Assembly: GCA_021784835.1 (NCBI GenBank)
Contig: JAJYHI010000124.1
Span: 25,661-89,660 of the forward strand
Length of the DNA stretch: 64,000 bases
Source of the DNA: a bacterium
GTDB taxonomy: Bacteria > SZUA-79 > Acidulodesulfobacterales > Acidulodesulfobacteraceae
Reading direction: 5' to 3'
The position numbers and the translations under genes are program-made. Below are positions 1-64,000 of this stretch, in pieces (positions within the stretch are counted from its first letter, which is position 1; each line of letters opens with the position of its first letter). The notes beneath the pieces were generated by a model. The model saw only the letters and a list, made by a program, of their open reading frames with translations. It did no database searches and was not told where the DNA came from.

Positions 1-227
1 AAACTTATAACCGCATCGATATTATTCAGGCAGCTTATCGATTCAAATTTACCTACCTTTATAACCGCATATGTCATACTGTAATTGGATATATTAGACG
101 CAGGTTTGATAAGCAAAGACACGTTGAAGTTTTCATTTTTTAAAGAGTAATAAAGAAATCTACCCAGATAATTTATTTCTTTAAAGTCCGCTCCGTTTAG
201 TATAAGATTGTAATTAATGTTTTCCAT
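1..227 (-). CDS. IorB-like protein, N-terminal part (cut by window edge)
   Basis: An open frame reads from an ATG at 227 off the left edge, giving about 75 residues that begin MENINYNLILNGADF. It starts 7 bases after the stop of the IorA-like gene, so the two are probably co-translated. In indolepyruvate:ferredoxin oxidoreductase the beta subunit follows alpha, and its N-terminus is a Rossmann-like segment followed by an SHVRIG-type strand and a stretch like 'aDvlla'. Here the corresponding parts read MTYAVIKVG and NNIDAVIS, a weak resemblance. The usual glycine-rich GGQG loop is replaced by NGADF. The identification rests mainly on position and is tentative; only the N-terminus is visible. 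Confidence 0.45.
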   Translation of the reverse strand, partial: MENINYNLILNGADFKEINYLGRFLYYSLKNENFNVSLLIKPASNISNYSMTYAVIKVGKFESISCLNNIDAVIS

Positions 228-234
228 AAAAAGT

Positions 235-2019
235 TTATAAATTAATTTTACTTTCTAACGATTTTTTTACTTTAATTTTTTTACGTTTTTTTGATTTAAT
301 TGCATTATGCGGACATATATCGATACATAATTTGCAGAAATTACAAATTTCAGGTTCTATAAATATATTTTTATTTATATCTATTTTTATAGCCGGACAT
401 TTTGTTTTTTGATAGCATAATTTGCAGTCGAATTTTTTGCAAACGTTATTGTTTACGATAAGACACGATTTATAATTCAAATCTCGTCCGGATTTTGCAT
501 TATTAAAACAATCGTTATCTATAAATATTAACTGCATACTATCGGGAGCTATATTTAAATCTTTGAATCGAAAGCTTTTTTTTATAATATTTTTTTTAAT
601 AGATTTTAAAGCAGGATTTAAAATTAAATTTTCCGTATTAAAATCATAATCGAATATAGATTTATACACGATAAATAAGATTCTGCCGTTTGTTTTTGCT
701 CCGTTATAAATTTTAAGAAATTTATCTATATTTTCGTAAAATTTTAACGAAGTAATAAAAACATAAAAATTTTTGTTTAAATCTTTCGAGTTCATTGCAT
801 AGGAGAAAAAAACAGGATTATCGTTTATTGCTATATTGTTAAAAGAAAATTTTAAAGCGCTGGATTGCAATAAAGAAAAGCATCCGGTTTCTCCGATTAA
901 AACATCGTTTTCGGAATTGCCTATTTTTTTTTCGAGATACGTTAAAAAAGAAAACAGATTGCATCCGACGCAAAAAGATTTAGGCGTTTTTGAGTCTTTA
1001 ATCTCGAAATCGTCGGAACAAAAACCCAACTCTATGCCGCTGTCGTTTTTATACTCTACGACCGATAAATTTTCATATTTAATTATGTTTTTGTTATTTT
1101 CAATTACATTAATAAGCTTAGAATTTAACAGCGAGTATGAATCGAATATATATATATTCTTATAAAAACCGCCGCTATAAGATTTTATAATTTCGTTTAA
1201 TTCAAAATAGTTTATCGGATTAAGAAGATAAAATAAAACAATATCGGAATTTTCAGAGAATTTTTTATTTTCTATTATGCGGTGAAAATTTTTTGCGTCT
1301 GTAAAGATAAGGTTATTTTCGGCTGAATTTTCGTAGCTTTTTTTAAAAAATTCTATATGTTTTCCTGTATTTTTAAAGGATTGTATATTTTGAATAAGCC
1401 CTTTTTCTTCACCGGTACTTTTATAATATGCATCCGTAAGATTTTTTAGTGTAAAATCGGGCCTTGATGCCGTTCTTTCGGTATATTCTTTTTTTTCTTC
1501 GAGAATATATTCGTTCATTACGGAATCGTTAAGATAAATAATAACGGGGAGTTTTAGTTTTTCCGACAGTTCAAAATAATACGGAATATAATCGATAAAA
1601 TTCGAAACTTTATAATAATTATAAACTGGAAAAACGCTTTTGAAATCAAAAGAAAATTTTTTTAACCCCTGTTTTTTAAAAAGAAACAGTACCGTGCCGC
1701 CTGTTAACGCTTCATTTTTAATAAAATATTCTTCTAAATGCGCATAGTTTAAAAATGAAATATCATAAGCAAAAACCGAAGTCCTGCGGTTAGTTACGGA
1801 AAGAGAATAAACCTCCGTCCATAAAAAATCCAGATTATATTCGACGTTTAAAGGAGAAACTGCCGGAATTTCGGGCATTGCCTTTGCAATATTGTCTTCT
1901 AAGAATATATTGCTTATGCCGTTGTTTAAGGTTCTTTTTATTATATATTCTACGCCGGAAATAAACTCGCCGTCATTATTTTTGACGGCGAGTTTATTTC
2001 TTTTACTAAAAATTCTCAT
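235..2019 (-). CDS. Degenerate IorA-like (indolepyruvate:ferredoxin oxidoreductase alpha-like) protein
   Basis: The 594-residue protein has the IorA layout: an N-terminal pyrimidine-binding-like region, a middle region, a CVGC motif (350-353) followed by GETGCF (376-381), and a C-terminal two-[4Fe-4S] ferredoxin domain (about 527-572) with eight cysteines ending CNFCKLCIDICP. True IorA oxidises aryl pyruvates with thiamine diphosphate and reduces ferredoxin. Here the GDxxFxH-type segment that should follow GETGCF reads ITSLKFYEN (422-430), so the metal-binding aspartate of the cofactor site is missing. The N-terminal GYPGTPS motif is also unrecognisable. The Fe-S half is conserved while the catalytic half is eroded, so this may be a repurposed electron carrier or scaffold. 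It lies in a minus-strand run with an MFS exporter and aspS. No strong ribosome binding site is visible. Confidence 0.6.
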   Translation of the reverse strand: MRIFSKRNKLAVKNNDGEFISGVEYIIKRTLNNGISNIFLEDNIAKAMPEIPAVSPLNVEYNLDFLWTEVYSLSVTNRRTSVFAYDISFLNYAHLEEYFIKNEALTGGTVLFLFKKQGLKKFSFDFKSVFPVYNYYKVSNFIDYIPYYFELSEKLKLPVIIYLNDSVMNEYILEEKKEYTERTASRPDFTLKNLTDAYYKSTGEEKGLIQNIQSFKNTGKHIEFFKKSYENSAENNLIFTDAKNFHRIIENKKFSENSDIVLFYLLNPINYFELNEIIKSYSGGFYKNIYIFDSYSLLNSKLINVIENNKNIIKYENLSVVEYKNDSGIELGFCSDDFEIKDSKTPKSFCVGCNLFSFLTYLEKKIGNSENDVLIGETGCFSLLQSSALKFSFNNIAINDNPVFFSYAMNSKDLNKNFYVFITSLKFYENIDKFLKIYNGAKTNGRILFIVYKSIFDYDFNTENLILNPALKSIKKNIIKKSFRFKDLNIAPDSMQLIFIDNDCFNNAKSGRDLNYKSCLIVNNNVCKKFDCKLCYQKTKCPAIKIDINKNIFIEPEICNFCKLCIDICPHNAIKSKKRKKIKVKKSLESKINL

Positions 2020-2052
2020 GAAATTTATTTTATAAATATTATTGCATTAATA

Positions 2053-3546
2053 TTACATTAAGTCGATGGGTTCAGCACCTTCGATTTTTGTTATCTTTAC
2101 GTTTTTCTTAGCTACGGACATTATGGTCGCAAATACGTTAATGCCGAGTAGCGTAAACATAACGATCGTAAAGCCGTGTAAGAAACCTATATTGGCGATT
2201 TTTTCGGGTATATCTTTAAGCACGGCAAAACCGTGAGATTTTGCATAGTTAAGTTTTGTCGATGAAACTATAAGTCCGGAAAAGGCAACCCCGAATATTA
2301 AGCCTAAAGCTCTCATCATATTAAGTATTCCTCCCGCTACGCCGAGTCTTTCGGGCGGCGCGGAAAGCATAATTGCGCTGTTGTTAGGCGGAGTAAATAT
2401 TCCCATTCCAATGCCTAGTATTATAAAATCGAAAATAAGCATATATATATTTATTGAATTTCCTAAGAACGACAATAAAAGAGTAGCCAGGGCGCATACG
2501 AACATACCAAGAGTAGTCATTATTCTTGAACCCACCTTATCCGATATTGCTCCCGCAAAAGGGGCTATAATAGCCATAGAAAGAGGAATAGGCGTTAAAA
2601 GGGAGCCTGTTGCCGCGGCGCTGTAATGAAGGAGATTTTCAAGATAAAAAGGCATAAGGAAGAGGACGGCAAATAAGACGTAATAGGATAGCAATCCGGT
2701 AACGTTCCCTGCCGAAAACCCCCATTTTTTAAAAAGTTTTAAGTCTATCATCGGGTGTTCTACTTTAATTTCCGTGTAAACGAAAAGCGGCAGTAAAACT
2801 GCGGCAATAACGAAGTAAGTAATTATTATAGGCGACGACCAGCCGAATTTCGTTCCTTCGTTGATTGCAAGGATAAGAAATGCAAGCCCGGCCGCAAAAA
2901 AAGAAATTCCAAAGTAATCTATTTTTTCTTTTTTCTTCATATTAGCTTTGCTTGACGGCAGGATAAATAAAGCCATAAACGTTCCTGCGATTCCAATCGG
3001 CACGTTAACGTAAAATATCCAGCGCCATCCTATAGCCGCAATAATCATACCGCCTACAAAAGGGCCTATAGACATTGCGATAGCCTGAACGGAACCCTGA
3101 AGCCCTATAGCCTTGCCTAGTTCGTTAGAAGGAAAAGCCTGAGTTATTATCGCAACGGAATTAGCCTGAAGAAGTCCTGCTCCTACCGCCTGAAGAACAC
3201 GGGAAAAAATAATAAAATTTGCATTAGGCGCAATGCCGCAAAGCGCCGAACCGACTGTAAAAACAACGAAACCGGTATTATACATCTTTGTTCTTCCGAA
3301 CATATCGGCGAGTCTTCCAAATAAAGGTAAAAAAACTGTAAGAGTCAGCATATAAGCCATTGCAACCCATTCTATAACCGCCATATTTACTTGAAAGCCT
3401 TTTTCCATAGTCGGCATAGCGACGTTGACTATGCTCACGTCTAAAGCAGACATTGTTGCGCCTACCAGAACCGTTGAAAGTATAAACCATTTCCAATTTG
3501 GATGAGATTCAAAGTACGGATGAGGAAAACCAGATTTTTTTTCCAA
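2053..3546 (-). CDS. DHA2-type MFS multidrug exporter (EmrB/QacA family)
   Basis: This 497-residue, very hydrophobic protein is long enough for the 14 membrane helices of the DHA2 drug:H+ antiporters. Motif C-like and motif A sequences are visible: ALDVSIVNVAMPTM in helix 1, GRLADMFGRTKMY in the loop after helix 2, and SRVLQAVGAGLLQ in helix 4. GWRWIFYVNVPIG in helix 6 is typical of EmrB. These proteins sit in the inner membrane and export hydrophobic compounds. No membrane-fusion partner (EmrA) is adjacent. The start is TTG at 3546, supported by AGGGGGG about 7 bases upstream. It lies 22 bases after aspS on the same strand, so the two may be co-transcribed. Confidence 0.88.
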   Translation of the reverse strand: MEKKSGFPHPYFESHPNWKWFILSTVLVGATMSALDVSIVNVAMPTMEKGFQVNMAVIEWVAMAYMLTLTVFLPLFGRLADMFGRTKMYNTGFVVFTVGSALCGIAPNANFIIFSRVLQAVGAGLLQANSVAIITQAFPSNELGKAIGLQGSVQAIAMSIGPFVGGMIIAAIGWRWIFYVNVPIGIAGTFMALFILPSSKANMKKKEKIDYFGISFFAAGLAFLILAINEGTKFGWSSPIIITYFVIAAVLLPLFVYTEIKVEHPMIDLKLFKKWGFSAGNVTGLLSYYVLFAVLFLMPFYLENLLHYSAAATGSLLTPIPLSMAIIAPFAGAISDKVGSRIMTTLGMFVCALATLLLSFLGNSINIYMLIFDFIILGIGMGIFTPPNNSAIMLSAPPERLGVAGGILNMMRALGLIFGVAFSGLIVSSTKLNYAKSHGFAVLKDIPEKIANIGFLHGFTIVMFTLLGINVFATIMSVAKKNVKITKIEGAEPIDLM

Positions 3547-3568
3547 TTTAATGCCCCCCTGTTTTTTT

Positions 3569-5335
3569 CTATTTTATATTTTCGTTTAATTTTATTCCTA
3601 ATTCTCTAAGCTGAATCGTATTAACGCCGGAAGGAGCGTCCGTAAGAGGGCAGTATGCTTTCTGCGTTTTCGGAAAAGCTATTACGTCCCTTATAGATTC
3701 TTCATTTCTCAGTATCATTAATATTCTGTCCAATCCAAAAGCAATGCCTCCGTGAGGCGGAGCGCCGAAACTCAGAGCATCTAAAAGAAAGCCGAATTTT
3801 ATTTTAGCGTCTTCCGGCGATATAGAAAGAATTTTAAAAATAGTTTCCTGCAGTTTAGAATTATGTATCCTGATACTTCCGCCGCCTATTTCTTCTCCGT
3901 TAAGCACGAGATCGTAACTGTCCGATTTAACGGATAAAGGGTCTGTTTCAAGTTTTTCGATATCTTTAACTGCCGGAGAAGTAAAAGGATGATGAACGGC
4001 AACTATCTTTTTTTCCTCTTCGGAGTATTCGAATAAAGGAAAATTGACGACCCATAAAAGATCCAACCTGTCTTTATTTATAAGATTATATTTTTTAGCC
4101 AGATGCAGTCTCAGCCTTCCAAGTACGTTTTCCGCAGTTTTTTTTGAATCCGACTGATAAAATATTATATCGCCGTTTTTAGCTCCGGTTACCTTAATTA
4201 GATTATTTCTTTCTTCGTCGGATATAAATTTAGAAATCCCACCTTCTAAAGCATTATTTTCGGAAACTTTAGTCCATGCAAGACCTTTAGCTCCAAAATC
4301 TTTTGCGGTGTTTAGAAGTTCGTCTATATCTTTTCTTGAAAGAAGATTTGCGCCGTCAGGCAGGCAAACCGCTTTAATAACGCCTCCGTTTTTAATATTT
4401 TCTTTAAAAACGTTTAAAGCGGAGTTTTCAAAAACATTCGTTAAATTATAAATAATTAATTCAAATCTGGTATCGGGTTTGTCGCTGCCGTACTTGTCCA
4501 TTGCTTCGTCGTAATCAAGAACTTTAAACGGACGTTCTATTTTAATATTTAAAAGTTTATCGAACAGCATAGCGAATAATTCTTCCGTGATTGAAATAAC
4601 ATCCTTGTTTTCAACAAAAGACATTTCCATATCCAATTGGGTGAATTCGGGCTGCCTGTCGGCCCTTAAATCTTCGTCCCTGAAGCATCTTACTATTTGA
4701 TAATACCGTTCAAATCCGCCGACCATCAAAATCTGCTTGAATAATTGCGGCGACTGTGGAAGGGCAAAAAACCTGCCGTTGTTTAATCTGGAAGGGACAA
4801 GAAAATCCCTTGAACCTTCAGGCGTGCTTTTCGTCAAAAAAGGCGTTTCTATATCGAAAAAACCTTTTCCGTCAAGAAATTCTCTTACGAGATGCGTAAA
4901 TTTAGACCTAAAAATTAAATTATCTTTTAATCTTTTGCTTCTTAAATCTAAATATCTGTATTTGAGCCTGGTAAACTCATTGACTTCCGATTCTTCGTCT
5001 ATCTGAAAAGGCAAAACTTCGCAGGTATTAAGAATTTCGACTGTTTTAGCCGCAAGTTCCAAACTGCCGGTTTTTAAAGTATCGTTTTCGGTTCCTTCCG
5101 GTCTTTTTCTTACCGTTCCGCTTACGGCAATAACATATTCGTTCCTAAGCTTTTTTGCGGTCTTAAAAGACCCGCCTTCAATGTTTTCGTCGAAGACTAT
5201 CTGCAGTATTCCCGAATAATCCCTCAAATCTATAAAAATCAAACCGCCGTGGTCGCGGTAGTGCATTACCCATCCTTTAAACGTAAACTCTTTGCCTATA
5301 TCCGATTCTTTAATATCTTCGCATAATGTCCGCAT
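3569..5335 (-). CDS. aspS: Aspartyl-tRNA synthetase
   Basis: A class II synthetase of the bacterial long type, 588 residues from the chosen start. The N-terminal OB fold reads KGWVMHYRDHGGLIFIDLRD, the usual anticodon-binding signature. The catalytic core shows motif 2 as FRDEDLRADRQPEFTQLDMEM and motif 3 as GGIAFGLDRI near the C-terminus. The GAD insertion lies between. It charges tRNA-Asp; whether it also charges tRNA-Asn (non-discriminating form) cannot be judged here. An earlier in-frame ATG exists at 5359, but it has no ribosome binding site. The ATG at 5335 is preceded by GGAGAGATAAGG and begins MRTL, as in family members. Confidence 0.95.
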   Translation of the reverse strand: MRTLCEDIKESDIGKEFTFKGWVMHYRDHGGLIFIDLRDYSGILQIVFDENIEGGSFKTAKKLRNEYVIAVSGTVRKRPEGTENDTLKTGSLELAAKTVEILNTCEVLPFQIDEESEVNEFTRLKYRYLDLRSKRLKDNLIFRSKFTHLVREFLDGKGFFDIETPFLTKSTPEGSRDFLVPSRLNNGRFFALPQSPQLFKQILMVGGFERYYQIVRCFRDEDLRADRQPEFTQLDMEMSFVENKDVISITEELFAMLFDKLLNIKIERPFKVLDYDEAMDKYGSDKPDTRFELIIYNLTNVFENSALNVFKENIKNGGVIKAVCLPDGANLLSRKDIDELLNTAKDFGAKGLAWTKVSENNALEGGISKFISDEERNNLIKVTGAKNGDIIFYQSDSKKTAENVLGRLRLHLAKKYNLINKDRLDLLWVVNFPLFEYSEEEKKIVAVHHPFTSPAVKDIEKLETDPLSVKSDSYDLVLNGEEIGGGSIRIHNSKLQETIFKILSISPEDAKIKFGFLLDALSFGAPPHGGIAFGLDRILMILRNEESIRDVIAFPKTQKAYCPLTDAPSGVNTIQLRELGIKLNENIK

Positions 5336-5376
5336 TATTAACCTTATCTCTCCAATCATTTTGTAACCATTTTGTG

Positions 5377-5405
5377 GCAGTACCGGAATTCAATTCCGGT
5401 ACTGC
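5377..5405. repeat. Family A palindrome, copy 1
   Basis: A perfect 29-base palindrome with a single central C: arms GCAGTACCGGAATT and AATTCCGGTACTGC. It shares the GAATTCAATTC core and the flanking CCATTTTGTGG with copies near 11497, 13015 and 46889, but its arm sequence is its own. It lies between aspS and the hydrolase gene, both on the minus strand, and a T run follows on the plus strand. It could form a hairpin or act as a transcript end. Confidence 0.85.
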
Positions 5406-5466
5406 GTTTTTATAAAACGGCAGGATTTTTTTTGTTCAATTTTTAAGTTTATAATTTTAATGCCGT

Positions 5467-6336
5467 TCATGTCAATAAAAATTTATCGATTTCTTTTTCC
5501 ATGCTATAATTTCCGTATAAAAAATCTATATGATTTTTTGCCGGAATGTTATTGATAACGGAGTTTATAATTTTTTTGGATAAATCTTGAATACATTTTT
5601 GTTTTATTATTAAGTCTTTTTCAGAGTAAACAAAATAAAAAAGTATTTTTTTAAAATTCTCGTTAATAAATTTTACGTCTTTTTTATAGTTTCGGATTTT
5701 ACCGTAATCTTGAGAATATTTAAAGTCGTTAACGACTGCCGTATCAGGAGTTCTTTTTATATCGGCTAATGCTTTTTTTAAAATATTTTTATCCCTTGAA
5801 CCGAGAGCATCTTTTAAAAAAAGCATAATAGTCCTGTCGAAAGAATTTTCTAAGCTTCTGATGAAACTGTCGCTGATGCCCGTATCGTGGCATCCCGCTA
5901 TCAGCATAATTTTTTCGGTATTTTCCGGAAATAAAGCCGCATATTTTAAACATACCTGCGCTCCCATTGAATGGCCTATTAAGATTATTTTAGCGTCCTT
6001 TTCCATAAGTTCTTCGGCTATCGAATTTATAGACTTTGCGTAAAAAGAAATGCCGTCGTTTTCAGGCATTATAAAATTTAGCTTATTCTTATTATTGTTA
6101 AAATCGGGGGCAGATGGTAAAGACCTGAAATGAAACGGTAAATCGGGGACTAAAATATTAAAAGTCTTGCCGAAGTTTTTTTTTATATAGTTAAAAATAG
6201 AAAGCATCGAAAGATGATTTCCGCCGGCGCCGTGAATCAGAACTATACATCTGTTTTGAGCTTTTTTATCTCTATTAATAGGCGCTTCATGAAAAATATA
6301 AAAAATACCTGTGTCGTTTACTTCTTTATAAGACAT
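5467..6336 (-). CDS. Alpha/beta-hydrolase fold protein
   Basis: A 289-residue cytoplasmic hydrolase without a signal peptide. The fold's landmarks are in order: an oxyanion-type HGAGG motif near residue 35, a DLPFHF strand, the nucleophile elbow GHSMG around residue 122, a candidate acid aspartate in YSEKDLII, and the catalytic histidine in AKNHIDF near the C-terminus. This is a complete Ser-Asp-His triad, so an active esterase or lipase-like enzyme is likely, but the substrate cannot be read from sequence. The arrangement resembles small carboxylesterases and hydrolases of general metabolism. It stands alone on the minus strand, divergent from uppS and upstream of aspS. Confidence 0.75.
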   Translation of the reverse strand: MSYKEVNDTGIFYIFHEAPINRDKKAQNRCIVLIHGAGGNHLSMLSIFNYIKKNFGKTFNILVPDLPFHFRSLPSAPDFNNNKNKLNFIMPENDGISFYAKSINSIAEELMEKDAKIILIGHSMGAQVCLKYAALFPENTEKIMLIAGCHDTGISDSFIRSLENSFDRTIMLFLKDALGSRDKNILKKALADIKRTPDTAVVNDFKYSQDYGKIRNYKKDVKFINENFKKILFYFVYSEKDLIIKQKCIQDLSKKIINSVINNIPAKNHIDFLYGNYSMEKEIDKFLLT

Positions 6337-6361
6337 GCTATAATTTTAAAAAATAGTCAAA

Positions 6362-6408
6362 ATATGTTATATTAAAAATTAAAATTAATTAAAAAGATTA
6401 TAACATAT
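6362..6408. promoter_or_regulatory. Inverted repeat in the hydrolase/uppS divergent promoter region
   Basis: ATATGTTATA at 6362-6371 is matched exactly by its reverse complement TATAACATAT at 6399-6408. The gap is 27 bases of almost pure A/T, and the pair ends 7 bases before the uppS start. It could be a regulator site, a hairpin covering the start of uppS, or chance in AT-rich DNA. Confidence 0.3.
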
Positions 6409-6415
6409 AAATAAA

Positions 6416-7306
6416 ATGTTCGTAAAAAAATTAGCATATTTTTACTATAAAAAAAAGTTAGAAAGACAGATATTAAAGAATAAAATCCCTCAGCACATAG
6501 GAATAATATTGGACGGCAACCGGAGATACGCTAAGAAATGCGGTTTTGAAGATGCAAGCAGGGGGCATAGAAAAGGCGCCGATAAACTTTACGAAGTTCT
6601 TTCCTGGTGTTTAGATTTAAAAATCAAAGTCGTTACCGTATGGGCATTTTCTACGGATAATTTTAAAAGAAGCCGCTCCGAAATCGACAGCTTAATGCAT
6701 ATCATTAAAGAGCAGCTCGAATCTTATATAAATTCAAAATTTATAAACGATAATAAAATAAGAGTTTCGGTTATCGGCAAAAGAGAATTACTATCCGAAG
6801 ATTTAATAGAAGTCATCGACAGGCTCGAAAATAAAACTAAAGATTATTCAAACCTGAAACTATATATAGCCGTCGGATACGGAGGAAGACAGGAGATATG
6901 CGACGCCATAATAAATTTTATTTCGGATAATATTTATATAATAAATAAAACAAGCGGCCTATGCGAAGGTTCAGGCGGAAATAAAAAAGGAATTTTGCAT
7001 GAAAGTCCGTCCATAGAAAACGCTAATAGCCGGCGATGTTCTTCGGGTTATACCGACGATTATGATTATCTGTCTAATATTATTACCGTTGAAAATATAT
7101 CCAAATATCTTTATGCAAAAGGTTCTCCCGACCCGGATTTAATTATAAGAACCAGCGGCGAGATTAGATTGTCCGGTTTTCTGCTTTGGCAAAGCGCATA
7201 TTCCGAGTTTTATTTCTGCGATGCATACTGGCCGGAGTTCAGGGAAATAGATTTTTTAAGGGCTATAAGAAGCTATCAGTCGCGTCAGATAAGAGCGGGA
7301 AAGTGA
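6416..7306 (+). CDS. uppS: Isoprenyl transferase (undecaprenyl diphosphate synthase family)
   Basis: A cis-prenyltransferase that condenses isopentenyl diphosphate units to make the lipid carrier for cell-wall polymers. The active-site DGNRRYAKK is at 33-41, with the catalytic aspartate at 33. WAFSTDNFKRS lies near 76, and the C-terminal RTSGEIRLSGFLLWQSAYSEF motif binds the diphosphates. The GNRR and LSGFLLWQSAYSEF forms are those of the longer-product or archaeal/actinobacterial branch rather than the E. coli GNGRWA form. At 296 residues it is about 45 longer than usual because of a low-complexity insertion at roughly 172-218. No clear ribosome binding site precedes the ATG. Confidence 0.9.
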   Translation: MFVKKLAYFYYKKKLERQILKNKIPQHIGIILDGNRRYAKKCGFEDASRGHRKGADKLYEVLSWCLDLKIKVVTVWAFSTDNFKRSRSEIDSLMHIIKEQLESYINSKFINDNKIRVSVIGKRELLSEDLIEVIDRLENKTKDYSNLKLYIAVGYGGRQEICDAIINFISDNIYIINKTSGLCEGSGGNKKGILHESPSIENANSRRCSSGYTDDYDYLSNIITVENISKYLYAKGSPDPDLIIRTSGEIRLSGFLLWQSAYSEFYFCDAYWPEFREIDFLRAIRSYQSRQIRAGK

Positions 7307-7319
7307 TTTAAAATGCTAA

Positions 7320-7332
7320 GCGGGAATCCAGA
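7320..7332 (+). repeat. Family C half-element (remnant)
   Basis: GCGGGAATCCAGA is identical to the right arm of the family C hairpin at 49905-49917. It lies alone between uppS and the MFS gene with no matching left arm, so it looks like a decayed or truncated copy. Confidence 0.4.
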
Positions 7333-7390
7333 GTATTAGAAAATAAGCGATTTGCGGTCAAAAAGTTTAATCATATTAGGGGAATACAGA

Positions 7391-8548
7391 ATGGCTTTTA
7401 ACAAAAAGCAGAAAAAGACTATTGCGGCTATGAGTTCTGTAGTTGGTTTAAGGATGCTTGCGGTATTTCTTGTTTTGCCGGTTTTCGTGCTGTTCGCCGA
7501 AAAATTTACGTCAAGTTTTATTTTAATCGGAATTGCATTCGGTATTTACGGCTTATCGAGGGCGATTTTTCAGATTCCGTTCGGTTATATTTCCGATAAA
7601 ATAGGAAGAAAAAACGTTTTGTTTTTCGGCATGCTTTTATTCGGCATATTTACTTTTATAATAGGTTTTTCCGATAATATTTACGAACTTATACTGCTTA
7701 GGTTTCTTCAAGGAGTCGCCGCAGAAAGCTCCGTGGCGTTCGCATTGGTTTCCGATACCGTTTCCGAGAGCGACAGGACAAAAGCTATGGCATTTCTGGG
7801 TATCCCTATAGGATTAAGTTTTGTCGTGGGTATCGTAATGGGTCCTTTACTTTCTTATTACTTCGGTTATCCTTTTTTATTCTATATTTCCGGCATATTC
7901 GGCATTATTTCCGCCCTTTTAATTATGGTTCTGATGGAGGAACCCAAGAGTAAAGAAATGCTGAAAGAAATAGAAGTTTCCTTTAAAGATGCCGTCGCCG
8001 TTTTCAAAAACAAAACGCTTGCAAATCTTTCCTTACAGGGTTTTCTTTTGTCTTTCTTTATGACCGTTTTCTTTTTCGGTCTGCCTTTAATAGTCAAGCA
8101 TGAATTAGGAACGGGATATTATTACAAGGTTTTAATCCCTATGGTAGTATTTTCTCTTTTTGCCATGATGAAAGCTTCAAAAAAAGCCGATATGGGATAT
8201 GAAGTTCATCTATTGAAGTTAAGTTTTTTATTAATGGCTGTTTCAAGCATTTTTATGTTTTCCGATGCTAAAGGTTATGCTCTGCCGGTAATTATAATAG
8301 GCGGAATTTTGTTTTTTACCGGCTTTTCAATTACCGAACCTATAATGCCTTCTTTAGTGTCGTCTTCATCGGATAAGTCTTTTGTGGGCACTTCCATGGG
8401 GGTTTACAATACTTTGCAATTTTCGGGAAGTTTTATAGGAGGAAGCATAGCAGGGTTGCTGTATGAAAGCTACCGCAGTTTCATACCTGCTATTCTAATT
8501 GCTTCTTCTTTAATTTGCTATCTTTTAATTATGAGGATTAAAAAATGA
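7391..8548 (+). CDS. MFS transporter, DHA1-like (YajR-type)
   Basis: A 12-helix major facilitator protein of 385 residues. Motif A is intact as GYISDKIGRKNV after helix 2, and RFLQGVAAES occupies helix 4. The sequence resembles DHA1 drug:H+ antiporters such as YajR, but no extra C-terminal domain is present; substrate unknown. An in-frame ATG at 7352 is possible, but ATG 7391 is preceded by AGGGGAA at good spacing and begins MAFNKKQ, as a cytoplasmic N-terminus would. The stop overlaps the start of the next gene (ATGA), so the two are translationally coupled. Confidence 0.85.
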   Translation: MAFNKKQKKTIAAMSSVVGLRMLAVFLVLPVFVLFAEKFTSSFILIGIAFGIYGLSRAIFQIPFGYISDKIGRKNVLFFGMLLFGIFTFIIGFSDNIYELILLRFLQGVAAESSVAFALVSDTVSESDRTKAMAFLGIPIGLSFVVGIVMGPLLSYYFGYPFLFYISGIFGIISALLIMVLMEEPKSKEMLKEIEVSFKDAVAVFKNKTLANLSLQGFLLSFFMTVFFFGLPLIVKHELGTGYYYKVLIPMVVFSLFAMMKASKKADMGYEVHLLKLSFLLMAVSSIFMFSDAKGYALPVIIIGGILFFTGFSITEPIMPSLVSSSSDKSFVGTSMGVYNTLQFSGSFIGGSIAGLLYESYRSFIPAILIASSLICYLLIMRIKK

Positions 8549-8730
8549 AAAAAGTGGATAAAGTCGATTTAAATAAATTAAAATCTAAAGTAAAGGAAAG
8601 ACCTTTATATTACTGTAAATGCGGTTTATCCAGCAGACTGCCGTACTGCGACTGGAAACACGGATGCGATAAACCGGTTAAAGAAAGCAAAAACGATAAA
8701 CCGAGTGAAAACGGCTCAGTCGATAAATAA
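8545..8730 (+). CDS. Small CDGSH-type iron-sulfur protein with variant CDWKH motif
   Basis: A 61-residue protein with one CDGSH-like site: C24-x-C26-x8-C35-x3-H39. That is exactly the three-Cys one-His ligand spacing that holds a [2Fe-2S] cluster in mitoNEET-family proteins, including the conserved serine (29) and proline (33). The signature itself reads CDWKH instead of CDGSH/CDGTH, so the usual Gly-Ser pair is Trp-Lys. The tail is charged and lacks membrane segments. It overlaps the preceding MFS gene by four bases. Bacterial members of this family are small redox or cluster-transfer proteins; the role here is not known. Confidence 0.75.
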   Translation: MKKVDKVDLNKLKSKVKERPLYYCKCGLSSRLPYCDWKHGCDKPVKESKNDKPSENGSVDK

Positions 8731-8731
8731 A

Positions 8732-10303
8732 TTATATTTCAAACTCCTCCCCTATGAACTCTTCCTCGATTATCATTTTCATTTCTTCTTTCTTTATGGA
8801 GGCATTGATTGCTATAAAGTAAAATAAGACTGCCGTTAATATCACTATTATTAAGTCGTAAGGGGATTTAACGGCATTATCTCCGCCGAAATTATTACTG
8901 CCGAAAAAAGATATAATTATAAGCGCGGCTATATAAAAAAGAAACCATAAGCCTGGCATTACTGTCTGTTTAAATTTTGTTTTAATGCCGTTAAAATTAG
9001 TAATAATAAACAGTATAATTCCGGCCGATATTCCGATGCCCAATTTCCATAATACGGTAAAAGTCGACCAGTAAATAATGAGGGTGCCTACTATAAACGC
9101 CGATAAAGAAATAATATTTGCAAAAGGCAGATAAAAAGGGCGCTTTCTTTCGGCGTCTAACTTTCTGAACGTCATAAGCCCTATGGGTCCGAGGACGTAA
9201 GTAAAAACCATTCCGGACGTAATTACGCCCACTAAAGACTGCCAGCTCGGAAACGGAAGAAGATATAACGCCGACAGGATAAAAGTCACAAGTAAAGAGA
9301 TATAGGCGGTACCGTATTTATTGAAATTTTTATGAAAACTTTCCGGCAAAAATTTCATCTTGGACATTGCAAAAGTAATTCTGGAAGTCGTTCCCATATA
9401 TACCAAACCCGTAGCAAAAGGCGATATAACCGCGCCCACCATTACCATAATCGCGAATGCCGGAAGTCCGTATAAATTCAATAAATTTACGAAAGGCGAA
9501 GAAAAATTAAGCAGATTCCAATTATTATTTTTAACTGCAGGAACGGATATAATAAAACTGAATGCAAGCAAAGTATAAATTATAATGCCTATTATTACGG
9601 ATAGAATTGTAGCAATGGGAACGTCTCTTCCTGGGTTTTTAGCTTCGCCGGACAAATCTATGGCCTGCCTGAAACCGAGGTATGAAAATATAACTCCGCC
9701 CAGCGATACGCTCTTCATAACGCCGTCATATCCGTAGGGCATTAAGTTATATACGTGAAGATTTTTTATATTGCCGTTTTTAACGGAAACATATATAAGC
9801 GCTATAGAAGCGGCTAATACGATAAAAATTTTAAAGTATGTCAGGAAAGTATTAGTCTTTGCAAAAATTTTCGCGCCGAAAAAATTTAATATAAAGAAAA
9901 TTAAAAGAATAAAAAATGAAAACAACATTCCTAACTGCGTAGGAGAGTTATTTATGAATAGACCAGGAATATAACGGTTAAGATACTGAACCGTAGCTTC
10001 TGTTTCTATGGTGCTGACGGCCGCGCCGGCTATAATGAGTATCCAGCTTGTTATAAACCCAAGAAATGCGCCGTGCGTATATTTCGGGTATCTTGCAAGA
10101 CTGCCCGCCGAAGGAAGCATCGCTCCGAGTTCGCTGTAAACGAGAGCGATAAGCATAACGGCAAATCCGCTGATAAACCATGACAATATAGATGCCGGGC
10201 CTGCATATTTTGCGCTTACATAAACGCCCAGAAGCCATCCGGAACCGATGATGGCGCTTGTCGAAGCAAAAGTCAGCTGAAGCAGATTTAATGTTTTTTT
10301 CAT
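8732..10303 (-). CDS. APC-superfamily amino-acid permease
   Basis: A 523-residue inner-membrane protein with about 12-14 hydrophobic helices. The N-terminal helix contains SAIIGSGWLLG, the broken-helix substrate-binding motif of the amino acid-polyamine-organocation superfamily. It is followed by YSELGAMLPSAGSLARYP, a hallmark of this group. Such proteins import amino acids or related amines by H+ symport or exchange; the substrate cannot be assigned. The C-terminus ends in an acidic, Glu-rich cytoplasmic tail. The gene converges on the CDGSH gene with only one base between the stops and is not in an operon. Confidence 0.85.
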   Translation of the reverse strand: MKKTLNLLQLTFASTSAIIGSGWLLGVYVSAKYAGPASILSWFISGFAVMLIALVYSELGAMLPSAGSLARYPKYTHGAFLGFITSWILIIAGAAVSTIETEATVQYLNRYIPGLFINNSPTQLGMLFSFFILLIFFILNFFGAKIFAKTNTFLTYFKIFIVLAASIALIYVSVKNGNIKNLHVYNLMPYGYDGVMKSVSLGGVIFSYLGFRQAIDLSGEAKNPGRDVPIATILSVIIGIIIYTLLAFSFIISVPAVKNNNWNLLNFSSPFVNLLNLYGLPAFAIMVMVGAVISPFATGLVYMGTTSRITFAMSKMKFLPESFHKNFNKYGTAYISLLVTFILSALYLLPFPSWQSLVGVITSGMVFTYVLGPIGLMTFRKLDAERKRPFYLPFANIISLSAFIVGTLIIYWSTFTVLWKLGIGISAGIILFIITNFNGIKTKFKQTVMPGLWFLFYIAALIIISFFGSNNFGGDNAVKSPYDLIIVILTAVLFYFIAINASIKKEEMKMIIEEEFIGEEFEI

Positions 10304-10391
10304 GACCCTTTCGTTATTTGATTTAAAAAATATAATATGATTTAATGTATTATATTAATCATTTTTTAATAAAACAACTATAAAAATAATA

Positions 10392-10420
10392 TTTCCAAAA
10401 TTGCCGATAGAATGTTTAAG
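10392..10420 (+). repeat. Family D repeat fragment
   Basis: TTTCCAAAATTGCCGATAGAA followed by TGTTTAAG closely matches the right half of the D element at about 49763-49790. It is a half copy in the APC/trxB intergenic region, 20 bases before a family B hairpin. Confidence 0.45.
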
Positions 10421-10440
10421 TTATAATAAAATGTTTTAAA

Positions 10441-10529
10441 GAAAAAGGTGTCAGATTTTTTTTCCGCTTTTGTTAAGGTCAATTAATATATAAAGTGTAT
10501 TGCGGAAAATTAATCTGACGCCTTTTTCC
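10441..10529. repeat. Family B hairpin, copy 1 (upstream of trxB)
   Basis: An imperfect 89-base palindrome: left arm GAAAAAGGTGTCAGATT then TTCCGC, right arm GCGGAA then ATTAATCTGACGCCTTTTTC, around an AT-rich centre of about 34 bases. Related copies lie at 47083, 49640 and 63440. It ends 35 bases before the trxB ATG and would be part of its leader if transcription begins upstream. Confidence 0.85.
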
Positions 10530-10564
10530 AAATAAATATTTATAATACAAAGGAGGATTTTCTG

Positions 10565-11479
10565 ATGATTTACGACGTAGTTATAATCGGCGGCGGTCCC
10601 GCCGGACTATCGGCGGCTATATATGCCTTAAGAGCGCGCCTTAACATTGTTCTGATAGAAAAAATGGCAGTAGGCGGTCAGATAGCTCTTACCGACAATA
10701 TAGAAAATTATCCGGGATTTCCGTCTCTTTCAGGCGTAGAGTTAATGCAGAAATTTGAAGAACACGCTAAAGGATTGGGCTTGCAAATCATATACGACGA
10801 AATAAAAGACATAATCGACGACGGCGAATATAAAACTTTAAGGGGCGTTAACGAAAATTATCAGGCTAAAACTGTTATTATAACGGTAGGGGCATCGCCT
10901 AAAAGACTTAATATACCAGGCGAAAGAGAGTTTACCGGAAGAGGCGTATCATACTGCGCCACCTGCGACGGCCCTTTTTTTAAAGACCAGGATATAGCCG
11001 TAGTCGGCGGCGGGGACGCCGCTTTAAAAGAGGCTAACTATTTGACTAAAATCGTTAAATCGGTGACTTTAATTCATAGAAGAAAGGAATTCAGGGCTGA
11101 AAAAATAATTCAGGAAAGACTTCATAATGCAAATAATGTGATTATGGAACTAGAGCATGTTTCCGTTTCTATAAACGGAAACAAAACCGTAGAATCGATA
11201 ACTATCGAAAACGTTAAAACCAAAGAAAGAAAAACCGTGCCGGTTAAAGGAGTTTTTATTTTTATCGGCATTAATCCTCAAACATCTTTTCTTAAAAACA
11301 TCGAAAAAGACGAACACGGTTTTATAAAAACGGATCCCTACACGCTTATGACGTCAATGCCCGGAGTATTTTGCGCCGGCGACGCCCATTCCAAGAAACT
11401 GCTTCAGGTTGCCACCGCAGTCGGCGAAGGCGCTCTTGCGGCAACCGCGGCGGAAGAATTTATCTGTGACGTCTGTTAA
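10565..11479 (+). CDS. trxB: Thioredoxin reductase (NADPH)
   Basis: A 304-residue flavoenzyme of the low-molecular-weight type that passes electrons from NADPH through FAD and a redox disulfide to thioredoxin. The FAD-binding GGGPAGLSAAIYA is at the N-terminus, and the redox-active pair C131-A-T-C134 lies in YCATCDG. The NADPH-site VVGGGDAALKEA follows, then the phosphate-binding HRRKEFRA. The C-terminal FAD motif reads GVFCAGDAHSKK. Length and motif order are standard. The start has AGGAGG eight bases upstream. Monocistronic in appearance, with family A and B palindromes on either side. Confidence 0.95.
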   Translation: MIYDVVIIGGGPAGLSAAIYALRARLNIVLIEKMAVGGQIALTDNIENYPGFPSLSGVELMQKFEEHAKGLGLQIIYDEIKDIIDDGEYKTLRGVNENYQAKTVIITVGASPKRLNIPGEREFTGRGVSYCATCDGPFFKDQDIAVVGGGDAALKEANYLTKIVKSVTLIHRRKEFRAEKIIQERLHNANNVIMELEHVSVSINGNKTVESITIENVKTKERKTVPVKGVFIFIGINPQTSFLKNIEKDEHGFIKTDPYTLMTSMPGVFCAGDAHSKKLLQVATAVGEGALAATAAEEFICDVC

Positions 11480-11496
11480 GGCTTTTCCATTTTGTG

Positions 11497-11525
11497 ATGG
11501 TGCCAGAATTCAATTCTGGCACCAT
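11497..11525. repeat. Family A palindrome, copy 2
   Basis: A perfect 29-base palindrome with arms ATGGTGCCAGAATT and AATTCTGGCACCAT around a central C, preceded by CCATTTTGTG. It sits between the converging trxB and dsrE-like genes and could serve as a bidirectional hairpin terminator, although no long T run follows. Confidence 0.85.
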
Positions 11526-11530
11526 AGTTA

Positions 11531-11908
11531 TTAATACGAAAGCGTTTTTACGTTATCGTCCATAACCATTTGAACTACGTATGCTCCGCCTACTACGCCG
11601 CTGCATTCTTCAATTAAATCTTCTTTGGTGAAATCGTTTAATTCTAATGCCGGAGTGCAGACTTTAAAAACTACTCCCGCATCATAGGCGTCTTTAATAA
11701 AATCGTATATCGATTTAGGACTGCCCTCTTTTGCCCTGAGATTTTCCGCAACGCCTTTTTTCATTAAAAGTCCGGCATCCGCCGTCAGCACCATTTCTAC
11801 TTCGTAATCCATTACCGCCGCCGCCGCCGCCTGGAAAAAAGGCGCTCCAAGAGCATGGGGATTTGAAGGGGAAGTGTTTTGAAGCATAATAAAAAGTTTG
11901 TTTGCCAT
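11531..11908 (-). CDS. DsrE-family sulfur-relay-like protein
   Basis: A 125-residue soluble protein of the DsrE/TusD/YchN fold: an N-terminal beta strand (KLFIMLQNTS), a helix rich in alanine, and a C-terminal segment with cysteines in FKVCTPALEL and IEECSGVVGGA. The first cysteine lies where DsrE-type proteins carry their persulfide-forming residue. Family members shuttle sulfur or act in redox signalling; a specific role is not evident, and no dsr or tus genes are nearby. An upstream in-frame ATG at 11926 is less likely, because the ATG at 11908 has GGAGG 11 bases upstream. It lies in the same orientation as trpS, 42 bases downstream of it. Confidence 0.75.
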   Translation of the reverse strand: MANKLFIMLQNTSPSNPHALGAPFFQAAAAAVMDYEVEMVLTADAGLLMKKGVAENLRAKEGSPKSIYDFIKDAYDAGVVFKVCTPALELNDFTKEDLIEECSGVVGGAYVVQMVMDDNVKTLSY

Positions 11909-11950
11909 AATATTTATTACCTCCATTTTTTAAAATTTTTTGAGGAATAT

Positions 11951-12991
11951 TTATTTATTATACAATATTTCCATTGAATTTTTAACTTCTTTTATCGTTT
12001 CGGATGCGATTATTCGGGATTTTTTAGTTCCGTCAAACAGTATATCCCACACTTCGTCTTTGTTTTTTAGATAATGATTTCTTCGCTCATTCATCGGTTC
12101 CAATAAAGATTTAAGAACTCCGAACAGATTTTCCTTGCACTTTACGCAGCCTATTTTTCCGTTTTTGCAGTTATATTCCGTTTCTTTAATTAAATCGCCG
12201 CCGGAAAAAGCCTTGTGGTAAGAGAATATAGTGCATATATCGGGATTGCCTTTATCGGTCGGGTGAATTCTGTTTTTGTCCGTTAGCGCCGATCTAATTT
12301 TATTTTTTACGGAATCGAAATCGTCCGAAAGATTTATCGCGTTTCCGTATGATTTGCTCATTTTTAAATTTCCGTCTAGTCCGACGAGTTTTGGGGATTC
12401 GCCGATAAGTGCGGAAGGCTCTGCAAGTTTGCCGGAATATAATTCGTTAAATTTTCTTATTATTTTCCTTGCTATTTCTATATGCGGAAGCTGGTCTACG
12501 CCTACCGGCACCAAATCTGCTTTAAAAACGGCGATATCTGCGGTCTGGCTTACCGGATAGCCGAGAAATCCGTAAGTTAATTCTTTGTAGCCCCTTTCTT
12601 TAGCCTCGGTTTTAATGGTAGGATTATGCCTTAAGGGGTTTACCGAAACAAGCATGGAAAAAAAAGTCGTCAGTTCCGAAATTTCCGGTATCATAGACTG
12701 TATCGCTATAGTGGATATTTTCGGGTCTATTCCCGCCGAAAGATAATCTAAAGCGACAAGGAAGATATTCTCTTTAAGTTTTTCGGGATGTTCGAAATTA
12801 GTCGTCAGCGCCTGAACGTCCGCTATTAAAATAAAAGTTTCGTATTTACCCTGAAGCATTATCCTGTTTTTTAAAGAACCTGCGTAATGTCCCAGGTGAA
12901 GCGGCCCGGTTGGTCTGTCTCCTGTCAATATTCTTTTGTATTTGTATTTTGATTCGTCGGCTATTGCCGAATTGTCGGTTTTTAAATCCAT
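11951..12991 (-). CDS. trpS: Tryptophanyl-tRNA synthetase with a [4Fe-4S]-type cysteine motif
   Basis: A class I synthetase of 346 residues that charges tRNA-Trp. The HIGH-equivalent is PTGPLHLGHYAGSL and the KMSKS loop is KMSKSYGNAI. The anticodon-side C-terminal region has four cysteines at 253, 275, 282 and 285 (C-x21-C-x6-C-x2-C). This is nearly identical to the C-x22-C-x6-C-x2-C set that holds a [4Fe-4S] cluster in Thermotoga maritima TrpRS, and absent from the common E. coli and Bacillus enzymes. The reading frame continues upstream to 13045, but that extension is encoded by a family A palindrome. The ATG at 12991 with AAAGGAATT upstream is the credible start. Confidence 0.93.
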   Translation of the reverse strand: MDLKTDNSAIADESKYKYKRILTGDRPTGPLHLGHYAGSLKNRIMLQGKYETFILIADVQALTTNFEHPEKLKENIFLVALDYLSAGIDPKISTIAIQSMIPEISELTTFFSMLVSVNPLRHNPTIKTEAKERGYKELTYGFLGYPVSQTADIAVFKADLVPVGVDQLPHIEIARKIIRKFNELYSGKLAEPSALIGESPKLVGLDGNLKMSKSYGNAINLSDDFDSVKNKIRSALTDKNRIHPTDKGNPDICTIFSYHKAFSGGDLIKETEYNCKNGKIGCVKCKENLFGVLKSLLEPMNERRNHYLKNKDEVWDILFDGTKKSRIIASETIKEVKNSMEILYNK

Positions 12992-13014
12992 AATTTTAAT
13001 TCCTTTTTTAAACA

Positions 13015-13041
13015 CGGGGACAGAATTCAATTCTGTCCCCG
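13015..13041. repeat. Family A palindrome, copy 3
   Basis: A perfect 27-base palindrome with arms CGGGGACAGAATT and AATTCTGTCCCCG around a central C, followed by CCACAAATTG. That flank is the reverse complement of the flank seen left of copy 1, so copies occur in both orientations. It lies 24 bases upstream of the trpS start, in its leader. Confidence 0.85.
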
Positions 13042-13223
13042 CCACAAATTGATTTTTAACTTTAGATTATATTATGTTATAATGTTATAAACAAGTTAAA
13101 AATCTCGATGACGATAATGACGGAATGTATTAAATAATAAACTAATGTAAATAAAACGCCGAATAGGATTAAATTTAGATATATAAACGTTAAATTTTAA
13201 TTCGCGGCTATATAAGGTTAAAT

Positions 13224-14165
13224 ATGAATAATAACGACGAAAATAAAGAAGAAAATTCCGGCTCGGTAAAATACAAACAAAAGTTTTTAAAAGAACTTTT
13301 AAGAAAAAAAAATGCAATATTGCTTGCCCATAACTATCAGAGGGACGAAATACAAGAAATTGCCGATTTTCAAGGAGATTCGCTTGAACTTTCTATAAAA
13401 GCTAATAAAACCGATGCCGATATAATAGTTTTTTGCGGCGTAAGATTTATGGCGGAAAGCGCGGCTATTATGAATCCGGAAAAAACCGTCATTCTTCCAA
13501 ACGAAAATGCCGGCTGTCCAATGGTTGACATGATAACGGCGCAAGATATTCTTAACTTAAAAAAAGATTATCCCGATGCCCCCGTCGTTGCTTACGTCAA
13601 CACGTCTGCGGAATGCAAAGCCGTTTCCGATATTTGCTGTACGTCGGCTAACGCCGTTAAAGTCGTTAACTCGTTAAGCTCTAAAAGAGCGATAATGGTT
13701 CCCGATAAAAATTTAGGAAGTTACGTTCAAAGGTTTACCGACAAAGAAGTTATAAACTGGCCGGGTTACTGTCCGCCGCATAAAAGAACTACGCCGGAAG
13801 ATATCAAAGTTCTTAAACAAAAATATCCTGGAGCCGTGTTTGTAGCCCATCCGGAATCTTCACCCGAAACTATCGATGTTGCCGACCATGTTTCATCTAC
13901 TTCCGGCATGTATAAATTTGTCAGGGAATCAACCGCAAAATATTTTATTATCGGAACCGAAAGGGGCATAATGTATAAAATGAAGAAAGAAAATCCCGGC
14001 AAAGTATTTATTCCGTCAAATAATGGTTTAGTCTGTCCTAATATGAAAAAAACGCATTTGGACGATGTTATTAATTCATTGGCTCAGATGAAGAATATTA
14101 TTAAAATTCCTGAAGACGTTAGAATCAAGGCAAGAAAATCTATTGAAAATATGTTAGCCCTTTAG
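13224..14165 (+). CDS. nadA: Quinolinate synthase A
   Basis: A 313-residue [4Fe-4S] enzyme that condenses iminoaspartate with dihydroxyacetone phosphate to quinolinate in NAD synthesis. The N-terminal [20 protein letters not shown] is diagnostic. The three cluster cysteines are in [15 protein letters not shown] and GLVCPNM, one per pseudo-repeat. Internal HPESSPE and [10 protein letters not shown] segments match the family. Length is typical of the short bacterial and archaeal form. nadB and nadC are not in this window. It is followed after about 40 bases by glyQ, which has no other obvious promoter. Confidence 0.95.
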
Positions 14166-14205
14166 TATAATTTTAATTCAATTTTACTTTAAAAAGGGGA
14201 AGTCT

Positions 14206-15105
14206 ATTAAAACATCGGGATTTCAACAGCTAATATTTAATCTGCAGAACTTCTGGTCGGACTTTGGGTGCGTAATTCTGCAGCCATACGATATAGAAGT
14301 AGGAGCGGCTACATTTGCGCCCTATACGTTTCTTAAGTGCTTGGATTGTATGGACTGGAGAGTCGCTTATGTCCAGCCGTCAAGAAGGCCTACCGACGGG
14401 AGGTACGGTCAAAATCCCAACAGATTGGGAAAATATTATCAGTTCCAAGTTATTATACAGCCGTATATCGATAACATACAGGAGATATATTTAGACAGTT
14501 TAAAGAGCGTCGATATTAACCCTATTATGCATGACGTCCGGTTTGTAGAAGACGATTGGGAATCGCCTACTCTCGGCGCATGGGGTCTCGGATGGGAAGT
14601 CTGGCTCGACGGCATGGAAGTTACTCAGTTTACATATTTTCAGCAGATAGGAGGCATAGAACTTTCCAAACCGGCTATAGAAATTACTTACGGATTGGAG
14701 CGGATAGCCATGTTCCTTCAAAATAAAGACGCGGTTTTTAACCTGCAATGGAACGGTTCTTTTAAATACGGCGATATACATAAAGACGACGAATTCCAAT
14801 TTTCCAAATATAATTTTGAATATTCAAGCGCAGAAGCGCTTTATAATTTATTCAATATATATGAAGCCGAATCGAAAAAACTTCTTTCTTTTCGGCTGAA
14901 AGAATTAGTTAAACCTGCTTACGAATATTGCCTGAAGTGTTCGCATGCCTTTAATTTGCTTGATGCAAGAGGGCTTATAAGCGTATCCGAAAGAATGAAT
15001 TATATATTGAGAGTCAGGACGCTTGCCGAAGGATGCGCAAAACTTTATACGGGATTTTATTCTAAAGAAGAAGAAAATAAAAACATGAAGCCTAATTTAA
15101 AATAA
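14206..15105 (+). CDS. glyQ: Glycyl-tRNA synthetase alpha subunit, apparent AUU start
   Basis: The catalytic subunit of the bacterial alpha2-beta2 glycyl-tRNA synthetase. Conserved family sequence runs [40 protein letters not shown] and [15 protein letters not shown], and reaches upstream to about 14221. In this frame there is no ATG, GTG, TTG or CTG between the stop at 14155-14157 and 14221. The first TTG, at 14341, would remove about 45 conserved residues. The best start is ATT at 14206, five bases after AAGGGGA, giving 299 residues beginning with the expected few residues before FQQLI. A base-call error (ATG read as ATT) is the alternative. glyS follows after 26 bases. Confidence 0.9.
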
Positions 15106-15131
15106 TTTATGATAATTCGGGTTATTACAAA

Positions 15132-17252
15132 TTGAGCGAATATTTACTCGAAATAGGTTCGGGCGAGCTTCCTTACGAAGAGGTGAGGAAAATACCGCCG
15201 GCTTTAAAAAAAATAGTAGAAAATTTTCTCGCCGACGAGCTTTTTCTCGCCGAAAAACCGCATGTCGAAACTTACGCTACTCCAAGACGCACGGTATTGT
15301 TTATTAAAGAACTGCCGGCAAAATCGCCGGACAGGGAAATAGAAATAATAGGGCCTCCTGTTAATATTTCGTATCATGGGGGCGTTCCGGCGGAGCCTCT
15401 TTTGCAGTTTATGAAAAAAACCGGAATTTCCGACCATAAGAAAATCTATACGGTTAATCAAAAAAAGGGGGTTTACGCCGCATGCAAAAAGAAAATAAAA
15501 GGAGCGCTTTTAAAAGATCTGCTTGCACAAAATATACCTTTGTTTATAAAGAAAATCCCCTTTAAAAAAACTATGTTCTGGTTAGATAAGGAAATACGTT
15601 ATCCAAGGCCTGTTTTATGGATAACGTCGGTATTCGACGGAAAAACAGCGGCGTTTGATTTCGGCGGCATTAAAACCTCTAACCGCACTTACTTAAAACC
15701 GCCTTTATCATACAAAATGAGGCCGGTAAAAATATATAGCGCTCAAGATTATTTTAATATAATATCCGCAAACGGGATAATACTAAAAAATACCGAAAGA
15801 AAAGATTATATAGAATCTGCATTAAAAGATATATCGAAAACGGCCGGCGCCGATATTCCCGAATACGGCGAAGATTTTATAGACGAAATAGTGGGACTGA
15901 CCGAAACTCCTTATGCTTTATTATGCGGATTCGACGAAAAATTTCTTTCTATTCCGCAAGAACTGCTTTCGGTCGTTATGAAAAAACATCAGCGTTTTTT
16001 TCCGCTTTCAAAAAACGGCAAATTAATTTCAAATTTTATTGCTATTGCCGACGTAAATCCTATCGACGAGTTTAAAGAATCGTTAGAAAAAAATATAAAG
16101 TCCGGTTATTCCAGAGTGCTTAGCGCAAGGCTTGCCGACGCGGAATTTTTTTTCAACGAAGATACTAAAAAAAAGCCTGCAGATTTTGTCGAAGAAACTA
16201 AAAATATAATTTTTTATCAAGGTTTAGGCACCTATTTCGATAAGACTTTACGCATCAAAAATTTGGGGCTTTTTATAGGAGAGGAACTTAATTTAGGCGG
16301 CGAAGTTTTGTCCGATTTTAAAACGGTTTCCGGTTTGTTAAAATTCGATCTTGCAACCCACGCAGTTTATGAATTTCCTGAAATGCAGGGGATAATGGGC
16401 AGGATATACGCTAAAGCGGCCGGAGAAAACTTTCATATATCAACCGCAATAGAAGAGCATTATTATCCTGCATTCAAAACCGGCGGAGATAAAAAGAAAA
16501 TACTTCCCTCTAACGATTTATCGGCTTTATGCGCTTTGTCGGACAAGCTGGATACGGTTTTTGCTTTCGTGATGCTAAAAAAACTTCCTTCCGGAGAATC
16601 CGACCCTTTTTATCTGCGCAGGGCTATGATAGGCATAATAGAAATTATCTTAGATAAAAAATATAAGATTAATTTAATAAAGGCATTTGATTTTTATTTT
16701 AAAGAATTTTTTAATGATAGAAAATTAAATAAAGAAGAATTAAAAAACGCTTTTATAAATTTTGCCGATACGAGATTTAAGAATTTTATGCTTACGTCCG
16801 GTTATAAATCCGACGAAATAGCCGCCGTATTAAATTCTTCGGTTCGTGAAAATTTTTATACGGAGTTTATTAAAATAGATTTTCTTTCAAAATATAAAGA
16901 AAATGAAGCGGTTTTTGAACTATCGCAGATATATAAGAGAATTAACAATATTACTTACAAATTTTCCGATATAGCGGTTTTTAATGAAGAAAAATTAACT
17001 TTGTATGAAGAAAAACAGCTTATTTCAGTTTTTCAAAAGGTAAGCAAAGACATAATCTTACCTCTTAAGCAAAACGACTTTAAAACGGTTTTAAGCGAAA
17101 TGCATAACTTGGTCATGCCGGTAAACGCTTTCTTCGACGGCGTCATGATTTTAGCCGAGCAGGAAGAAATTAAAAATTCTAGGATAGGATTATTAAATAA
17201 TATACTTAATCTGCTTAAAATTTTTTGCGATTTTTCAAGTTTAGATTTATAA
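15132..17252 (+). CDS. glyS: Glycyl-tRNA synthetase beta subunit
   Basis: The 706-residue beta chain of the heterotetrameric glycyl-tRNA synthetase, which binds tRNA and is needed for aminoacylation. The N-terminus YLLEIGSGELPYEE matches the family's LLEIGTEELP signature. An HD-like segment is visible near LKFDLATHAVYEFPEMQGIMGR, and FYLRRAMIGIIEII is typical of the C-terminal third. Length is normal for the family. The start is TTG at 15132, placed by homology; only weak Shine-Dalgarno-like sequence is present, and coupling to glyQ 26 bases upstream may help. Confidence 0.93.
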   Translation: MSEYLLEIGSGELPYEEVRKIPPALKKIVENFLADELFLAEKPHVETYATPRRTVLFIKELPAKSPDREIEIIGPPVNISYHGGVPAEPLLQFMKKTGISDHKKIYTVNQKKGVYAACKKKIKGALLKDLLAQNIPLFIKKIPFKKTMFWLDKEIRYPRPVLWITSVFDGKTAAFDFGGIKTSNRTYLKPPLSYKMRPVKIYSAQDYFNIISANGIILKNTERKDYIESALKDISKTAGADIPEYGEDFIDEIVGLTETPYALLCGFDEKFLSIPQELLSVVMKKHQRFFPLSKNGKLISNFIAIADVNPIDEFKESLEKNIKSGYSRVLSARLADAEFFFNEDTKKKPADFVEETKNIIFYQGLGTYFDKTLRIKNLGLFIGEELNLGGEVLSDFKTVSGLLKFDLATHAVYEFPEMQGIMGRIYAKAAGENFHISTAIEEHYYPAFKTGGDKKKILPSNDLSALCALSDKLDTVFAFVMLKKLPSGESDPFYLRRAMIGIIEIILDKKYKINLIKAFDFYFKEFFNDRKLNKEELKNAFINFADTRFKNFMLTSGYKSDEIAAVLNSSVRENFYTEFIKIDFLSKYKENEAVFELSQIYKRINNITYKFSDIAVFNEEKLTLYEEKQLISVFQKVSKDIILPLKQNDFKTVLSEMHNLVMPVNAFFDGVMILAEQEEIKNSRIGLLNNILNLLKIFCDFSSLDL

Positions 17253-17309
17253 TTTTTTTAGTTTTAAATAATATATAAATATATTTTTATTTATTAGGAG
17301 GATGGCGTT

Positions 17310-19970
17310 ATGGGTAAATTCGTTTATTTTTTCGGCAACAAAAAGGCGGACGGCGACGGTTCCATGAAAAATTTACTTGGCGGAAAAGGAGCCGGACTGG
17401 CGGAGATGACTAACCTCGGCATAAGAGTTCCTGCCGGTTTTACGATAACCACCGAAGTCTGCACGTATTTTTATGAACACGGCAAAAAATATCCCGATGA
17501 ATTAAAGAATGAGGTAAAAGAAAATATAAAAAAGATGGAAGATGCAATGGGGTCTAAATTCGGCGATGCTAAAAATCCGCTGTTGGTTTCGGTAAGAAGC
17601 GGCGCAAGGGTGTCTATGCCAGGAATGATGGATACGGTTCTAAATCTTGGATTAAACGACGATACCATTAGAGGCCTTATCGAAAAATCAGGCAACGAAA
17701 GATTTGCATACGATACATACAGAAGATTTATACAGATGTTTTCAAACGTCGTTCTTGGGATAGATTCAGGAATTATGGAATCTATTTTAGCAAATAAAAA
17801 GAAAGAAAAATCGGTTAAAAACGACAACGAATTAAATGAAGCCGATCTTCGCTATCTGGTATCGGAATTTAAAAAAGTCGTGGAAAAAGAAAAAGGAATA
17901 AAATTTCCAGACGACCCCGAAGAACAGTTATGGATGGGTATTTCGGCCGTTTTTGAATCTTGGAACGTACCGAGAGCTATAACATACAGAAAGCTCAATA
18001 AAATACCTGAAAACTGGGGAACCGCGGTAAACGTAGTTTCTATGGTTTACGGAAATATGGGAGAAACTTCCGCAACCGGAGTAGCGTTTACCAGAAATCC
18101 TTCTACCGGAGAAAACGGTTTTTACGGCGAATATCTTATTAATGCGCAGGGCGAAGACGTCGTGGCGGGAATAAGGACGCCTCAGCCTGTAAATGAATTT
18201 TCCAAAAAAAATCCTGAGGATTTTTCTCTTGAAAAAGCTATGCCTTCGGTATATAAAGACCTGTTAGAATATGCCGGACTTCTGGAAAAACATTATAAAG
18301 ATATGCTTGACCTAGAGTTTACGATACAGGAAGGCGTGCTTTATATGCTTCAGGTAAGGACGGGAAAAAGGACGGCGAAAGCAGCGGTTAAAATTGCGGT
18401 GGACATGGTCAAGGAAGGTATGATAGATAAAAAAACGGCTGTTTTAAGAATAGATCCTTATTCTATAGCGCAGCTTATGTATCCTGCGGTAGATCTTAGC
18501 GCAAAAAAAGACGTTATCGCTAAAGGACTTCCGGCTTCGCCCGGCGCGGCAAGCGGCGAAGTAGTGTTTTCCGCAGAGGAAGCAGAAGAAGAGGTTAAGA
18601 AGGGTAAAAAAGTAATATTGGTAAGAATGGAGACTTCTCCAGAAGATATACACGGAATGAGCGTAGCCGAAGGTATTCTTACCGCAAGGGGAGGCATGAC
18701 TTCCCACGCCGCCGTAGTTGCGAGAGGAATGGGAAAATGCGCCGTTACCGGCTGTTCGGTTCTGGAAATTAACGAAAAGAAAGGAGAGATAACGGTCGGA
18801 AACAGAAATATAAAAATAGGAGAGGTTATTACGTTAAACGGATCAAACGGCGAAGTTTATTACGGTAACGTTAAAATGATAACGCCGGAAATAAACGATG
18901 ATTTCAGGACGATAATGAAATATGCCGACGAGTTTAGAAAACTAAACGTCAGGGCGAATGCGGATACTCCCGAGGATGCAAAAGTTGCGCGCAGTTACGG
19001 TGCCGAAGGTATCGGACTTTGCAGGACGGAGCATATGTTCTTTAAAGGCGACAGAATAAAAGCCGTCAGAGAGATGATTCTTTCGGAAACGGTTGCGGAA
19101 AGACAAAAAGCCCTTGCTAAACTTCTCCCCATGCAAAAATCCGACTTTCTAGAATTATACGAAGAGATGAAAGGCTACTCGGTAAACATAAGGCTTCTTG
19201 ACCCGCCGCTGCATGAATTTCTTCCGAAAACGGAAAAAGACATAAGAGAGTTATCCGAAATTATGGGTATTTCATACGAGAGGCTCAGCGCAAAGACGGC
19301 TTCCCTACACGAAGTCAACCCGATGCTTGGTCACAGAGGCTGCCGTCTGGGAGTAAGTTATCCCGAAATATATGAAATGCAGGTTCAGGCAATTATGGAA
19401 GCCGCATGCGAATTTTATAAAAACGGCAACAAGATTATTCCCGAAATTATGATTCCGGTCGTCGGGATTTATGAAGAGATAAGGTTATTAAAGGAATTAG
19501 TCGATAAAAAAGCTGCAGAAGTTATGGATAAATACGGCACTAAACTCGACTACTTAGTCGGAACTATGATAGAACTTCCGAGAGCATGTATGGTAGCCGA
19601 CGAAATAGCGGGCGAGGCCGAATTTTTTTCGTTCGGTACAAACGATCTTACACAGACTACTTTCGGGTTTTCAAGGGACGACATAGGTTCTTTTTTACCC
19701 GATTATCTTAATAAAAATATTCTTAAGACAGATCCGTTTATGGAGTTAGACAGAAGCGGTGTAGGCGAATTAATGAAAATTGCCGTACGGAAGGGCAAGG
19801 AAACAAGAAAAGATATTAAACTCGGCATATGCGGAGAACACGGAGGCGACCCAAGCTCTATAGAATTTTGCCACAGCATCAATCTTAATTATGTCAGCTG
19901 TTCGCCTTACAGGGTTCCGGTTGCAATAATTTCCTCCGCTCAGGCTTCGATTAAAGAGGTGAAATCTTAA
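17310..19970 (+). CDS. ppdK: Pyruvate, phosphate dikinase
   Basis: An 886-residue enzyme that interconverts pyruvate, ATP and phosphate with phosphoenolpyruvate, AMP and diphosphate. The order is an N-terminal ATP-grasp domain beginning KNLLGGKGAGLAEM, a central swivelling phosphohistidine domain GGMTSHAAVVARGMGK with the catalytic histidine at 466, and a C-terminal PEP/pyruvate TIM barrel with ICGEHGGDP near the end. Length is typical of the bacterial enzyme. The ATG has AGGAGG upstream. The neighbours (glyQS before, mfd after) give no pathway hint; the enzyme probably serves gluconeogenesis or PPi-linked glycolysis in an anaerobe. Confidence 0.96.
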   Translation: MGKFVYFFGNKKADGDGSMKNLLGGKGAGLAEMTNLGIRVPAGFTITTEVCTYFYEHGKKYPDELKNEVKENIKKMEDAMGSKFGDAKNPLLVSVRSGARVSMPGMMDTVLNLGLNDDTIRGLIEKSGNERFAYDTYRRFIQMFSNVVLGIDSGIMESILANKKKEKSVKNDNELNEADLRYLVSEFKKVVEKEKGIKFPDDPEEQLWMGISAVFESWNVPRAITYRKLNKIPENWGTAVNVVSMVYGNMGETSATGVAFTRNPSTGENGFYGEYLINAQGEDVVAGIRTPQPVNEFSKKNPEDFSLEKAMPSVYKDLLEYAGLLEKHYKDMLDLEFTIQEGVLYMLQVRTGKRTAKAAVKIAVDMVKEGMIDKKTAVLRIDPYSIAQLMYPAVDLSAKKDVIAKGLPASPGAASGEVVFSAEEAEEEVKKGKKVILVRMETSPEDIHGMSVAEGILTARGGMTSHAAVVARGMGKCAVTGCSVLEINEKKGEITVGNRNIKIGEVITLNGSNGEVYYGNVKMITPEINDDFRTIMKYADEFRKLNVRANADTPEDAKVARSYGAEGIGLCRTEHMFFKGDRIKAVREMILSETVAERQKALAKLLPMQKSDFLELYEEMKGYSVNIRLLDPPLHEFLPKTEKDIRELSEIMGISYERLSAKTASLHEVNPMLGHRGCRLGVSYPEIYEMQVQAIMEAACEFYKNGNKIIPEIMIPVVGIYEEIRLLKELVDKKAAEVMDKYGTKLDYLVGTMIELPRACMVADEIAGEAEFFSFGTNDLTQTTFGFSRDDIGSFLPDYLNKNILKTDPFMELDRSGVGELMKIAVRKGKETRKDIKLGICGEHGGDPSSIEFCHSINLNYVSCSPYRVPVAIISSAQASIKEVKS

Positions 19971-19979
19971 GGAATAGAT

Positions 19980-22900
19980 TTGGAACCATTAGATTTAAAA
20001 ACGCTTGCCGCTTTTTCTTTAGACGCTGCTTCGTTCATAGAAAGAGAGAAAGGAATATTTATTTTTTTATGCGATAATTACGCCTCCGCTAAAGCTTTGT
20101 ACGGCAACCTGTCGTTTTTTTCTTCGCAGAAAATATTTTTCTGCGAAGAAATAATCCCCGTAAGCCTTTTGTATGATTTAAGGCAAACCGCCTCTGCCGC
20201 TGTAGTTACGACTCCTATTTCTTTTTTCTCTAAAGTGCCGGAGCCGGACAGCCTTCTTAACTCGTTTATCCATATAAAAAAAGGTTCAAACTTTTCGCGC
20301 GACGTTTTTATAGAAACTCTCGCTTCGTACGGCTATGAAAGAACGAATATTATAGAAAACGAAAACGAATTTGCCGTAAGAGGGGAAATAATAGACATAA
20401 GCAATGCAGATTCTCTTTATCCGGTCAGGATCGATTTTTTTGACGAAACCGTAGAAGATTTGCGGTATTTTGACCTCAATACGCAGTTAAGCATTAAAAG
20501 CATAGATGCATTTACCGTATTCCCCGTAAAATCTAATTATTATCCTAAAACTATAAATATATCCGAATCCGTTCCGAATTCGGTTTTATACATAGAAGAA
20601 CCCGAAACCGAACTTTTAGATTTTTTAAACCGCGGCACGGATAATAAAAATAGTTTTAATAGGATTTTAAATAATTTAAATAAATTTTATTATTTTAATA
20701 TTAAAAAATCTTCGATATATTACGGAATTAAAAACGATACCGGCAATAACATAGGGGAAAAATTTTCGGAAATAAAATCTGTAAATAGCCGTTTTGCCGA
20801 AAAGTTAAAATATGAAAACGGCAAATTAAATCTAACCCTAATAAGAAAAATAATCCTCAATCTTATAAATAAAGAATACAAGGTAACCGTCGTTTCCAAA
20901 AACGAAATTCACAGGGAAAGGCTTAAAAATATTTTTGCTTCCATAGGATTAAGCGAAGAAGAAATACAAAACGGATTATTTAAAATTATTAACGGTAACG
21001 TTTCATCGGGTTTTATATCTAAAAAAGATAAACTTTTTTTAATTAAAGGGGAAGAACTTTTCAGGGAACATTTAGATATCGTTTCCGAAAGTTCAAGCCG
21101 GTTAAAAACTTCGGGATTAGATTATTTTAAAAGCATAGAAGAGCTGAATCCCGGAGATTACGTAGTCCACGACGAGTTCGGAATTGCACAGTTTACCGAA
21201 ATTAGAAATATTACGCTCAACGGCATATCGTCCGATTATTTTACCCTTATGTTTGAAGGAGGAGATAAGCTATTCGTTCCGTCGGAAAAAATTTATCTTT
21301 TACATAAGTATATATCTTCTTCCGAAGATAATGCTCCGGTTTTAAACAGACTCGGCAATAAATCATGGGAGAAAGCCAAGACCAAAGCAAAAAAGAAAAT
21401 TGAAGAAATTGCGGAAGATTTAAAAGTTCTTTACGCAAAAAGAATGACGGACAGGGGGTTTGCATTTTCTCCGGAAGATGAAGAATATAGAGAATTCGAG
21501 GAAAATTTTGAATTTGAAGAAACGGAAGACCAGGCAAGAGCCATTAAAGAAGTTTTACGGGATATGCAGGGCAATAAACCTATGGACAGGCTGATATGCG
21601 GAGACGTCGGATTCGGCAAAACCGAGGTAGCTATTAGAGCGGCTTTCAAAGCGGCTATGGACGGCAAGCAGGTTGCCTTAATAGCTCCTACTACTATTTT
21701 AGTAGACCAGCATTATCAAAATTTTAAAAAAAGATTTGATAAGTATCCCGTAAAAATTGCCCATATCTCAAGATTCGTCAAGAAGAACGAAGAAAAAGAA
21801 ATCGTTAAAGGAATTAAAAGCGGAGAGATAGATATAATAATCGGGACGCATAAATTGCTGTCGGAAAAAATAGAATATAAGGATATAGGTCTTCTGATTA
21901 TCGACGAAGAACAAAAATTCGGCGCACTGCAGAAAGAAAAAATAAAAAAATTAAGATATTCGATAGACGTTTTGGCGATGAGCGCAACTCCTATTCCGAG
22001 GACGCTTTATATGTCTATGTCGGGAATAAGGGACTTAAGCATTATAAGCACGCCTCCTTCCGGTCGAAAAAACGTTATAACGGAAATAGCAAACTACGAC
22101 GAAGAGATAATAAAGAAAGCGATATTTAACGAAATAAGCAGAGGCGGACAGGTTTATTTTATCGATAACAGGATATCCCATTTAGATTCCGTTCGCGACA
22201 GGCTTGCTAAAATTATGCCGGATATAAGAATAGGGGTAGTTCACGGGAGGTTACAGCCTGAAAAAATTATGGATATTATGCATATTTTTCACGATAAAGG
22301 ATACGACGTCCTGCTTTCGACCGCCATAATAGAATCGGGATTGGACAATCCTAACGTAAATACGATTATTATAAATAATGCCGAAAAATTAGGGCTTAGC
22401 CAGCTTTATCAATTAAGGGGAAGGGTCGGGAGATCGCACATTCAGGCATATTGCTATGCCGTTACTGGAACGCCCGTTGAAAATATAAGCCCGGAACAAT
22501 TAAAAAGGCTAGTCGCCGTTAAAGAATACAGCGAATTGAGTTCGGGATTTAAACTTGCCATGGCGGATTTGGAAATAAGGGGAGCGGGGAATATTTTGGG
22601 AGGAGCGCAATCAGGACATATAAACTCGGTCGGTCTTGAGATGTGCATGCAGATGTTGAAGGAAGAAATTGAAAAAATGCGCGGCGTAATATTGCCTGCA
22701 CAGATTAATCCGGAAGTTAAGACTAATTTATCCGCTTATATTCCTAAAAGCTATATAGAAGACGAAAAAACAAAGACCTCTTTTTACAGAAAACTGGCTA
22801 ATTGCGTAACTATTAACGACGTGGAAAATATAAAAAAGGAGTTTGAAGATAGATTCGGCAGGATGGAAGATTCCGTTAAAAATCTGTTAAAAATTGCAGA

Positions 22901-23168
22901 ACTTAAAATTAATATGAAAAATTGCAAAGTAAGCATTATAGAGATTAAAGATGCCGAGTTTATTATGGAATTTCATAATTCGGCGGCGTCCATTTTTGAA
23001 AGGCTGATAAAATTTATAAATGATAAAGAATCTTCGTCTGAATATATAATTAATTTTATAGACGAATTTAAAATGAGGCTAAGATTTAAACATTTAGATT
23101 CTAAGCAGGATAAAATAGAGAAAGCTAAAATTATCTTGCAACGATTATACGGCTATGTTAATATTTAA
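19980..23168 (+). CDS. mfd: Transcription-repair coupling factor
   Basis: A 1062-residue SF2 translocase that removes RNA polymerase stalled at lesions and recruits UvrA. The N-terminal UvrB-like region includes YGYER and VRGEIIDI. The RNA-polymerase-interacting domain begins about residue 384 with NPGDYVVHDEFGIAQF. The helicase core has Walker A GDVGFGKTE at 541-549, the DEEQKFG box, SATPIPRTLYMSMSG, and motif VI QLRGRVGRS. A TRCF C-terminal domain closes the protein. It is somewhat shorter than the 1150-residue E. coli protein, mostly in the N-terminal half. TTG start at 19980, nine bases after the ppdK stop. uvrA lies 3 kb downstream. Confidence 0.95.
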   Translation: MEPLDLKTLAAFSLDAASFIEREKGIFIFLCDNYASAKALYGNLSFFSSQKIFFCEEIIPVSLLYDLRQTASAAVVTTPISFFSKVPEPDSLLNSFIHIKKGSNFSRDVFIETLASYGYERTNIIENENEFAVRGEIIDISNADSLYPVRIDFFDETVEDLRYFDLNTQLSIKSIDAFTVFPVKSNYYPKTINISESVPNSVLYIEEPETELLDFLNRGTDNKNSFNRILNNLNKFYYFNIKKSSIYYGIKNDTGNNIGEKFSEIKSVNSRFAEKLKYENGKLNLTLIRKIILNLINKEYKVTVVSKNEIHRERLKNIFASIGLSEEEIQNGLFKIINGNVSSGFISKKDKLFLIKGEELFREHLDIVSESSSRLKTSGLDYFKSIEELNPGDYVVHDEFGIAQFTEIRNITLNGISSDYFTLMFEGGDKLFVPSEKIYLLHKYISSSEDNAPVLNRLGNKSWEKAKTKAKKKIEEIAEDLKVLYAKRMTDRGFAFSPEDEEYREFEENFEFEETEDQARAIKEVLRDMQGNKPMDRLICGDVGFGKTEVAIRAAFKAAMDGKQVALIAPTTILVDQHYQNFKKRFDKYPVKIAHISRFVKKNEEKEIVKGIKSGEIDIIIGTHKLLSEKIEYKDIGLLIIDEEQKFGALQKEKIKKLRYSIDVLAMSATPIPRTLYMSMSGIRDLSIISTPPSGRKNVITEIANYDEEIIKKAIFNEISRGGQVYFIDNRISHLDSVRDRLAKIMPDIRIGVVHGRLQPEKIMDIMHIFHDKGYDVLLSTAIIESGLDNPNVNTIIINNAEKLGLSQLYQLRGRVGRSHIQAYCYAVTGTPVENISPEQLKRLVAVKEYSELSSGFKLAMADLEIRGAGNILGGAQSGHINSVGLEMCMQMLKEEIEKMRGVILPAQINPEVKTNLSAYIPKSYIEDEKTKTSFYRKLANCVTINDVENIKKEFEDRFGRMEDSVKNLLKIAELKINMKNCKVSIIEIKDAEFIMEFHNSAASIFERLIKFINDKESSSEYIINFIDEFKMRLRFKHLDSKQDKIEKAKIILQRLYGYVNI

Positions 23169-23225
23169 TAATTGTATTTGCTTTAAATTAACTTAATTTA
23201 ACTTTTATTTGTTCAAGAGGGGAAA

Positions 23226-24143
23226 ATGAAAAAGCTTAAAGGTTCTATTTTATTAATTGCCCTGTTTTCGATAGTATTATCGATGGGTCTTTACGGATGC
23301 GCAAAGAAGCAGACCGCCGCACCTTCTAAAGTAATTGCGGAAGTAAACGGAAAACCTATTACAGCCGCAAAATTTCAAGAGGAAATGTCTAAATTTCCGC
23401 CTGAACTAAGATCTTATCTCGAAACGCCGACCGGCGAAAAGAGACTGCTAAAAAGTCTTGTGGACAGGCAGATTTTAGTAAACGAAGCTTTAAAAGAAGG
23501 AGTAAATAAATCAAAATCTTATAAAACGCAGATTTCTGATTTTAAAAAAGGTCTTTTAGTCCAGCTTTTGCTCCATAAAGAAGTTGCAAATAAAGTAAAA
23601 GTTACTACGGCTGATGCCAAGGCTTATTATAAAAAGCATTATCTTTCTTTTAATCTGCCTTCTAAAATTAACGTAAGCTATATACAGGTAAATTCTCCGA
23701 AAAAAGCCCAGTTAGCATATAAAATGCTTACTTCCGGCAAACCTTTTCCTGCGGTAGCTCAAAAATATTCGATGGCGCCTAATGCTAAAAACGGCGGTAT
23801 GCTCGGCTGGATAAAATTCCAGGAAACTACGCCCGCATTTAACAATGCGGCTTTCAGCATTCCTAAGGTCGGCGGCATATCGAAGATAGTAAAGGTCGGC
23901 AGCCATTACGACATTATAAAATTAAATAACGTAGTTACCGGCAAACCTAAACCTTTTTCGTCTTTAAAAAATCAGATAATAATGATAATGAAACAGAAAG
24001 AGGCGTCTAAAATTTTAAAATCTTTTGTAGGGAATTTGAGAAAGAAAGCTAAAATAAAATATTTTTACAAAAATTTGCCGGTTGCAAATTCTACAGTTCC
24101 TCAGGCATCGACAGGTCAAACTAAAGCGGCTGCAAAAAAATAA
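23226..24143 (+). CDS. PpiC-type peptidyl-prolyl isomerase lipoprotein
   Basis: A 305-residue exported protein. The N-terminus is a lipoprotein signal (hydrophobic ALFSIVLSMG then lipobox LYGC, Cys 26), so it is probably anchored in the envelope. A SurA N-like helical region with VIAEVNGKPITAAKFQEEM follows. A parvulin domain occupies about 137-235, recognised by KYSMAPNAKNGGMLGWI and AAFSIPKVGGIS. Such proteins fold or escort outer-membrane proteins. A charged, alanine- and lysine-rich tail ends the protein. AGAGGGG precedes the ATG. The following gene is another parvulin, suggesting a shared periplasmic folding role. Confidence 0.88.
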   Translation: MKKLKGSILLIALFSIVLSMGLYGCAKKQTAAPSKVIAEVNGKPITAAKFQEEMSKFPPELRSYLETPTGEKRLLKSLVDRQILVNEALKEGVNKSKSYKTQISDFKKGLLVQLLLHKEVANKVKVTTADAKAYYKKHYLSFNLPSKINVSYIQVNSPKKAQLAYKMLTSGKPFPAVAQKYSMAPNAKNGGMLGWIKFQETTPAFNNAAFSIPKVGGISKIVKVGSHYDIIKLNNVVTGKPKPFSSLKNQIIMIMKQKEASKILKSFVGNLRKKAKIKYFYKNLPVANSTVPQASTGQTKAAAKK

Positions 24144-24192
24144 AAACGGTTAAAAGTATTATAAACGCTAAAATAAAATATTTTGATAATCA

Positions 24193-24226
24193 GAATACGG
24201 CATAAAATATAATTTATGCCGTATTC
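24193..24226 (+). terminator. Perfect 14-bp hairpin after the PpiC lipoprotein gene
   Basis: GAATACGGCATAAA at 24193-24206 pairs exactly with TTTATGCCGTATTC at 24213-24226 around a six-base loop. It lies 50 bases after the stop and would end or attenuate transcription, but the following bases are not a T run, so factor-independent termination is uncertain. Confidence 0.5.
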
Positions 24227-24277
24227 GCTTATAAGTAATAATAATTACGGAATTATATCCGTTTTATTAATAAAAAA

Positions 24278-25291
24278 ATGAGAAAAAATAAGATTTTTAT
24301 AATTTTAATATCCGCAGTTTTAACGTCGGTTTTATTTTCCGCAATAATAAAAAATGCAAACGCCGTAATAATAGACCAGGTAATAGCGGTAGTAAATAAA
24401 ACGCCGATAACTCTATACGATTTTGCAAAATTCGACAGACCGGCTTTCGAGCAGTACGAACAGATGCAAAACGAAGCGTCGCAGGGTATTTTTACCCAGG
24501 AAGACACGGCGGTTATGTCTAAGACCAAGGCTGTGCTTAATGCTTTAATAAATAAAATGTTAATCAGGCATGAAGAAGAAAAGGCCGCTATTTATATTGC
24601 GCCTAAACAGTTAAAAGCCTATGTAAGGGCGGTGGCTCTTGCTAATAACTTTACGGTTAAGCAGTTTTTTAAGTTTTTAGCTAAAAAGGGAATAAGTAAA
24701 AAAGCGTATCTGAAACAGGTCAAAAATCATTTTATGGAAGTAGAACTTTTGAGGAAAGTTTTTGGAAATAAAATGGTAATAACAAAAAATCAATTGATAG
24801 AGTATTACAGGAAAAACATTGAAGAATTCAGAGGAGAGCCTCAGGTTGACCTAAAGCTGATTTTTTTAGCCGTTCCTCAAAATGCAAATAAAAAAACTAA
24901 GGAAGAAATATACAAAAGGATTTCCGCAATAAGAGAAAATGCTATATCCGGAACTAAAAGCTTTTCCGGACTTGCAAGGGAATATTCCGAAGACCCTTCC
25001 GAAAAAAACGGCGGGAGGATAGGATATGTTTATAAAAATAAACTGTCGCCCAATTTTTCCGATATTGCATTCAGGCTGCATGTCGGTCAGATAAGTCCGG
25101 TTATAAGGACTAAATTCGGTTATGCTGTATTGAAATCGGTAGGCAAAAAGATGGGTGCGTTTAGAACTTTTAAACAGGTAAAGCCTGAAATATTTTCGAT
25201 CCTTGAAAAGCATAGAACGAATAAATACTTAAGGAAAATTTTAAAAAAAGCAAGAAAAAATTCTTACGTTAAAATATTGATTGCAGCATAA
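24278..25291 (+). CDS. SurA-like periplasmic peptidyl-prolyl isomerase
   Basis: A 337-residue protein with a signal peptide (hydrophobic stretch then a probable cleavage after NANA, about residue 28). The mature start VIIDQVIAVVNKTPITLYDF is the classic SurA N-domain opening. A parvulin domain at about 185-290 contains LAREYSEDPSEKNGGRIGYV and IAFRLHVGQISPVI. One parvulin domain is present, whereas E. coli SurA has two. It likely chaperones outer-membrane proteins in the periplasm. No ribosome binding site is obvious before the ATG. Its end overlaps the pdxA start by 11 bases, as surA-pdxA pairs do in many proteobacteria. Confidence 0.85.
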   Translation: MRKNKIFIILISAVLTSVLFSAIIKNANAVIIDQVIAVVNKTPITLYDFAKFDRPAFEQYEQMQNEASQGIFTQEDTAVMSKTKAVLNALINKMLIRHEEEKAAIYIAPKQLKAYVRAVALANNFTVKQFFKFLAKKGISKKAYLKQVKNHFMEVELLRKVFGNKMVITKNQLIEYYRKNIEEFRGEPQVDLKLIFLAVPQNANKKTKEEIYKRISAIRENAISGTKSFSGLAREYSEDPSEKNGGRIGYVYKNKLSPNFSDIAFRLHVGQISPVIRTKFGYAVLKSVGKKMGAFRTFKQVKPEIFSILEKHRTNKYLRKILKKARKNSYVKILIAA

Positions 25292-26339
25292 AAAAGTAGA
25301 ACTAAAATTGAATGAAGAGAGCCGTTTTATAGGCATTACTATGGGCGACCCCGGTGGAATAGGGCCGGAAATAGCAATTAAGTCCGTTAAGCATTTCATA
25401 GAAAACGAAGCCGAATATATTAAGCCGATTATTTTCGGATCTTTTGAAAATATAGAATATACTTCGCAAAATATAATAAAAACCGATATCCCTATAAATT
25501 TAATTAAGCCTGATTCTTTTATAGATTATGCTTATCAAACAGGAAAAATAAACGTAATAGATTTAGCTTCTAAATCTTATGCGCAGGTTAAGTATGGAAA
25601 CGTTAACCACACTTATGCAAAAGACGTCGAAAAATTTATAGAAACCGCAGTTGATTTTTCTATAAAAGAAAAAATACTCGGTTTTGCTACTGCTCCTATA
25701 AATAAAGATATGATGCTTAAGGGAGGGGCAAGATTCGGCGGACACACCGAACTATTAGGGTATTTAGCAGGTTCCGACGATTTTGCCATGCTTTTCTATT
25801 CGGATAAACTTATTACAATTCTTTCGACTATTCATATACCTATTTCGGAAGTTCCAGTTAAAATTACTAAAAATCTGCTAAGAAAAATAATAAAAATTTC
25901 TATAGAATGGTTAAAAAAAGACCTGGGGAAAAATAGTCCTAATATTGCCGTTCTAGGTTTAAATCCTCATGCGGGGGAAAACGGAAGAATAGGAAACGAA
26001 GAGAAAGAAATTATAGTTCCCGTTATAGAGGAATTTAAAAATTATAAAGAAAATATAGCCGGCCCTTTCCCTGCGGATAGTTTTTTTGCCGAAAAATATA
26101 AAAAATTCGATTTAATCGTTGCTATGTATCACGATCAGGCGTTGATACCTTTTAAACTGCTTTCGTTTCATAAGGGGGTCAACGTTACGGCGGGTTTAAA
26201 ATTTATCAGGACGTCACCGGTTCACGGAACGGCTTACGATATTGCCGGTAAGAACGAGGCTGATTGCGGCAGTATGATAGAATCCATAAAATTAGTCGGC
26301 AGGATATCGGAGAATAGAAAAAGATGGAAAGAAAGATAG
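25281..26339 (+). CDS. pdxA: 4-hydroxythreonine-4-phosphate dehydrogenase
   Basis: A 352-residue enzyme of pyridoxal phosphate synthesis (DXP-dependent route) that oxidises 4-phosphohydroxythreonine with NAD. The N-terminal [13 protein letters not shown], the metal/substrate-site [20 protein letters not shown] and the C-terminal [16 protein letters not shown] are all diagnostic. The start is drawn at TTG 25281 inside the end of the surA-like gene; another TTG at 25308 would remove nine non-conserved residues and is equally possible. The stop lies within uvrA (16-base overlap), so surA-pdxA-uvrA form a tight overlapping operon. Confidence 0.93.
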
Positions 26340-29140
26340 TTATTAAAGGAGCAAGACAGCATAATTTAAAAAATATAAACGTCGAGATACCCAAAGACAA
26401 GCTTGTAGTTATAACGGGACTTTCAGGCTCCGGCAAATCCTCCCTTGCGTTCGACACCGTATTTGCAGAAGGGCAAAGGAGATATCTTGAATCTCTGTCG
26501 TCATATGCGCGGCAGTTCATGGAACAAATGGATAAACCGGACGTAGATTCGGTAGAAGGACTTTCTCCGGCCATTTCTATCGAACAAAAGTCCGTCAGTA
26601 AAAATCCCCGTTCTACGGTCGGCACAATTACCGAAATATACGATTATTTAAGAGTTCTTTTCGCCAGAATAGGTATTCCGTACTGTTATAAGTGCGGTAA
26701 AAAAATCGAACCAAAAACCATAGATAGTATGGTGAAATCGGTTTATTCCAATAAAGCCGGCGAAAAACTTATAGTTCTATCTCCTATAGCAATTAACAGA
26801 AAGGGAGAGTTTAAGGCAAAATTCGACGATTACTTAAAACATGGTTTTTATAGAATTTATGCCGACGGGAAGGAATATAATTTAGACGAACCGATTAATT
26901 TAGACAAAAAAAAGAAGCATAATATAGACTTAGTCATAGACAGGCTGACAATAAAAGAAGAAAATAAAAAAAGACTGTTCGATTCCATAGAACTTGCTTT
27001 AAAATTATCTTCCGGCATATTAAAACTTAGATATGAAGACAGGGAAGAAATATTAACCGAAAATTCTATCTGCTTAGACTGCAATATAAGTTACGGCAAA
27101 CCGGAACCCGCAGTTTTTTCCTTTAACAGCCCGCAGGGCGCTTGTCCCGAATGCGGCGGTTTGGGTTACAAGGAATATTTTGACGAGGATCTGATAGTTC
27201 CCGATAAAAATCTTTCGTTAAAAGAAGATGCTATAATTATTTTTAAAAATTCTACTCCCGTATATAAAAGCCAAATTTTTAACTCGCTTTCAAAACATTA
27301 CGGATTTGATTTATATACTCCTTATAAAGATTTGAGCGCAGATATAAAGCAGGCATTACTATACGGTTCGGGAGAAGAAAAAATTAAATTTTTCGATGCG
27401 ACCGGCGGCTCTTCCTATCATTTAAGGCACTGGGAAGGTATAATACCAATGCTTGAAAGAAATATAGCCGAAGGAAATTATCTGCTGGATCCTAATAAAT
27501 TCAAATCGGAAAAAGTTTGTCCCGAATGCGGCGGTTTCAGGTTAAGGAAAGAATCTTTAAGCTATAAAATAGGCGGACTAAATATAGCGGAAATTTCGGA
27601 TTTAAGCGTTAAAAATGCGCTGGATTTTTTTAATAAGCTTGAATTAAGCAATTACGAGATTGAAATTGCGGCAAAAATTTTAAACGAGGTTAAAGAAAGG
27701 TTAAGGTTTTTAGTAAATGTAGGGCTTGAATATCTGACTCTTTCAAGGCAGGCGCAGACGCTGTCGGGTGGGGAATCGCAGAGGATAAGGTTAGCTTCGC
27801 AAATAGGTTCCGGACTTACCGGCGTTTTATACGTAATGGACGAGCCGAGTATAGGACTGCATATGCGGGATAACGAGAGGCTTCTTAAGACCATTTTTGA
27901 ATTGCGGGATAAAGGCAACAGTCTGATAGTCGTGGAGCACGACGAAACTACAATGCTCAAATCAGACTATATAATCGATATGGGTCCAGGTGCGGGGAAG
28001 AACGGCGGCTACGTTATAGCGCACGGAACTCCGGAAGAAATTATGAAAAATCCGGATTCTTTAACCGGCAAATATTTGACGGGGCAGTTAAAAATTCCGA
28101 TACCCGAATTCAGAAGGGAGCATTTATCCGGTTATTTAGAAATAAAAGGCGCAAATATGAATAATTTAAAAAATATAGACGTTAAAATCCCGCTGAATAA
28201 TTTTGTATGTATAACGGGAGTTTCAGGGTCGGGGAAAAGCACTTTGATTTTGGATACTCTATATCAGGCGGTTTTTGCCTACAAGAACGGTTACGCCGTC
28301 GATTTTAAGAGGTTTAATATCGATGCTATAAAGAACGTAGATTATTTCGACAGAGTAGTTAATATAGACCAGTCGCCTATAGGAAGAACTCCAAGGTCTA
28401 ATCCTGCAACATATACCGGAATTTTTACTTTAATAAGGGAAATTTTCGCCGGCACTAAAGAATCGAAATCAAGGGGCTACGATCCCGGCAGATTCAGTTT
28501 TAACGTTAAAGGAGGCAGATGCGAAGCCTGCAGCGGAGACGGCGTAAAAAAAATAGAAATGCTTTTTATGCCCGACGTTTATGTTATGTGCGACGTATGC
28601 AAAGGTAAAAGATATAATGCCCCTACGTTAGAAATCACTTATAAAAATAAAAATATTTACGACGTTTTAAATATGACGGTTAAAGAAGCTTACGATTTTT
28701 TTAACGCTATTCCGCCGCTTGCCCATAAACTAAAATTTTTAATAGACGTCGGATTAGATTATATAAATCTAGGCCAGCTTGCAACCACGCTTTCGGGAGG
28801 CGAAGCCCAGAGAATAAAGCTGTCGAAAGAATTATCGAGACCGGGACAGTATAAAACATTATATATACTTGACGAACCGACGACAGGGCTTCATTTCGAC
28901 GATATCAGCAAGCTTTTGACCATATTAAACCTTCTCGTAGAAGCCGGAAATACCGTTATAGTTATCGAACACAATTTAGATGTCATAAAATCCGCAGATT
29001 ACATAATAGATATGGGTCCGGAAGGCGGCGAAGGTGGCGGCAGGATAATAGCTACCGGAACGCCCGAAGAGATTTCCGTTAACAAGAGTTCGTCTATCGG
29101 TAAATATTTATCCAGATTAACAGATTTTAATTTCAAATAA
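26324..29140 (+). CDS. uvrA: Excinuclease ABC subunit A
   Basis: A 938-residue DNA-damage sensor of nucleotide excision repair, an ABC ATPase that loads UvrB. Two ATPase modules are complete: Walker [10 protein letters not shown] near residue 32 and GVSGSGKST near 637, with signatures [12 protein letters not shown] and [12 protein letters not shown]. Zinc-finger cysteines are present as CLDC...CPEC in the first module and CEAC...CDVC in the second. The N-terminal [17 protein letters not shown] is standard. Length is normal. It overlaps pdxA by 16 bases. mfd, which recruits UvrA to stalled polymerase, lies on the same strand upstream. Confidence 0.96.
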
Positions 29141-29525
29141 TTTCATATCATTTCTTTTTATTTCATATCTTTTCATAAAATAGCATAATAATCTAAATTA
29201 AATTCAGACCGATTCCATTTTTACACGCATAACAAAAGACATAGTTTTATAAGCGCAGTAAAGGATGCCCGCAGAGACTATTATTGAATTATCGCTTTAA
29301 TCCTGCAATTTATAAGCAATAATTCCTGCATTATTAATCGTAATTTTGCTTTAAGGCTTGTATAAAGGCTATTTTATATCGGTCATATCTAAATTTTAAT
29401 AAAAATATTTCATGGCATAGAAAATGCTTCCTAACTATATTATATTTAGGATTTTATGCTTTTATATAAATTATTATTTTATTTTTTTTATTAATCGCTT
29501 TTATTTTTTAATAATTGGAGGAACA
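29141..29525 (+). other. 385-base leader region of the H+-ATPase gene
   Basis: No gene is seen. The region is AT-rich with several near-repeats of TTTCATATC at its start and TTTATAAGC twice (29246-29254 and 29309-29317), which could be activator sites. A sigma-54-type promoter lies at 29413-29428. An in-frame ATG at 29424 lies inside that promoter and is not taken as the gene start. Confidence 0.5.
29413..29428 (+). promoter_or_regulatory. Candidate sigma-54 promoter of the H+-ATPase
   Basis: TGGCATAGAAAATGCT matches the -24/-12 consensus TGGCAC-N5-TTGCW, with the GG and GC pairs at the exact required 12-base spacing. Deviations are T for C at the sixth base and A for the first T of TTGC. 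Transcription would begin near 29438, leaving an 85-90 base leader before the ATG at 29526. The sigma-54 activator gene just downstream supports it. Confidence 0.6.
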
Positions 29526-31955
29526 ATGGCTGAAAAAGCATTAGAGCATGAGTACATCTGCCTAACTACCGAACAGGCAAACAAGAAGATTGAAGTATGC
29601 GGCTTGAACGCCGTAGAAGAAGAGAAAAGAAACCCGGTAAAAGAATTTTTGAAAAGATTCTGGGGACCTATTCCATGGATGCTTGAATTTGCAGCTCTTC
29701 TAGAAATAATAGTAGGAATAACAAGAAAACAGGACGTAAAGTTTATTGAAGCCGCAATAATTTTAGCCCTTTTAATATTTAACAGCATAATGTCTTTTAT
29801 GCATGAAGGCAAAGCACAGAAAGCTCTTGAACTTTTAAAGCAGCGTCTATCGGTCAAAGCGAGGGTTATGAGGGACGACAAATGGACGATATTAGACGCA
29901 AAATATCTCGTTCCCGACGATATCATACATTTAAGGATGGGCGATTTTGTTCCTGCGGATATTAAGATACTGGACAGCCAGATACAATTAGACCAGTCGG
30001 CGCTCACGGGGGAGTCTCTTCCTATAGAAGCCGAGACTGGAAGCGTTGCCTATTCCGGTTCGGTAGTAAAAAGAGGCGAAGCAACAGGAATCGTCGTAGC
30101 TACGGGAAAGGAGAGTTACTTCGGAAAAACCGCCGAACTTGTTAAAATTGCTAAGACCAAGAGCAATCTGTCGAAACTTATTTTTAAAATAGTCAAGTAT
30201 ATGATTTATATGGATTTTATTCTGCTTGCGTTTTTTCTGGTTTACGCTCTTTCACACGGTTTCAGTCCGGCAGACACTATAGTATTTATATTAGTTATTT
30301 TAATAGCCGCTATTCCTATTGCACTTCCGGCTACTTATACGCTTTCCACGGCATTAGGAGCAGTCGAACTCTCAAAAAAAGGCGTTCTTACCACTAAATT
30401 ATCCGCCATAGAAGAGTCTGCGGCAATGACGGTTCTTTGTTCGGATAAGACAGGAACGCTTACGGAAAATAAGGTTATACTGGAAGATATAACTCCTGTG
30501 GGAGAACATACGAAAGAAGAACTTTTAACTTACTCTATTATGGCAAGCGACGAGAAAAGCCAGGATGCATTAGACGACGCTATATTTAAAGTTACTAACC
30601 CGATGAACTTAAAGCCTGAAGGGGAGAGGGTTTCTTTTACGCCCTTCGATCCTGCCACCAAAAGAACCGAAGGTCTCTACAAAGCCGGCGGGGAAGAAGT
30701 CAAAATATTCAAAGGACAGCCGGCAACGATATGGAATCTTGCGCAGAAAGGCACCGAAACGGCATACAAATATGAAAATATCGAAAAAGAACTTGCGCAG
30801 AAAGGCGAAAGAGTTCTTGCAACGGCTTACGAGAAAGGCGGAAAGTATGAATTTTTAGGGTTTTTAGGGTTTATGGACCCTGAAAGACCCGATTCTAAAC
30901 CGCTTGTTCAGGAACTTCGCAATCTCGGCGTCAGAGTTATAATGTTAACCGGCGATACCGCAATTACCGCTAAAACCATTGCCAAAAGATTAGATATAGG
31001 CGATAAGGTTTGTGAAAGAAAAGAGCTTATTGAAATGAGCAAAGACAAAGAAAAAGAAAAAAACCTTGCTGATTTCGACGTGTTCGGGGGTATTTATCCG
31101 GAAGATAAATACAATATAGTTAAAGCTTTACAGGATAACAACTATATAGTAGGCATGACCGGCGACGGAGTTAACGATTCTCCGGCGCTAAAGCAGGCAG
31201 AGGTAGGTATAGCGGTTTCCGGTTCTACGGACGTCGCTAAAGCCGCCGCAAGTATAGTGCTTACCGATCCGGGTTTATCCGATATCGTATCTGCGATAAA
31301 AACCAGCAGGGAAATATTTCAGAGAATGGCCACTTGGGTTCTTAATAAGATAGCTAAAACAATAGAGATTTCTTTCTTTACTATATTCGGTATTATTCTT
31401 ATGAACTATTATTATAATACGCCGGCAAAAAATTCGTTTATAATTACCCCCGTGCTTGTAATTTTATTGCTTTTTACCAACGATTTCGTTACTATGTCTA
31501 TTTCGACAGACAATGTTAAGCATTCGCTAAAACCAAACGAGTGGAAGATTAAAAATATGGTCATAGGTTCGGTGGCTATGGGCGTATTTCAATTGATTTT
31601 CTCTTTTGGCGCCCTTGTTTATTATAAGATGCAGGGCCATTACGATATGGACCAAATTGCGACTATAGTGTTTTTAATAATGGTGTTTACCGGACAAGGA
31701 GTACTTTATTTAGTCAGAACGGCCGATTATTTTTATAAGAGCGCGCCGTCAAAATATATGCTTATTGCCACTATAGCGGATTTAATAGTCGTCTCGATGC
31801 TGGCATGGTTCGGCATAAGTTTCGAGAATCATCCGCTTATAGCGCGGATACCGTTTACGGAGATAATCAGGCTTTATATATTCGGAGCTGTTTATCTGTT
31901 CTTAGTCGATATAATAAAAGTAAGGATTTTCAGGAAATATAACGTGAGGCCTTAG
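29526..31955 (+). CDS. P-type H+-ATPase (plasma-membrane type, P3A)
   Basis: An 809-residue cation pump of the plant/fungal plasma-membrane type, expected to extrude protons at the cost of ATP. The landmarks are in order: actuator-domain LTGES near residue 160, CSDKTGTLTEN with the phosphorylated Asp307, TGDTAITA, GDGVNDSPALKQA in the hinge, and about ten membrane helices. The N-terminal LNAVEEEKRNPVKEFLKRFWGPIPWMLE is typical of this class. Plant-type C-terminal regulatory sequence is absent. The ATG at 29526 has GGAGGA five bases upstream; the longer frame from 29424 would begin inside the promoter. A pump like this would help pH homeostasis in acid surroundings. Confidence 0.92.
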   Translation: MAEKALEHEYICLTTEQANKKIEVCGLNAVEEEKRNPVKEFLKRFWGPIPWMLEFAALLEIIVGITRKQDVKFIEAAIILALLIFNSIMSFMHEGKAQKALELLKQRLSVKARVMRDDKWTILDAKYLVPDDIIHLRMGDFVPADIKILDSQIQLDQSALTGESLPIEAETGSVAYSGSVVKRGEATGIVVATGKESYFGKTAELVKIAKTKSNLSKLIFKIVKYMIYMDFILLAFFLVYALSHGFSPADTIVFILVILIAAIPIALPATYTLSTALGAVELSKKGVLTTKLSAIEESAAMTVLCSDKTGTLTENKVILEDITPVGEHTKEELLTYSIMASDEKSQDALDDAIFKVTNPMNLKPEGERVSFTPFDPATKRTEGLYKAGGEEVKIFKGQPATIWNLAQKGTETAYKYENIEKELAQKGERVLATAYEKGGKYEFLGFLGFMDPERPDSKPLVQELRNLGVRVIMLTGDTAITAKTIAKRLDIGDKVCERKELIEMSKDKEKEKNLADFDVFGGIYPEDKYNIVKALQDNNYIVGMTGDGVNDSPALKQAEVGIAVSGSTDVAKAAASIVLTDPGLSDIVSAIKTSREIFQRMATWVLNKIAKTIEISFFTIFGIILMNYYYNTPAKNSFIITPVLVILLLFTNDFVTMSISTDNVKHSLKPNEWKIKNMVIGSVAMGVFQLIFSFGALVYYKMQGHYDMDQIATIVFLIMVFTGQGVLYLVRTADYFYKSAPSKYMLIATIADLIVVSMLAWFGISFENHPLIARIPFTEIIRLYIFGAVYLFLVDIIKVRIFRKYNVRP

Positions 31956-31972
31956 TGCCGCCTGAAATTTGC

Positions 31973-32010
31973 CTCATCCGCTCTAATTTATAAAGAGCGG
32001 ATGAGATTTT
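31973..32010. terminator. Hairpin terminator between the H+-ATPase and the sigma-54 activator
   Basis: CTCATCCGCTCT (31973-31984) pairs perfectly with AGAGCGGATGAG (31994-32005) around a nine-base AT loop. ATTTTGTTT follows on the plus strand. It fits a factor-independent terminator for the ATPase gene and may also end the converging activator transcript. Confidence 0.85.
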
Positions 32011-32012
32011 GT

Positions 32013-33011
32013 TTATATAAGTTTTTCGTAAATTTCGTATCGCTTTAATTTCCTCCACAGCGTAGAGTATGAAATATCCAATATTTTACATGCCTTATTT
32101 CTTTTATATTTTGCTTTTTTCAAAGCGGATATAATTCTGCTTTTTTCGGACGTAATATCGAAAATATCTTCTACGTCGTTTTGGTTTGATTCAACCTTAT
32201 AATTTTCCTGCAATTTTTGAGTCCTGCGTTTTTCTTTTATCGTATGGCGGCGTATATCGATTCCGCACTCTTTAAGGGATTGGACTTTTTTGCATCCGTC
32301 GTAATTTAAAATAAGAATTCTGTCAAGAGCCGAAGTCATTTCCCTGATATTTCCCGGCCACCCGTATTCGAGACATTCTTCCATAAATTTTTTACAATAA
32401 GAAATTTTCAAGCTTTTTAAATAATTTTCGATAAAATATCTTATAAAATTAGGTCTTTGCCTCAGAGGAGGGATGTTTACGTTAATAGTCGAAATCCTAT
32501 AATAAAAATCTTCCCTCATAAATCCGGTCGTTATTTTTTCTTCGATATTTGAATTGGTGGAGAATGCCGTCCATAAGTTTAACAATTCCGGCACCGTACT
32601 GCCTACTTTTTCGCAAACGCGATAATCCAGGAAGTATAATAGTTTAGACTGGTTGTCCATAGTTAAAGTGTCCACGTCGTCGAAAAATAATACTCCGTTA
32701 TCTGCAGTTTGCGCTTTTCCATTAGTGGTTTCTACGGCGCCTGTAAATGCTCCCTTTAAATGTCCGCAAAGCACAGATTGAAAAAGCTCGCCGGATAAAT
32801 TAAAACAGGAAACGGTTACTAAAGGTTTTGACGGAAAAATTTTTTTTGATACAAAATTAATCAGCGTAGTTTTTCCGGTGCCTGTTTCACCTTGAATGAG
32901 AAGATTTGTTTTAGTCTTTGCAGCTTTTTCTATGATTTTTATGCATTTCCCTATTCTTGAATCGGGAAACTCTTCTGCGTAGCGTTCTATTAATTCATTC
33001 TGTAAATTCAT
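32013..33011 (-). CDS. Sigma-54-dependent transcriptional activator lacking a sensor domain
   Basis: A 332-residue AAA+ enhancer-binding protein that would remodel sigma-54 RNA polymerase. Walker A GETGTGKTT is at 41-49, and the sigma-54 contact loop GAFTGA is intact at 87-92. Walker B VLFFDDVD is near 107-114, and an arginine-finger region MREDFYYR follows at 165-172. The C-terminus has a Fis-type helix-turn-helix (NKACKILDISYSTLWRKLKRYEI). There is essentially no N-terminal domain, as in PspF-type activators, so control must come from a partner protein or from expression. It converges on the H+-ATPase gene, whose promoter is of the sigma-54 type, making that gene its likely target. Confidence 0.88.
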   Translation of the reverse strand: MNLQNELIERYAEEFPDSRIGKCIKIIEKAAKTKTNLLIQGETGTGKTTLINFVSKKIFPSKPLVTVSCFNLSGELFQSVLCGHLKGAFTGAVETTNGKAQTADNGVLFFDDVDTLTMDNQSKLLYFLDYRVCEKVGSTVPELLNLWTAFSTNSNIEEKITTGFMREDFYYRISTINVNIPPLRQRPNFIRYFIENYLKSLKISYCKKFMEECLEYGWPGNIREMTSALDRILILNYDGCKKVQSLKECGIDIRRHTIKEKRRTQKLQENYKVESNQNDVEDIFDITSEKSRIISALKKAKYKRNKACKILDISYSTLWRKLKRYEIYEKLI

Positions 33012-33167
33012 TTTAGATGTAGGATGCAGATAAAATTATTGATTAATTCGCATAATGCAAAAGCTTTTTATTTCTTATACAACATTTTTAATTTAAAATC
33101 AAATTTTTAATGGAGTTTTTAATGTAGTTTTTAAGAGAGTTTAAAAACGACAGATCAAAAAAATATA

Positions 33168-33196
33168 TTGACTTTTTGCTTCTTAAGTGATAAAAA
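33168..33196 (+). promoter_or_regulatory. Candidate sigma-70 promoter for the Rieske/cytochrome b operon
   Basis: TTGACT at 33168-33173 and TAAAAA at 33191-33196 are separated by 17 bases, about 90 bases before the Rieske gene start. The -35 box is near consensus and the -10 box is weak; AT richness makes chance matches likely. Confidence 0.4.
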
Positions 33197-33286
33197 ATAA
33201 TATTTAGTGTTTTAAAAATACCGTGGATATTAAGGGTTGAAAACCATATGTATAACTAAATAAATTATTTTAATAAGGGGGGTAAA

Positions 33287-33808
33287 ATGACTAAAAGTTC
33301 GGAAGATTCGCCGTCAAGGCGAACTTTTATGACCGTTGTAATCGGATTAATTTCGGCCGTAATAGGCGTTGCCGTTGCAATACCTATACTTGGCGAAGTT
33401 TTAAGTCCATTGTTCAAAAAAAGAGACATAGTATGGGCTGAACTTGGCAAAATCGACGACTTAAATAAAATCGAGCCTTTAACGCCAAAGTTTGTTCCGG
33501 TTTATTTCAGGGTAAAAGAAGGCTGGACAATCAACACGCTTCCAAGACAGGTTATAGTCGTTAAAGACATAACCGGAAAACTTTATTTCTTTTCAAATCA
33601 ATGTACGCATTTAGGATGTCCTCTCCACTGGATACCTGCAAGACAAAAGTTTTTATGCCCGTGCCACGGCGGTATGTTTAACGTTCTAGGCAAGGTAGTG
33701 GGTGGTCCGCCGCCAAGACCTTTATTTCAATGGGTTTATAAAGTAAATAGCGGTAAAGTTTTAATTCAAAATAAGTTTATCGATAATCCAAAGGATAGGG
33801 GGGTCTGA
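33287..33808 (+). CDS. Rieske [2Fe-2S] protein of a bc-type complex
   Basis: A 173-residue quinol-oxidising Rieske subunit. A short N-terminus with SRRTFM (twin-arginine-like) precedes one membrane anchor at about 14-38. The cluster ligands are C106 and H108 in CTHLGC and C124 and H127 in CPCHGG, with C111 and C126 placed for the stabilising disulfide. The domain faces the outside of the inner membrane. The stop overlaps the start of the cytochrome b gene. The ribosome site AGGGGGG is strong. Together with the next two genes it should form a quinol-to-cytochrome c electron-transfer complex. Confidence 0.94.
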   Translation: MTKSSEDSPSRRTFMTVVIGLISAVIGVAVAIPILGEVLSPLFKKRDIVWAELGKIDDLNKIEPLTPKFVPVYFRVKEGWTINTLPRQVIVVKDITGKLYFFSNQCTHLGCPLHWIPARQKFLCPCHGGMFNVLGKVVGGPPPRPLFQWVYKVNSGKVLIQNKFIDNPKDRGV

Positions 33809-34914
33809 TGTTTAAAAAAATTCAGGAATGGTTTGACGAAAGAATTGGTCTCACCGAACTAATAAATGAGTTTAACGGCGAAAGGATACCTGCAAGGGGC
33901 GGTTGGGCATATACTTTCGGCAGTTTGCTCGCTTTTCTTTTCATAATTCAGGTAGTAACGGGAATGTTCCTTTTGTTTTATTACGTGCCGTATTTTCCGA
34001 TGGCAAGAAATTCTACCTATTTTATAAAGCATCATGTTTTATTGGGCAATATTCTCCTCGGTATTCATTTATGGGGTGCGTTTACCATGATTTTTATTCT
34101 TCTCGTGCACATGTCCAGGGTTTATTTTTCCGGTTCATATAAAAAGCCGAGAGAAATGCAATGGGTTGCGGGAATGGTTTTATTCTCCGTCGTAGTAATA
34201 CTTGGTTTGACGGGTTATATGCTTATAGGAAACGAAAATTCGTGGTGGACGATAAACGTTTTAGATAATGTAGCATCGCATATGCCGATTATCGGCGGTT
34301 TTTTGAGGATAATAGTAAAAGGCGGGACAGAAACGTCGGTTTTGACTATGCAGCATATATTTGCTATTCACGTTTGGCTTTTGCCGATAGTGGTCATTAT
34401 GTTTATACCTATACATATTTTCTTGGTCAGGAAGACCGGAGAGCAGGGTATGGCGCTGGAATACAAAAACAGCAAACTCTCGGACGACGACGTTAATAAA
34501 TGGAAACATCCGGATGCAACGGTTCCTTTTTTTCCCGACCAGCTTTTTAAGGATATGATAGTGGCGCTCGGCGTATTTGCCGTGATTTATTTCCTCGCCG
34601 TTTATTATGGAGCGGCCATAGGGCCTATGTACAGACCTCTTGCTTTAAATTTCGCGCCGGAAGCAGACTGGTATTTCTTGGCAAACGAGGAACTTCTTAA
34701 ATATTTCCCGGGTCACGGACTTATAATATTTTCCACGTTTCTTGTCCCTGCGATAGGTTTCGCGATACTTTTCGTATTGCCGTTTATCGACAGGGGGCAC
34801 GAAAGAAGTCCTTTTAAAAGACCTGCCGCAACGGTGCTTGGGATTTTGTTTCTCCTTTTGTTAGTTTACTTAACATTAATCGGCGGCGAACCAAAAGCGC
34901 CTGCTACCGTATAA
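33808..34914 (+). CDS. Cytochrome b6-like subunit, fused long form
   Basis: A 368-residue diheme cytochrome b with about eight membrane helices, joining the b6-like N-terminal part to a subunit IV-like C-terminal part in one chain. Haem ligands are H87 and H101 in helix B and H188 and H203 in helix D. The 14- and 15-residue offsets are those of cytochrome b6 rather than mitochondrial cytochrome b. The quinol-site glutamate motif PEWY appears as PEADWYF. It oxidises quinol with the Rieske protein and passes one electron across the membrane. The gene overlaps the Rieske stop by one base. Confidence 0.92.
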   Translation: MFKKIQEWFDERIGLTELINEFNGERIPARGGWAYTFGSLLAFLFIIQVVTGMFLLFYYVPYFPMARNSTYFIKHHVLLGNILLGIHLWGAFTMIFILLVHMSRVYFSGSYKKPREMQWVAGMVLFSVVVILGLTGYMLIGNENSWWTINVLDNVASHMPIIGGFLRIIVKGGTETSVLTMQHIFAIHVWLLPIVVIMFIPIHIFLVRKTGEQGMALEYKNSKLSDDDVNKWKHPDATVPFFPDQLFKDMIVALGVFAVIYFLAVYYGAAIGPMYRPLALNFAPEADWYFLANEELLKYFPGHGLIIFSTFLVPAIGFAILFVLPFIDRGHERSPFKRPAATVLGILFLLLLVYLTLIGGEPKAPATV

Positions 34915-34936
34915 AATAAAAAGAGGAGTAAATACG

Positions 34937-36469
34937 ATGAATTTAGGTGTTATGGATATAATAAATCTATTTATAAACAGGCTCGCGCTAGGTTTTATGG
35001 CGATTGCCTTTATATCCCAGTATATCGGGATATTCAAAAAAGAAGACAGATACTTCCGGCTTGCAAAGCCGCTGATTATGTGCGCCTTAGTTATAGGTAC
35101 GATACAGACTATAATTTATTTTTACTTCTTAAGCCTTCTCAGAAACGGGATTCCGAATTTCTGGATACTTATTAATAAATTACAGCCCGGAGTCATAGCG
35201 TTATCGATGGATTTTTTGCTTGCGTTTCTCGTTCTCGGCGCTATATATTATGCGGGCTTTGACAGGAAAGGAGAGGGAAAGCATCAGGGATGGAACGTAT
35301 TTATCGGCATAATTGCGTTTCTGACCGGTTTTGCTTCAGATGTTTTTTATACGATTTCAGAAAGCTATACCATGGGGCCGACTCCGCAGACGGCTATAAG
35401 AACGCCTATGGTTCTGCTTATGATTATAGAAAAAAATATCGAAATTTTTGCCCTTGCCGGAGCATTGCTTGCTATATGGGCGGGAATAAGGTATATAATC
35501 TCTTCAAAACAGGAAGACAAAGAATTCTATGATTGGTTAGGTTCGTTTGCCAGTATTATAACCGTTATGTTTTTAGTAATGTATCCGGTAATATACTTCG
35601 GCTGGTTTAAACATTTCAGGGCAACGGCAAGTTCCGGTTTTAACAGGATAATGCTCGGAAAATATCAGTGGATAATGTACACGTTCATGGGAACGACAGG
35701 CGGGGCTTTAATACTGGAGTTTATCTATATGCTATGGAAATTGATAAACGGACGCGACAAAAGTAAGCCTACCGTTTCCGTGGGAGTTATAGTATTTCTT
35801 ATAATAGTCGGGCTTGTTTCTTTAGGTTTTGGAATGCTCCCGACAACCATGGGTATGCTGGGCAATATGCAGCCGGTTAAGTATTTGTCTTTATCAGGAC
35901 TTTTTTTAACGGGTTTTTTAGTTCTCGGTTATTACCTAAAAGACCTTACGCCTAATTTTAAATTTGGGAATATTTCCAAATTTCCTCAAATTTTCTTAAT
36001 ATTAGGCGGATTGTGCGTTGCTGTTAACGTTCCCGTCATGGGCTATATGAAAATAGCCGCAAGAGGAACAAACAGAATTATTTATCAGGTTATGAACTTA
36101 AACGGAACTAAATACGTTCCGCCGGTAGTTTATCCATGGCCTGTTAAAAAAGGATTCGGCGCTTTACACGATAAGTGCGTTATATGCCATACGTTAAACA
36201 GAGTAGAAAGGTATAATGGAAAAAATTATGGAGATTGGAAAAATCTCGTTATTCATCAAATGAAAGATGTTAACGGATGTCCGATATCAACGGCGCAAGC
36301 TAAAGAAGTTATCCATTATTTAAATTCTTTAAACATCATAGCGTATAATCAGCATTTAGCAAAAGAACATAAAAAATGGGCACCTCCGACTTCTTTGCCA
36401 TGGGGAACCCCGGCTAATGCCGCAAAACCGGCTAAAGCGAAAAAAACAAAAAAAGCCGTTAAGAAATAA
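34937..36469 (+). CDS. Multi-helix (CydA-like?) membrane protein with C-terminal cytochrome c domain
   Basis: A 510-residue protein with about ten to twelve membrane helices, then a periplasmic domain with one haem c site C414-V-I-C-H418 and a Lys/Ala-rich tail. The membrane part has a weak resemblance to CydA of cytochrome bd: AKPLIMCALVIGTIQTIIY, then FLLAFLVLGAIYYAGFDRK and a helix ending SYTMGPT, parallel to the CydA stretch ending in FGWDR...WMQNP. The CydA haem b ligand histidines are not seen; the only histidines in this part are near 115 and 228. It may replace cytochrome c1 in this complex. It lies 22 bases after cytochrome b and ends at a strong terminator. The CydA link is tentative. 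Confidence 0.6.
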   Translation: MNLGVMDIINLFINRLALGFMAIAFISQYIGIFKKEDRYFRLAKPLIMCALVIGTIQTIIYFYFLSLLRNGIPNFWILINKLQPGVIALSMDFLLAFLVLGAIYYAGFDRKGEGKHQGWNVFIGIIAFLTGFASDVFYTISESYTMGPTPQTAIRTPMVLLMIIEKNIEIFALAGALLAIWAGIRYIISSKQEDKEFYDWLGSFASIITVMFLVMYPVIYFGWFKHFRATASSGFNRIMLGKYQWIMYTFMGTTGGALILEFIYMLWKLINGRDKSKPTVSVGVIVFLIIVGLVSLGFGMLPTTMGMLGNMQPVKYLSLSGLFLTGFLVLGYYLKDLTPNFKFGNISKFPQIFLILGGLCVAVNVPVMGYMKIAARGTNRIIYQVMNLNGTKYVPPVVYPWPVKKGFGALHDKCVICHTLNRVERYNGKNYGDWKNLVIHQMKDVNGCPISTAQAKEVIHYLNSLNIIAYNQHLAKEHKKWAPPTSLPWGTPANAAKPAKAKKTKKAVKK

Positions 36470-36492
36470 TTTTTAGTAGTGCTGTTTACCTT

Positions 36493-36564
36493 AGGCATTT
36501 GCCGTATTAATATATTTTATATCGTAATAAATGATATAATTATAATACGGTAAATGCCTTTTAT
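36493..36564 (+). terminator. Long hairpin terminator after the bc operon
   Basis: AGGCATTTGCCGTATTA (36493-36509) pairs with TAATACGGTAAATGCCT (36543-36559), 17 positions with one G-U pair. Inside, TTATATC and GATATAA can extend the stem. TTTTATTTATTT follows. It separates the respiratory operon from the ATP synthase operon. Confidence 0.85.
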
Positions 36565-36589
36565 TTATTTATAACAATTATTAGCAAAA

Positions 36590-36805
36590 ATGGACAAAGA
36601 ATTTATAAAACAGATTGCAAGAATGAGTTCGCTGGGTTTAAACATAATTATATCTGTTTTAATAGGCGTCTTTATAGGGATAGAAATAGATAAATATCTC
36701 AATTTTAAATACCTTTTTCTGATTATATTTGCCGTTTTGGGTTTTATAGCGGGAATTTACGAAATATATAAAGCGGTCAAAAGAGAACTTAATGAAAGAC
36801 CTTAA
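36590..36805 (+). CDS. AtpZ/AtpQ-like small F0-associated protein
   Basis: A 71-residue protein with two membrane helices of the 'ATPase gene 1' type: GVFIGIEIDKYLN followed by a second helix ending in GIYEIYKAVKREL. These proteins precede atpI/atpB in many bacterial ATP synthase operons and are thought to aid Mg2+ or Ca2+ supply or F0 assembly. The 3' end overlaps the next gene by 14 bases. The start ATG has no strong ribosome site. Confidence 0.75.
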   Translation: MDKEFIKQIARMSSLGLNIIISVLIGVFIGIEIDKYLNFKYLFLIIFAVLGFIAGIYEIYKAVKRELNERP

Positions 36806-37187
36806 AAAATCTTTAAAATTTCAGGTTATATCAAAAACCTTTATTTACGGCGCTGTTATTTCTTCAATATCGTCGCTGTCGATTAATATAATTTTCCCAA
36901 AAATAAACGGTATTGCGGGTTTATTTATAGGTTTTGCCGTATCGTTCTTTCTATTTACAGACACGACTATATATATTTTTAAAAATATTAAAAAAATTAA
37001 ACCTTTTAAATTAAATTTAAACGTGATAAAAGACTTGCTCATAATAACGGTTTTTTTTATAATATTAAATAAGTATATTAATCTTAATTTTGTTTTAATA
37101 GCTGCGGGGATTACCGTAACTCCTGTTTCTATAGCGTTATTGTTTATTCCCTTCGGACATGCTATTAACTATTCGGTTGAAGAATAA
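36792..37187 (+). CDS. atpI: ATP synthase protein I-like
   Basis: A 131-residue protein with four predicted membrane helices, in the position and size of AtpI (ATP synthase I), which assists c-ring assembly. No catalytic motif is expected or seen. The identification rests on hydrophobic pattern and on its place between AtpZ and subunit a. It overlaps the preceding gene by 14 bases, indicating coupled translation. Confidence 0.7.
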   Translation: MKDLKKSLKFQVISKTFIYGAVISSISSLSINIIFPKINGIAGLFIGFAVSFFLFTDTTIYIFKNIKKIKPFKLNLNVIKDLLIITVFFIILNKYINLNFVLIAAGITVTPVSIALLFIPFGHAINYSVEE

Positions 37188-37226
37188 CTCCTTTTAGAAT
37201 AAGCCATTATAATAAATAATAAAAAT

Positions 37227-37883
37227 ATGTTAAAATCTCCAATTTTAATTCACATACAAGGAATACCCGTTTACTGGACTATGACCGTCATAGTTATGGC
37301 GGGCATACTGATAGCTGCATTTATTGCAGGAAGAAGTCTTAAGGTTGTGCCCGGAGGTTTGCAGAGCTTTTTTGAGCTTATTTATATAATGACGGAATAT
37401 TTTTTAAAAGAAATCATAGGTGACGAAGGAGCGGTATATTTGCCGTTAATTGCCTCGTTTTCGGTATTTATCCTCTTTTCAAATTTGATAGGTTCTATTC
37501 CCGGCTTTACTTCGCCTACGGCGACTATAGATACCACTGCGGCGCTGGCTTTAATAGTTTTCTTTCTATCTCACGCAGTAGGCATTAAAAAACATAAAGC
37601 TAAATACGTAAAAAAATTTTTAGGACCGCTTTTAATAATTGCGCCGATAATGATAATAATCGAAATTATGTCGGCATTATCCCGTCCTTTTTCGCATGCC
37701 CTGCGTTTATTTGCAAATATTTTTGCGGAAGAATTTATGGTTACCGTTTTGCTGTTTCTTCTTCCATGGGCAATTCCGGCAATTATGATGTATATGCAGA
37801 TATTTACGGATTTAATGCAGGCGTTTGTGTTTTACCTGCTTGCAATTATATACATTGCGCTGTCGTTAGAAGAAGAACATTAA
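37227..37883 (+). CDS. atpB: F0F1 ATP synthase subunit a
   Basis: A 218-residue integral membrane subunit forming the ion half-channels of F0. The essential arginine lies in the family motif SHALRLFANIFAEEFM near 158, and an earlier conserved segment reads SNLIGSIPGFTSPTAT. About five to six helices are visible. It works with subunit c to convert ion flow into rotation. F1 and subunit b genes are not adjacent, so the complex is encoded in separate operons, as in many deltaproteobacterial genomes. Confidence 0.93.
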   Translation: MLKSPILIHIQGIPVYWTMTVIVMAGILIAAFIAGRSLKVVPGGLQSFFELIYIMTEYFLKEIIGDEGAVYLPLIASFSVFILFSNLIGSIPGFTSPTATIDTTAALALIVFFLSHAVGIKKHKAKYVKKFLGPLLIIAPIMIIIEIMSALSRPFSHALRLFANIFAEEFMVTVLLFLLPWAIPAIMMYMQIFTDLMQAFVFYLLAIIYIALSLEEEH

Positions 37884-37915
37884 TTTATAAAATTTAACCG
37901 GAGGTTTTTTTAATT

Positions 37916-38305
37916 ATGAAATATCTCGTTTTTATCCTGACTTTTTTATCTGTTTCCGTTTACGGCGTAAAATGTTTTGCGGCGAAAGCCATAGCCGCAA
38001 CTGCGCCCGTTCAGCAGCATGCGGCGAATAGTTCCGCATTATTTTCTAAAAGCCTGTTTTTTGGCCTTTCTGCGCTTGGCGGCGGCTTGGCTATAGGGCT
38101 CGGCGTTATCGGCGCAGGCGTAGGCATGGGAAACGCGGTAAGAGGAGCGCTTGAATCGATGGGAAGAAATCCCGGCATGGAGAAAAAATTAATCGTCTGG
38201 ATGATAACCGGTATGGCTATTATGGAATCATTAGCGCTTTATGCCCTGCTGATTACGTTTATTCTATTTTACGCAAATCCTTTCAAAGGTATCTTCTTGA
38301 AATAG
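37916..38305 (+). CDS. atpE: F0F1 ATP synthase subunit c with N-terminal signal extension
   Basis: A 129-residue c subunit: the usual two-helix hairpin (about 45-125) is preceded by a hydrophobic signal-like segment and a short Ala/Gln-rich stretch, so the chain is roughly 45 residues longer than a classic c subunit. The ion-binding glutamate lies in GMAIMESLALY and the polar loop reads RNPG. Where Na+-binding c-rings have Gln in GVGQG, this protein has Met (GVGMG), which favours proton coupling. The C-terminus FYANPFKG is typical. GGAGG precedes the ATG. Last gene of the F0 operon. Confidence 0.9.
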   Translation: MKYLVFILTFLSVSVYGVKCFAAKAIAATAPVQQHAANSSALFSKSLFFGLSALGGGLAIGLGVIGAGVGMGNAVRGALESMGRNPGMEKKLIVWMITGMAIMESLALYALLITFILFYANPFKGIFLK

Positions 38306-38439
38306 AATTAAATTCAATTTTCGGCATTTTTTCTTTATAAATCGGTATTTGCTCATTTATACTTTGAAATTAAGCAATTTAGCTATATACTAATAATAGG
38401 TATACATATTTACTTTGCTTATTAAATAAACTAAAAAAA

Positions 38440-41400
38440 ATGCCGAAAATAAACGTTAATTCTATAAAATTTAAAATTTATTTCCTCTTTATCCTGTCGA
38501 ATATTATTATTTTTTCGGTAGGAATATTCATAGTCCTTCACTATATTGCATTATACAGCCGAAAATCTTTAAAAGAACAGTTAAAATCAAATTTAATGTC
38601 CGGTACTATGGCTTTTTTAAGCGAAAGAAATTATATGCTTGAAAAAGCTAACGATATCATAGCCCATAATTTTAAAAGCGGGTTCATCAGAAAGACGGTC
38701 GATTATAAAAGAATATCCGACATAATCTTAGTAAAAATAGAAAGAGGGAAAATAGATTACATTAAAAAATTTGAATCAAAGAAATATCCCGAAAAAGTTA
38801 AAATATCGAAGAAATATTACGGAAGATTGGAAAGAATAATATCTACAAAAAACCGCCACATATTTGCTGGCTTCGGAAGAGATAAGCCCGACAAACTCAT
38901 AAATATTACGGTGATTTATCGCCTGCTGCATAAAAATAACGGTTATTTGATTATTCTAAATAAACACGTAACCAGCGATTATTTAAAAAATATCCGAATA
39001 AAAAAACATATACCTTCAAATCTCGGTATTTATTACGGTTTCAAAAGGTCTGCTATTTCTTTTGTTAAAAATAATAAATATGAAGGTCTGGGGCAGAATC
39101 TGACAAAAAAACAGATTCCGGTTTTAGAGAAGGGCATAAGCGTTTATGCATCGCTAAACGTGAACGGCACGCATTTTTATGTATATAACGTACCGATAAA
39201 AAATTACGACGGTAAAATTATAGGGGTATTTGGCGCCGGCATAAAACAATATACATGGTTCAGGCATCTTTCTAAACTTTATGCGTCTATAATTTTTTTT
39301 ATAGCGTTATATATTTTAACTATACTGATTTTTATTTTAATAAACAAAAGATTTTCAGAGCCTTTCTATGACCTTTTGAAAAGCATAAGAAATATAGATC
39401 CTAACAATCCGCAGGAATTAAATATTGCCGACAAATATAAAAACAAGGAAAGCGAATTTTACGAATTCGCTAAAGCTATAAACGTTTTAAATAACGCCAT
39501 AGTTCTAAAGCAGAAAGAAAACAGCCTTATAATGTCCAGCATAAACGATTTTTCCAAAACCGTTTCCGAAAAGGACGATTTTAATTCGCTTACGTTTAAG
39601 CTTATTGACCTGATAGTCGAAAGAATGGGATACGGTTACGCTTGGTTCGGAGTTTTAGACGAAGACAAAAAAGAAGTAAAAATAATAAGCGTTTATAATA
39701 ACGATTTTAATTACGCGAAAAATTTAATTCTTCAATACGGCGAAAATCCGGACAATCATGAATATTTGCAAAATTTAACGGCAAAAGCTATAAAATTGCA
39801 AAATTACGCCGTAATAAACGACGTAGAAAATGATACGACTATACCCGCCCGTTACAAAACTAAACTTTTAGAATTTAAATTTTTATCGGCAGGCTCGTTT
39901 CCTTTAATAATGCATGGCCGCGTTATCGGCATAATGGCAATTTATTCAAGCAAGAAAGGCGCTTTCGACGATGTTAAAGCCGGCGCAATTTTTGATCTTG
40001 CAAATTATGCCGCATACCTTATAACTTACCTGAAAAATTTGAAAAGACAATCGCTTTTGTCTGAAATGGCAGAGAGGTTATTGTTTTCAATGACAAGAAG
40101 ACAAGAAATAACCGATGAAAACAAAACGAATGTTAACGGAAATTCTTTTTATTCCAGCAAATCAGGCAGTCGAAGCAAACAGGAATTAAGCAGAGAAGAG
40201 TTTATGCAAAAATTTTTAAACGATATAGAAGATAATATGCAGACCGATTTTGTGGAATTTATCGTTTTCGATGTCGTCAAAAGCGAAATTATCGAAGGCA
40301 TATTTTCTAATAAGTGGGTTTTAAATTTAGGCAAAAGCACTATTGAGCCGCTTCCTACCGAGTTCGTTAGAAAACGTATAATTGAAAACAGGCTTGAAGC
40401 GTATAATTATCAAAAAGATGATTCTGCGACGGAATATTTTAAAAATAAAGGCGTAGAAGATATAATCCTTTATTCCTTCGAGGGAACGGAAAACAGAAGA
40501 TATATGGCTATAACCGGCGTAATTAAAAGAAGCGCATCGTTTTACGACGAAGATTTATATTTTTTTAAAAACGGCATAAACTTTTTAGCGGAATATTTTG
40601 GAATTAATACGCTTTTTGAAAAGCTGGATTCTTCGTTAGAACTTTTAGAAAACAGGGAAAACTTAATCAATAAGATGGCGGAGTTCGGTATAGTCTCTAT
40701 TAATTTAACCGATAAAACGGTTAATCTTTACAACGATTATTTTGCCCTGGCGTTTAATATAGACAAGTTTTCGTCGCCGTTGGAATTGAATGAATTTTAC
40801 GAAAAAATAAAGGATGCATTTGAAGATAAAAATTTTGCGAAAACTATATTTGAAACATATATAAACAACAAATACACCGCTACTCTGGAAAGCATAGAGA
40901 TGAATCTTAAAAACGGCATTATACTGAGTATGAAGTCTAATCTGTTTACGACTAAAGATAAAAGCGTTATAAGATTTCTTGTGTTTGGAGACGTAACTAA
41001 TCTAAAAAATAATATAAAAAGACTAAATCTTCTAAACAATCTGTCATATAAACTATCCATGGTTTTTACCCTTGAATATGCCATAAAAACATTTGCGGAA
41101 GGTCTGTGTTCTATAAAAAAACAGGGCGGCGGCATGGTGGATTCCCTGCATATTAACATATTCGACGCCGTTAATAAAAAAACCGTCACATCTTTGATTT
41201 ACGACAGAAAAAAAGGTTCGCCGCCGGAGACGGACAATTCCGAAAATGCGGATAAAATTATACTGAAAACGGCAAATATCGATTACGAAGATTATCTGTC
41301 GTATTGCAAACTTTTAAAAAACGAAAAAAATAACGATCTGGACGACACCGTAAATAGTTGCGAATTTAAAGGTACTGCCGGCAGTTATATGTGCTTTCCG

Positions 41401-42093
41401 CTAAAAATAAGCGATGAATTAGCAGGCACTATTTCTATAGATTCCGAAGATAAGCATTTCTTTACCCAAGAAATTATCGACTTGATAAAAGAGATAATAA
41501 ACATAGCATCTCCGGTTTTTGCAAAGCTGATATTAATAGAAACAAATAGAGAGCTGGCGCTTACTGATTCTTTAACGGGCATACATAACAGAAGATTTAT
41601 GTACGAGTTCGTAAAAAGAGAAATAGTAAGGGCATCTAGAAATTCGACGAGTCTTTCTTTTGCCATATTGGATGTAGATAAATTTAAAAATATAAACGAT
41701 AATTACGGACACAATATAGGCGACATAATGCTGGTCGAATTTACCAATGACTTAAAAAGCATTTTACTCAGAAAACAGGATATAATAACAAGATACGGCG
41801 GCGATGAATTCGTCGTAGTTTTACCGGATACAAGTAAAGAAAAAGCTATGAATTTAATGGAAAAATTAAGGGTTTATATAGAAAATAAAATTTATACTCC
41901 AAAAGACAATTTAAATTTAAATATTACCATATCCGTCGGAGTTTCCGGCATAGAACAGTTTTTTCACGATAAGAGCGGGGAAATTAAAGAAATAAATTAC
42001 GACCCGGACGAAATATTAAACGGCTTGCTGAAAATTGCAGACGATAATTTATACAGGGCAAAAGAATTAGGCAGAAATAAAGTAGTGGGATAA
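38440..42093 (+). CDS. Membrane sensor diguanylate cyclase (Cache-like, GAF repeats, GGDEF)
   Basis: A 1217-residue signalling protein. An N-terminal membrane helix (about 12-34) and a second at about 280-300 enclose a roughly 245-residue extracytoplasmic sensor region of Cache-like size. Cytoplasmic GAF-like regions follow at about 370-540, about 590-750 and about 870-1055. The C-terminal GGDEF domain makes cyclic di-GMP: LTGIHNRRFM opens it, and the active-site RYGGDEF has GGDEF at 1120-1124. An inhibitory RxxD site (RKQD) precedes it by five residues, so product feedback is likely. The gene stands alone. Input ligand unknown. Confidence 0.88.
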   Translation: MPKINVNSIKFKIYFLFILSNIIIFSVGIFIVLHYIALYSRKSLKEQLKSNLMSGTMAFLSERNYMLEKANDIIAHNFKSGFIRKTVDYKRISDIILVKIERGKIDYIKKFESKKYPEKVKISKKYYGRLERIISTKNRHIFAGFGRDKPDKLINITVIYRLLHKNNGYLIILNKHVTSDYLKNIRIKKHIPSNLGIYYGFKRSAISFVKNNKYEGLGQNLTKKQIPVLEKGISVYASLNVNGTHFYVYNVPIKNYDGKIIGVFGAGIKQYTWFRHLSKLYASIIFFIALYILTILIFILINKRFSEPFYDLLKSIRNIDPNNPQELNIADKYKNKESEFYEFAKAINVLNNAIVLKQKENSLIMSSINDFSKTVSEKDDFNSLTFKLIDLIVERMGYGYAWFGVLDEDKKEVKIISVYNNDFNYAKNLILQYGENPDNHEYLQNLTAKAIKLQNYAVINDVENDTTIPARYKTKLLEFKFLSAGSFPLIMHGRVIGIMAIYSSKKGAFDDVKAGAIFDLANYAAYLITYLKNLKRQSLLSEMAERLLFSMTRRQEITDENKTNVNGNSFYSSKSGSRSKQELSREEFMQKFLNDIEDNMQTDFVEFIVFDVVKSEIIEGIFSNKWVLNLGKSTIEPLPTEFVRKRIIENRLEAYNYQKDDSATEYFKNKGVEDIILYSFEGTENRRYMAITGVIKRSASFYDEDLYFFKNGINFLAEYFGINTLFEKLDSSLELLENRENLINKMAEFGIVSINLTDKTVNLYNDYFALAFNIDKFSSPLELNEFYEKIKDAFEDKNFAKTIFETYINNKYTATLESIEMNLKNGIILSMKSNLFTTKDKSVIRFLVFGDVTNLKNNIKRLNLLNNLSYKLSMVFTLEYAIKTFAEGLCSIKKQGGGMVDSLHINIFDAVNKKTVTSLIYDRKKGSPPETDNSENADKIILKTANIDYEDYLSYCKLLKNEKNNDLDDTVNSCEFKGTAGSYMCFPLKISDELAGTISIDSEDKHFFTQEIIDLIKEIINIASPVFAKLILIETNRELALTDSLTGIHNRRFMYEFVKREIVRASRNSTSLSFAILDVDKFKNINDNYGHNIGDIMLVEFTNDLKSILLRKQDIITRYGGDEFVVVLPDTSKEKAMNLMEKLRVYIENKIYTPKDNLNLNITISVGVSGIEQFFHDKSGEIKEINYDPDEILNGLLKIADDNLYRAKELGRNKVVG

Positions 42094-42138
42094 AAAACTT
42101 TGTTGAAATAATTATATGAAGTTTGATAATATATAACG

Positions 42139-43173
42139 ATGGATAAAAACTTAGAAATTATAGAAACTATAAATAAAATATCCGAAGAAGCAAAAATATC
42201 TTTGGATTCCGCCAAAGAGTTAAACGAATTGGACGGCATCTTTAAGGCTTTTATGGGAAAAAAAGGCAAGCTGACGGAGATTTTACATAATATCGGTTCA
42301 TATTCTATAGAAGAAAAAAAAATTATAGGAAAAAAATCGAATGAAGTCAAAAACGAGATAGAAGCAATTTATAATACAAAAAAAATAGAACTTTTTTCAG
42401 GAGAAAATAAAAAATTTTTCGACGAATATAAAATAGACCTTACAATACCCGGAAAACAGATAGAAAGATTTCATAAACACCCGATAACTGCTGTACTGGA
42501 AGAAGCGGCCGATTTTTTTACGTCTATGGGTTTCCAAATAGTCGAAGGCCCTGAAATAGAAACTACTTATTATAATTTCGATGCGTTAAATATTCCGGCG
42601 GATCATCCCGCAAGAGACGTATGGGATACTTTTTATCTGCTGAACGGTTTGGTGCCGAGAACGCACACGTCCAGCGTTCAAGCTCGAACCCTCGAAAAAA
42701 AAGAACTGCCCTTAAGGATAATTGCGCCGGGCAGATGTTACAGATATGAAGCCGTGGATGCAACGCACCTTTTTATGTTTAATCAAATGGAAGGCCTTTT
42801 CGTAGATAAAAACGTTAAACTTTCTGATTTAAAAGGAATATTGGAAGAGACCGTAAAACACCTTCTCGGCGCAAGAAAAACACGTTTCAGGCCTGCTTTT
42901 TATCCTTTTGTTGAACCTGGTTTAGACCTTGATATAGAATGCGTATTCTGCGGCGGAAGAGGTTGCGGAGTATGTAAAAATACCGGCTGGATAGAAGTGA
43001 TTCCATGCGGAATGGTGCATCCTAACGTTTTTAAATATGCCGGCATAGATCCTCAGGAGTATAAAGGTTTTGCTTTTGGAATGGGATTCGACAGAATAGT
43101 TATGCTTAAATATAATATTAACGACTTGAGGCTTCTATATCAGGGAAGCCTTGATATCTTAAACCAGTTTTAG
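42139..43173 (+). CDS. pheS: Phenylalanyl-tRNA synthetase alpha subunit
   Basis: The 344-residue catalytic subunit of the alpha2-beta2 class II synthetase. A coiled-coil N-terminus with LDGIFKAFMGKKGKLT is followed by the class II motifs: HPITAVLEEAADFFTSMGFQIVEGPEIE, then RTHTSSVQAR, FHQMEG-type FNQMEGLFVD and the glycine-rich motif 3 GFAFGMGFDRIVML. A cysteine cluster CVFCGGRGCGVCKNTGW sits in the C-terminal region, where family members have a similar Cys set. It ends 4 bases into the opposing helicase gene. Its usual partner pheT is not next to it but 4 kb downstream, separated by three unrelated genes. Confidence 0.95.
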   Translation: MDKNLEIIETINKISEEAKISLDSAKELNELDGIFKAFMGKKGKLTEILHNIGSYSIEEKKIIGKKSNEVKNEIEAIYNTKKIELFSGENKKFFDEYKIDLTIPGKQIERFHKHPITAVLEEAADFFTSMGFQIVEGPEIETTYYNFDALNIPADHPARDVWDTFYLLNGLVPRTHTSSVQARTLEKKELPLRIIAPGRCYRYEAVDATHLFMFNQMEGLFVDKNVKLSDLKGILEETVKHLLGARKTRFRPAFYPFVEPGLDLDIECVFCGGRGCGVCKNTGWIEVIPCGMVHPNVFKYAGIDPQEYKGFAFGMGFDRIVMLKYNINDLRLLYQGSLDILNQF

Positions 43174-45212
43174 CGTTTTAAAAAATCCGAAATTTCTCCG
43201 GAATACGTTATATAAAGTTTTTCTTTAGCTCTTGAAGCCGCAACGTAAAAAAGCCTTACCTCGTCGTCGATTAATATATCGTTTATTTTAAACTGATAAC
43301 CTGTTTTAAAAAAATTTAAGAAAGGGTTAATTTTAAAATAGGACGGTCTATCGCCGCAATTTAAATAATCTTTTTTTAAGATGGATATAAATACGACGTC
43401 ATACTCCAAACCTTTGCCGGCATGTATGGTCGAAACCTGGCAAAAATCTGCTAAATGAGGTATAGCCAGAAATTTAGATTTTTCCTTTTTTGTTCTTACT
43501 AAAACCGCAGTTTTCTTTCCGGTTTTAAAATAATCCGCCGCTTTTTTTGTTATAAAATTTTCTTCTTCGCTTTTATTTTTAAAACCGATAATATCGACTG
43601 CCGTGTCAGGTATTATATTATTTTTTGCAATTAATTTTTTTGGATACCTGAATTGTATGTTATTCAATATTGAATTGCAAAATTCTACTATAGTCCGGTT
43701 TGACCTGTAATTATTCTGAAAAACGAATACTTTGCCTGAAGGGAAAAACAGGTCGAACGACAGAATATTAAATAAATCTCCTCCGTTAAATCCGTATATC
43801 GACTGGTCGTCGTCCCCGGCATACATAATTTTACCCTTGCACGCGTCTATTTTTTTTATTAAATAATCGCTCAAAAAATCTAAATCCTGATATTCATCGA
43901 CTAATATATATTTAAATCTTGACGATATTTCGCTTGTTATAGAATCGTTTTGAAAAAGTTTTGCTATATTTAAAATAATTTCATCGTATGTTATAGATAA
44001 TTCATTAGCACATTTATTATTCGACGAGGACGTTTCAATTTTTTCATCGGAAACCGAAGGGGCGGATTTATATCCAAGTTCGCTATAAAATTCTTTTATT
44101 ATCGAATAGAAAAAACTGTGGTAAGTTGAAATATTTAAAATCTTATTGTTTATAAAGGCGCCATATTCTTTAATATTTAATTTTTTTGCTATCCTGTTTT
44201 TTATCTCGGTTACGGCGTTATTTGTGAAAGTCAGAACAAGTATCGAATCTGCGGAAAAAAAATTTAATAAATATAAGAACTTATCGACTATTACTTTAGT
44301 CTTACCAGCTCCTGCGCCTGCTATTATAAGAAGTGCCGTATTTTTTTCTTTTATCGATATTTTTTGAATTTTGCTTAGTTCCGAATTTTGCATCCTTTTT
44401 TCGGTAGCCCCTCCGATTCTTTTTAAAACTGTTTTTTCTTTAAAATTTTTTGCGGTATTTAAAAATATTTTAATTTTATCGAACAGCTCTTTTTGGTAAA
44501 AGTGCATGTCTAATAAATTTGTATTTAGATTAATTTCATTTTGAGAAATAGATTCCGCCGTTTGTTCGGTCGCCTGTATATTTTTGTGCGGCGGCGTTAT
44601 ATTAATACTCACGGCAAATTTTTCGGAATTTAGAAAAAATAAGTTTGTATTATTAATTTCAGGATTAAAACCTATAGTTTTCATTTTACGGATAAACAAG
44701 TCCATAGATTCCGTGTATCCGCCGTGTTTTAACGAAGCTAAAATTCTTGTTTTTAAAAGCATTTTTAAACGCGATTTGTAAATATCAGTTATTAAATTTT
44801 CGTAATAATTTTTTTCGATTAGCATGTCGTCATATAAACTTGTTAAATCGTTAGCGCCGTTAAAAGTCGTTTCCGTCGTTATGCCTAAAATAATGTCGTT
44901 ATTTAGCGCAAAGTCGCAGACGGCGTTCAATAAGACGGCGTCCGAAAGCGAATTCAATGTTATACCGCTTAAAAAAACCGCTTGTGCCGATAAAACGTTT
45001 TTAATATTTTTAAAAGGAAAACTTAAAGGGGATTCAATTTCACCGTCTATATTAAAATTTTTTTTTAAATCTTCGAAAGTAAAAAATTTGCATTTTATGT
45101 TTAAATCTTCGATTTTTTTAATAAAATGACCGCATTCATTTACTGAAGATAGCAGTATTCCTATAGAGTTAGATATATTAAAATTGAAATTTTTAAGATA
45201 AAGATTTATCAT
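43170..45212 (-). CDS. SF1 (UvrD-like) helicase with a 290-residue novel N-terminal region
   Basis: A 680-residue protein. Residues 298-680 form a UvrD/Rep-type helicase core: Walker A GAGAGKTK (299-306), Ia TFTNNAVTEIKNR, motif II VDEYQD (438-443), motif III YAGDDDQSIYGFNGGD, motif IV NYRSN, motif V STIHAGKGLEYDVV and motif VI LFYVAASRAKEKLYI. The gap between IV and V is short, so a full 2B domain seems absent. Residues 1-290 are not a standard part of UvrD. A segment at 83-112 (GITLNSLSDAVLLNAVCDFA...) has a faint likeness to Rossmann-like flavoprotein folds. The gene is divergent from a PRTase/DprA pair and lies between pheS and pheT. Confidence 0.8.
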   Translation of the reverse strand: MINLYLKNFNFNISNSIGILLSSVNECGHFIKKIEDLNIKCKFFTFEDLKKNFNIDGEIESPLSFPFKNIKNVLSAQAVFLSGITLNSLSDAVLLNAVCDFALNNDIILGITTETTFNGANDLTSLYDDMLIEKNYYENLITDIYKSRLKMLLKTRILASLKHGGYTESMDLFIRKMKTIGFNPEINNTNLFFLNSEKFAVSINITPPHKNIQATEQTAESISQNEINLNTNLLDMHFYQKELFDKIKIFLNTAKNFKEKTVLKRIGGATEKRMQNSELSKIQKISIKEKNTALLIIAGAGAGKTKVIVDKFLYLLNFFSADSILVLTFTNNAVTEIKNRIAKKLNIKEYGAFINNKILNISTYHSFFYSIIKEFYSELGYKSAPSVSDEKIETSSSNNKCANELSITYDEIILNIAKLFQNDSITSEISSRFKYILVDEYQDLDFLSDYLIKKIDACKGKIMYAGDDDQSIYGFNGGDLFNILSFDLFFPSGKVFVFQNNYRSNRTIVEFCNSILNNIQFRYPKKLIAKNNIIPDTAVDIIGFKNKSEEENFITKKAADYFKTGKKTAVLVRTKKEKSKFLAIPHLADFCQVSTIHAGKGLEYDVVFISILKKDYLNCGDRPSYFKINPFLNFFKTGYQFKINDILIDDEVRLFYVAASRAKEKLYITYSGEISDFLKR

Positions 45213-45288
45213 ATTAAATTGTCGATTTATTAACGATTTAATTTTATAAAATCAATGGCAAAGTTTATTATTAATAATAATATTGATA

Positions 45289-45894
45289 ATGCTTCAAAAT
45301 AATATGAATATAAAAATAGGCGGCAACGGAGAATATTTTTATTTAGATTATTATATTCCGGAAAATAAAAAATATCTCTTCGATAAGCGCAGGTTACCTT
45401 CAAGCGTAAAATATTCCGATTTAATTTTAAAATATAAAAAGGGCAATTATAAGGCCGTAGCTTTTTTTATAAAAATATTAAACAATATTATATATAATTA
45501 TTTTTATTTTTACGATTTAATACTTCCGGTTCCGCCGAGCAATTCATATTTGGACGTTTATCCTAATTCTCAGGTATGCATGTATCTTTCGGCGCTGGGA
45601 ACTATTTCTACTTACGAAAAGGCTTTAGTATGCACTAAAGGTCACAAACCAGGGCATATCGAGAATAATATAGAATTTAAAAAAAAGGACTTAAATAATA
45701 TATCGTTTGAGTATAAGTATAATTATAAATCAAAAAAAATAATAATTTTCGACGACATTATAACTACGGGAACTACTTTTAAACTTATAAAAAACGCGTT
45801 ATTAAAAGAGGGGGCAAGCACTGTAACAGGAATATTTCTCGGTAAAACGCCCAAGGAAGAAGATATTATAAATTTTGCGGGCGGGGATATTTAA
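45289..45894 (+). CDS. ComF-like phosphoribosyltransferase-fold protein, no zinc finger
   Basis: A protein of about 200 residues with the type I phosphoribosyltransferase fold. The PRPP loop IIIFDDIITTGTTF is near 153-166 (numbered from TTG 45283), preceded by LPVPPSNS and by HKPGHIENNIEF, which parallels the ComF Q/R..N..F segment. The N-terminal Cys4 zinc ribbon of ComF is absent. Its substrate is unknown; proteins of this type are linked to DNA uptake. Candidate starts are TTG 45283, ATG 45289 and ATG 45304, none with a clear ribosome site. The stop overlaps dprA by one base, so the two are co-translated. Confidence 0.7.
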   Translation: MLQNNMNIKIGGNGEYFYLDYYIPENKKYLFDKRRLPSSVKYSDLILKYKKGNYKAVAFFIKILNNIIYNYFYFYDLILPVPPSNSYLDVYPNSQVCMYLSALGTISTYEKALVCTKGHKPGHIENNIEFKKKDLNNISFEYKYNYKSKKIIIFDDIITTGTTFKLIKNALLKEGASTVTGIFLGKTPKEEDIINFAGGDI

Positions 45895-46886
45895 TGGACG
45901 ATATTATATGCACTTTAGCTCTTAAAAAAATCAAAGGCCTGCAGAATAGGCATATAATTTTTTTAATTAATGCATTCGGCAGTCCCTGCGAAATTTTTAA
46001 CGCCGATAAGTCCGATTTTATTAAAACAGGTTTAAAAATAGATTACGTTAAGATATTAATAAATCAAAGAGTTATAAAGACGGCTTTTTTCGATGCCATA
46101 AAAGAGATTGACGAGATTTCTAAAAACGGCGTTAAAATAATAACTTTTAATTCTTCTTTATATCCGGCAAATTTACGCAAAATTAAAAATAAGCCTTTAA
46201 TTCTATATTATAAAGGGACATTAAAAGAGGACTTAAAAATAGCGGCAGCAGTCGTGGGGCAGAGAAAACCGCCGGAATATGCGGTTAAGTTGACGGAGGA
46301 TATAACCTCGGAACTATGTTCTTCAGGTTATGCTATAATAAGCGGACTTGCCTTAGGGATAGATTCGACTGCCCATAGGACTGCATTAAAAAACAACGGA
46401 TATACTATAGCCTTTCTTGGTTCAGGACTTCTTTCGCCGGTATATCCCTCTGAGAACAGGGATTTGTATAATGAAATAATATTTAACGGAGGTGCGCTGG
46501 TTTCGGAACTTTCGCCGCACGAACCTATATCTTCCAAAAATTTAGTGGCAAGGGACAGACTGCAGAGCGGGTCTTCGCTCGGAACTTTTGCGTTATCTTC
46601 GCCTTTAAAAAGCGGAACTATGAAAACTTGTGGTTTTTCTATTAAACAAAAACGACCGGTTTTTATTCCGGAATACAACTTAAATTTAATGAATTCTTAC
46701 GACAATGAAGGGTTGAAATCCCTTTACGGACAAGTCGGGGTTTTCGGAATAAAGTTGCGTGGAGATTTTATTCCGGATTTAGGTGCGTCTTTAGAAGAAA
46801 TGCATGACGTCCATAATAAACTTTACGCGGAAAGGTTTGCCGAAGACGACCGCCTGGTACAGCCGGGTCTGTTTGACATTATATAG
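45894..46886 (+). CDS. Atypical DprA-like Rossmann protein
   Basis: A 330-residue member of the DprA/Smf group that loads RecA on single-stranded DNA in transformation. The N-terminal helical part (1-95) is classic, and the Rossmann core shows VGQRKPPEYA (121-130), SGLALGIDSTAH (150-161), LGSGLLSPVYPSENR and SELSPHEP. It departs from standard DprA where FpxRNRiIagLs is expected (RDRLQSGSS at 220-228), where a conserved vvEA strand should be (TFALSS), and at the usual VPG (IPEY). No C-terminal winged helix is obvious, although the tail may hold a small domain. It may be a specialised paralogue. Preceded by the PRTase and followed by a palindrome array. Confidence 0.75.
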   Translation: MDDIICTLALKKIKGLQNRHIIFLINAFGSPCEIFNADKSDFIKTGLKIDYVKILINQRVIKTAFFDAIKEIDEISKNGVKIITFNSSLYPANLRKIKNKPLILYYKGTLKEDLKIAAAVVGQRKPPEYAVKLTEDITSELCSSGYAIISGLALGIDSTAHRTALKNNGYTIAFLGSGLLSPVYPSENRDLYNEIIFNGGALVSELSPHEPISSKNLVARDRLQSGSSLGTFALSSPLKSGTMKTCGFSIKQKRPVFIPEYNLNLMNSYDNEGLKSLYGQVGVFGIKLRGDFIPDLGASLEEMHDVHNKLYAERFAEDDRLVQPGLFDII

Positions 46887-46888
46887 AT

Positions 46889-46917
46889 ACGGTGCCAGAA
46901 TTCAATTCTGGCACCGT
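46889..46917. repeat. Family A palindrome, copy 4 (tandem unit 1)
   Basis: Perfect palindrome, arms ACGGTGCCAGAATT and AATTCTGGCACCGT around a central C, followed by AACAAATTGGAAA. It begins right after the dprA-like stop and is the first of three tandem units spaced 38-39 bases centre to centre. Confidence 0.85.
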
Positions 46918-46930
46918 AACAAATTGGAAA

Positions 46931-46955
46931 GGGACAGAATTCAATTCTGGCACCG
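46931..46955. repeat. Family A palindrome, copy 5 (tandem unit 2, chimeric arms)
   Basis: The core GAATTCAATTC is kept, but the left arm is GGGACAG (as in copy 3) and the right arm CTGGCACC (as in copies 2 and 4), so the arms no longer match. Its right arm can instead pair with the left arm of the next unit. CACAAATTGGAAG separates it from unit 3. Confidence 0.8.
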
Positions 46956-46968
46956 TCACAAATTGGAA

Positions 46969-46993
46969 GTGCCAGAATTCAATTCCGTATCCG
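46969..46993. repeat. Family A palindrome, copy 6 (tandem unit 3, chimeric arms)
   Basis: Left arm AGTGCCAGAATT, right arm AATTCCGTATCCGT: the halves come from two different arm types and do not pair beyond the core. The right arm implies a further arm variant (ACGGATACGG) elsewhere in the genome. Confidence 0.75.
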
Positions 46994-47082
46994 TAATAAA
47001 ACGGAAAAGATAAAAGAAACTTTAATCCTGCAATAGAGCGGCAAAAATCTCTTGAATATGTTATAATGACTATAAAATATCT

Positions 47083-47175
47083 ATGAAAAAGGTGTCAGAT
47101 TTTATTTTACGCGTACTAAAATAAACAATTAAAGATAAAAAATTTTGCGTAAAATTAATCTGACACCTTTTTCAT
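47083..47175. repeat. Family B hairpin, copy 2 (upstream of pheT)
   Basis: ATGAAAAAGGTGTCAGATT at the left pairs with its counterpart ending ACCTTTTTCAT at 47175. The inner stem is TTTTACGC/GCGTAAAA, whereas the other copies have TTTTCCGC/GCGGAAAA, a paired change on both arms. It ends 22 bases before the pheT start codon and the ribosome site follows directly. Confidence 0.85.
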
Positions 47176-47197
47176 AAAATAATCGGAGGAATTAAAA

Positions 47198-49630
47198 TTG
47201 AAAGTAAGCTTGAACTGGCTTAGAGAATTTGTTTATTTTAAAACGGAGCCCGAAAAAGTAGCCTCTCTTTTAAACGGCAGAACTATGGAAGTAGAAAAAA
47301 TATTTCCTTATTATTCGCAAAAAAAGTCGTTTCAAAATATCGTACTCGGTGAAATAAAAAGTATTGCGCCGCATCCTTCCAACGATAAGTTCGGCATAGC
47401 CGAAGTTTACGCAGGAGAAACCTTAGGAGTTAAAAGGATAGTGTTTACCAAAGAGGGACTAAACGTAAAAGTTGGAGACAAACCTCTTATAGCTACAAAA
47501 GGCACCGTATTCGACCACGGATTAAAAATTAGGGATAAGGCTATATTCGGCGTGGTTTCCGAAGCCGCTTTCTGTTCTGAAAAAGATTTGGGACTCCAGT
47601 TAAATATAGATTCGATAGCAGAATTTCCTTTTTTAAAAACAGGTATGTCTGCATTCGATATTTTTGAACTTGACGATACGGTTTTAGAATTCGATCTTGA
47701 GCCAAACAGACCGGATCTTTTTGGAATTATGGGATTTGCGTATGAGTTAGCGGCAATATTAGATAAAAAGATACTTTTACCTGAAATATACGAGGGCGTT
47801 AATATAAACGCCGGCGAAAAATATGTTTCCGATAGAAATGAATTAAGCGTTAATATAGCCGACGAAGAAATAGCGCCGTCTTATATAGCGGTAAAAATAT
47901 CTGGTTTAAAAATAAAAGAATCGGATTTGCATATTAAAAATAAGCTTATGAAAAGCGGCATAAGACCGATTAATAATATAGTCGATTTAACTAATATCGT
48001 AATGATGGAAACTTCACAGCCGCTGCATGCATTCGACGCTTCAAAACTTGACGGAAACGCAATTAACGTGAGGCTTGCGTTAAAAGGCGAAACCTCCGTT
48101 ACTTTAGACGGAAAAGAAAGAAAATTATCGGATGAAGATATAGTCATAGCCGATAAAAATAAAATTATCGCTATAGCTGGAATAATGGGTTCTGCAAACA
48201 GCGAAATAGGCGACGATACTGCAGATATTATCGTAGAATCGGCTAATTTCAATATGTCAAGAATAAGAAAGACCTCAAGGACGCTTTCTTTAAGGACGGA
48301 TGCTTCGACGCGCTTCGAAAAAGGGATAAGTCCCGCTTTAAGCATATATGCTATTAAACGTTTTCTGCAACTTCTTCGCAAATATGAGGGCGATATCAAA
48401 GTCAAATGCTATGCTTATGATATAAAGGAAGATAAAACCTCTAAAATTTATGAAATAGACCTTAGCGTCCTGTCGGAATTTTCTGGTGATTCGGCGGTAA
48501 ATAAAAAAGCTCATACCGTTTTGTCTAACCTAGGTTATCATGTCGAACCTTCTGCCGAAGAAAATAATGTTCTTAAGGTTTCCCCGCCCTATTTCAGGAT
48601 GGATATCGGCGAAACCGTAAATATTTACGAAGATATCTTAAGAATATACGGTTACGATAATATAAAGTCGTCTATGCCTTTAGGCATACTTGCTCCTCCG
48701 TTAAAAAACGCAAATTTCGAAACATACAGGCTTTATAGAAATTTATTAAGATATGCCGGATTTACCGAGATAATTTCGCCGTCTCTTACCGGCGAAAAAG
48801 AAATAAATATATCGGTTGCGAATTCTTCCATAGGCAGAAATTCGGTTTTAGAGCTTAAAAATTATATTTCCGCAGATTATGCTTTTTTCAGGATAAATCT
48901 TATACCTGATATTTTAAGGTCGGTTCAGCAAAATTCCAGAAAATATAAAAATATTAAGATTTTTGAAATAGGAAAAGCTTATATAGGAGAAAAGACCGAC
49001 GGTATGCCGGTTAACGAAAAAAATGTTTTATGCGGATGCGTCTGCACCGGTATTAAGAGTTCAAGCCGCGACACAGAATTTTATACCGGAAAAGGCATCG
49101 TCGAATTTTTGCTTAAAGAATCCGGAATAAAAAAATTTTCGTTCGATAAAACACAGGATGCAAGTTTTTATAACGAAAATGCATCGTTGGAAATTACCGC
49201 CGGCAAAGCTAAAGTAGGAATTTTCGGCGAAATTAAGAAAGAAATATTAGACGAATTTAAAATAGAAAGCAAGGTTTTTGCATTCGAGTTTGATTTAGAC
49301 CATATTAAAGAATATATCTCGAATAAAAAAACTTTCACGCCGCCGAACAGATATCCGGAGATTGAACAGGATATTTCTATAGTATGCGATAAAAACATAG
49401 AGTATGCTTCTATAGAAAAATTAATTAAAGGATATTCGGCATTAATTAAAAACGTCAGGCTTGAAGATATTTATACGGGCAAGCAGATAGACGAAGGCAA
49501 AATATCTTTTCTTATCAGATACGACGCTATTGCCGACGATAGAACGCTTACTATGGAGGAGGTCAATGAATTAAGGGACGGCTTGATTAAAGAACTTAAT
49601 AACCGTTTCGGTATAACTTTAAGAAGGTAA
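47198..49630 (+). CDS. pheT: Phenylalanyl-tRNA synthetase beta subunit
   Basis: The 810-residue tRNA-binding and editing subunit partner of PheS. It opens MKVSLNWLREFV, followed by an EMAP/OB-type tRNA-binding domain (IVLGEIKSIAPHPSNDKFGIAEV), the B3/B4 editing region (PNRPDLFGIMGFAYELA, NNIVDLTNIVMMETSQPLHAFD), B5, the catalytic-like core (RTDASTRFEKGI) and a C-terminal anticodon-binding FDX-ACB fold ending in NELRDGLIKELNNRFGITLRR. The start is TTG at 47198 with GGAGGA upstream. Separated from pheS by a helicase/PRTase/DprA module and by palindromic repeats. Confidence 0.95.
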   Translation: MKVSLNWLREFVYFKTEPEKVASLLNGRTMEVEKIFPYYSQKKSFQNIVLGEIKSIAPHPSNDKFGIAEVYAGETLGVKRIVFTKEGLNVKVGDKPLIATKGTVFDHGLKIRDKAIFGVVSEAAFCSEKDLGLQLNIDSIAEFPFLKTGMSAFDIFELDDTVLEFDLEPNRPDLFGIMGFAYELAAILDKKILLPEIYEGVNINAGEKYVSDRNELSVNIADEEIAPSYIAVKISGLKIKESDLHIKNKLMKSGIRPINNIVDLTNIVMMETSQPLHAFDASKLDGNAINVRLALKGETSVTLDGKERKLSDEDIVIADKNKIIAIAGIMGSANSEIGDDTADIIVESANFNMSRIRKTSRTLSLRTDASTRFEKGISPALSIYAIKRFLQLLRKYEGDIKVKCYAYDIKEDKTSKIYEIDLSVLSEFSGDSAVNKKAHTVLSNLGYHVEPSAEENNVLKVSPPYFRMDIGETVNIYEDILRIYGYDNIKSSMPLGILAPPLKNANFETYRLYRNLLRYAGFTEIISPSLTGEKEINISVANSSIGRNSVLELKNYISADYAFFRINLIPDILRSVQQNSRKYKNIKIFEIGKAYIGEKTDGMPVNEKNVLCGCVCTGIKSSSRDTEFYTGKGIVEFLLKESGIKKFSFDKTQDASFYNENASLEITAGKAKVGIFGEIKKEILDEFKIESKVFAFEFDLDHIKEYISNKKTFTPPNRYPEIEQDISIVCDKNIEYASIEKLIKGYSALIKNVRLEDIYTGKQIDEGKISFLIRYDAIADDRTLTMEEVNELRDGLIKELNNRFGITLRR

Positions 49631-49639
49631 AAAAACAAA

Positions 49640-49727
49640 GAAAAAGGTGTCAGATTAATTTTCCGCAATGAACTTTATGTGTTAATTGACTTCTTAAAAG
49701 CGGAAAATAAAATCTGACACCTTTTTC
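49640..49727. repeat. Family B hairpin, copy 3 (inverted orientation)
   Basis: Left arm GAAAAAGGTGTCAGATTAA and right arm ending AATCTGACACCTTTTTC. Its left arm and loop match the reverse complement of copy 1, so this copy is inverted relative to the others. It lies 10 bases after the pheT stop and could end that transcript. Confidence 0.85.
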
Positions 49728-49741
49728 TAACACCTTTTTCT

Positions 49742-49780
49742 TATTGGCAAATTTAGGAAAAACCCAAAATTGCCGATAGA
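49742..49780. repeat. Family D palindrome, copy 1
   Basis: TATTGGCAAATTTAGG and CCCAAAATTGCCGATA form an imperfect inverted repeat around a short A-rich loop. Half copies recur at 10392 and 49930. Confidence 0.55.
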
Positions 49781-49841
49781 AATATTTAAAACTGTTTCGG
49801 TATATTATAAATTCTGCATAAACGGCGTGCGTTTATATCTG

Positions 49842-49918
49842 CTTACGCAGGAATGACACCTGTTAGGTGAAAAGTTAAATTCCTTAATTGTCATTCCCGC
49901 GCAGGCGGGAATCCAGAA
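49842..49918. repeat. Family C REP-like element
   Basis: ATTCCCGC (49893-49900) and GCGGGAAT (49905-49912) form an 8-bp hairpin with loop GCAG, followed by CCAGA. A second inverted match, GGAATGAC near 49850 with GTCATTCC at 49890-49897, spans the element. The sequence is like the widespread 'GTCATTCCCGC...GCGGGAATCCAG' repeat of many bacterial genomes. Confidence 0.65.
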
Positions 49919-49929
49919 AAATAATTTTC

Positions 49930-49968
49930 TATTGGCAATTTTAGGAAAAATTAAAAAATTGCATTTTT
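49930..49968 (+). repeat. Family D repeat, copy 2 (partial)
   Basis: TATTGGCAATTTTAGGAAAAA repeats the left half of D copy 1 with one or two changes, then degenerates. The two D copies bracket the family C element. Confidence 0.5.
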
Positions 49969-50059
49969 GATGAAAAAAAAATATAATAAAACTTATGAAA
50001 CCGTAAATTTTTTAAAAATTTAAATAATTTTAAATAAACCATATAATAAAAAATAAAAC

Positions 50060-51157
50060 ATGTTTGAGAGTATAACGTACGATATATTAGCATTTTTAAT
50101 AGTAATAAGTATTATAGTTCTTATCCACGAGTTTGGACACTTTATAGTAGCGAAAAAACTGGGCGTAAAAGTCGAAAAGTTTTCCTTGGGTTTTGGGCCT
50201 AAAGTTTTCGGCAGGCAGATAGGGGAGACGGAATACCTTGTTTCTGCACTTCCGCTCGGCGGATACGTTAAGCTTACGGGAGAAGACCCGTCGGAAGAAT
50301 TGCCTCCCGAAGACAGAGATCGTTCATACAGCAGTCTGCCGCCGTATAAAAAGTTCCTAATTATATTTTGCGGGCCGTTTTTTAATTTTATTTTAGCGGC
50401 TATCATATTTACAATCATTTTTATGTCCGGAAGGCCTGTTTTGAAACCTGTTATAGGCGGACTTATGAAAGGTAAACCCGCCGTAAAAGCAGGACTTAAA
50501 AAAGGCGATATTATTACAAGCGTTAACGGCATAAAGGTTCATTCCTGGGCGGGCTTAGCCGAAAATATAGAAAAATACGGAAAAAAAACTTTAAAATTTG
50601 GAGTGGAAGAAAAAATAGGAAATAAAATTATCCATTCTTCGGTATCTGTTAAACCGCAATTAATATCGGGCTTTAATATATATAAGCAAAAAATAAATAG
50701 ATATATCATAGGAATAACGCCTTCAAATTCAAAAAATGCTGTTTTTTATAGATACGACGGTTTCTTCTATTCTTTTTATTCGGCATTAAAAGAGATATGG
50801 TTTATTATTTATATTACTATAGTCAGTCTTTTTTATCTGATAACAGGTAAACTTCCAGCAAGCGATCTGGGCGGGCCTATAATGATAGCTCAGCTTTCCG
50901 GACGGGCAGCCGTTTTGGGCGTTTCCGATTTTTTTTATTTCGTAGCATTCATCAGCGTTAATATAGGTCTTGTAAACCTCTTTCCTATTCCCGCGTTGGA
51001 TGGAGGACACCTGTTATTTTCGATTATAGAAATGGTAAAGAGGAGTCCGTTAAGCGTTAAATTTCAGGAAACTGCGGCTAAAATCGGTTTTGCGCTCTTA
51101 ATATTATTGCTTCTGTTCGTTTCTTACAACGATATATTACGCTCTATAAAAACTTAA
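50060..51157 (+). CDS. rseP: RseP-type site-2 zinc metalloprotease
   Basis: A 365-residue membrane protease that cuts anti-sigma factors or signal-peptide remnants within the membrane. The zinc motif HEFGHF is in the first helix (about residue 22). A single PDZ-like domain follows the second helix (PAVKAGLKKGDIITSVNGIKV), and the third metal ligand is in NLFPIPALDGGHLL. About four helices are present. RseP family members usually carry one or two PDZ domains; one is recognised here. tsaB follows after eight bases. dxr and cdsA, common neighbours, are not in this window. Confidence 0.92.
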   Translation: MFESITYDILAFLIVISIIVLIHEFGHFIVAKKLGVKVEKFSLGFGPKVFGRQIGETEYLVSALPLGGYVKLTGEDPSEELPPEDRDRSYSSLPPYKKFLIIFCGPFFNFILAAIIFTIIFMSGRPVLKPVIGGLMKGKPAVKAGLKKGDIITSVNGIKVHSWAGLAENIEKYGKKTLKFGVEEKIGNKIIHSSVSVKPQLISGFNIYKQKINRYIIGITPSNSKNAVFYRYDGFFYSFYSALKEIWFIIYITIVSLFYLITGKLPASDLGGPIMIAQLSGRAAVLGVSDFFYFVAFISVNIGLVNLFPIPALDGGHLLFSIIEMVKRSPLSVKFQETAAKIGFALLILLLLFVSYNDILRSIKT

Positions 51158-51165
51158 ATTTTTAT

Positions 51166-51870
51166 ATGTTTTTATCTATGGACAGCTCCAACGGTTATTC
51201 CAACCTGTTGGCAGCCGATGAAAATTTTAATATTCTTTCAGAATCGATATCGGATTTTCATGAAAAACATTCCGTTCTTATTTTTAAGCAGTTAGATGAA
51301 ATAGTATACAAGGCCGGTATAAAATTAACGGATTTAAAAGGAATAGCCGTTATTCTGGGACCCGGTTCTTATACCGGTATCAGGGTTTCTTTGACGATAG
51401 CGAAAACGCTGTCTTATGTGCTTAAAACGGCGGTAGTCGGACTTGGGAGTTTATCTGTTTGCGCATACAGAGCAGCTAAAGAAAACTCCGGATTAGAAAA
51501 AATTATTGCGGTTTGCTATGCATCGAAAGACCGTTACTATGTTTCCGAATTTTCTTCGGCGACTAAATATTTTGAAGGACAAATTAAAACCGATCTTTTA
51601 AATTTAGAAGAAATACGCCTTTTTTTAAACGCTATGAAAGATAAACCGCTTTTGGCGTATGGTTTTAACAATGAAAACGATTGTTCGTTTATCGAAGATA
51701 AATTAAAAAAAGAGGTTTCCGGCTTATTATTTTTAGACCTTAAAGATACGCCTTATTTTGCCGCTAAATATGCTATAGAAAGTTATAAAATAAACAGTGG
51801 TAAGGTTTTCAACGAAAAATATTCCGAAGAACTTTCGCCTTATTATGTTTACGGCAACGGTCCTTTTTAA
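51166..51870 (+). CDS. tsaB: tRNA threonylcarbamoyladenosine biosynthesis protein TsaB
   Basis: A 234-residue ASKHA-fold protein that partners TsaD in making t6A37 of tRNA. The opening FLSMDSSNGYSNLLAAD, EKHSVLIFKQLDE and the VILGPGSYTGIRVSL motif are diagnostic. It is catalytically inactive itself and serves as a platform for TsaD and TsaE, which are not in this window. It lies eight bases after rseP and is followed by the DUF465-like gene after 51 bases. Confidence 0.92.
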   Translation: MFLSMDSSNGYSNLLAADENFNILSESISDFHEKHSVLIFKQLDEIVYKAGIKLTDLKGIAVILGPGSYTGIRVSLTIAKTLSYVLKTAVVGLGSLSVCAYRAAKENSGLEKIIAVCYASKDRYYVSEFSSATKYFEGQIKTDLLNLEEIRLFLNAMKDKPLLAYGFNNENDCSFIEDKLKKEVSGLLFLDLKDTPYFAAKYAIESYKINSGKVFNEKYSEELSPYYVYGNGPF

Positions 51871-51921
51871 AGGTTTTATAGTTTTATAAATATAAATAAA
51901 TCCGCAGGAGGTGTAATTATT

Positions 51922-52161
51922 ATGCAATTTTTGGATGAAACGGAAAGAAAAACGGCTGAAATTTTAGCCGAAAAAGACGAGAATTTCAAGAAGATTTATA
52001 AAGAACATATAGAAATTGGAAAGGCTTTGGATAAATTCAGCACCAAGCCTTTTTTAACCCCTGAAGAACAAAAAACCATAAAAGAGTTAAAGTTAAAAAA
52101 ATTAAACGGCAACGATGTTATGAAAAAAATTATTAAAGAAAAGATTGCGGAAATAGGATAA
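51922..52161 (+). CDS. YdcH/DUF465-like small helical protein
   Basis: A 79-residue, highly charged helical protein. The second half, LTPEEQKTIKELKLKKLNGND, fits the DUF465 (YdcH) pattern of a helical hairpin ending in an LKK-x-KL motif. No catalytic residues and no signal peptide are present, and the function of this family is unknown. A strong ribosome site (AGGAGGT) precedes the ATG. It lies between tsaB and ilvD and may belong to either transcript. Confidence 0.65.
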   Translation: MQFLDETERKTAEILAEKDENFKKIYKEHIEIGKALDKFSTKPFLTPEEQKTIKELKLKKLNGNDVMKKIIKEKIAEIG

Positions 52162-52219
52162 ATAAAAAATTAATCAATATTAAAATAAAAATAAAATAAT
52201 TCTTAAGGATATATATATT

Positions 52220-53890
52220 ATGAGAAGCGACAATATTAAGGAAGGCATAGACAGAACTCCCCACCGGTCTTTGCTGTATGCAACCGGAATAGCTAAAGGC
52301 GATATGAAAAAACCTTTCATAGGTATAGCGTCAAGTTTTACCGATTTAATTCCCGGGCATATAGGAATAAGAGACCTTGAAAGGGCGGCGGAAAACGGCG
52401 TTTACAGCAACGGCGGACACCCTTTCGTATTTGGAATTCCCGGTATTTGCGACGGCGTAGCCATGGGTCACAGGGGTATGCATTATTCCCTTCCTTCAAG
52501 GGAGCTTATAGCGGATATGATAGAAACCATAGCGGAAGCGCACAGTCTTGACGGACTTATACTGCTTACCAACTGTGATAAGATAACGCCCGGCATGCTT
52601 ATGGCATCTTTGCGCCTTAATATTCCCGCTATCGTCGTCACCGCTGGACCTATGCTTTCCGGACACTATCACGGAAACAGACTTTCTTTCGTCCGCGATA
52701 CTTTTGAGGCGGTAGCAAAGTTCAGGATAAACGAAATTACCGAAAAAGAGCTTAACGACCTTGAAATGTGCGCATGCCCCGGGCAGGGTTCATGCCAGGG
52801 TCTTTACACGGCAAATACAATGGCTTGCATGACCGAAGTTCTTGGAATGTCCTTACCCGGCGCAGGTACGGCGCTTGCGGGTTCCGCTATCAAAAAAAGG
52901 ATAGCATTCGAGAGCGGCGCAAGGGTAGTCGATTTGGTTAGAAGCCAAATCCTGCCGAGAGATATAGCAACGATAGATTCTTTTAAAAATGCTATAGCAG
53001 TAGATATGGCGCTGGGCGGTTCTTCCAACTCGGTGCTTCACCTTCTTGCCATAGCAAATGAAGCCGGAATTAAACTTGATTTAAAACTTTTCGACGAAAT
53101 TTCTAAAAATACGCCCCAGCTAACAAGTTTAAGGCCTGCGGGAGAATATTTCCTCGAAGACCTTGATTTTGCCGGAGGAATTCCGTCCCTTTTGTATGAA
53201 CTTAAAGGTTTTATAAATACTAAATCTATGAACATAAGCGGCAAATCTATAGGCGAAATAATATCTAACGTTAATTACGTAAATAACGAAGTAATAAGAA
53301 AAGCAGATAATCCTTACCGTAAAGAAGGAGGTATAGCCGTTTTATTTGGGAATTTAGCGCCTAACGGAGCTATTATTAAATCCAGCGGCGTAAGTCCTTC
53401 TATGATGAAGTTTAAAGGAACGGCCGTCGTTTTCGACAGCGAAGAATCTGCCATGGAAAATATTTCTAAAGGAAAAATAAAAGAAGGAGACGTCGTCGTT
53501 ATAAGATTTGAGGGTCCCAAGGGTGGGCCGGGAATGCGCGAAATGCTTGCTCCTACTTCGCAAATAGTCGGAATGGGACTGGGCGAAAAAGTCGCCCTTA
53601 TTACCGACGGCAGATTTTCCGGCGGAACGAGAGGTCCATGCGTCGGACATATATCTCCGGAGGCTCAAGAAGGAGGCCCTATAGCCTTGGTAAAAAACGG
53701 CGATAAAATAGAAATCGATATTCCTAATAGAAAATTAAGCGTAGACGTTTCCGAAGCCGAATTAAACGAAAGGAAAAAACAATTTACGAAAAAACCGAAA
53801 AAAATAGACTACGGTTATTTGTCGAGATACGCCGAAATAGTATCTTCGGCTGACGAAGGCGCAATAGTAAACAGAAATATAAGGAAATAG
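52220..53890 (+). CDS. ilvD: Dihydroxy-acid dehydratase
   Basis: A 556-residue Fe-S dehydratase making 2-keto acids for valine and isoleucine synthesis. Key motifs: [20 protein letters not shown] with a cluster cysteine, the [18 protein letters not shown] segment with two further cysteines, and the C-terminal [20 protein letters not shown] loop that carries active-site residues. Length is standard for the bacterial enzyme. AAGGATA lies upstream of the ATG. ilvB begins three bases after its stop, so this is the first gene of the branched-chain operon. Confidence 0.96.
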
Positions 53891-53892
53891 CC

Positions 53893-55623
53893 ATGAATCA
53901 TAACAGAAATAATAATACAAAGAAAAATTTAATGACGGGTTCCAAGATAATTATCGAAAGCCTTATAAATGAAGGCGTAGATACGATATTCGGTTATCCA
54001 GGCGGCGCCGTTTTAAATATTTACGACGAACTATTAAATTACAAAGATAAAATTAAACATGTGCTGGTAAGGCATGAACAGGGGGCTGCCCACGCCGCAG
54101 ACGGTTATGCCAGGGCATCCGGCAAAGTAGGGGTAGTTTTGGTTACGTCAGGTCCAGGCGCTACGAATACTATAACAGGTATTGCCACCGCAAATATGGA
54201 TTCCGTGCCTATGGTTATTATTACCGGCCAGGTGCCTACCAATCTTATAGGAAACGATGCTTTTCAGGAAGCCGATACCGTCGGCATTACCAGGCCTTGC
54301 ACCAAGCATAATTATTTGGTTAAGGACATAAAAGACCTTGCAAGAACTATTAAAGAGGCTTTTTATATAGCTTCTACCGGAAGACCCGGACCCGTATTAA
54401 TAGACATACCTAAAGATATTACTTCTAGCGTATATGAGTTCGATTATCCTGAAACCGTTCAACTGCACGGGTATAATCCTACATATTTCGGACACCATAT
54501 ACAGATAGCAAAACTTGCTTCGGAAATTTTAAAAGCAAAAAAACCTTTGCTGTATATAGGAGGCGGGGTAATAAGCTCTAATGCCTCCTCTGAACTTTTA
54601 GATTTGGCAGAATTGCTTGACCTTCCAATAACTTCGACTTTAATGGGTCTTGGCGGATTTCCGTCCTGCCATCCTCTTTTTTTCGGTATGCTAGGCATGC
54701 ACGGCACTTATGCTTCCAATATGGCAATATCGAATGCCGATTTTATAGTTGCCGTAGGAGCTAGATTTGACGACAGGGTTACCGGCAAAGTCGAAGAATT
54801 CGGTAAAAATGCTAAGTTTGCGCATATAGACATAGACCCTTCTTCGATAGGAAAAAACGTAAAAATAGAAATACCCGTAGTGGGCGACGTTAAGTCCGTT
54901 TTAAGCAGCCTTCTGGAAGTTTTGAACGTTAGGAGCGAAGAAATATCTGCCGCGAAATACGAAAGATTAGGCTGGCTCGAAGAAATAAACGCATGGAAGT
55001 ACGAACATCCGCTTACTTATAAAATGAAAGATGTAATTAAGCCTCAATACGTCATAGAGAAAATCTATGAATTAACAGGGGGAGAAGCTATAATAGCTAC
55101 CGAAGTCGGTCAGAGCCAGATGTGGACCGCGCAGTTTTATAAATTTAAAAATGCAAGGACTTTATTGACGTCCGGCGGACTCGGAACTATGGGTTTCGGA
55201 TTTCCGGCTGCTATCGGCGCGCAGATAGCCCATCCCGATAAGGTCGTTTTCGATATAGCAGGCGACGGAAGCATTCAGATGAACATTCAAGAACTTGCGA
55301 CGGCGGTGCAGTATAACCTGCCGGTCAAAATAGCTATCATAAATAATAATTTTCTTGGCATGATAAGGCAGTGGCAGGAACTGTTTTATCATAAAAGATA
55401 TTCTTTTTCGGAAATGAACGTTAATCCCGATTTCGTAAAACTTGCCGAAGCATACGGAGCCGTGGGTTTAAGGGCTAAAGACCCGGACGATGTAGTTCCT
55501 GTAATCGAAAAGGCGCTGTCTATAAAAAAACCCGTAATAATGGATTTTATAGTCGACAGAGAAGAAAGCGTATATCCGATGGTTGCGCCGGGTTCGCCTA
55601 TTACCGGTATGCTTTTAGTTTAA
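53893..55623 (+). CDS. ilvB: Acetolactate synthase large subunit
   Basis: A 576-residue thiamine-diphosphate enzyme that joins two pyruvates, or pyruvate and 2-oxobutyrate, to start valine/leucine or isoleucine synthesis. [15 protein letters not shown] and [14 protein letters not shown] contain the catalytic glutamate. A central FAD-binding domain follows, and the C-terminal domain has the cofactor motif [30 protein letters not shown] (given in parts: GDGS, then NN). Length is standard. It begins three bases after ilvD; ilvN follows 58 bases later. Confidence 0.96.
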
Positions 55624-55681
55624 ATTTAAGATTAAAATTAAGTAACATTTTATTAAATAATTTAATATAATAATTACGATT

Positions 55682-56173
55682 ATGGAAAAAACACATATTC
55701 TTTCTATTACCGTGGAAAACGAATCCGGCGTGCTTACCAGGGTAGCCGGACTTTTTTCGGCAAGAGGGTTTAATATCGACAGTATATGCGTAGCAAAAAC
55801 TTTAGAAAAAAACGAGTCCAAAATGATAATAGCCACTTCCGGAGATGCGCAAATTTTGGAACAGATAGTTAAACAGCTTAACAGGCTTATTAACGTAATT
55901 AAAGTTCAGGAATTTACGGACGACGATTCCGTTTTAAGGCAGACCGTTCTGGTTAAAGTTAACGCGGATGAAACGACGAAAGGAGATATTTTCAGAATAA
56001 AAGAAATATTTAACGGCAGGATTATAGACGTTTCAAGGAATCATTATACTCTTGAAGTGACAGGTTCGGAAAAGAAGATAGATTCTCTTATCGACATTTT
56101 AAGACCTTTAGGAATCAAGGACATAGTTAAAACCGGTATAATAGCTTTAGCCAGCGCTAAAAAAATAATATAA
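55682..56173 (+). CDS. ilvN: Acetolactate synthase small (regulatory) subunit
   Basis: A 163-residue regulatory subunit with an N-terminal ACT domain (HILSITVENESGVLTRVAGLFSARGFNIDSI, read in two parts) that senses valine. The C-terminal domain has the typical KLIDVLR-like SLIDILRPLGIKDIVKTG. It confers feedback inhibition on IlvB. Length matches ilvN/ilvH of most bacteria. It sits between ilvB and ilvC in the usual order. The start context has no strong ribosome binding site. Confidence 0.95.
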   Translation: MEKTHILSITVENESGVLTRVAGLFSARGFNIDSICVAKTLEKNESKMIIATSGDAQILEQIVKQLNRLINVIKVQEFTDDDSVLRQTVLVKVNADETTKGDIFRIKEIFNGRIIDVSRNHYTLEVTGSEKKIDSLIDILRPLGIKDIVKTGIIALASAKKII

Positions 56174-56230
56174 ATTAATAACTAAAATAATAAAAAATCG
56201 ATTGAGGGCGAAATATCGCCGTCTCTCTAA

Positions 56231-57262
<1,032 letters not shown>

Positions 57263-57296
57263 AATAATAAAATAAATTGCGTTCAATAAGTATGCT

Positions 57297-57992
57297 ATGA
57301 AATATATTGCAAAAGAAGGAGTGCAGTTTATAATAGGCAGTTTTGTTTTTTCGATATTTTTTTTAGTTTTATATTTTTATTTTAAATTCATAGCAATAAA
57401 ATATATATTTTTTTCGCTTTTTATACTTTCGCTCATTTTCTTTTTTTTCTGCGTATATTTTTTCAGAGACCCTGAGCGAAAGCCCGATTCTGTTTTAAAA
57501 GAAGACGAAATAGTTTCTCCCGCCGACGGTAAAATTATATTTTTGCAGAGAGTTTTTGACGAAAGGTTTTTAAAAGGAGAAGTTTTTAAAATTAGCATTT
57601 TTATGTCTCTTTTTAATGTACACGTCAACAGGATTCCGTTCGGCGGAATAGTAGAAAAAGTAATTTATAATAAGGGCAGATTTTTTTCCGCAAATTTAGA
57701 TAAGGCATCTTCCGAAAACGAGTTTAATGCGGTAATTTTAAATGCGGGCGGAGTTTTAAAAGAAAAAAATAAAAAAATAGCTTTTGTTCAGATAGCGGGA
57801 CTTATAGCAAGGCGCATAGTTTGCAAAATTAAGCAAGGAGATGCCGTAAAGTCCGGCGAAAGATTCGGCTTAATTAAGTTCGGCTCCAGATTAGATATAT
57901 ATCTGCCTGCAGGTTTTACTCCTTACGTCGAAATAGGCGGTACAGTTTTTTCTGGCAAAACCATACTTGGAAAAATAAATGATAGCGTCTAA
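57297..57992 (+). CDS. psd: Phosphatidylserine decarboxylase
   Basis: A 231-residue proenzyme of the short PSD class, which decarboxylates phosphatidylserine to phosphatidylethanolamine. Two N-terminal membrane helices precede FFRDPERKP and SPADGKI. The MSLFNVHVNRIPFGG motif follows. Self-cleavage to form the pyruvoyl group should occur in KFGSRLDIYLP, at Gly-Ser. Its gene overlaps pssA by 14 bases, so the two lipid enzymes are made together within the amino-acid operon, as seen in several deltaproteobacteria. Confidence 0.93.
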   Translation: MKYIAKEGVQFIIGSFVFSIFFLVLYFYFKFIAIKYIFFSLFILSLIFFFFCVYFFRDPERKPDSVLKEDEIVSPADGKIIFLQRVFDERFLKGEVFKISIFMSLFNVHVNRIPFGGIVEKVIYNKGRFFSANLDKASSENEFNAVILNAGGVLKEKNKKIAFVQIAGLIARRIVCKIKQGDAVKSGERFGLIKFGSRLDIYLPAGFTPYVEIGGTVFSGKTILGKINDSV

Positions 57993-58785
57993 TAAACAAA
58001 AAAAGAATTATTCTCCGATAAAAACCGCCCTAAATACTAATGAGTTATACAAAAACAGTATGACAAAAGGCGTTTTTCTTTTACCTAATCTAATAACCAG
58101 CCTTTCGCTTTTGTCCGGTTTTTATTCGATAATTAATTCAATAGACGGCAGATATTGGATAGCCGGATGGCTTATAATAGCGTCTATATTTTTCGACGGA
58201 ATAGACGGCAAGGTAGCACGGCTGACTAATACAAGCTCTAAATTTGGGATAGAATATGATTCGCTATCCGATTTAATTGCTTTCGGAGCTGCTCCGTCCG
58301 TTCTGCTGTTCAAATGGTTTTTTATGGATATGGGGAGAATAGGATGGGCGGTTGTGTTCGTATATCTTCTAGGGGCGACGTTGAGGCTGGCAAGATTTAA
58401 CGTGCAGGTCAACTCGGTCGAATATAAAAAGTTTACGGGGCTTCCGTCTCCTGCGGCTGCAGGAACCATAGTTTCTACGCTTTTTTTTATTACTAAATTT
58501 TCGATACGCACTTTGTTTACAACCAAAATTATGCTTGTTCTTACCGTAATAGTAGGACTGCTGATGATAAGCAACATTGGATACTTTGCCATGAAAGATT
58601 TTTCGGTTTTTAAACGCAGGGCTTTCGAGTTTTTGATACTTATATTATTTATTTTAATAATTATTATAATAAAGCCTGTCGAATCTATTTTTACTATTTT
58701 CATACTATATTCATTTATTTCTCCGCTATTGTATTTTTATTTCGTTAATGTTAAGATAAAAAAGATTAATAAAGAAATTAAATAG
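57979..58785 (+). CDS. pssA: CDP-diacylglycerol--serine O-phosphatidyltransferase
   Basis: A 268-residue integral membrane enzyme of the CDP-alcohol phosphatidyltransferase family that makes phosphatidylserine for Psd. The metal and CDP-binding signature DG-x2-AR-x8-G-x3-D-x3-D is complete, in DGIDGKVARL and GIEYDSLSDL. About six to eight helices follow. The start overlaps the psd 3' end by 14 bases. leuA follows after 20 bases. Confidence 0.93.
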   Translation: MIASNKQKKNYSPIKTALNTNELYKNSMTKGVFLLPNLITSLSLLSGFYSIINSIDGRYWIAGWLIIASIFFDGIDGKVARLTNTSSKFGIEYDSLSDLIAFGAAPSVLLFKWFFMDMGRIGWAVVFVYLLGATLRLARFNVQVNSVEYKKFTGLPSPAAAGTIVSTLFFITKFSIRTLFTTKIMLVLTVIVGLLMISNIGYFAMKDFSVFKRRAFEFLILILFILIIIIIKPVESIFTIFILYSFISPLLYFYFVNVKIKKINKEIK

Positions 58786-58805
58786 GCTTTTGCGGGAGGA
58801 TTTTA

Positions 58806-60368
58806 ATGGGCGGCGATGCTTTTAAAAAAATAAAAATATTCGATACTACCCTTAGGGACGGCGAGCAGTCTCCCGGCGCCAGCATGAATATAGACGAAAA
58901 GCTAAACTTGGCGAGACAGTTGGCAAGGCTCGGCGTGGATGTCATAGAAGCCGGTTTTCCTATTGCCTCCGAGGGCGATTTTGAAGCCGTCAGCGCTATA
59001 GCTCAAGAGATAAAAGGCATTGAAATAGCCGGTCTTGCAAGGGCAAACGAAAAAGATATATACAGGGCGTATTCTGCGGTAAAACATGCAGAAAAACCGG
59101 TTATACATACATTTATTGCTACTTCTGACGTACATCTTAAATACAAGCTTAAAATGACTCGCGATGAATTATACGAGCGCGCAGTCAATATGGTAAAATA
59201 CGCAAAATCGTTCATAGAAAATGTAGAATTTTCTGCCGAAGACGCTTCCAGATCCGATTTAGATTTTTTATGCAAAGTAATTAAAGGAGTTATAGACGCA
59301 GGCGCAACTACCGTCAATATTCCGGATACGGTAGGATATGCGACGCCTTTCGAATTTTTTAATTTTATAAAAAATATCAGGGAAAGAGTCGAAGAAATAG
59401 AAAATATTGTTTTAAGCGTACACTCTCACAACGATTTAGGTCTCGGCGTAGCAAATTCTTTGTCGGCGATACTTGCAGGAGCAAATCAGGTCGAATGCAC
59501 TATAAACGGTATCGGCGAGAGGGCAGGCAATGCCGCGCTGGAAGAAATAGTTATGGCTTTAGAAGTCAGGAAAGATATATATAATGCCGTAACATCTATA
59601 AATACATCGGAGATATTTAGAACTTCACAGCTTTTAACTCATATAACCGGTATATCGGTTCAGCCGAATAAGGCTATCGTCGGCAAAAATGCTTTTTCGC
59701 ACGAAGCGGGAATTCATCAGGACGGAGTACTTAAAGAAAAAACTACGTATGAGATTATGACTCCCGAGAGCGTCGGAAGACAGCCGGACGAACTTGTTCT
59801 GGGCAAGCACTCCGGAAAACATGCATTTAAAGAAAAACTTAATTCTCTAGGTTATTTATTGAACGACGAAGAGATAGAAAAAGCTTTCGTAAAATTCAAA
59901 AACCTTGCGGACAAAAAAAAAGATATATATGATGAAGACATAGATTCCCTTGTTTCTAATTCGCATCATTTAGTAGAGAAATACGAATTAAAATACGTAA
60001 ACGTAGTTTGCGGCGATACCGTTTCGCCTCTTGCAATGGTAAAACTTAAAGTTGACGGAGAGTTAAAACACGATTCTTCCTGCGGAAACGGTCCGGTAGA
60101 TGCAGCGGTTAACGCCATAGAAAAAATCGTAAATTCTCAGGCTAAAGTTATCGGCTACGAAGTTAAATCTATAAGGGGAACTACGGAAGCACAGGGAAAC
60201 GTCTCCATTACCATAGAACACAAAGGCGAGAGCATTACCGGAAGAAGCGCTCATACCGACATAGTTACCGCCAGCGCCAAGGCTTACGTTAACGCGTTGA
60301 ATAAGCTATACGTTCATAATAAAAACGCCGCAAATAAAACAATCTGCGAAATTGAAATTAACGCTTGA
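58806..60368 (+). CDS. leuA: 2-isopropylmalate synthase
   Basis: A 520-residue enzyme condensing acetyl-CoA with 2-oxoisovalerate, the first step to leucine. FDTTLRDGEQSPGASM is the catalytic-barrel signature, SVHSHNDLGLGVANSL holds metal ligands, and NGIGERAGNAALEE closes the barrel. A linker with KHSGKHAFKEKL leads to the C-terminal leucine-sensing regulatory domain, so feedback inhibition is likely. GGAGG precedes the ATG. Full-length form of the usual bacterial enzyme. Confidence 0.95.
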   Translation: MGGDAFKKIKIFDTTLRDGEQSPGASMNIDEKLNLARQLARLGVDVIEAGFPIASEGDFEAVSAIAQEIKGIEIAGLARANEKDIYRAYSAVKHAEKPVIHTFIATSDVHLKYKLKMTRDELYERAVNMVKYAKSFIENVEFSAEDASRSDLDFLCKVIKGVIDAGATTVNIPDTVGYATPFEFFNFIKNIRERVEEIENIVLSVHSHNDLGLGVANSLSAILAGANQVECTINGIGERAGNAALEEIVMALEVRKDIYNAVTSINTSEIFRTSQLLTHITGISVQPNKAIVGKNAFSHEAGIHQDGVLKEKTTYEIMTPESVGRQPDELVLGKHSGKHAFKEKLNSLGYLLNDEEIEKAFVKFKNLADKKKDIYDEDIDSLVSNSHHLVEKYELKYVNVVCGDTVSPLAMVKLKVDGELKHDSSCGNGPVDAAVNAIEKIVNSQAKVIGYEVKSIRGTTEAQGNVSITIEHKGESITGRSAHTDIVTASAKAYVNALNKLYVHNKNAANKTICEIEINA

Positions 60369-60495
60369 ACTTTTACGTCGGTAAGTAATTACGCAAAACG
60401 CGGGATTGCTTTGCATTTATGCGGACGCTCAAAGATATTCATTGCGGCGCAATATAAATTCATTTAGTCATAAAGAAATATAAAAGGAGAACAAA

Positions 60496-61773
60496 ATGGC
60501 AAAACCATTAACCATTACCGAAAAAATCATTTTAAATCATACCGATTTGCAGGAAATATCTTCGGGAGACATAGTAAACGCAAGGGTGGATTTAGCCTTA
60601 GGTAACGATATAACCGCGCCTATAGCCATAAAAGAGTTTTCCGCAATAGGCGTAGATACGGTATTCGACAGAAAAAAAATAGCGCTTGTTCCGGACCACT
60701 TCGTTCCCAACAAAGATATATTGAGCGCAAAGCAGGCGAAAATGATGAGGGAGTTTGCAAAAAAATTCGATATTGAAAATTATTTTGAGTGCGGAGAAGC
60801 CGGCGTCGAGCATGCGCTTCTTCCCGAAAAAGGCATAGTCCTTCCGGGAGATTTAGTGATAGGAGCCGATTCGCATACCTGCACATACGGAGCGCTTGGA
60901 GCTTTTGCTACAGGAGTCGGTTCTACCGATTTAGCCTATGCTATGGCATTCGGTGAATTATGGCTTAAAGTTCCGGAATCGATAAAAGTTATTTTTGAGG
61001 GCAAACCGAAAAAATGGGTGTCCGGCAAAGATTTAGTTCTTTATCTGATAGGTCAGATAGGAGTAGAAGGCGCAAACTATATGGCGCTGGAATTTACCGG
61101 AAGCACGTTTAAACATCTCGGTATGGCGGACAGGCTTACTATATCCAATATGGCTATCGAAGCCGGAGCAAAAAGCGGAATATTCGAGCCGGACGAAATT
61201 ACCGAAAGTTACGTCAAGAGCAGGGCAAAAAGAGACTATATATTCTATAAGAGCGACGAAGGCGCGGAATATGCGAAAGTATTAAATTATAATACCGAAA
61301 CTATCAATCCTCAGGTTGCTTTTCCGCATCTTCCGGAAAACAGCGTAGATATTAACGAAGCGTCCGCAAAAAATATAAAAATAGACCAATCCGTTATAGG
61401 TTCCTGCACTAACGGCAGAATAGAAGATTTAAGAGTTGCGGCGGAGATATTAAAAGGTAAAAAGATAGCCAAGTACACAAGGCTTATAGTAATTCCGGCG
61501 ACTCCCGATATTTACAGAATGGCTGAAAAAGAAGGGCTTATAGATATATTTTTGGATGCCGGAGGAGTTGTGAGTACGCCTACTTGCGGACCTTGTCTCG
61601 GCGGATATATGGGAATACTTGCAGACGGCGAAAGAGCGATATCTTCGACTAACAGGAATTTTAAAGGAAGGATGGGCGACGTTACGAGCGAGGTATATCT
61701 TGCAAATCCCGCGGTTTGCGCTGCGTCCGCCATACTCGGCAAGATTGCGGGTCCAGAAGAAGTAGTATCTTAA
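60496..61773 (+). CDS. leuC: 3-isopropylmalate dehydratase large subunit
   Basis: A 425-residue aconitase-family subunit carrying the [4Fe-4S] cluster for isomerising 2- to 3-isopropylmalate. [21 protein letters not shown] holds the motif around the first cluster cysteine region. Further cysteines are in [10 protein letters not shown] and [10 protein letters not shown] (a C-x2-C pair). Length matches the shorter bacterial/archaeal two-subunit form. AGGAGA precedes the ATG. The 127-base gap to leuA holds no clear structure; leuD follows after 64 bases. Confidence 0.95.
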
Positions 61774-61837
61774 TTCAAAATATTAAACGGAATAATTAAG
61801 TTAAAAGGTTTTTAATATTTATAAAGGAGCATTATTT

Positions 61838-62335
61838 ATGATATTCAAAGGAAAAGTATTTAAATTCGGCGACAATATAGATACCGATGCTATAATACCC
61901 GCAAGATATCTGAACGATTCTAGCGAAGAAAATTTAAAAAAACACTGCATGGAAGATGCCGACGAAACATTTTCTTCCAAAGTATTAAAAGGCGATTTTA
62001 TAGTCGCGGGAAATAATTTCGGATGCGGATCTTCGAGGGAGCATGCTCCTATAGCCATTAAATCGTGCGGCGTTACAATAGTAATAGCTAAAAGCTTTGC
62101 CAGGATATTTTACAGGAATTCATTTAACATAGGGCTGTTTATTCTTTCCGCCGATACGGACGGAATAGAAAACGGCGACTTGCTTGAAGTAAATACCGAT
62201 ACCGGAGAAATTAAAAATCAAACTAAAAATACCGTTATCAAAGCCAAACCTATTCCTAAATTTATGTCGGAATTAGTCAATGCAGGCGGATTAATAGCGT
62301 ATGCCAAAAAAAAGATTAAGGAGGGTAAGAAATAG
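61838..62335 (+). CDS. leuD: 3-isopropylmalate dehydratase small subunit
   Basis: The 165-residue swivel-domain subunit completing LeuCD. The opening [17 protein letters not shown] and the substrate-recognition loop [17 protein letters not shown] are diagnostic, and [10 protein letters not shown] follows. The size corresponds to the short archaeal-type small subunit that pairs with a LeuC of about 420 residues, which is what precedes it. AAAGGAG lies upstream of the ATG. leuB begins two bases after its stop. Confidence 0.95.
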
Positions 62336-62337
62336 TT

Positions 62338-63417
62338 ATGATAAAATTAGCTCTTTTTTCCGGCGACGGAATAGGAACCGAAGTGGCAGAAGAAGCCGTT
62401 AACATACTAAAATTTTTGCTCGATAATCATTCCGTAAGATATGAAATAGAAAAAGGACTCGTCGGCGGCGCATCGTACGACGAATACGGAAAGCCTTTGA
62501 CAGAGGAAACCCTTAAGATAGCAAAAGAAGCGGATGCAGTAATTTTTGGAGCGGTAGGCGGCTATAAATGGGAATCGCTTCCGATTGAACTTAGACCGGA
62601 AAAAGCATTGCTTTCTTTAAGATACGAACTTGGGTTATATGCAAATTTAAGACCTTCTAAAATTTACGACGAACTTATAGATGCTTCCCCTTTAAAGAAA
62701 GAGGTTGTTCAGGGGACGGACATGATGATAGTAAGGGAACTTACGGGCGGTATATATTTCGGTCGGCCAAGAGGCGTTTTCGACTTGGAGGACGGACAGA
62801 AAAAAGGCGTTAATACTCTTGTTTATACTACTAAAGAAATAGAAAGGATAGCAAAAATAGCTTTTGAAATTGCGAAGAAAAGAAGAAAAAAAGTGTTGTC
62901 GGTCGACAAAGCAAACGTATTGGAATGTACTGAATTATGGCGCAACGTAGTCGCGGAAACAGCTAAGAGTTATCCTGAAGTGGAACTTACCAATATGTAC
63001 GTCGATAACTGTTCTATGCAGTTAATCAGACAGCCGAAAAATTTTGACGTTATCGTAACTACCAACCTGTTCGGCGATATTTTGAGCGACGAATCTTCTA
63101 TGGTAGCCGGCTCTATAGGCATGCTGCCTTCTGCAAGCCTTAACGGCAAAAAAGGCATGTATGAACCTATTCACGGAAGCGCTCCGGATATTGCGGGACA
63201 GAATAAAGCAAATCCTTTAGCCGCAATATTATCCGTCGCAATGATGTTGAAATACAGTTTCGATATGGATGAACTTGCAGATAAAATTGACAAAGCCGTC
63301 GAAAAAGTAATTAAGAACGGATACAGAACGGCGGATATTTATTCAAAAGCTCAGGGAACTAAACTTGTCGGAACCAAAGAAATGGGTCTTGCCGTAATAG
63401 AAGAATTAAAAAAATAA
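62338..63417 (+). CDS. leuB: 3-isopropylmalate dehydrogenase
   Basis: A 359-residue NAD-dependent oxidative decarboxylase completing leucine synthesis. [15 protein letters not shown] opens the protein; the substrate-binding arginines are in [39 protein letters not shown] and the metal-binding [16 protein letters not shown] follow. Length and order are standard for LeuB rather than isocitrate dehydrogenase. AAGGAGGG lies upstream within the end of leuD, indicating translational coupling. Confidence 0.95.
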
Positions 63418-63439
63418 AAATTTGGATAAAATAACATGA

Positions 63440-63527
63440 GCAAAAGGTGTCATATTTTATTTTCCGCTTATGAAAAAGTGAATTAATATGATAGTTGACA
63501 GCGGAAAATTAATCTGACGCCTTTTAC
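63440..63527. repeat. Family B hairpin, copy 4 (upstream of asd)
   Basis: Left arm AAAAGGTGTCATATTTTA then TTTTCCGC, right arm GCGGAAAATTAATCTGACG then CCTTTTAC. The left arm has CATA where other copies have CAGA, so the stem has one mismatch. The element lies in the gap between leuB and asd and ends 18 bases before the asd ATG. An ATTGGAAAG flank like that of family A follows. Confidence 0.85.
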
Positions 63528-63545
63528 AAAATTGGAAAGCACAAT

Positions 63546-64000
63546 ATGAAAAAAGAAAAATATAATGTTGCTATAACGGGAGCTACGGGTCTTGTCGGCA
63601 GGGAGTTTTTAGAGATACTGGAGCAGAGAAATTTTCCTGTAGGAGAACTCTATCTTTTTGCATCTGAAAATTCTATCGGAGAAACTATAGATTTTAAAGG
63701 CGACGAATATATAGTCGATGCCTTAAGGGAAGATTCTTTTCAAAAGAAGAATATAGACATAGTATTGTCGAGTCCCGGAGGCCAGATTAGCGCTAAATTT
63801 TCGCCTATCGCCGCCAAAGAAGGAGCGGTAGTTATAGACAATACGTCTTATTTCAGGATGGACAAAGACGTTCCTTTAGTCGTACCTGAAGTTAACCCCG
63901 ACGATATAAAATATTATTCCAAAAAAAATATAATCGCAAATCCTAACTGTTCGACCATTCAGATGCTAGTTCCACTCAAACCGATTCACGACAAATATAA
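63546..64000 (+). CDS. asd: Aspartate-semialdehyde dehydrogenase, N-terminal part (cut by window edge)
   Basis: An open frame from ATG 63546 to the edge gives 151 residues and more. The N-terminal Rossmann motif AITGATGLVGREF, the SSPGGQIS segment, VVIDNTSYFRMD and the catalytic NPNCST (Cys about 138) identify ASA dehydrogenase, which makes the precursor of lysine, threonine and methionine. Following leuB, this is the usual end of the ilv-leu cluster in deltaproteobacteria-like genomes. The first bases after the family B hairpin hold the ribosome site (GGAAAG). Confidence 0.93.
   Translation, partial: MKKEKYNVAITGATGLVGREFLEILEQRNFPVGELYLFASENSIGETIDFKGDEYIVDALREDSFQKKNIDIVLSSPGGQISAKFSPIAAKEGAVVIDNTSYFRMDKDVPLVVPEVNPDDIKYYSKKNIIANPNCSTIQMLVPLKPIHDKY

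Follow-up and report, generated by a model that had tools for sequence, protein, structure and literature searches.

Pairs of phosphoribosyltransferase (PRTase) and DprA-like proteins are described as defending bacteria against phage, with the DprA homologues acting as antitoxins (PMC9122126). In ShosTA, as at the locus analyzed here, the PRTase and DprA-like genes are adjacent, the DprA is of an RxRxQ type and the PRTase has no zinc ribbon; gene order varies among the ShosTA examples. Unlike the PRTase studied here, ShosT carries a HAD domain (478 aa in a phage HAD/PRTase protein and 432 aa in the PDB protein, against about 201-203 aa), and the present pair is chromosomally fixed and accompanied by a divergent helicase. 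A set of helicase, PRTase and DprA-like protein is also found in RqlHI/PsyrTA, as outlined in PMC4670107, but there a RecQ-family helicase and the PRTase are joined in one protein, RqlH, whereas the helicase of this lineage is UvrD-type, separate and divergently transcribed. The ComFC-DprA partnership of transformation, joined in Bacillus by the ComFA helicase, draws on the same protein superfamilies, and ComFA/ComFC/DprA and RqlH/RqlI are other helicase-PRTase-DprA sets. A published account describes an interaction of ComFC with DprA in two species and finds the ComFC zinc finger dispensable for the ssDNA steps (PMC9005727). In contrast to that partnership, the present lineage has no detectable ComEC, zinc ribbon, RGFNQ motif or RNRI motif.

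The locus lies in a window of 64,000 nucleotides, the whole stretch of DNA that was analyzed, in which Pfam matches were obtained for UvrD-helicase, DNA_processg_A, PheS and PheT. The ORF map and the Pfam matches agree with the sequence-only reading of a divergent module separating the essential genes pheS and pheT. The helicase gene is intact and overlaps pheS by 4 bases at their 3' ends, and the ORF coordinates bear out the overlap of exactly 1 base between the PRTase and DprA genes. ATG 45289 is the likelier start of the PRTase, the identical database protein being 201 aa long.

Features of the pheS-pheT locus (positions in the window)
Feature	Position	Strand	Basis
pheS, left flank	42139..43173	+	Pfam tRNA-synt_2d E 1.3e-95
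SF1A (UvrD/PcrA-type) helicase, compact, 680 aa	43170..45212	-	Pfam UvrD-helicase E 4.7e-43; alignment
Helicase residues 1-280, N-terminal region	44373..45212	-	sequence, model and fold searches
Short divergent intergenic stretch, helicase/PRTase	45213..45282		spacing compared in relatives
PRTase, ComF/ShosT-class	45283..45894	+	profile, fold and motif searches; probable start 45289
DprA-like protein, RxRxQ kind	45894..46886	+	Pfam DNA_processg_A, TIGR00732, motifs
Palindromic/inverted repeats, dispersed type	46888..47176		repeat search
pheT, right flank	47198..49630	+	Pfam B3_4 E 4.1e-61

In the phylum, the assembly runs from pheS to the start of pheT or further at 26 loci; all 26 have the PRTase and DprA genes between the two, and 25 of them also have the helicase. 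The site is the same across six genera of the phylum, so the three genes co-occur at one site rather than being scattered independently among relatives; the split of pheS from pheT is clade-wide, and its content is always these genes. The divergence of all three tracks that of pheT (r 0.97-0.98). Their dN/dS ratios of 0.09-0.36 indicate purifying selection, DprA (0.09-0.15) and pheT (0.10-0.12) being alike. The PRTase and DprA genes are adjacent on one strand, with a gap of -32 to +75 bases (n = 28 loci) and an overlap in 19 of the 28, and in 22 of 27 relatives no more than 80 bases separate the start of the helicase from that of the PRTase. By these sequence comparisons the module is not a recent arrival; it appears to be inherited vertically, as part of the core genome of the Acidulodesulfobacterium lineage, a group of acid-mine bacteria. 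The earlier suggestion that it entered at the pheST junction can hold only for an ancient event, predating the split of the six genera. We infer the insertion itself, since no relative with pheS directly beside pheT was found among the phylum genomes examined.

The DprA-like protein of the window carries RDRLQSGSS and SGTMKT, and a profile search found no winged-helix domain in it. The replacement of the RNR-type motif, read from the sequence at the outset, was confirmed: RDRLQ stands in place of RNRI(I/V) in 29 of 29 lineage DprAs. The protein scores 163.8 bits with TIGR00732, below the curated cut-off of 191.15 and outside the range of canonical controls (261-282 bits, n = 3). Our own criterion for the ShosA type combines RxRxQ with a score below this cut-off, and two proteins deviate from it: P0058 has RxRxQ and passes at 195.7 bits, and L120, one of three phage ShosA-type proteins, lacks RxRxQ and groups with canonical DprAs in a quick tree. 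RxRxQ is shared by the other two phage proteins and by the solved ShosA. A PADLOC label was rejected as proof of ShosA identity; three canonical DprAs score 222-241 bits with the PADLOC ShosA profile, and the window protein scores 205. The quick tree had 75 rows, with long branches meeting. A more careful tree of 43 hand-picked rows (9 lineage, 16 canonical and 18 RxRxQ), omitting the phage rows L117 and L120, two PsyrTA-like rows, canonical-motif database rows and some RxRxQ rows, placed the viral protein L164 as the RxRxQ row nearest to the lineage, with support of 92/78, which is not firm. An AU test does not reject a grouping of lineage and canonical DprAs (p 0.324).

The PRTase has an intact PRPP loop, although all its PRTase profile matches are weak and the domain match in the window falls below the Pfam cut-off. 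It lacks the ComF zinc ribbon, as had been read from its sequence: CxxC occurs in 0 of 28 lineage PRTases, the window's included, against at least two in each of the 20 ComF proteins compared. RGFNQ is likewise missing from the 10 lineage PRTases checked, and both features are missing from ShosT-type PRTases. ShosT is the best fold match, with Helicobacter pylori ComF practically tied, and by sequence the ShosT match is marginal (E 0.08). Profile searches of the 203-aa protein found no HAD/pyrophosphatase domain ahead of the PRTase. The PRTase tree comprised 49 rows, to which 19 of the 21 ShosT-type loci tried contributed; L120 and L117 were left out for having no match or no motif. Support at its key placement is weak (69/67), and a grouping of lineage PRTases with ComF is not rejected by the AU test (p 0.339).

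On viral contigs, 20 of 25 RxRxQ DprAs have a neighboring PRTase by HMM and 12 of 25 by motif, compared with 0 of 30 canonical dprA control loci. The HMM count is partly circular, its seed being 19 ShosT-type PRTases, mostly from the same viral loci, together with lineage PRTases; several of the viral loci are near-copies of one another. No helicase of the module type was found in 80 viral loci. When 386 genomes were searched with an alignment of RxRxQ proteins, 349 matched at E ≤ 1e-40, and 30 loci were fetched from the higher-ranked matches. No chromosomal RxRxQ carrier outside the lineage was found among these 30, the six non-lineage loci all carrying canonical RNR[ILV]I.

The SF1 motifs of the helicase are conserved in an alignment of 26 lineage proteins. 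Its N-terminal region proved as unfamiliar as had been noted: residues 1-280 match 26 proteins (E ≤ 1e-3), all UvrD-type helicases. None of these is labeled as belonging to another lineage, a minority carrying organism names. The structure model is poor (mean pLDDT 57.9, pTM 0.33), the Foldseek rows for it are helicases, and the VIA rows cover mainly residues 288-680. The helicase thus seems, on present matches, to be lineage-specific with an N terminus without known relatives elsewhere; separate UvrD-type genes occur in 13 of 13 lineage genomes searched. The core resembles those of GajB of Gabija and of PcrA/UvrD/Rep, and GajB models dominate the PADLOC matches. Unlike in Gabija, the helicase is flanked by pheS and the PRTase gene, neither of its neighbors at the locus being a GajA-like (OLD-type) gene.

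We put at about an even chance the reading that this is a ShosTA-like PRTase-DprA pair of the toxin-antitoxin class, anciently acquired and now core, which stands with a divergent SF1A helicase and supplies the sole DprA. The fixed site, the pheT-like divergence, the low dN/dS of DprA and the gene overlaps argue for it, as do RxRxQ, the viral pairing with PRTases, the missing zinc ribbon and RGFNQ, the top fold match and the TIGR00732 score. The PADLOC ShosA scores, both AU tests, the near-tie with ComF, the marginal E value and the phage protein without RxRxQ argue against it, and so does phylum-wide fixation, since defence systems are expected to spread patchily. The absent HAD domain also counts against it, and because of that absence the pair is not ShosTA proper; it has probably been domesticated. 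Of the conflict (defence) system first proposed, kinship with ShosTA-type pairs stands, in motif, fold and pairing, and the function is what we infer. In such a system the closely coupled DprA-like protein would bind ssDNA or replication intermediates and restrain the PRTase. Phage replication or DNA damage would alter the DprA-bound state and release the PRTase, which would then work on the PRPP/nucleotide pool, arresting the cell or stopping the phage. The DprA-like protein may double in recombinational repair, and the helicase may make or clear ssDNA. The toxicity, the antitoxin action and the trigger are putative, as are the parts given here to repair and to the helicase.

It is possible, if short of likely, that the whole lineage swapped a canonical DprA for a domesticated phage-type toxin-antitoxin pair, fixed it between pheS and pheT and added its own SF1A helicase. 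This would be an independent helicase-PRTase-DprA assembly that guards the genome permanently, triggered by ssDNA and unconnected with competence. Literature searches, directed at subjects other than a split pheS/pheT, brought up no description of the locus. The sole DprA retained by this lineage, in which ComEC is undetected, is an antitoxin-like protein coupled to a PRTase in an invariant place. The locus thereby allows two ideas to be tested: that a toxin-antitoxin pair for defence can turn into a core locus of genome maintenance, and that helicase, PRTase and DprA recur together as a functional unit.

A doubtful but serious alternative has no toxin: the module would be the lineage's housekeeping dprA/comF, serving competence-independent recombinational repair, with DprA loading RecA on ssDNA, the PRTase as a ComFC-like partner in ssDNA handling whose zinc finger has been lost, and the helicase as the source of ssDNA. 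Genome searches found no second DprA above the family cut-off, and the PRTase is the only strong ComF-like match; both are fixed, and DprA is as constrained as pheT. The ComFC-DprA interaction and the dispensable zinc finger described in PMC9005727 fit as well, and the AU tests leave canonical kinship unrejected. Yet RxRxQ replaces RNRI(I/V) in the lineage and RGFNQ is missing; the phage relatives that share these traits are paired with PRTases, and canonical dprA adjoined none in the control loci.

That the module is a relic of natural transformation is improbable. DprA and ComF-like proteins do serve competence in other bacteria, as presented in PMC9005727, but ComEC was detected in 0 of 30 phylum genomes and, with a second model, in 0 of 13 (control detection 10 of 14 named genomes each time), while the module is under purifying selection. 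Because ComEC went undetected in all 30, the DNA-uptake role of the sequence-only reading is not supported, judged on ComEC as the one competence gene considered. The module appears to supply the only DprA, a non-canonical one, of cells seemingly unable to take up DNA.

A recent mobile defence island bordered by repeats can be dismissed as very improbable: the pair has phage-borne relatives and repeats adjoin the module, but it occupies one site in six genera with pheT-like divergence, the repeats are genome-wide, and only 18-33 bp separate dprA from pheT in 14 of 28 loci measured (a value of 1345 bases for L062 is a split-match artefact, pheT being about 40 bases away). The palindromic repeats noted on the pheT side are present, but are not parts of the module, since their 14-base core is dispersed genome-wide, with 122 copies in the genome of the nearest relative examined. 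Further copies lie in the window at ~10441 and ~49640, and a different repeat word occurs at ~11500.

The interval between pheS and pheT in the window contained a helicase gene on the minus strand and, divergent from it, plus-strand genes for a phosphoribosyltransferase (PRTase) and a DprA-like protein, which overlapped by one base. The sequence-only reading had described this layout as splitting pheS from pheT, and it was confirmed from the open reading frames and from Pfam and NCBIfam searches; both searches agreed with the family calls, the PRTase matches being weak. A large protein is encoded immediately upstream of pheS, with a C-terminus that looks GGDEF-like by eye, and adjoins pheS in only part of the nearest relatives.

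The genome nearest to the window, G001, had 36% of sampled words in common with it, and a PRTase relative of 83% identity came from Candidatus Acidulodesulfobacterium sp., an acid-mine lineage to which the window most likely belongs. The lineage sample, taken at phylum scope around G001, comprised 30 genomes of one family and six genera. DprA was present in 29 of them; G015, which is 65% complete, gave no DprA match, and pheT was likewise not found there in a search run without a positive control. Of the 29 loci fetched, 26 contained the whole interval from pheS up to the beginning of pheT or further; the other three (L054, L056 and L057) were truncated at contig ends. PRTase and DprA genes lay between pheS and pheT in all 26 spanning loci and the helicase in 25. 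In the exception, G019, the PRTase begins 19 bases after pheS, and a genome search for the module helicase gave generic UvrD-type matches only. In G009 (L054) the PRTase/helicase side is missing at the contig end, with generic helicase matches only elsewhere in the genome. The PRTase and DprA genes overlapped in 19/28 loci, and in the remaining nine the gap between them was 75 bases or less; helicase and PRTase starts, as picked by script, were no more than 80 bases apart in 22/27. Protein distances correlated with those of pheT (r of 0.976 for DprA, 0.968 for the PRTase and 0.974 for the helicase). Against four near relatives, dN/dS was 0.09-0.15 for DprA, 0.10-0.12 for pheT, 0.19-0.36 for the PRTase and 0.21-0.32 for the helicase. 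The module is ancient and fixed in the lineage.

A role in DNA uptake had been one suggestion for the module. ComEC, which according to PMC9005727 every naturally transformable bacterium possesses and needs, was found in 0/30 lineage genomes with TIGR00360 and in 0/13 with PF03772, each control being positive in 10/14 named genomes. As far as can be seen, the module is not a working competence locus. The alternative suggestion, a conflict system, fared better, in that the PRTase-DprA pair resembles ShosTA, a toxin-antitoxin and phage-defence pair of a PRTase (ShosT) and a DprA-like protein (ShosA).

Copy number was examined for a second, canonical dprA or comF. Second PF02481 matches in six genomes (G002, G005, G008, G014, G021 and G023) were all weak (E 3e-4 to 8e-4) and under the family cut-off, and there is therefore one DprA per genome above cut-off. 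In the search that found DprA in 29 genomes, G012 gave a second match, to the DprA C-terminus only and on another contig; the main copy in G012 is truncated where its contig ends. A TIGR00201 search of 15 genomes gave the module PRTase as the sole strong ComF-like match in 14; G018 had one further weak match (E 1.4e-4) and G009 none. In three other bacteria (L126, L128 and L129, from G059, G070 and G065) the sole above-cut-off DprA was short or low-scoring, and no PRTase adjoined it.

R[DN]RLQ occupied the position of the canonical RNRI(I/V) motif in 29/29 lineage loci and in all 33 lineage proteins among the 120 of 621 matches listed; the 87 other proteins among these comprised 61 with RxRxQ, 24 canonical and two with neither. 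Phage ShosA-type proteins had RNRIQ or RDRIQ in two of three. In the PDB, the window DprA matched best the ShosA structure and an entry named DprA whose sequence is almost the same (E about 1e-25), with pneumococcal DprA lower (E 7e-23). TIGR00732 gave 261-282 bits for three canonical proteins, 164 for the window, 167-184 for three phage ShosA-type proteins and 153-196 for four database RxRxQ proteins. The ShosA profile of PADLOC did not separate canonical from ShosA-type DprA. A careful tree of 43 rows placed the canonical proteins on one side of a branch with support 100/99 and the lineage outside them, with RxRxQ proteins; an AU topology test did not reject a grouping of the lineage with canonical DprA (p 0.324).

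The PRTase lacked CxxC in 28/28 lineage sequences. CxxC was likewise found in the first 90 residues of 0/19 ShosT-type PRTases, whereas 20/20 ComFs had at least two. An RGFNQ-like motif was present in 15/20 ComFs, 0/19 ShosT-type proteins and 0/10 lineage rows, and a PxPxS...D pattern in 0/20, 6/19 and 10/10, respectively. The PRPP-loop pattern was kept in 27/28 lineage PRTases. The predicted PRTase model (mean pLDDT 78.6) had ShosT 8zvc as its best fold match (E 9.2e-7, TM 0.56 by query), practically tied with H. pylori ComF (E 1.0e-6); by sequence search ShosT was a marginal match (E 0.08). The PRTase tree, with support of 69/67, did not settle the grouping, and kinship of the lineage with ComF was not rejected (AU p 0.339).

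In viral DNA, RxRxQ occurred in 25 of the best 80 of 89 stretches from an RxRxQ alignment search. Among these 80, a same-strand PRTase lay beside the RxRxQ DprA in 20/25 by HMM and 12/25 by motif; a PRTase adjoined 49/52 (HMM) or 21/52 (motif) DprA-likes with neither motif, and 1/3 or 0/3 canonical DprAs. The same HMM found an adjoining PRTase in 0/30 canonical chromosomal loci, within flanks of about 1.2 kb. A third DprA-like kind, RNRLMAL, of about 257 aa, occurred in many near-copies; a PRTase adjoined in 19/19 rows of this motif class. Two RxRxQ DprA-likes of about 500 aa had no recognised PRTase neighbour.

The interpretation given by the sequence-only reading is partly supported, and the pair is best described as ShosTA-like. 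A PRTase-DprA system is described as protecting E. coli against T7 and lambda, with DprA homologues as antitoxins in related systems (PMC9122126), and in the RecQ-like RqlH a genotoxic PRTase domain is restrained by RqlI (PMC4670107). In a published description, ShosT is both a PRTase and a pyrophosphatase and perturbs purine pools, and ShosA binds DNA (PMC12593503); another source counts ShosTA among the systems that a phage single-stranded DNA-binding protein activates (PMC10732053). By analogy, the lineage DprA would bind ssDNA and hold the PRTase in check, with the helicase acting on the DNA substrate. Unlike ShosT, the lineage PRTase has no HAD part, and its chemistry should therefore be that of a PRTase only. 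Since DprA is constrained like pheT and is the sole copy, we think that the pair has been domesticated, with DprA having an additional core function. Compared with known pairs, this one is unusual in its lineage-wide fixation inside pheST, in standing in for canonical DprA and in its SF1A helicase partner.

SF1 motifs were kept in the helicase across 26 aligned lineage sequences. The protein looks like a compact SF1A enzyme, because matches of its core to the UvrD N-terminal model were discontinuous and left the central part of the model uncovered (positions 2-108 and 179-268 in G001). A sequence search with residues 1-280 gave no named relative outside the lineage. In one sister genus, g2 (L061, L066, L068, L070 and L072-L074), the module helicases were longer (749-772 aa) and carried an insertion in the latter half of the core.

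The palindromic repeats on the pheT side of dprA are dispersed inverted-repeat elements and do not belong to the module. A 14-base repeat core occurred 122 times in G001, 149 in G006, 78 in G017 and 14 in G020, and the dprA-pheT gap was 18-33 bases in 14/28 loci. The AAAGGTGTCAGATT-core elements, whose core gave the 122 matches in G001, flank pheT, are spread over lineage genomes and are REP- or MITE-like. The TGCCAGAATTCAATTC repeat has three tandem copies after dprA and one further copy elsewhere in the window.

Features of the window and of fetched viral loci (window positions unless a locus is named)
Feature	Position or locus	Strand or source
Large protein upstream of pheS	38440-42093	
Helicase	43170-45212	-
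PRTase	45283-45894	+
DprA-like protein	45894-46886	+
Elements of ~95 bases, inverted 20-base arms, core AAAGGTGTCAGATT	47082-47176, about 49640-49724, about 10441	
Second palindromic repeat TGCCAGAATTCAATTC	46888-47006, about 11500	
RNRLMAL DprA-like loci	L208-L215, L219, L221-L223, L226, L227, L231, L241	viral contigs
RxRxQ DprA-likes of about 500 aa	L174:3764-5278, L175:3785-5278	viral contigs
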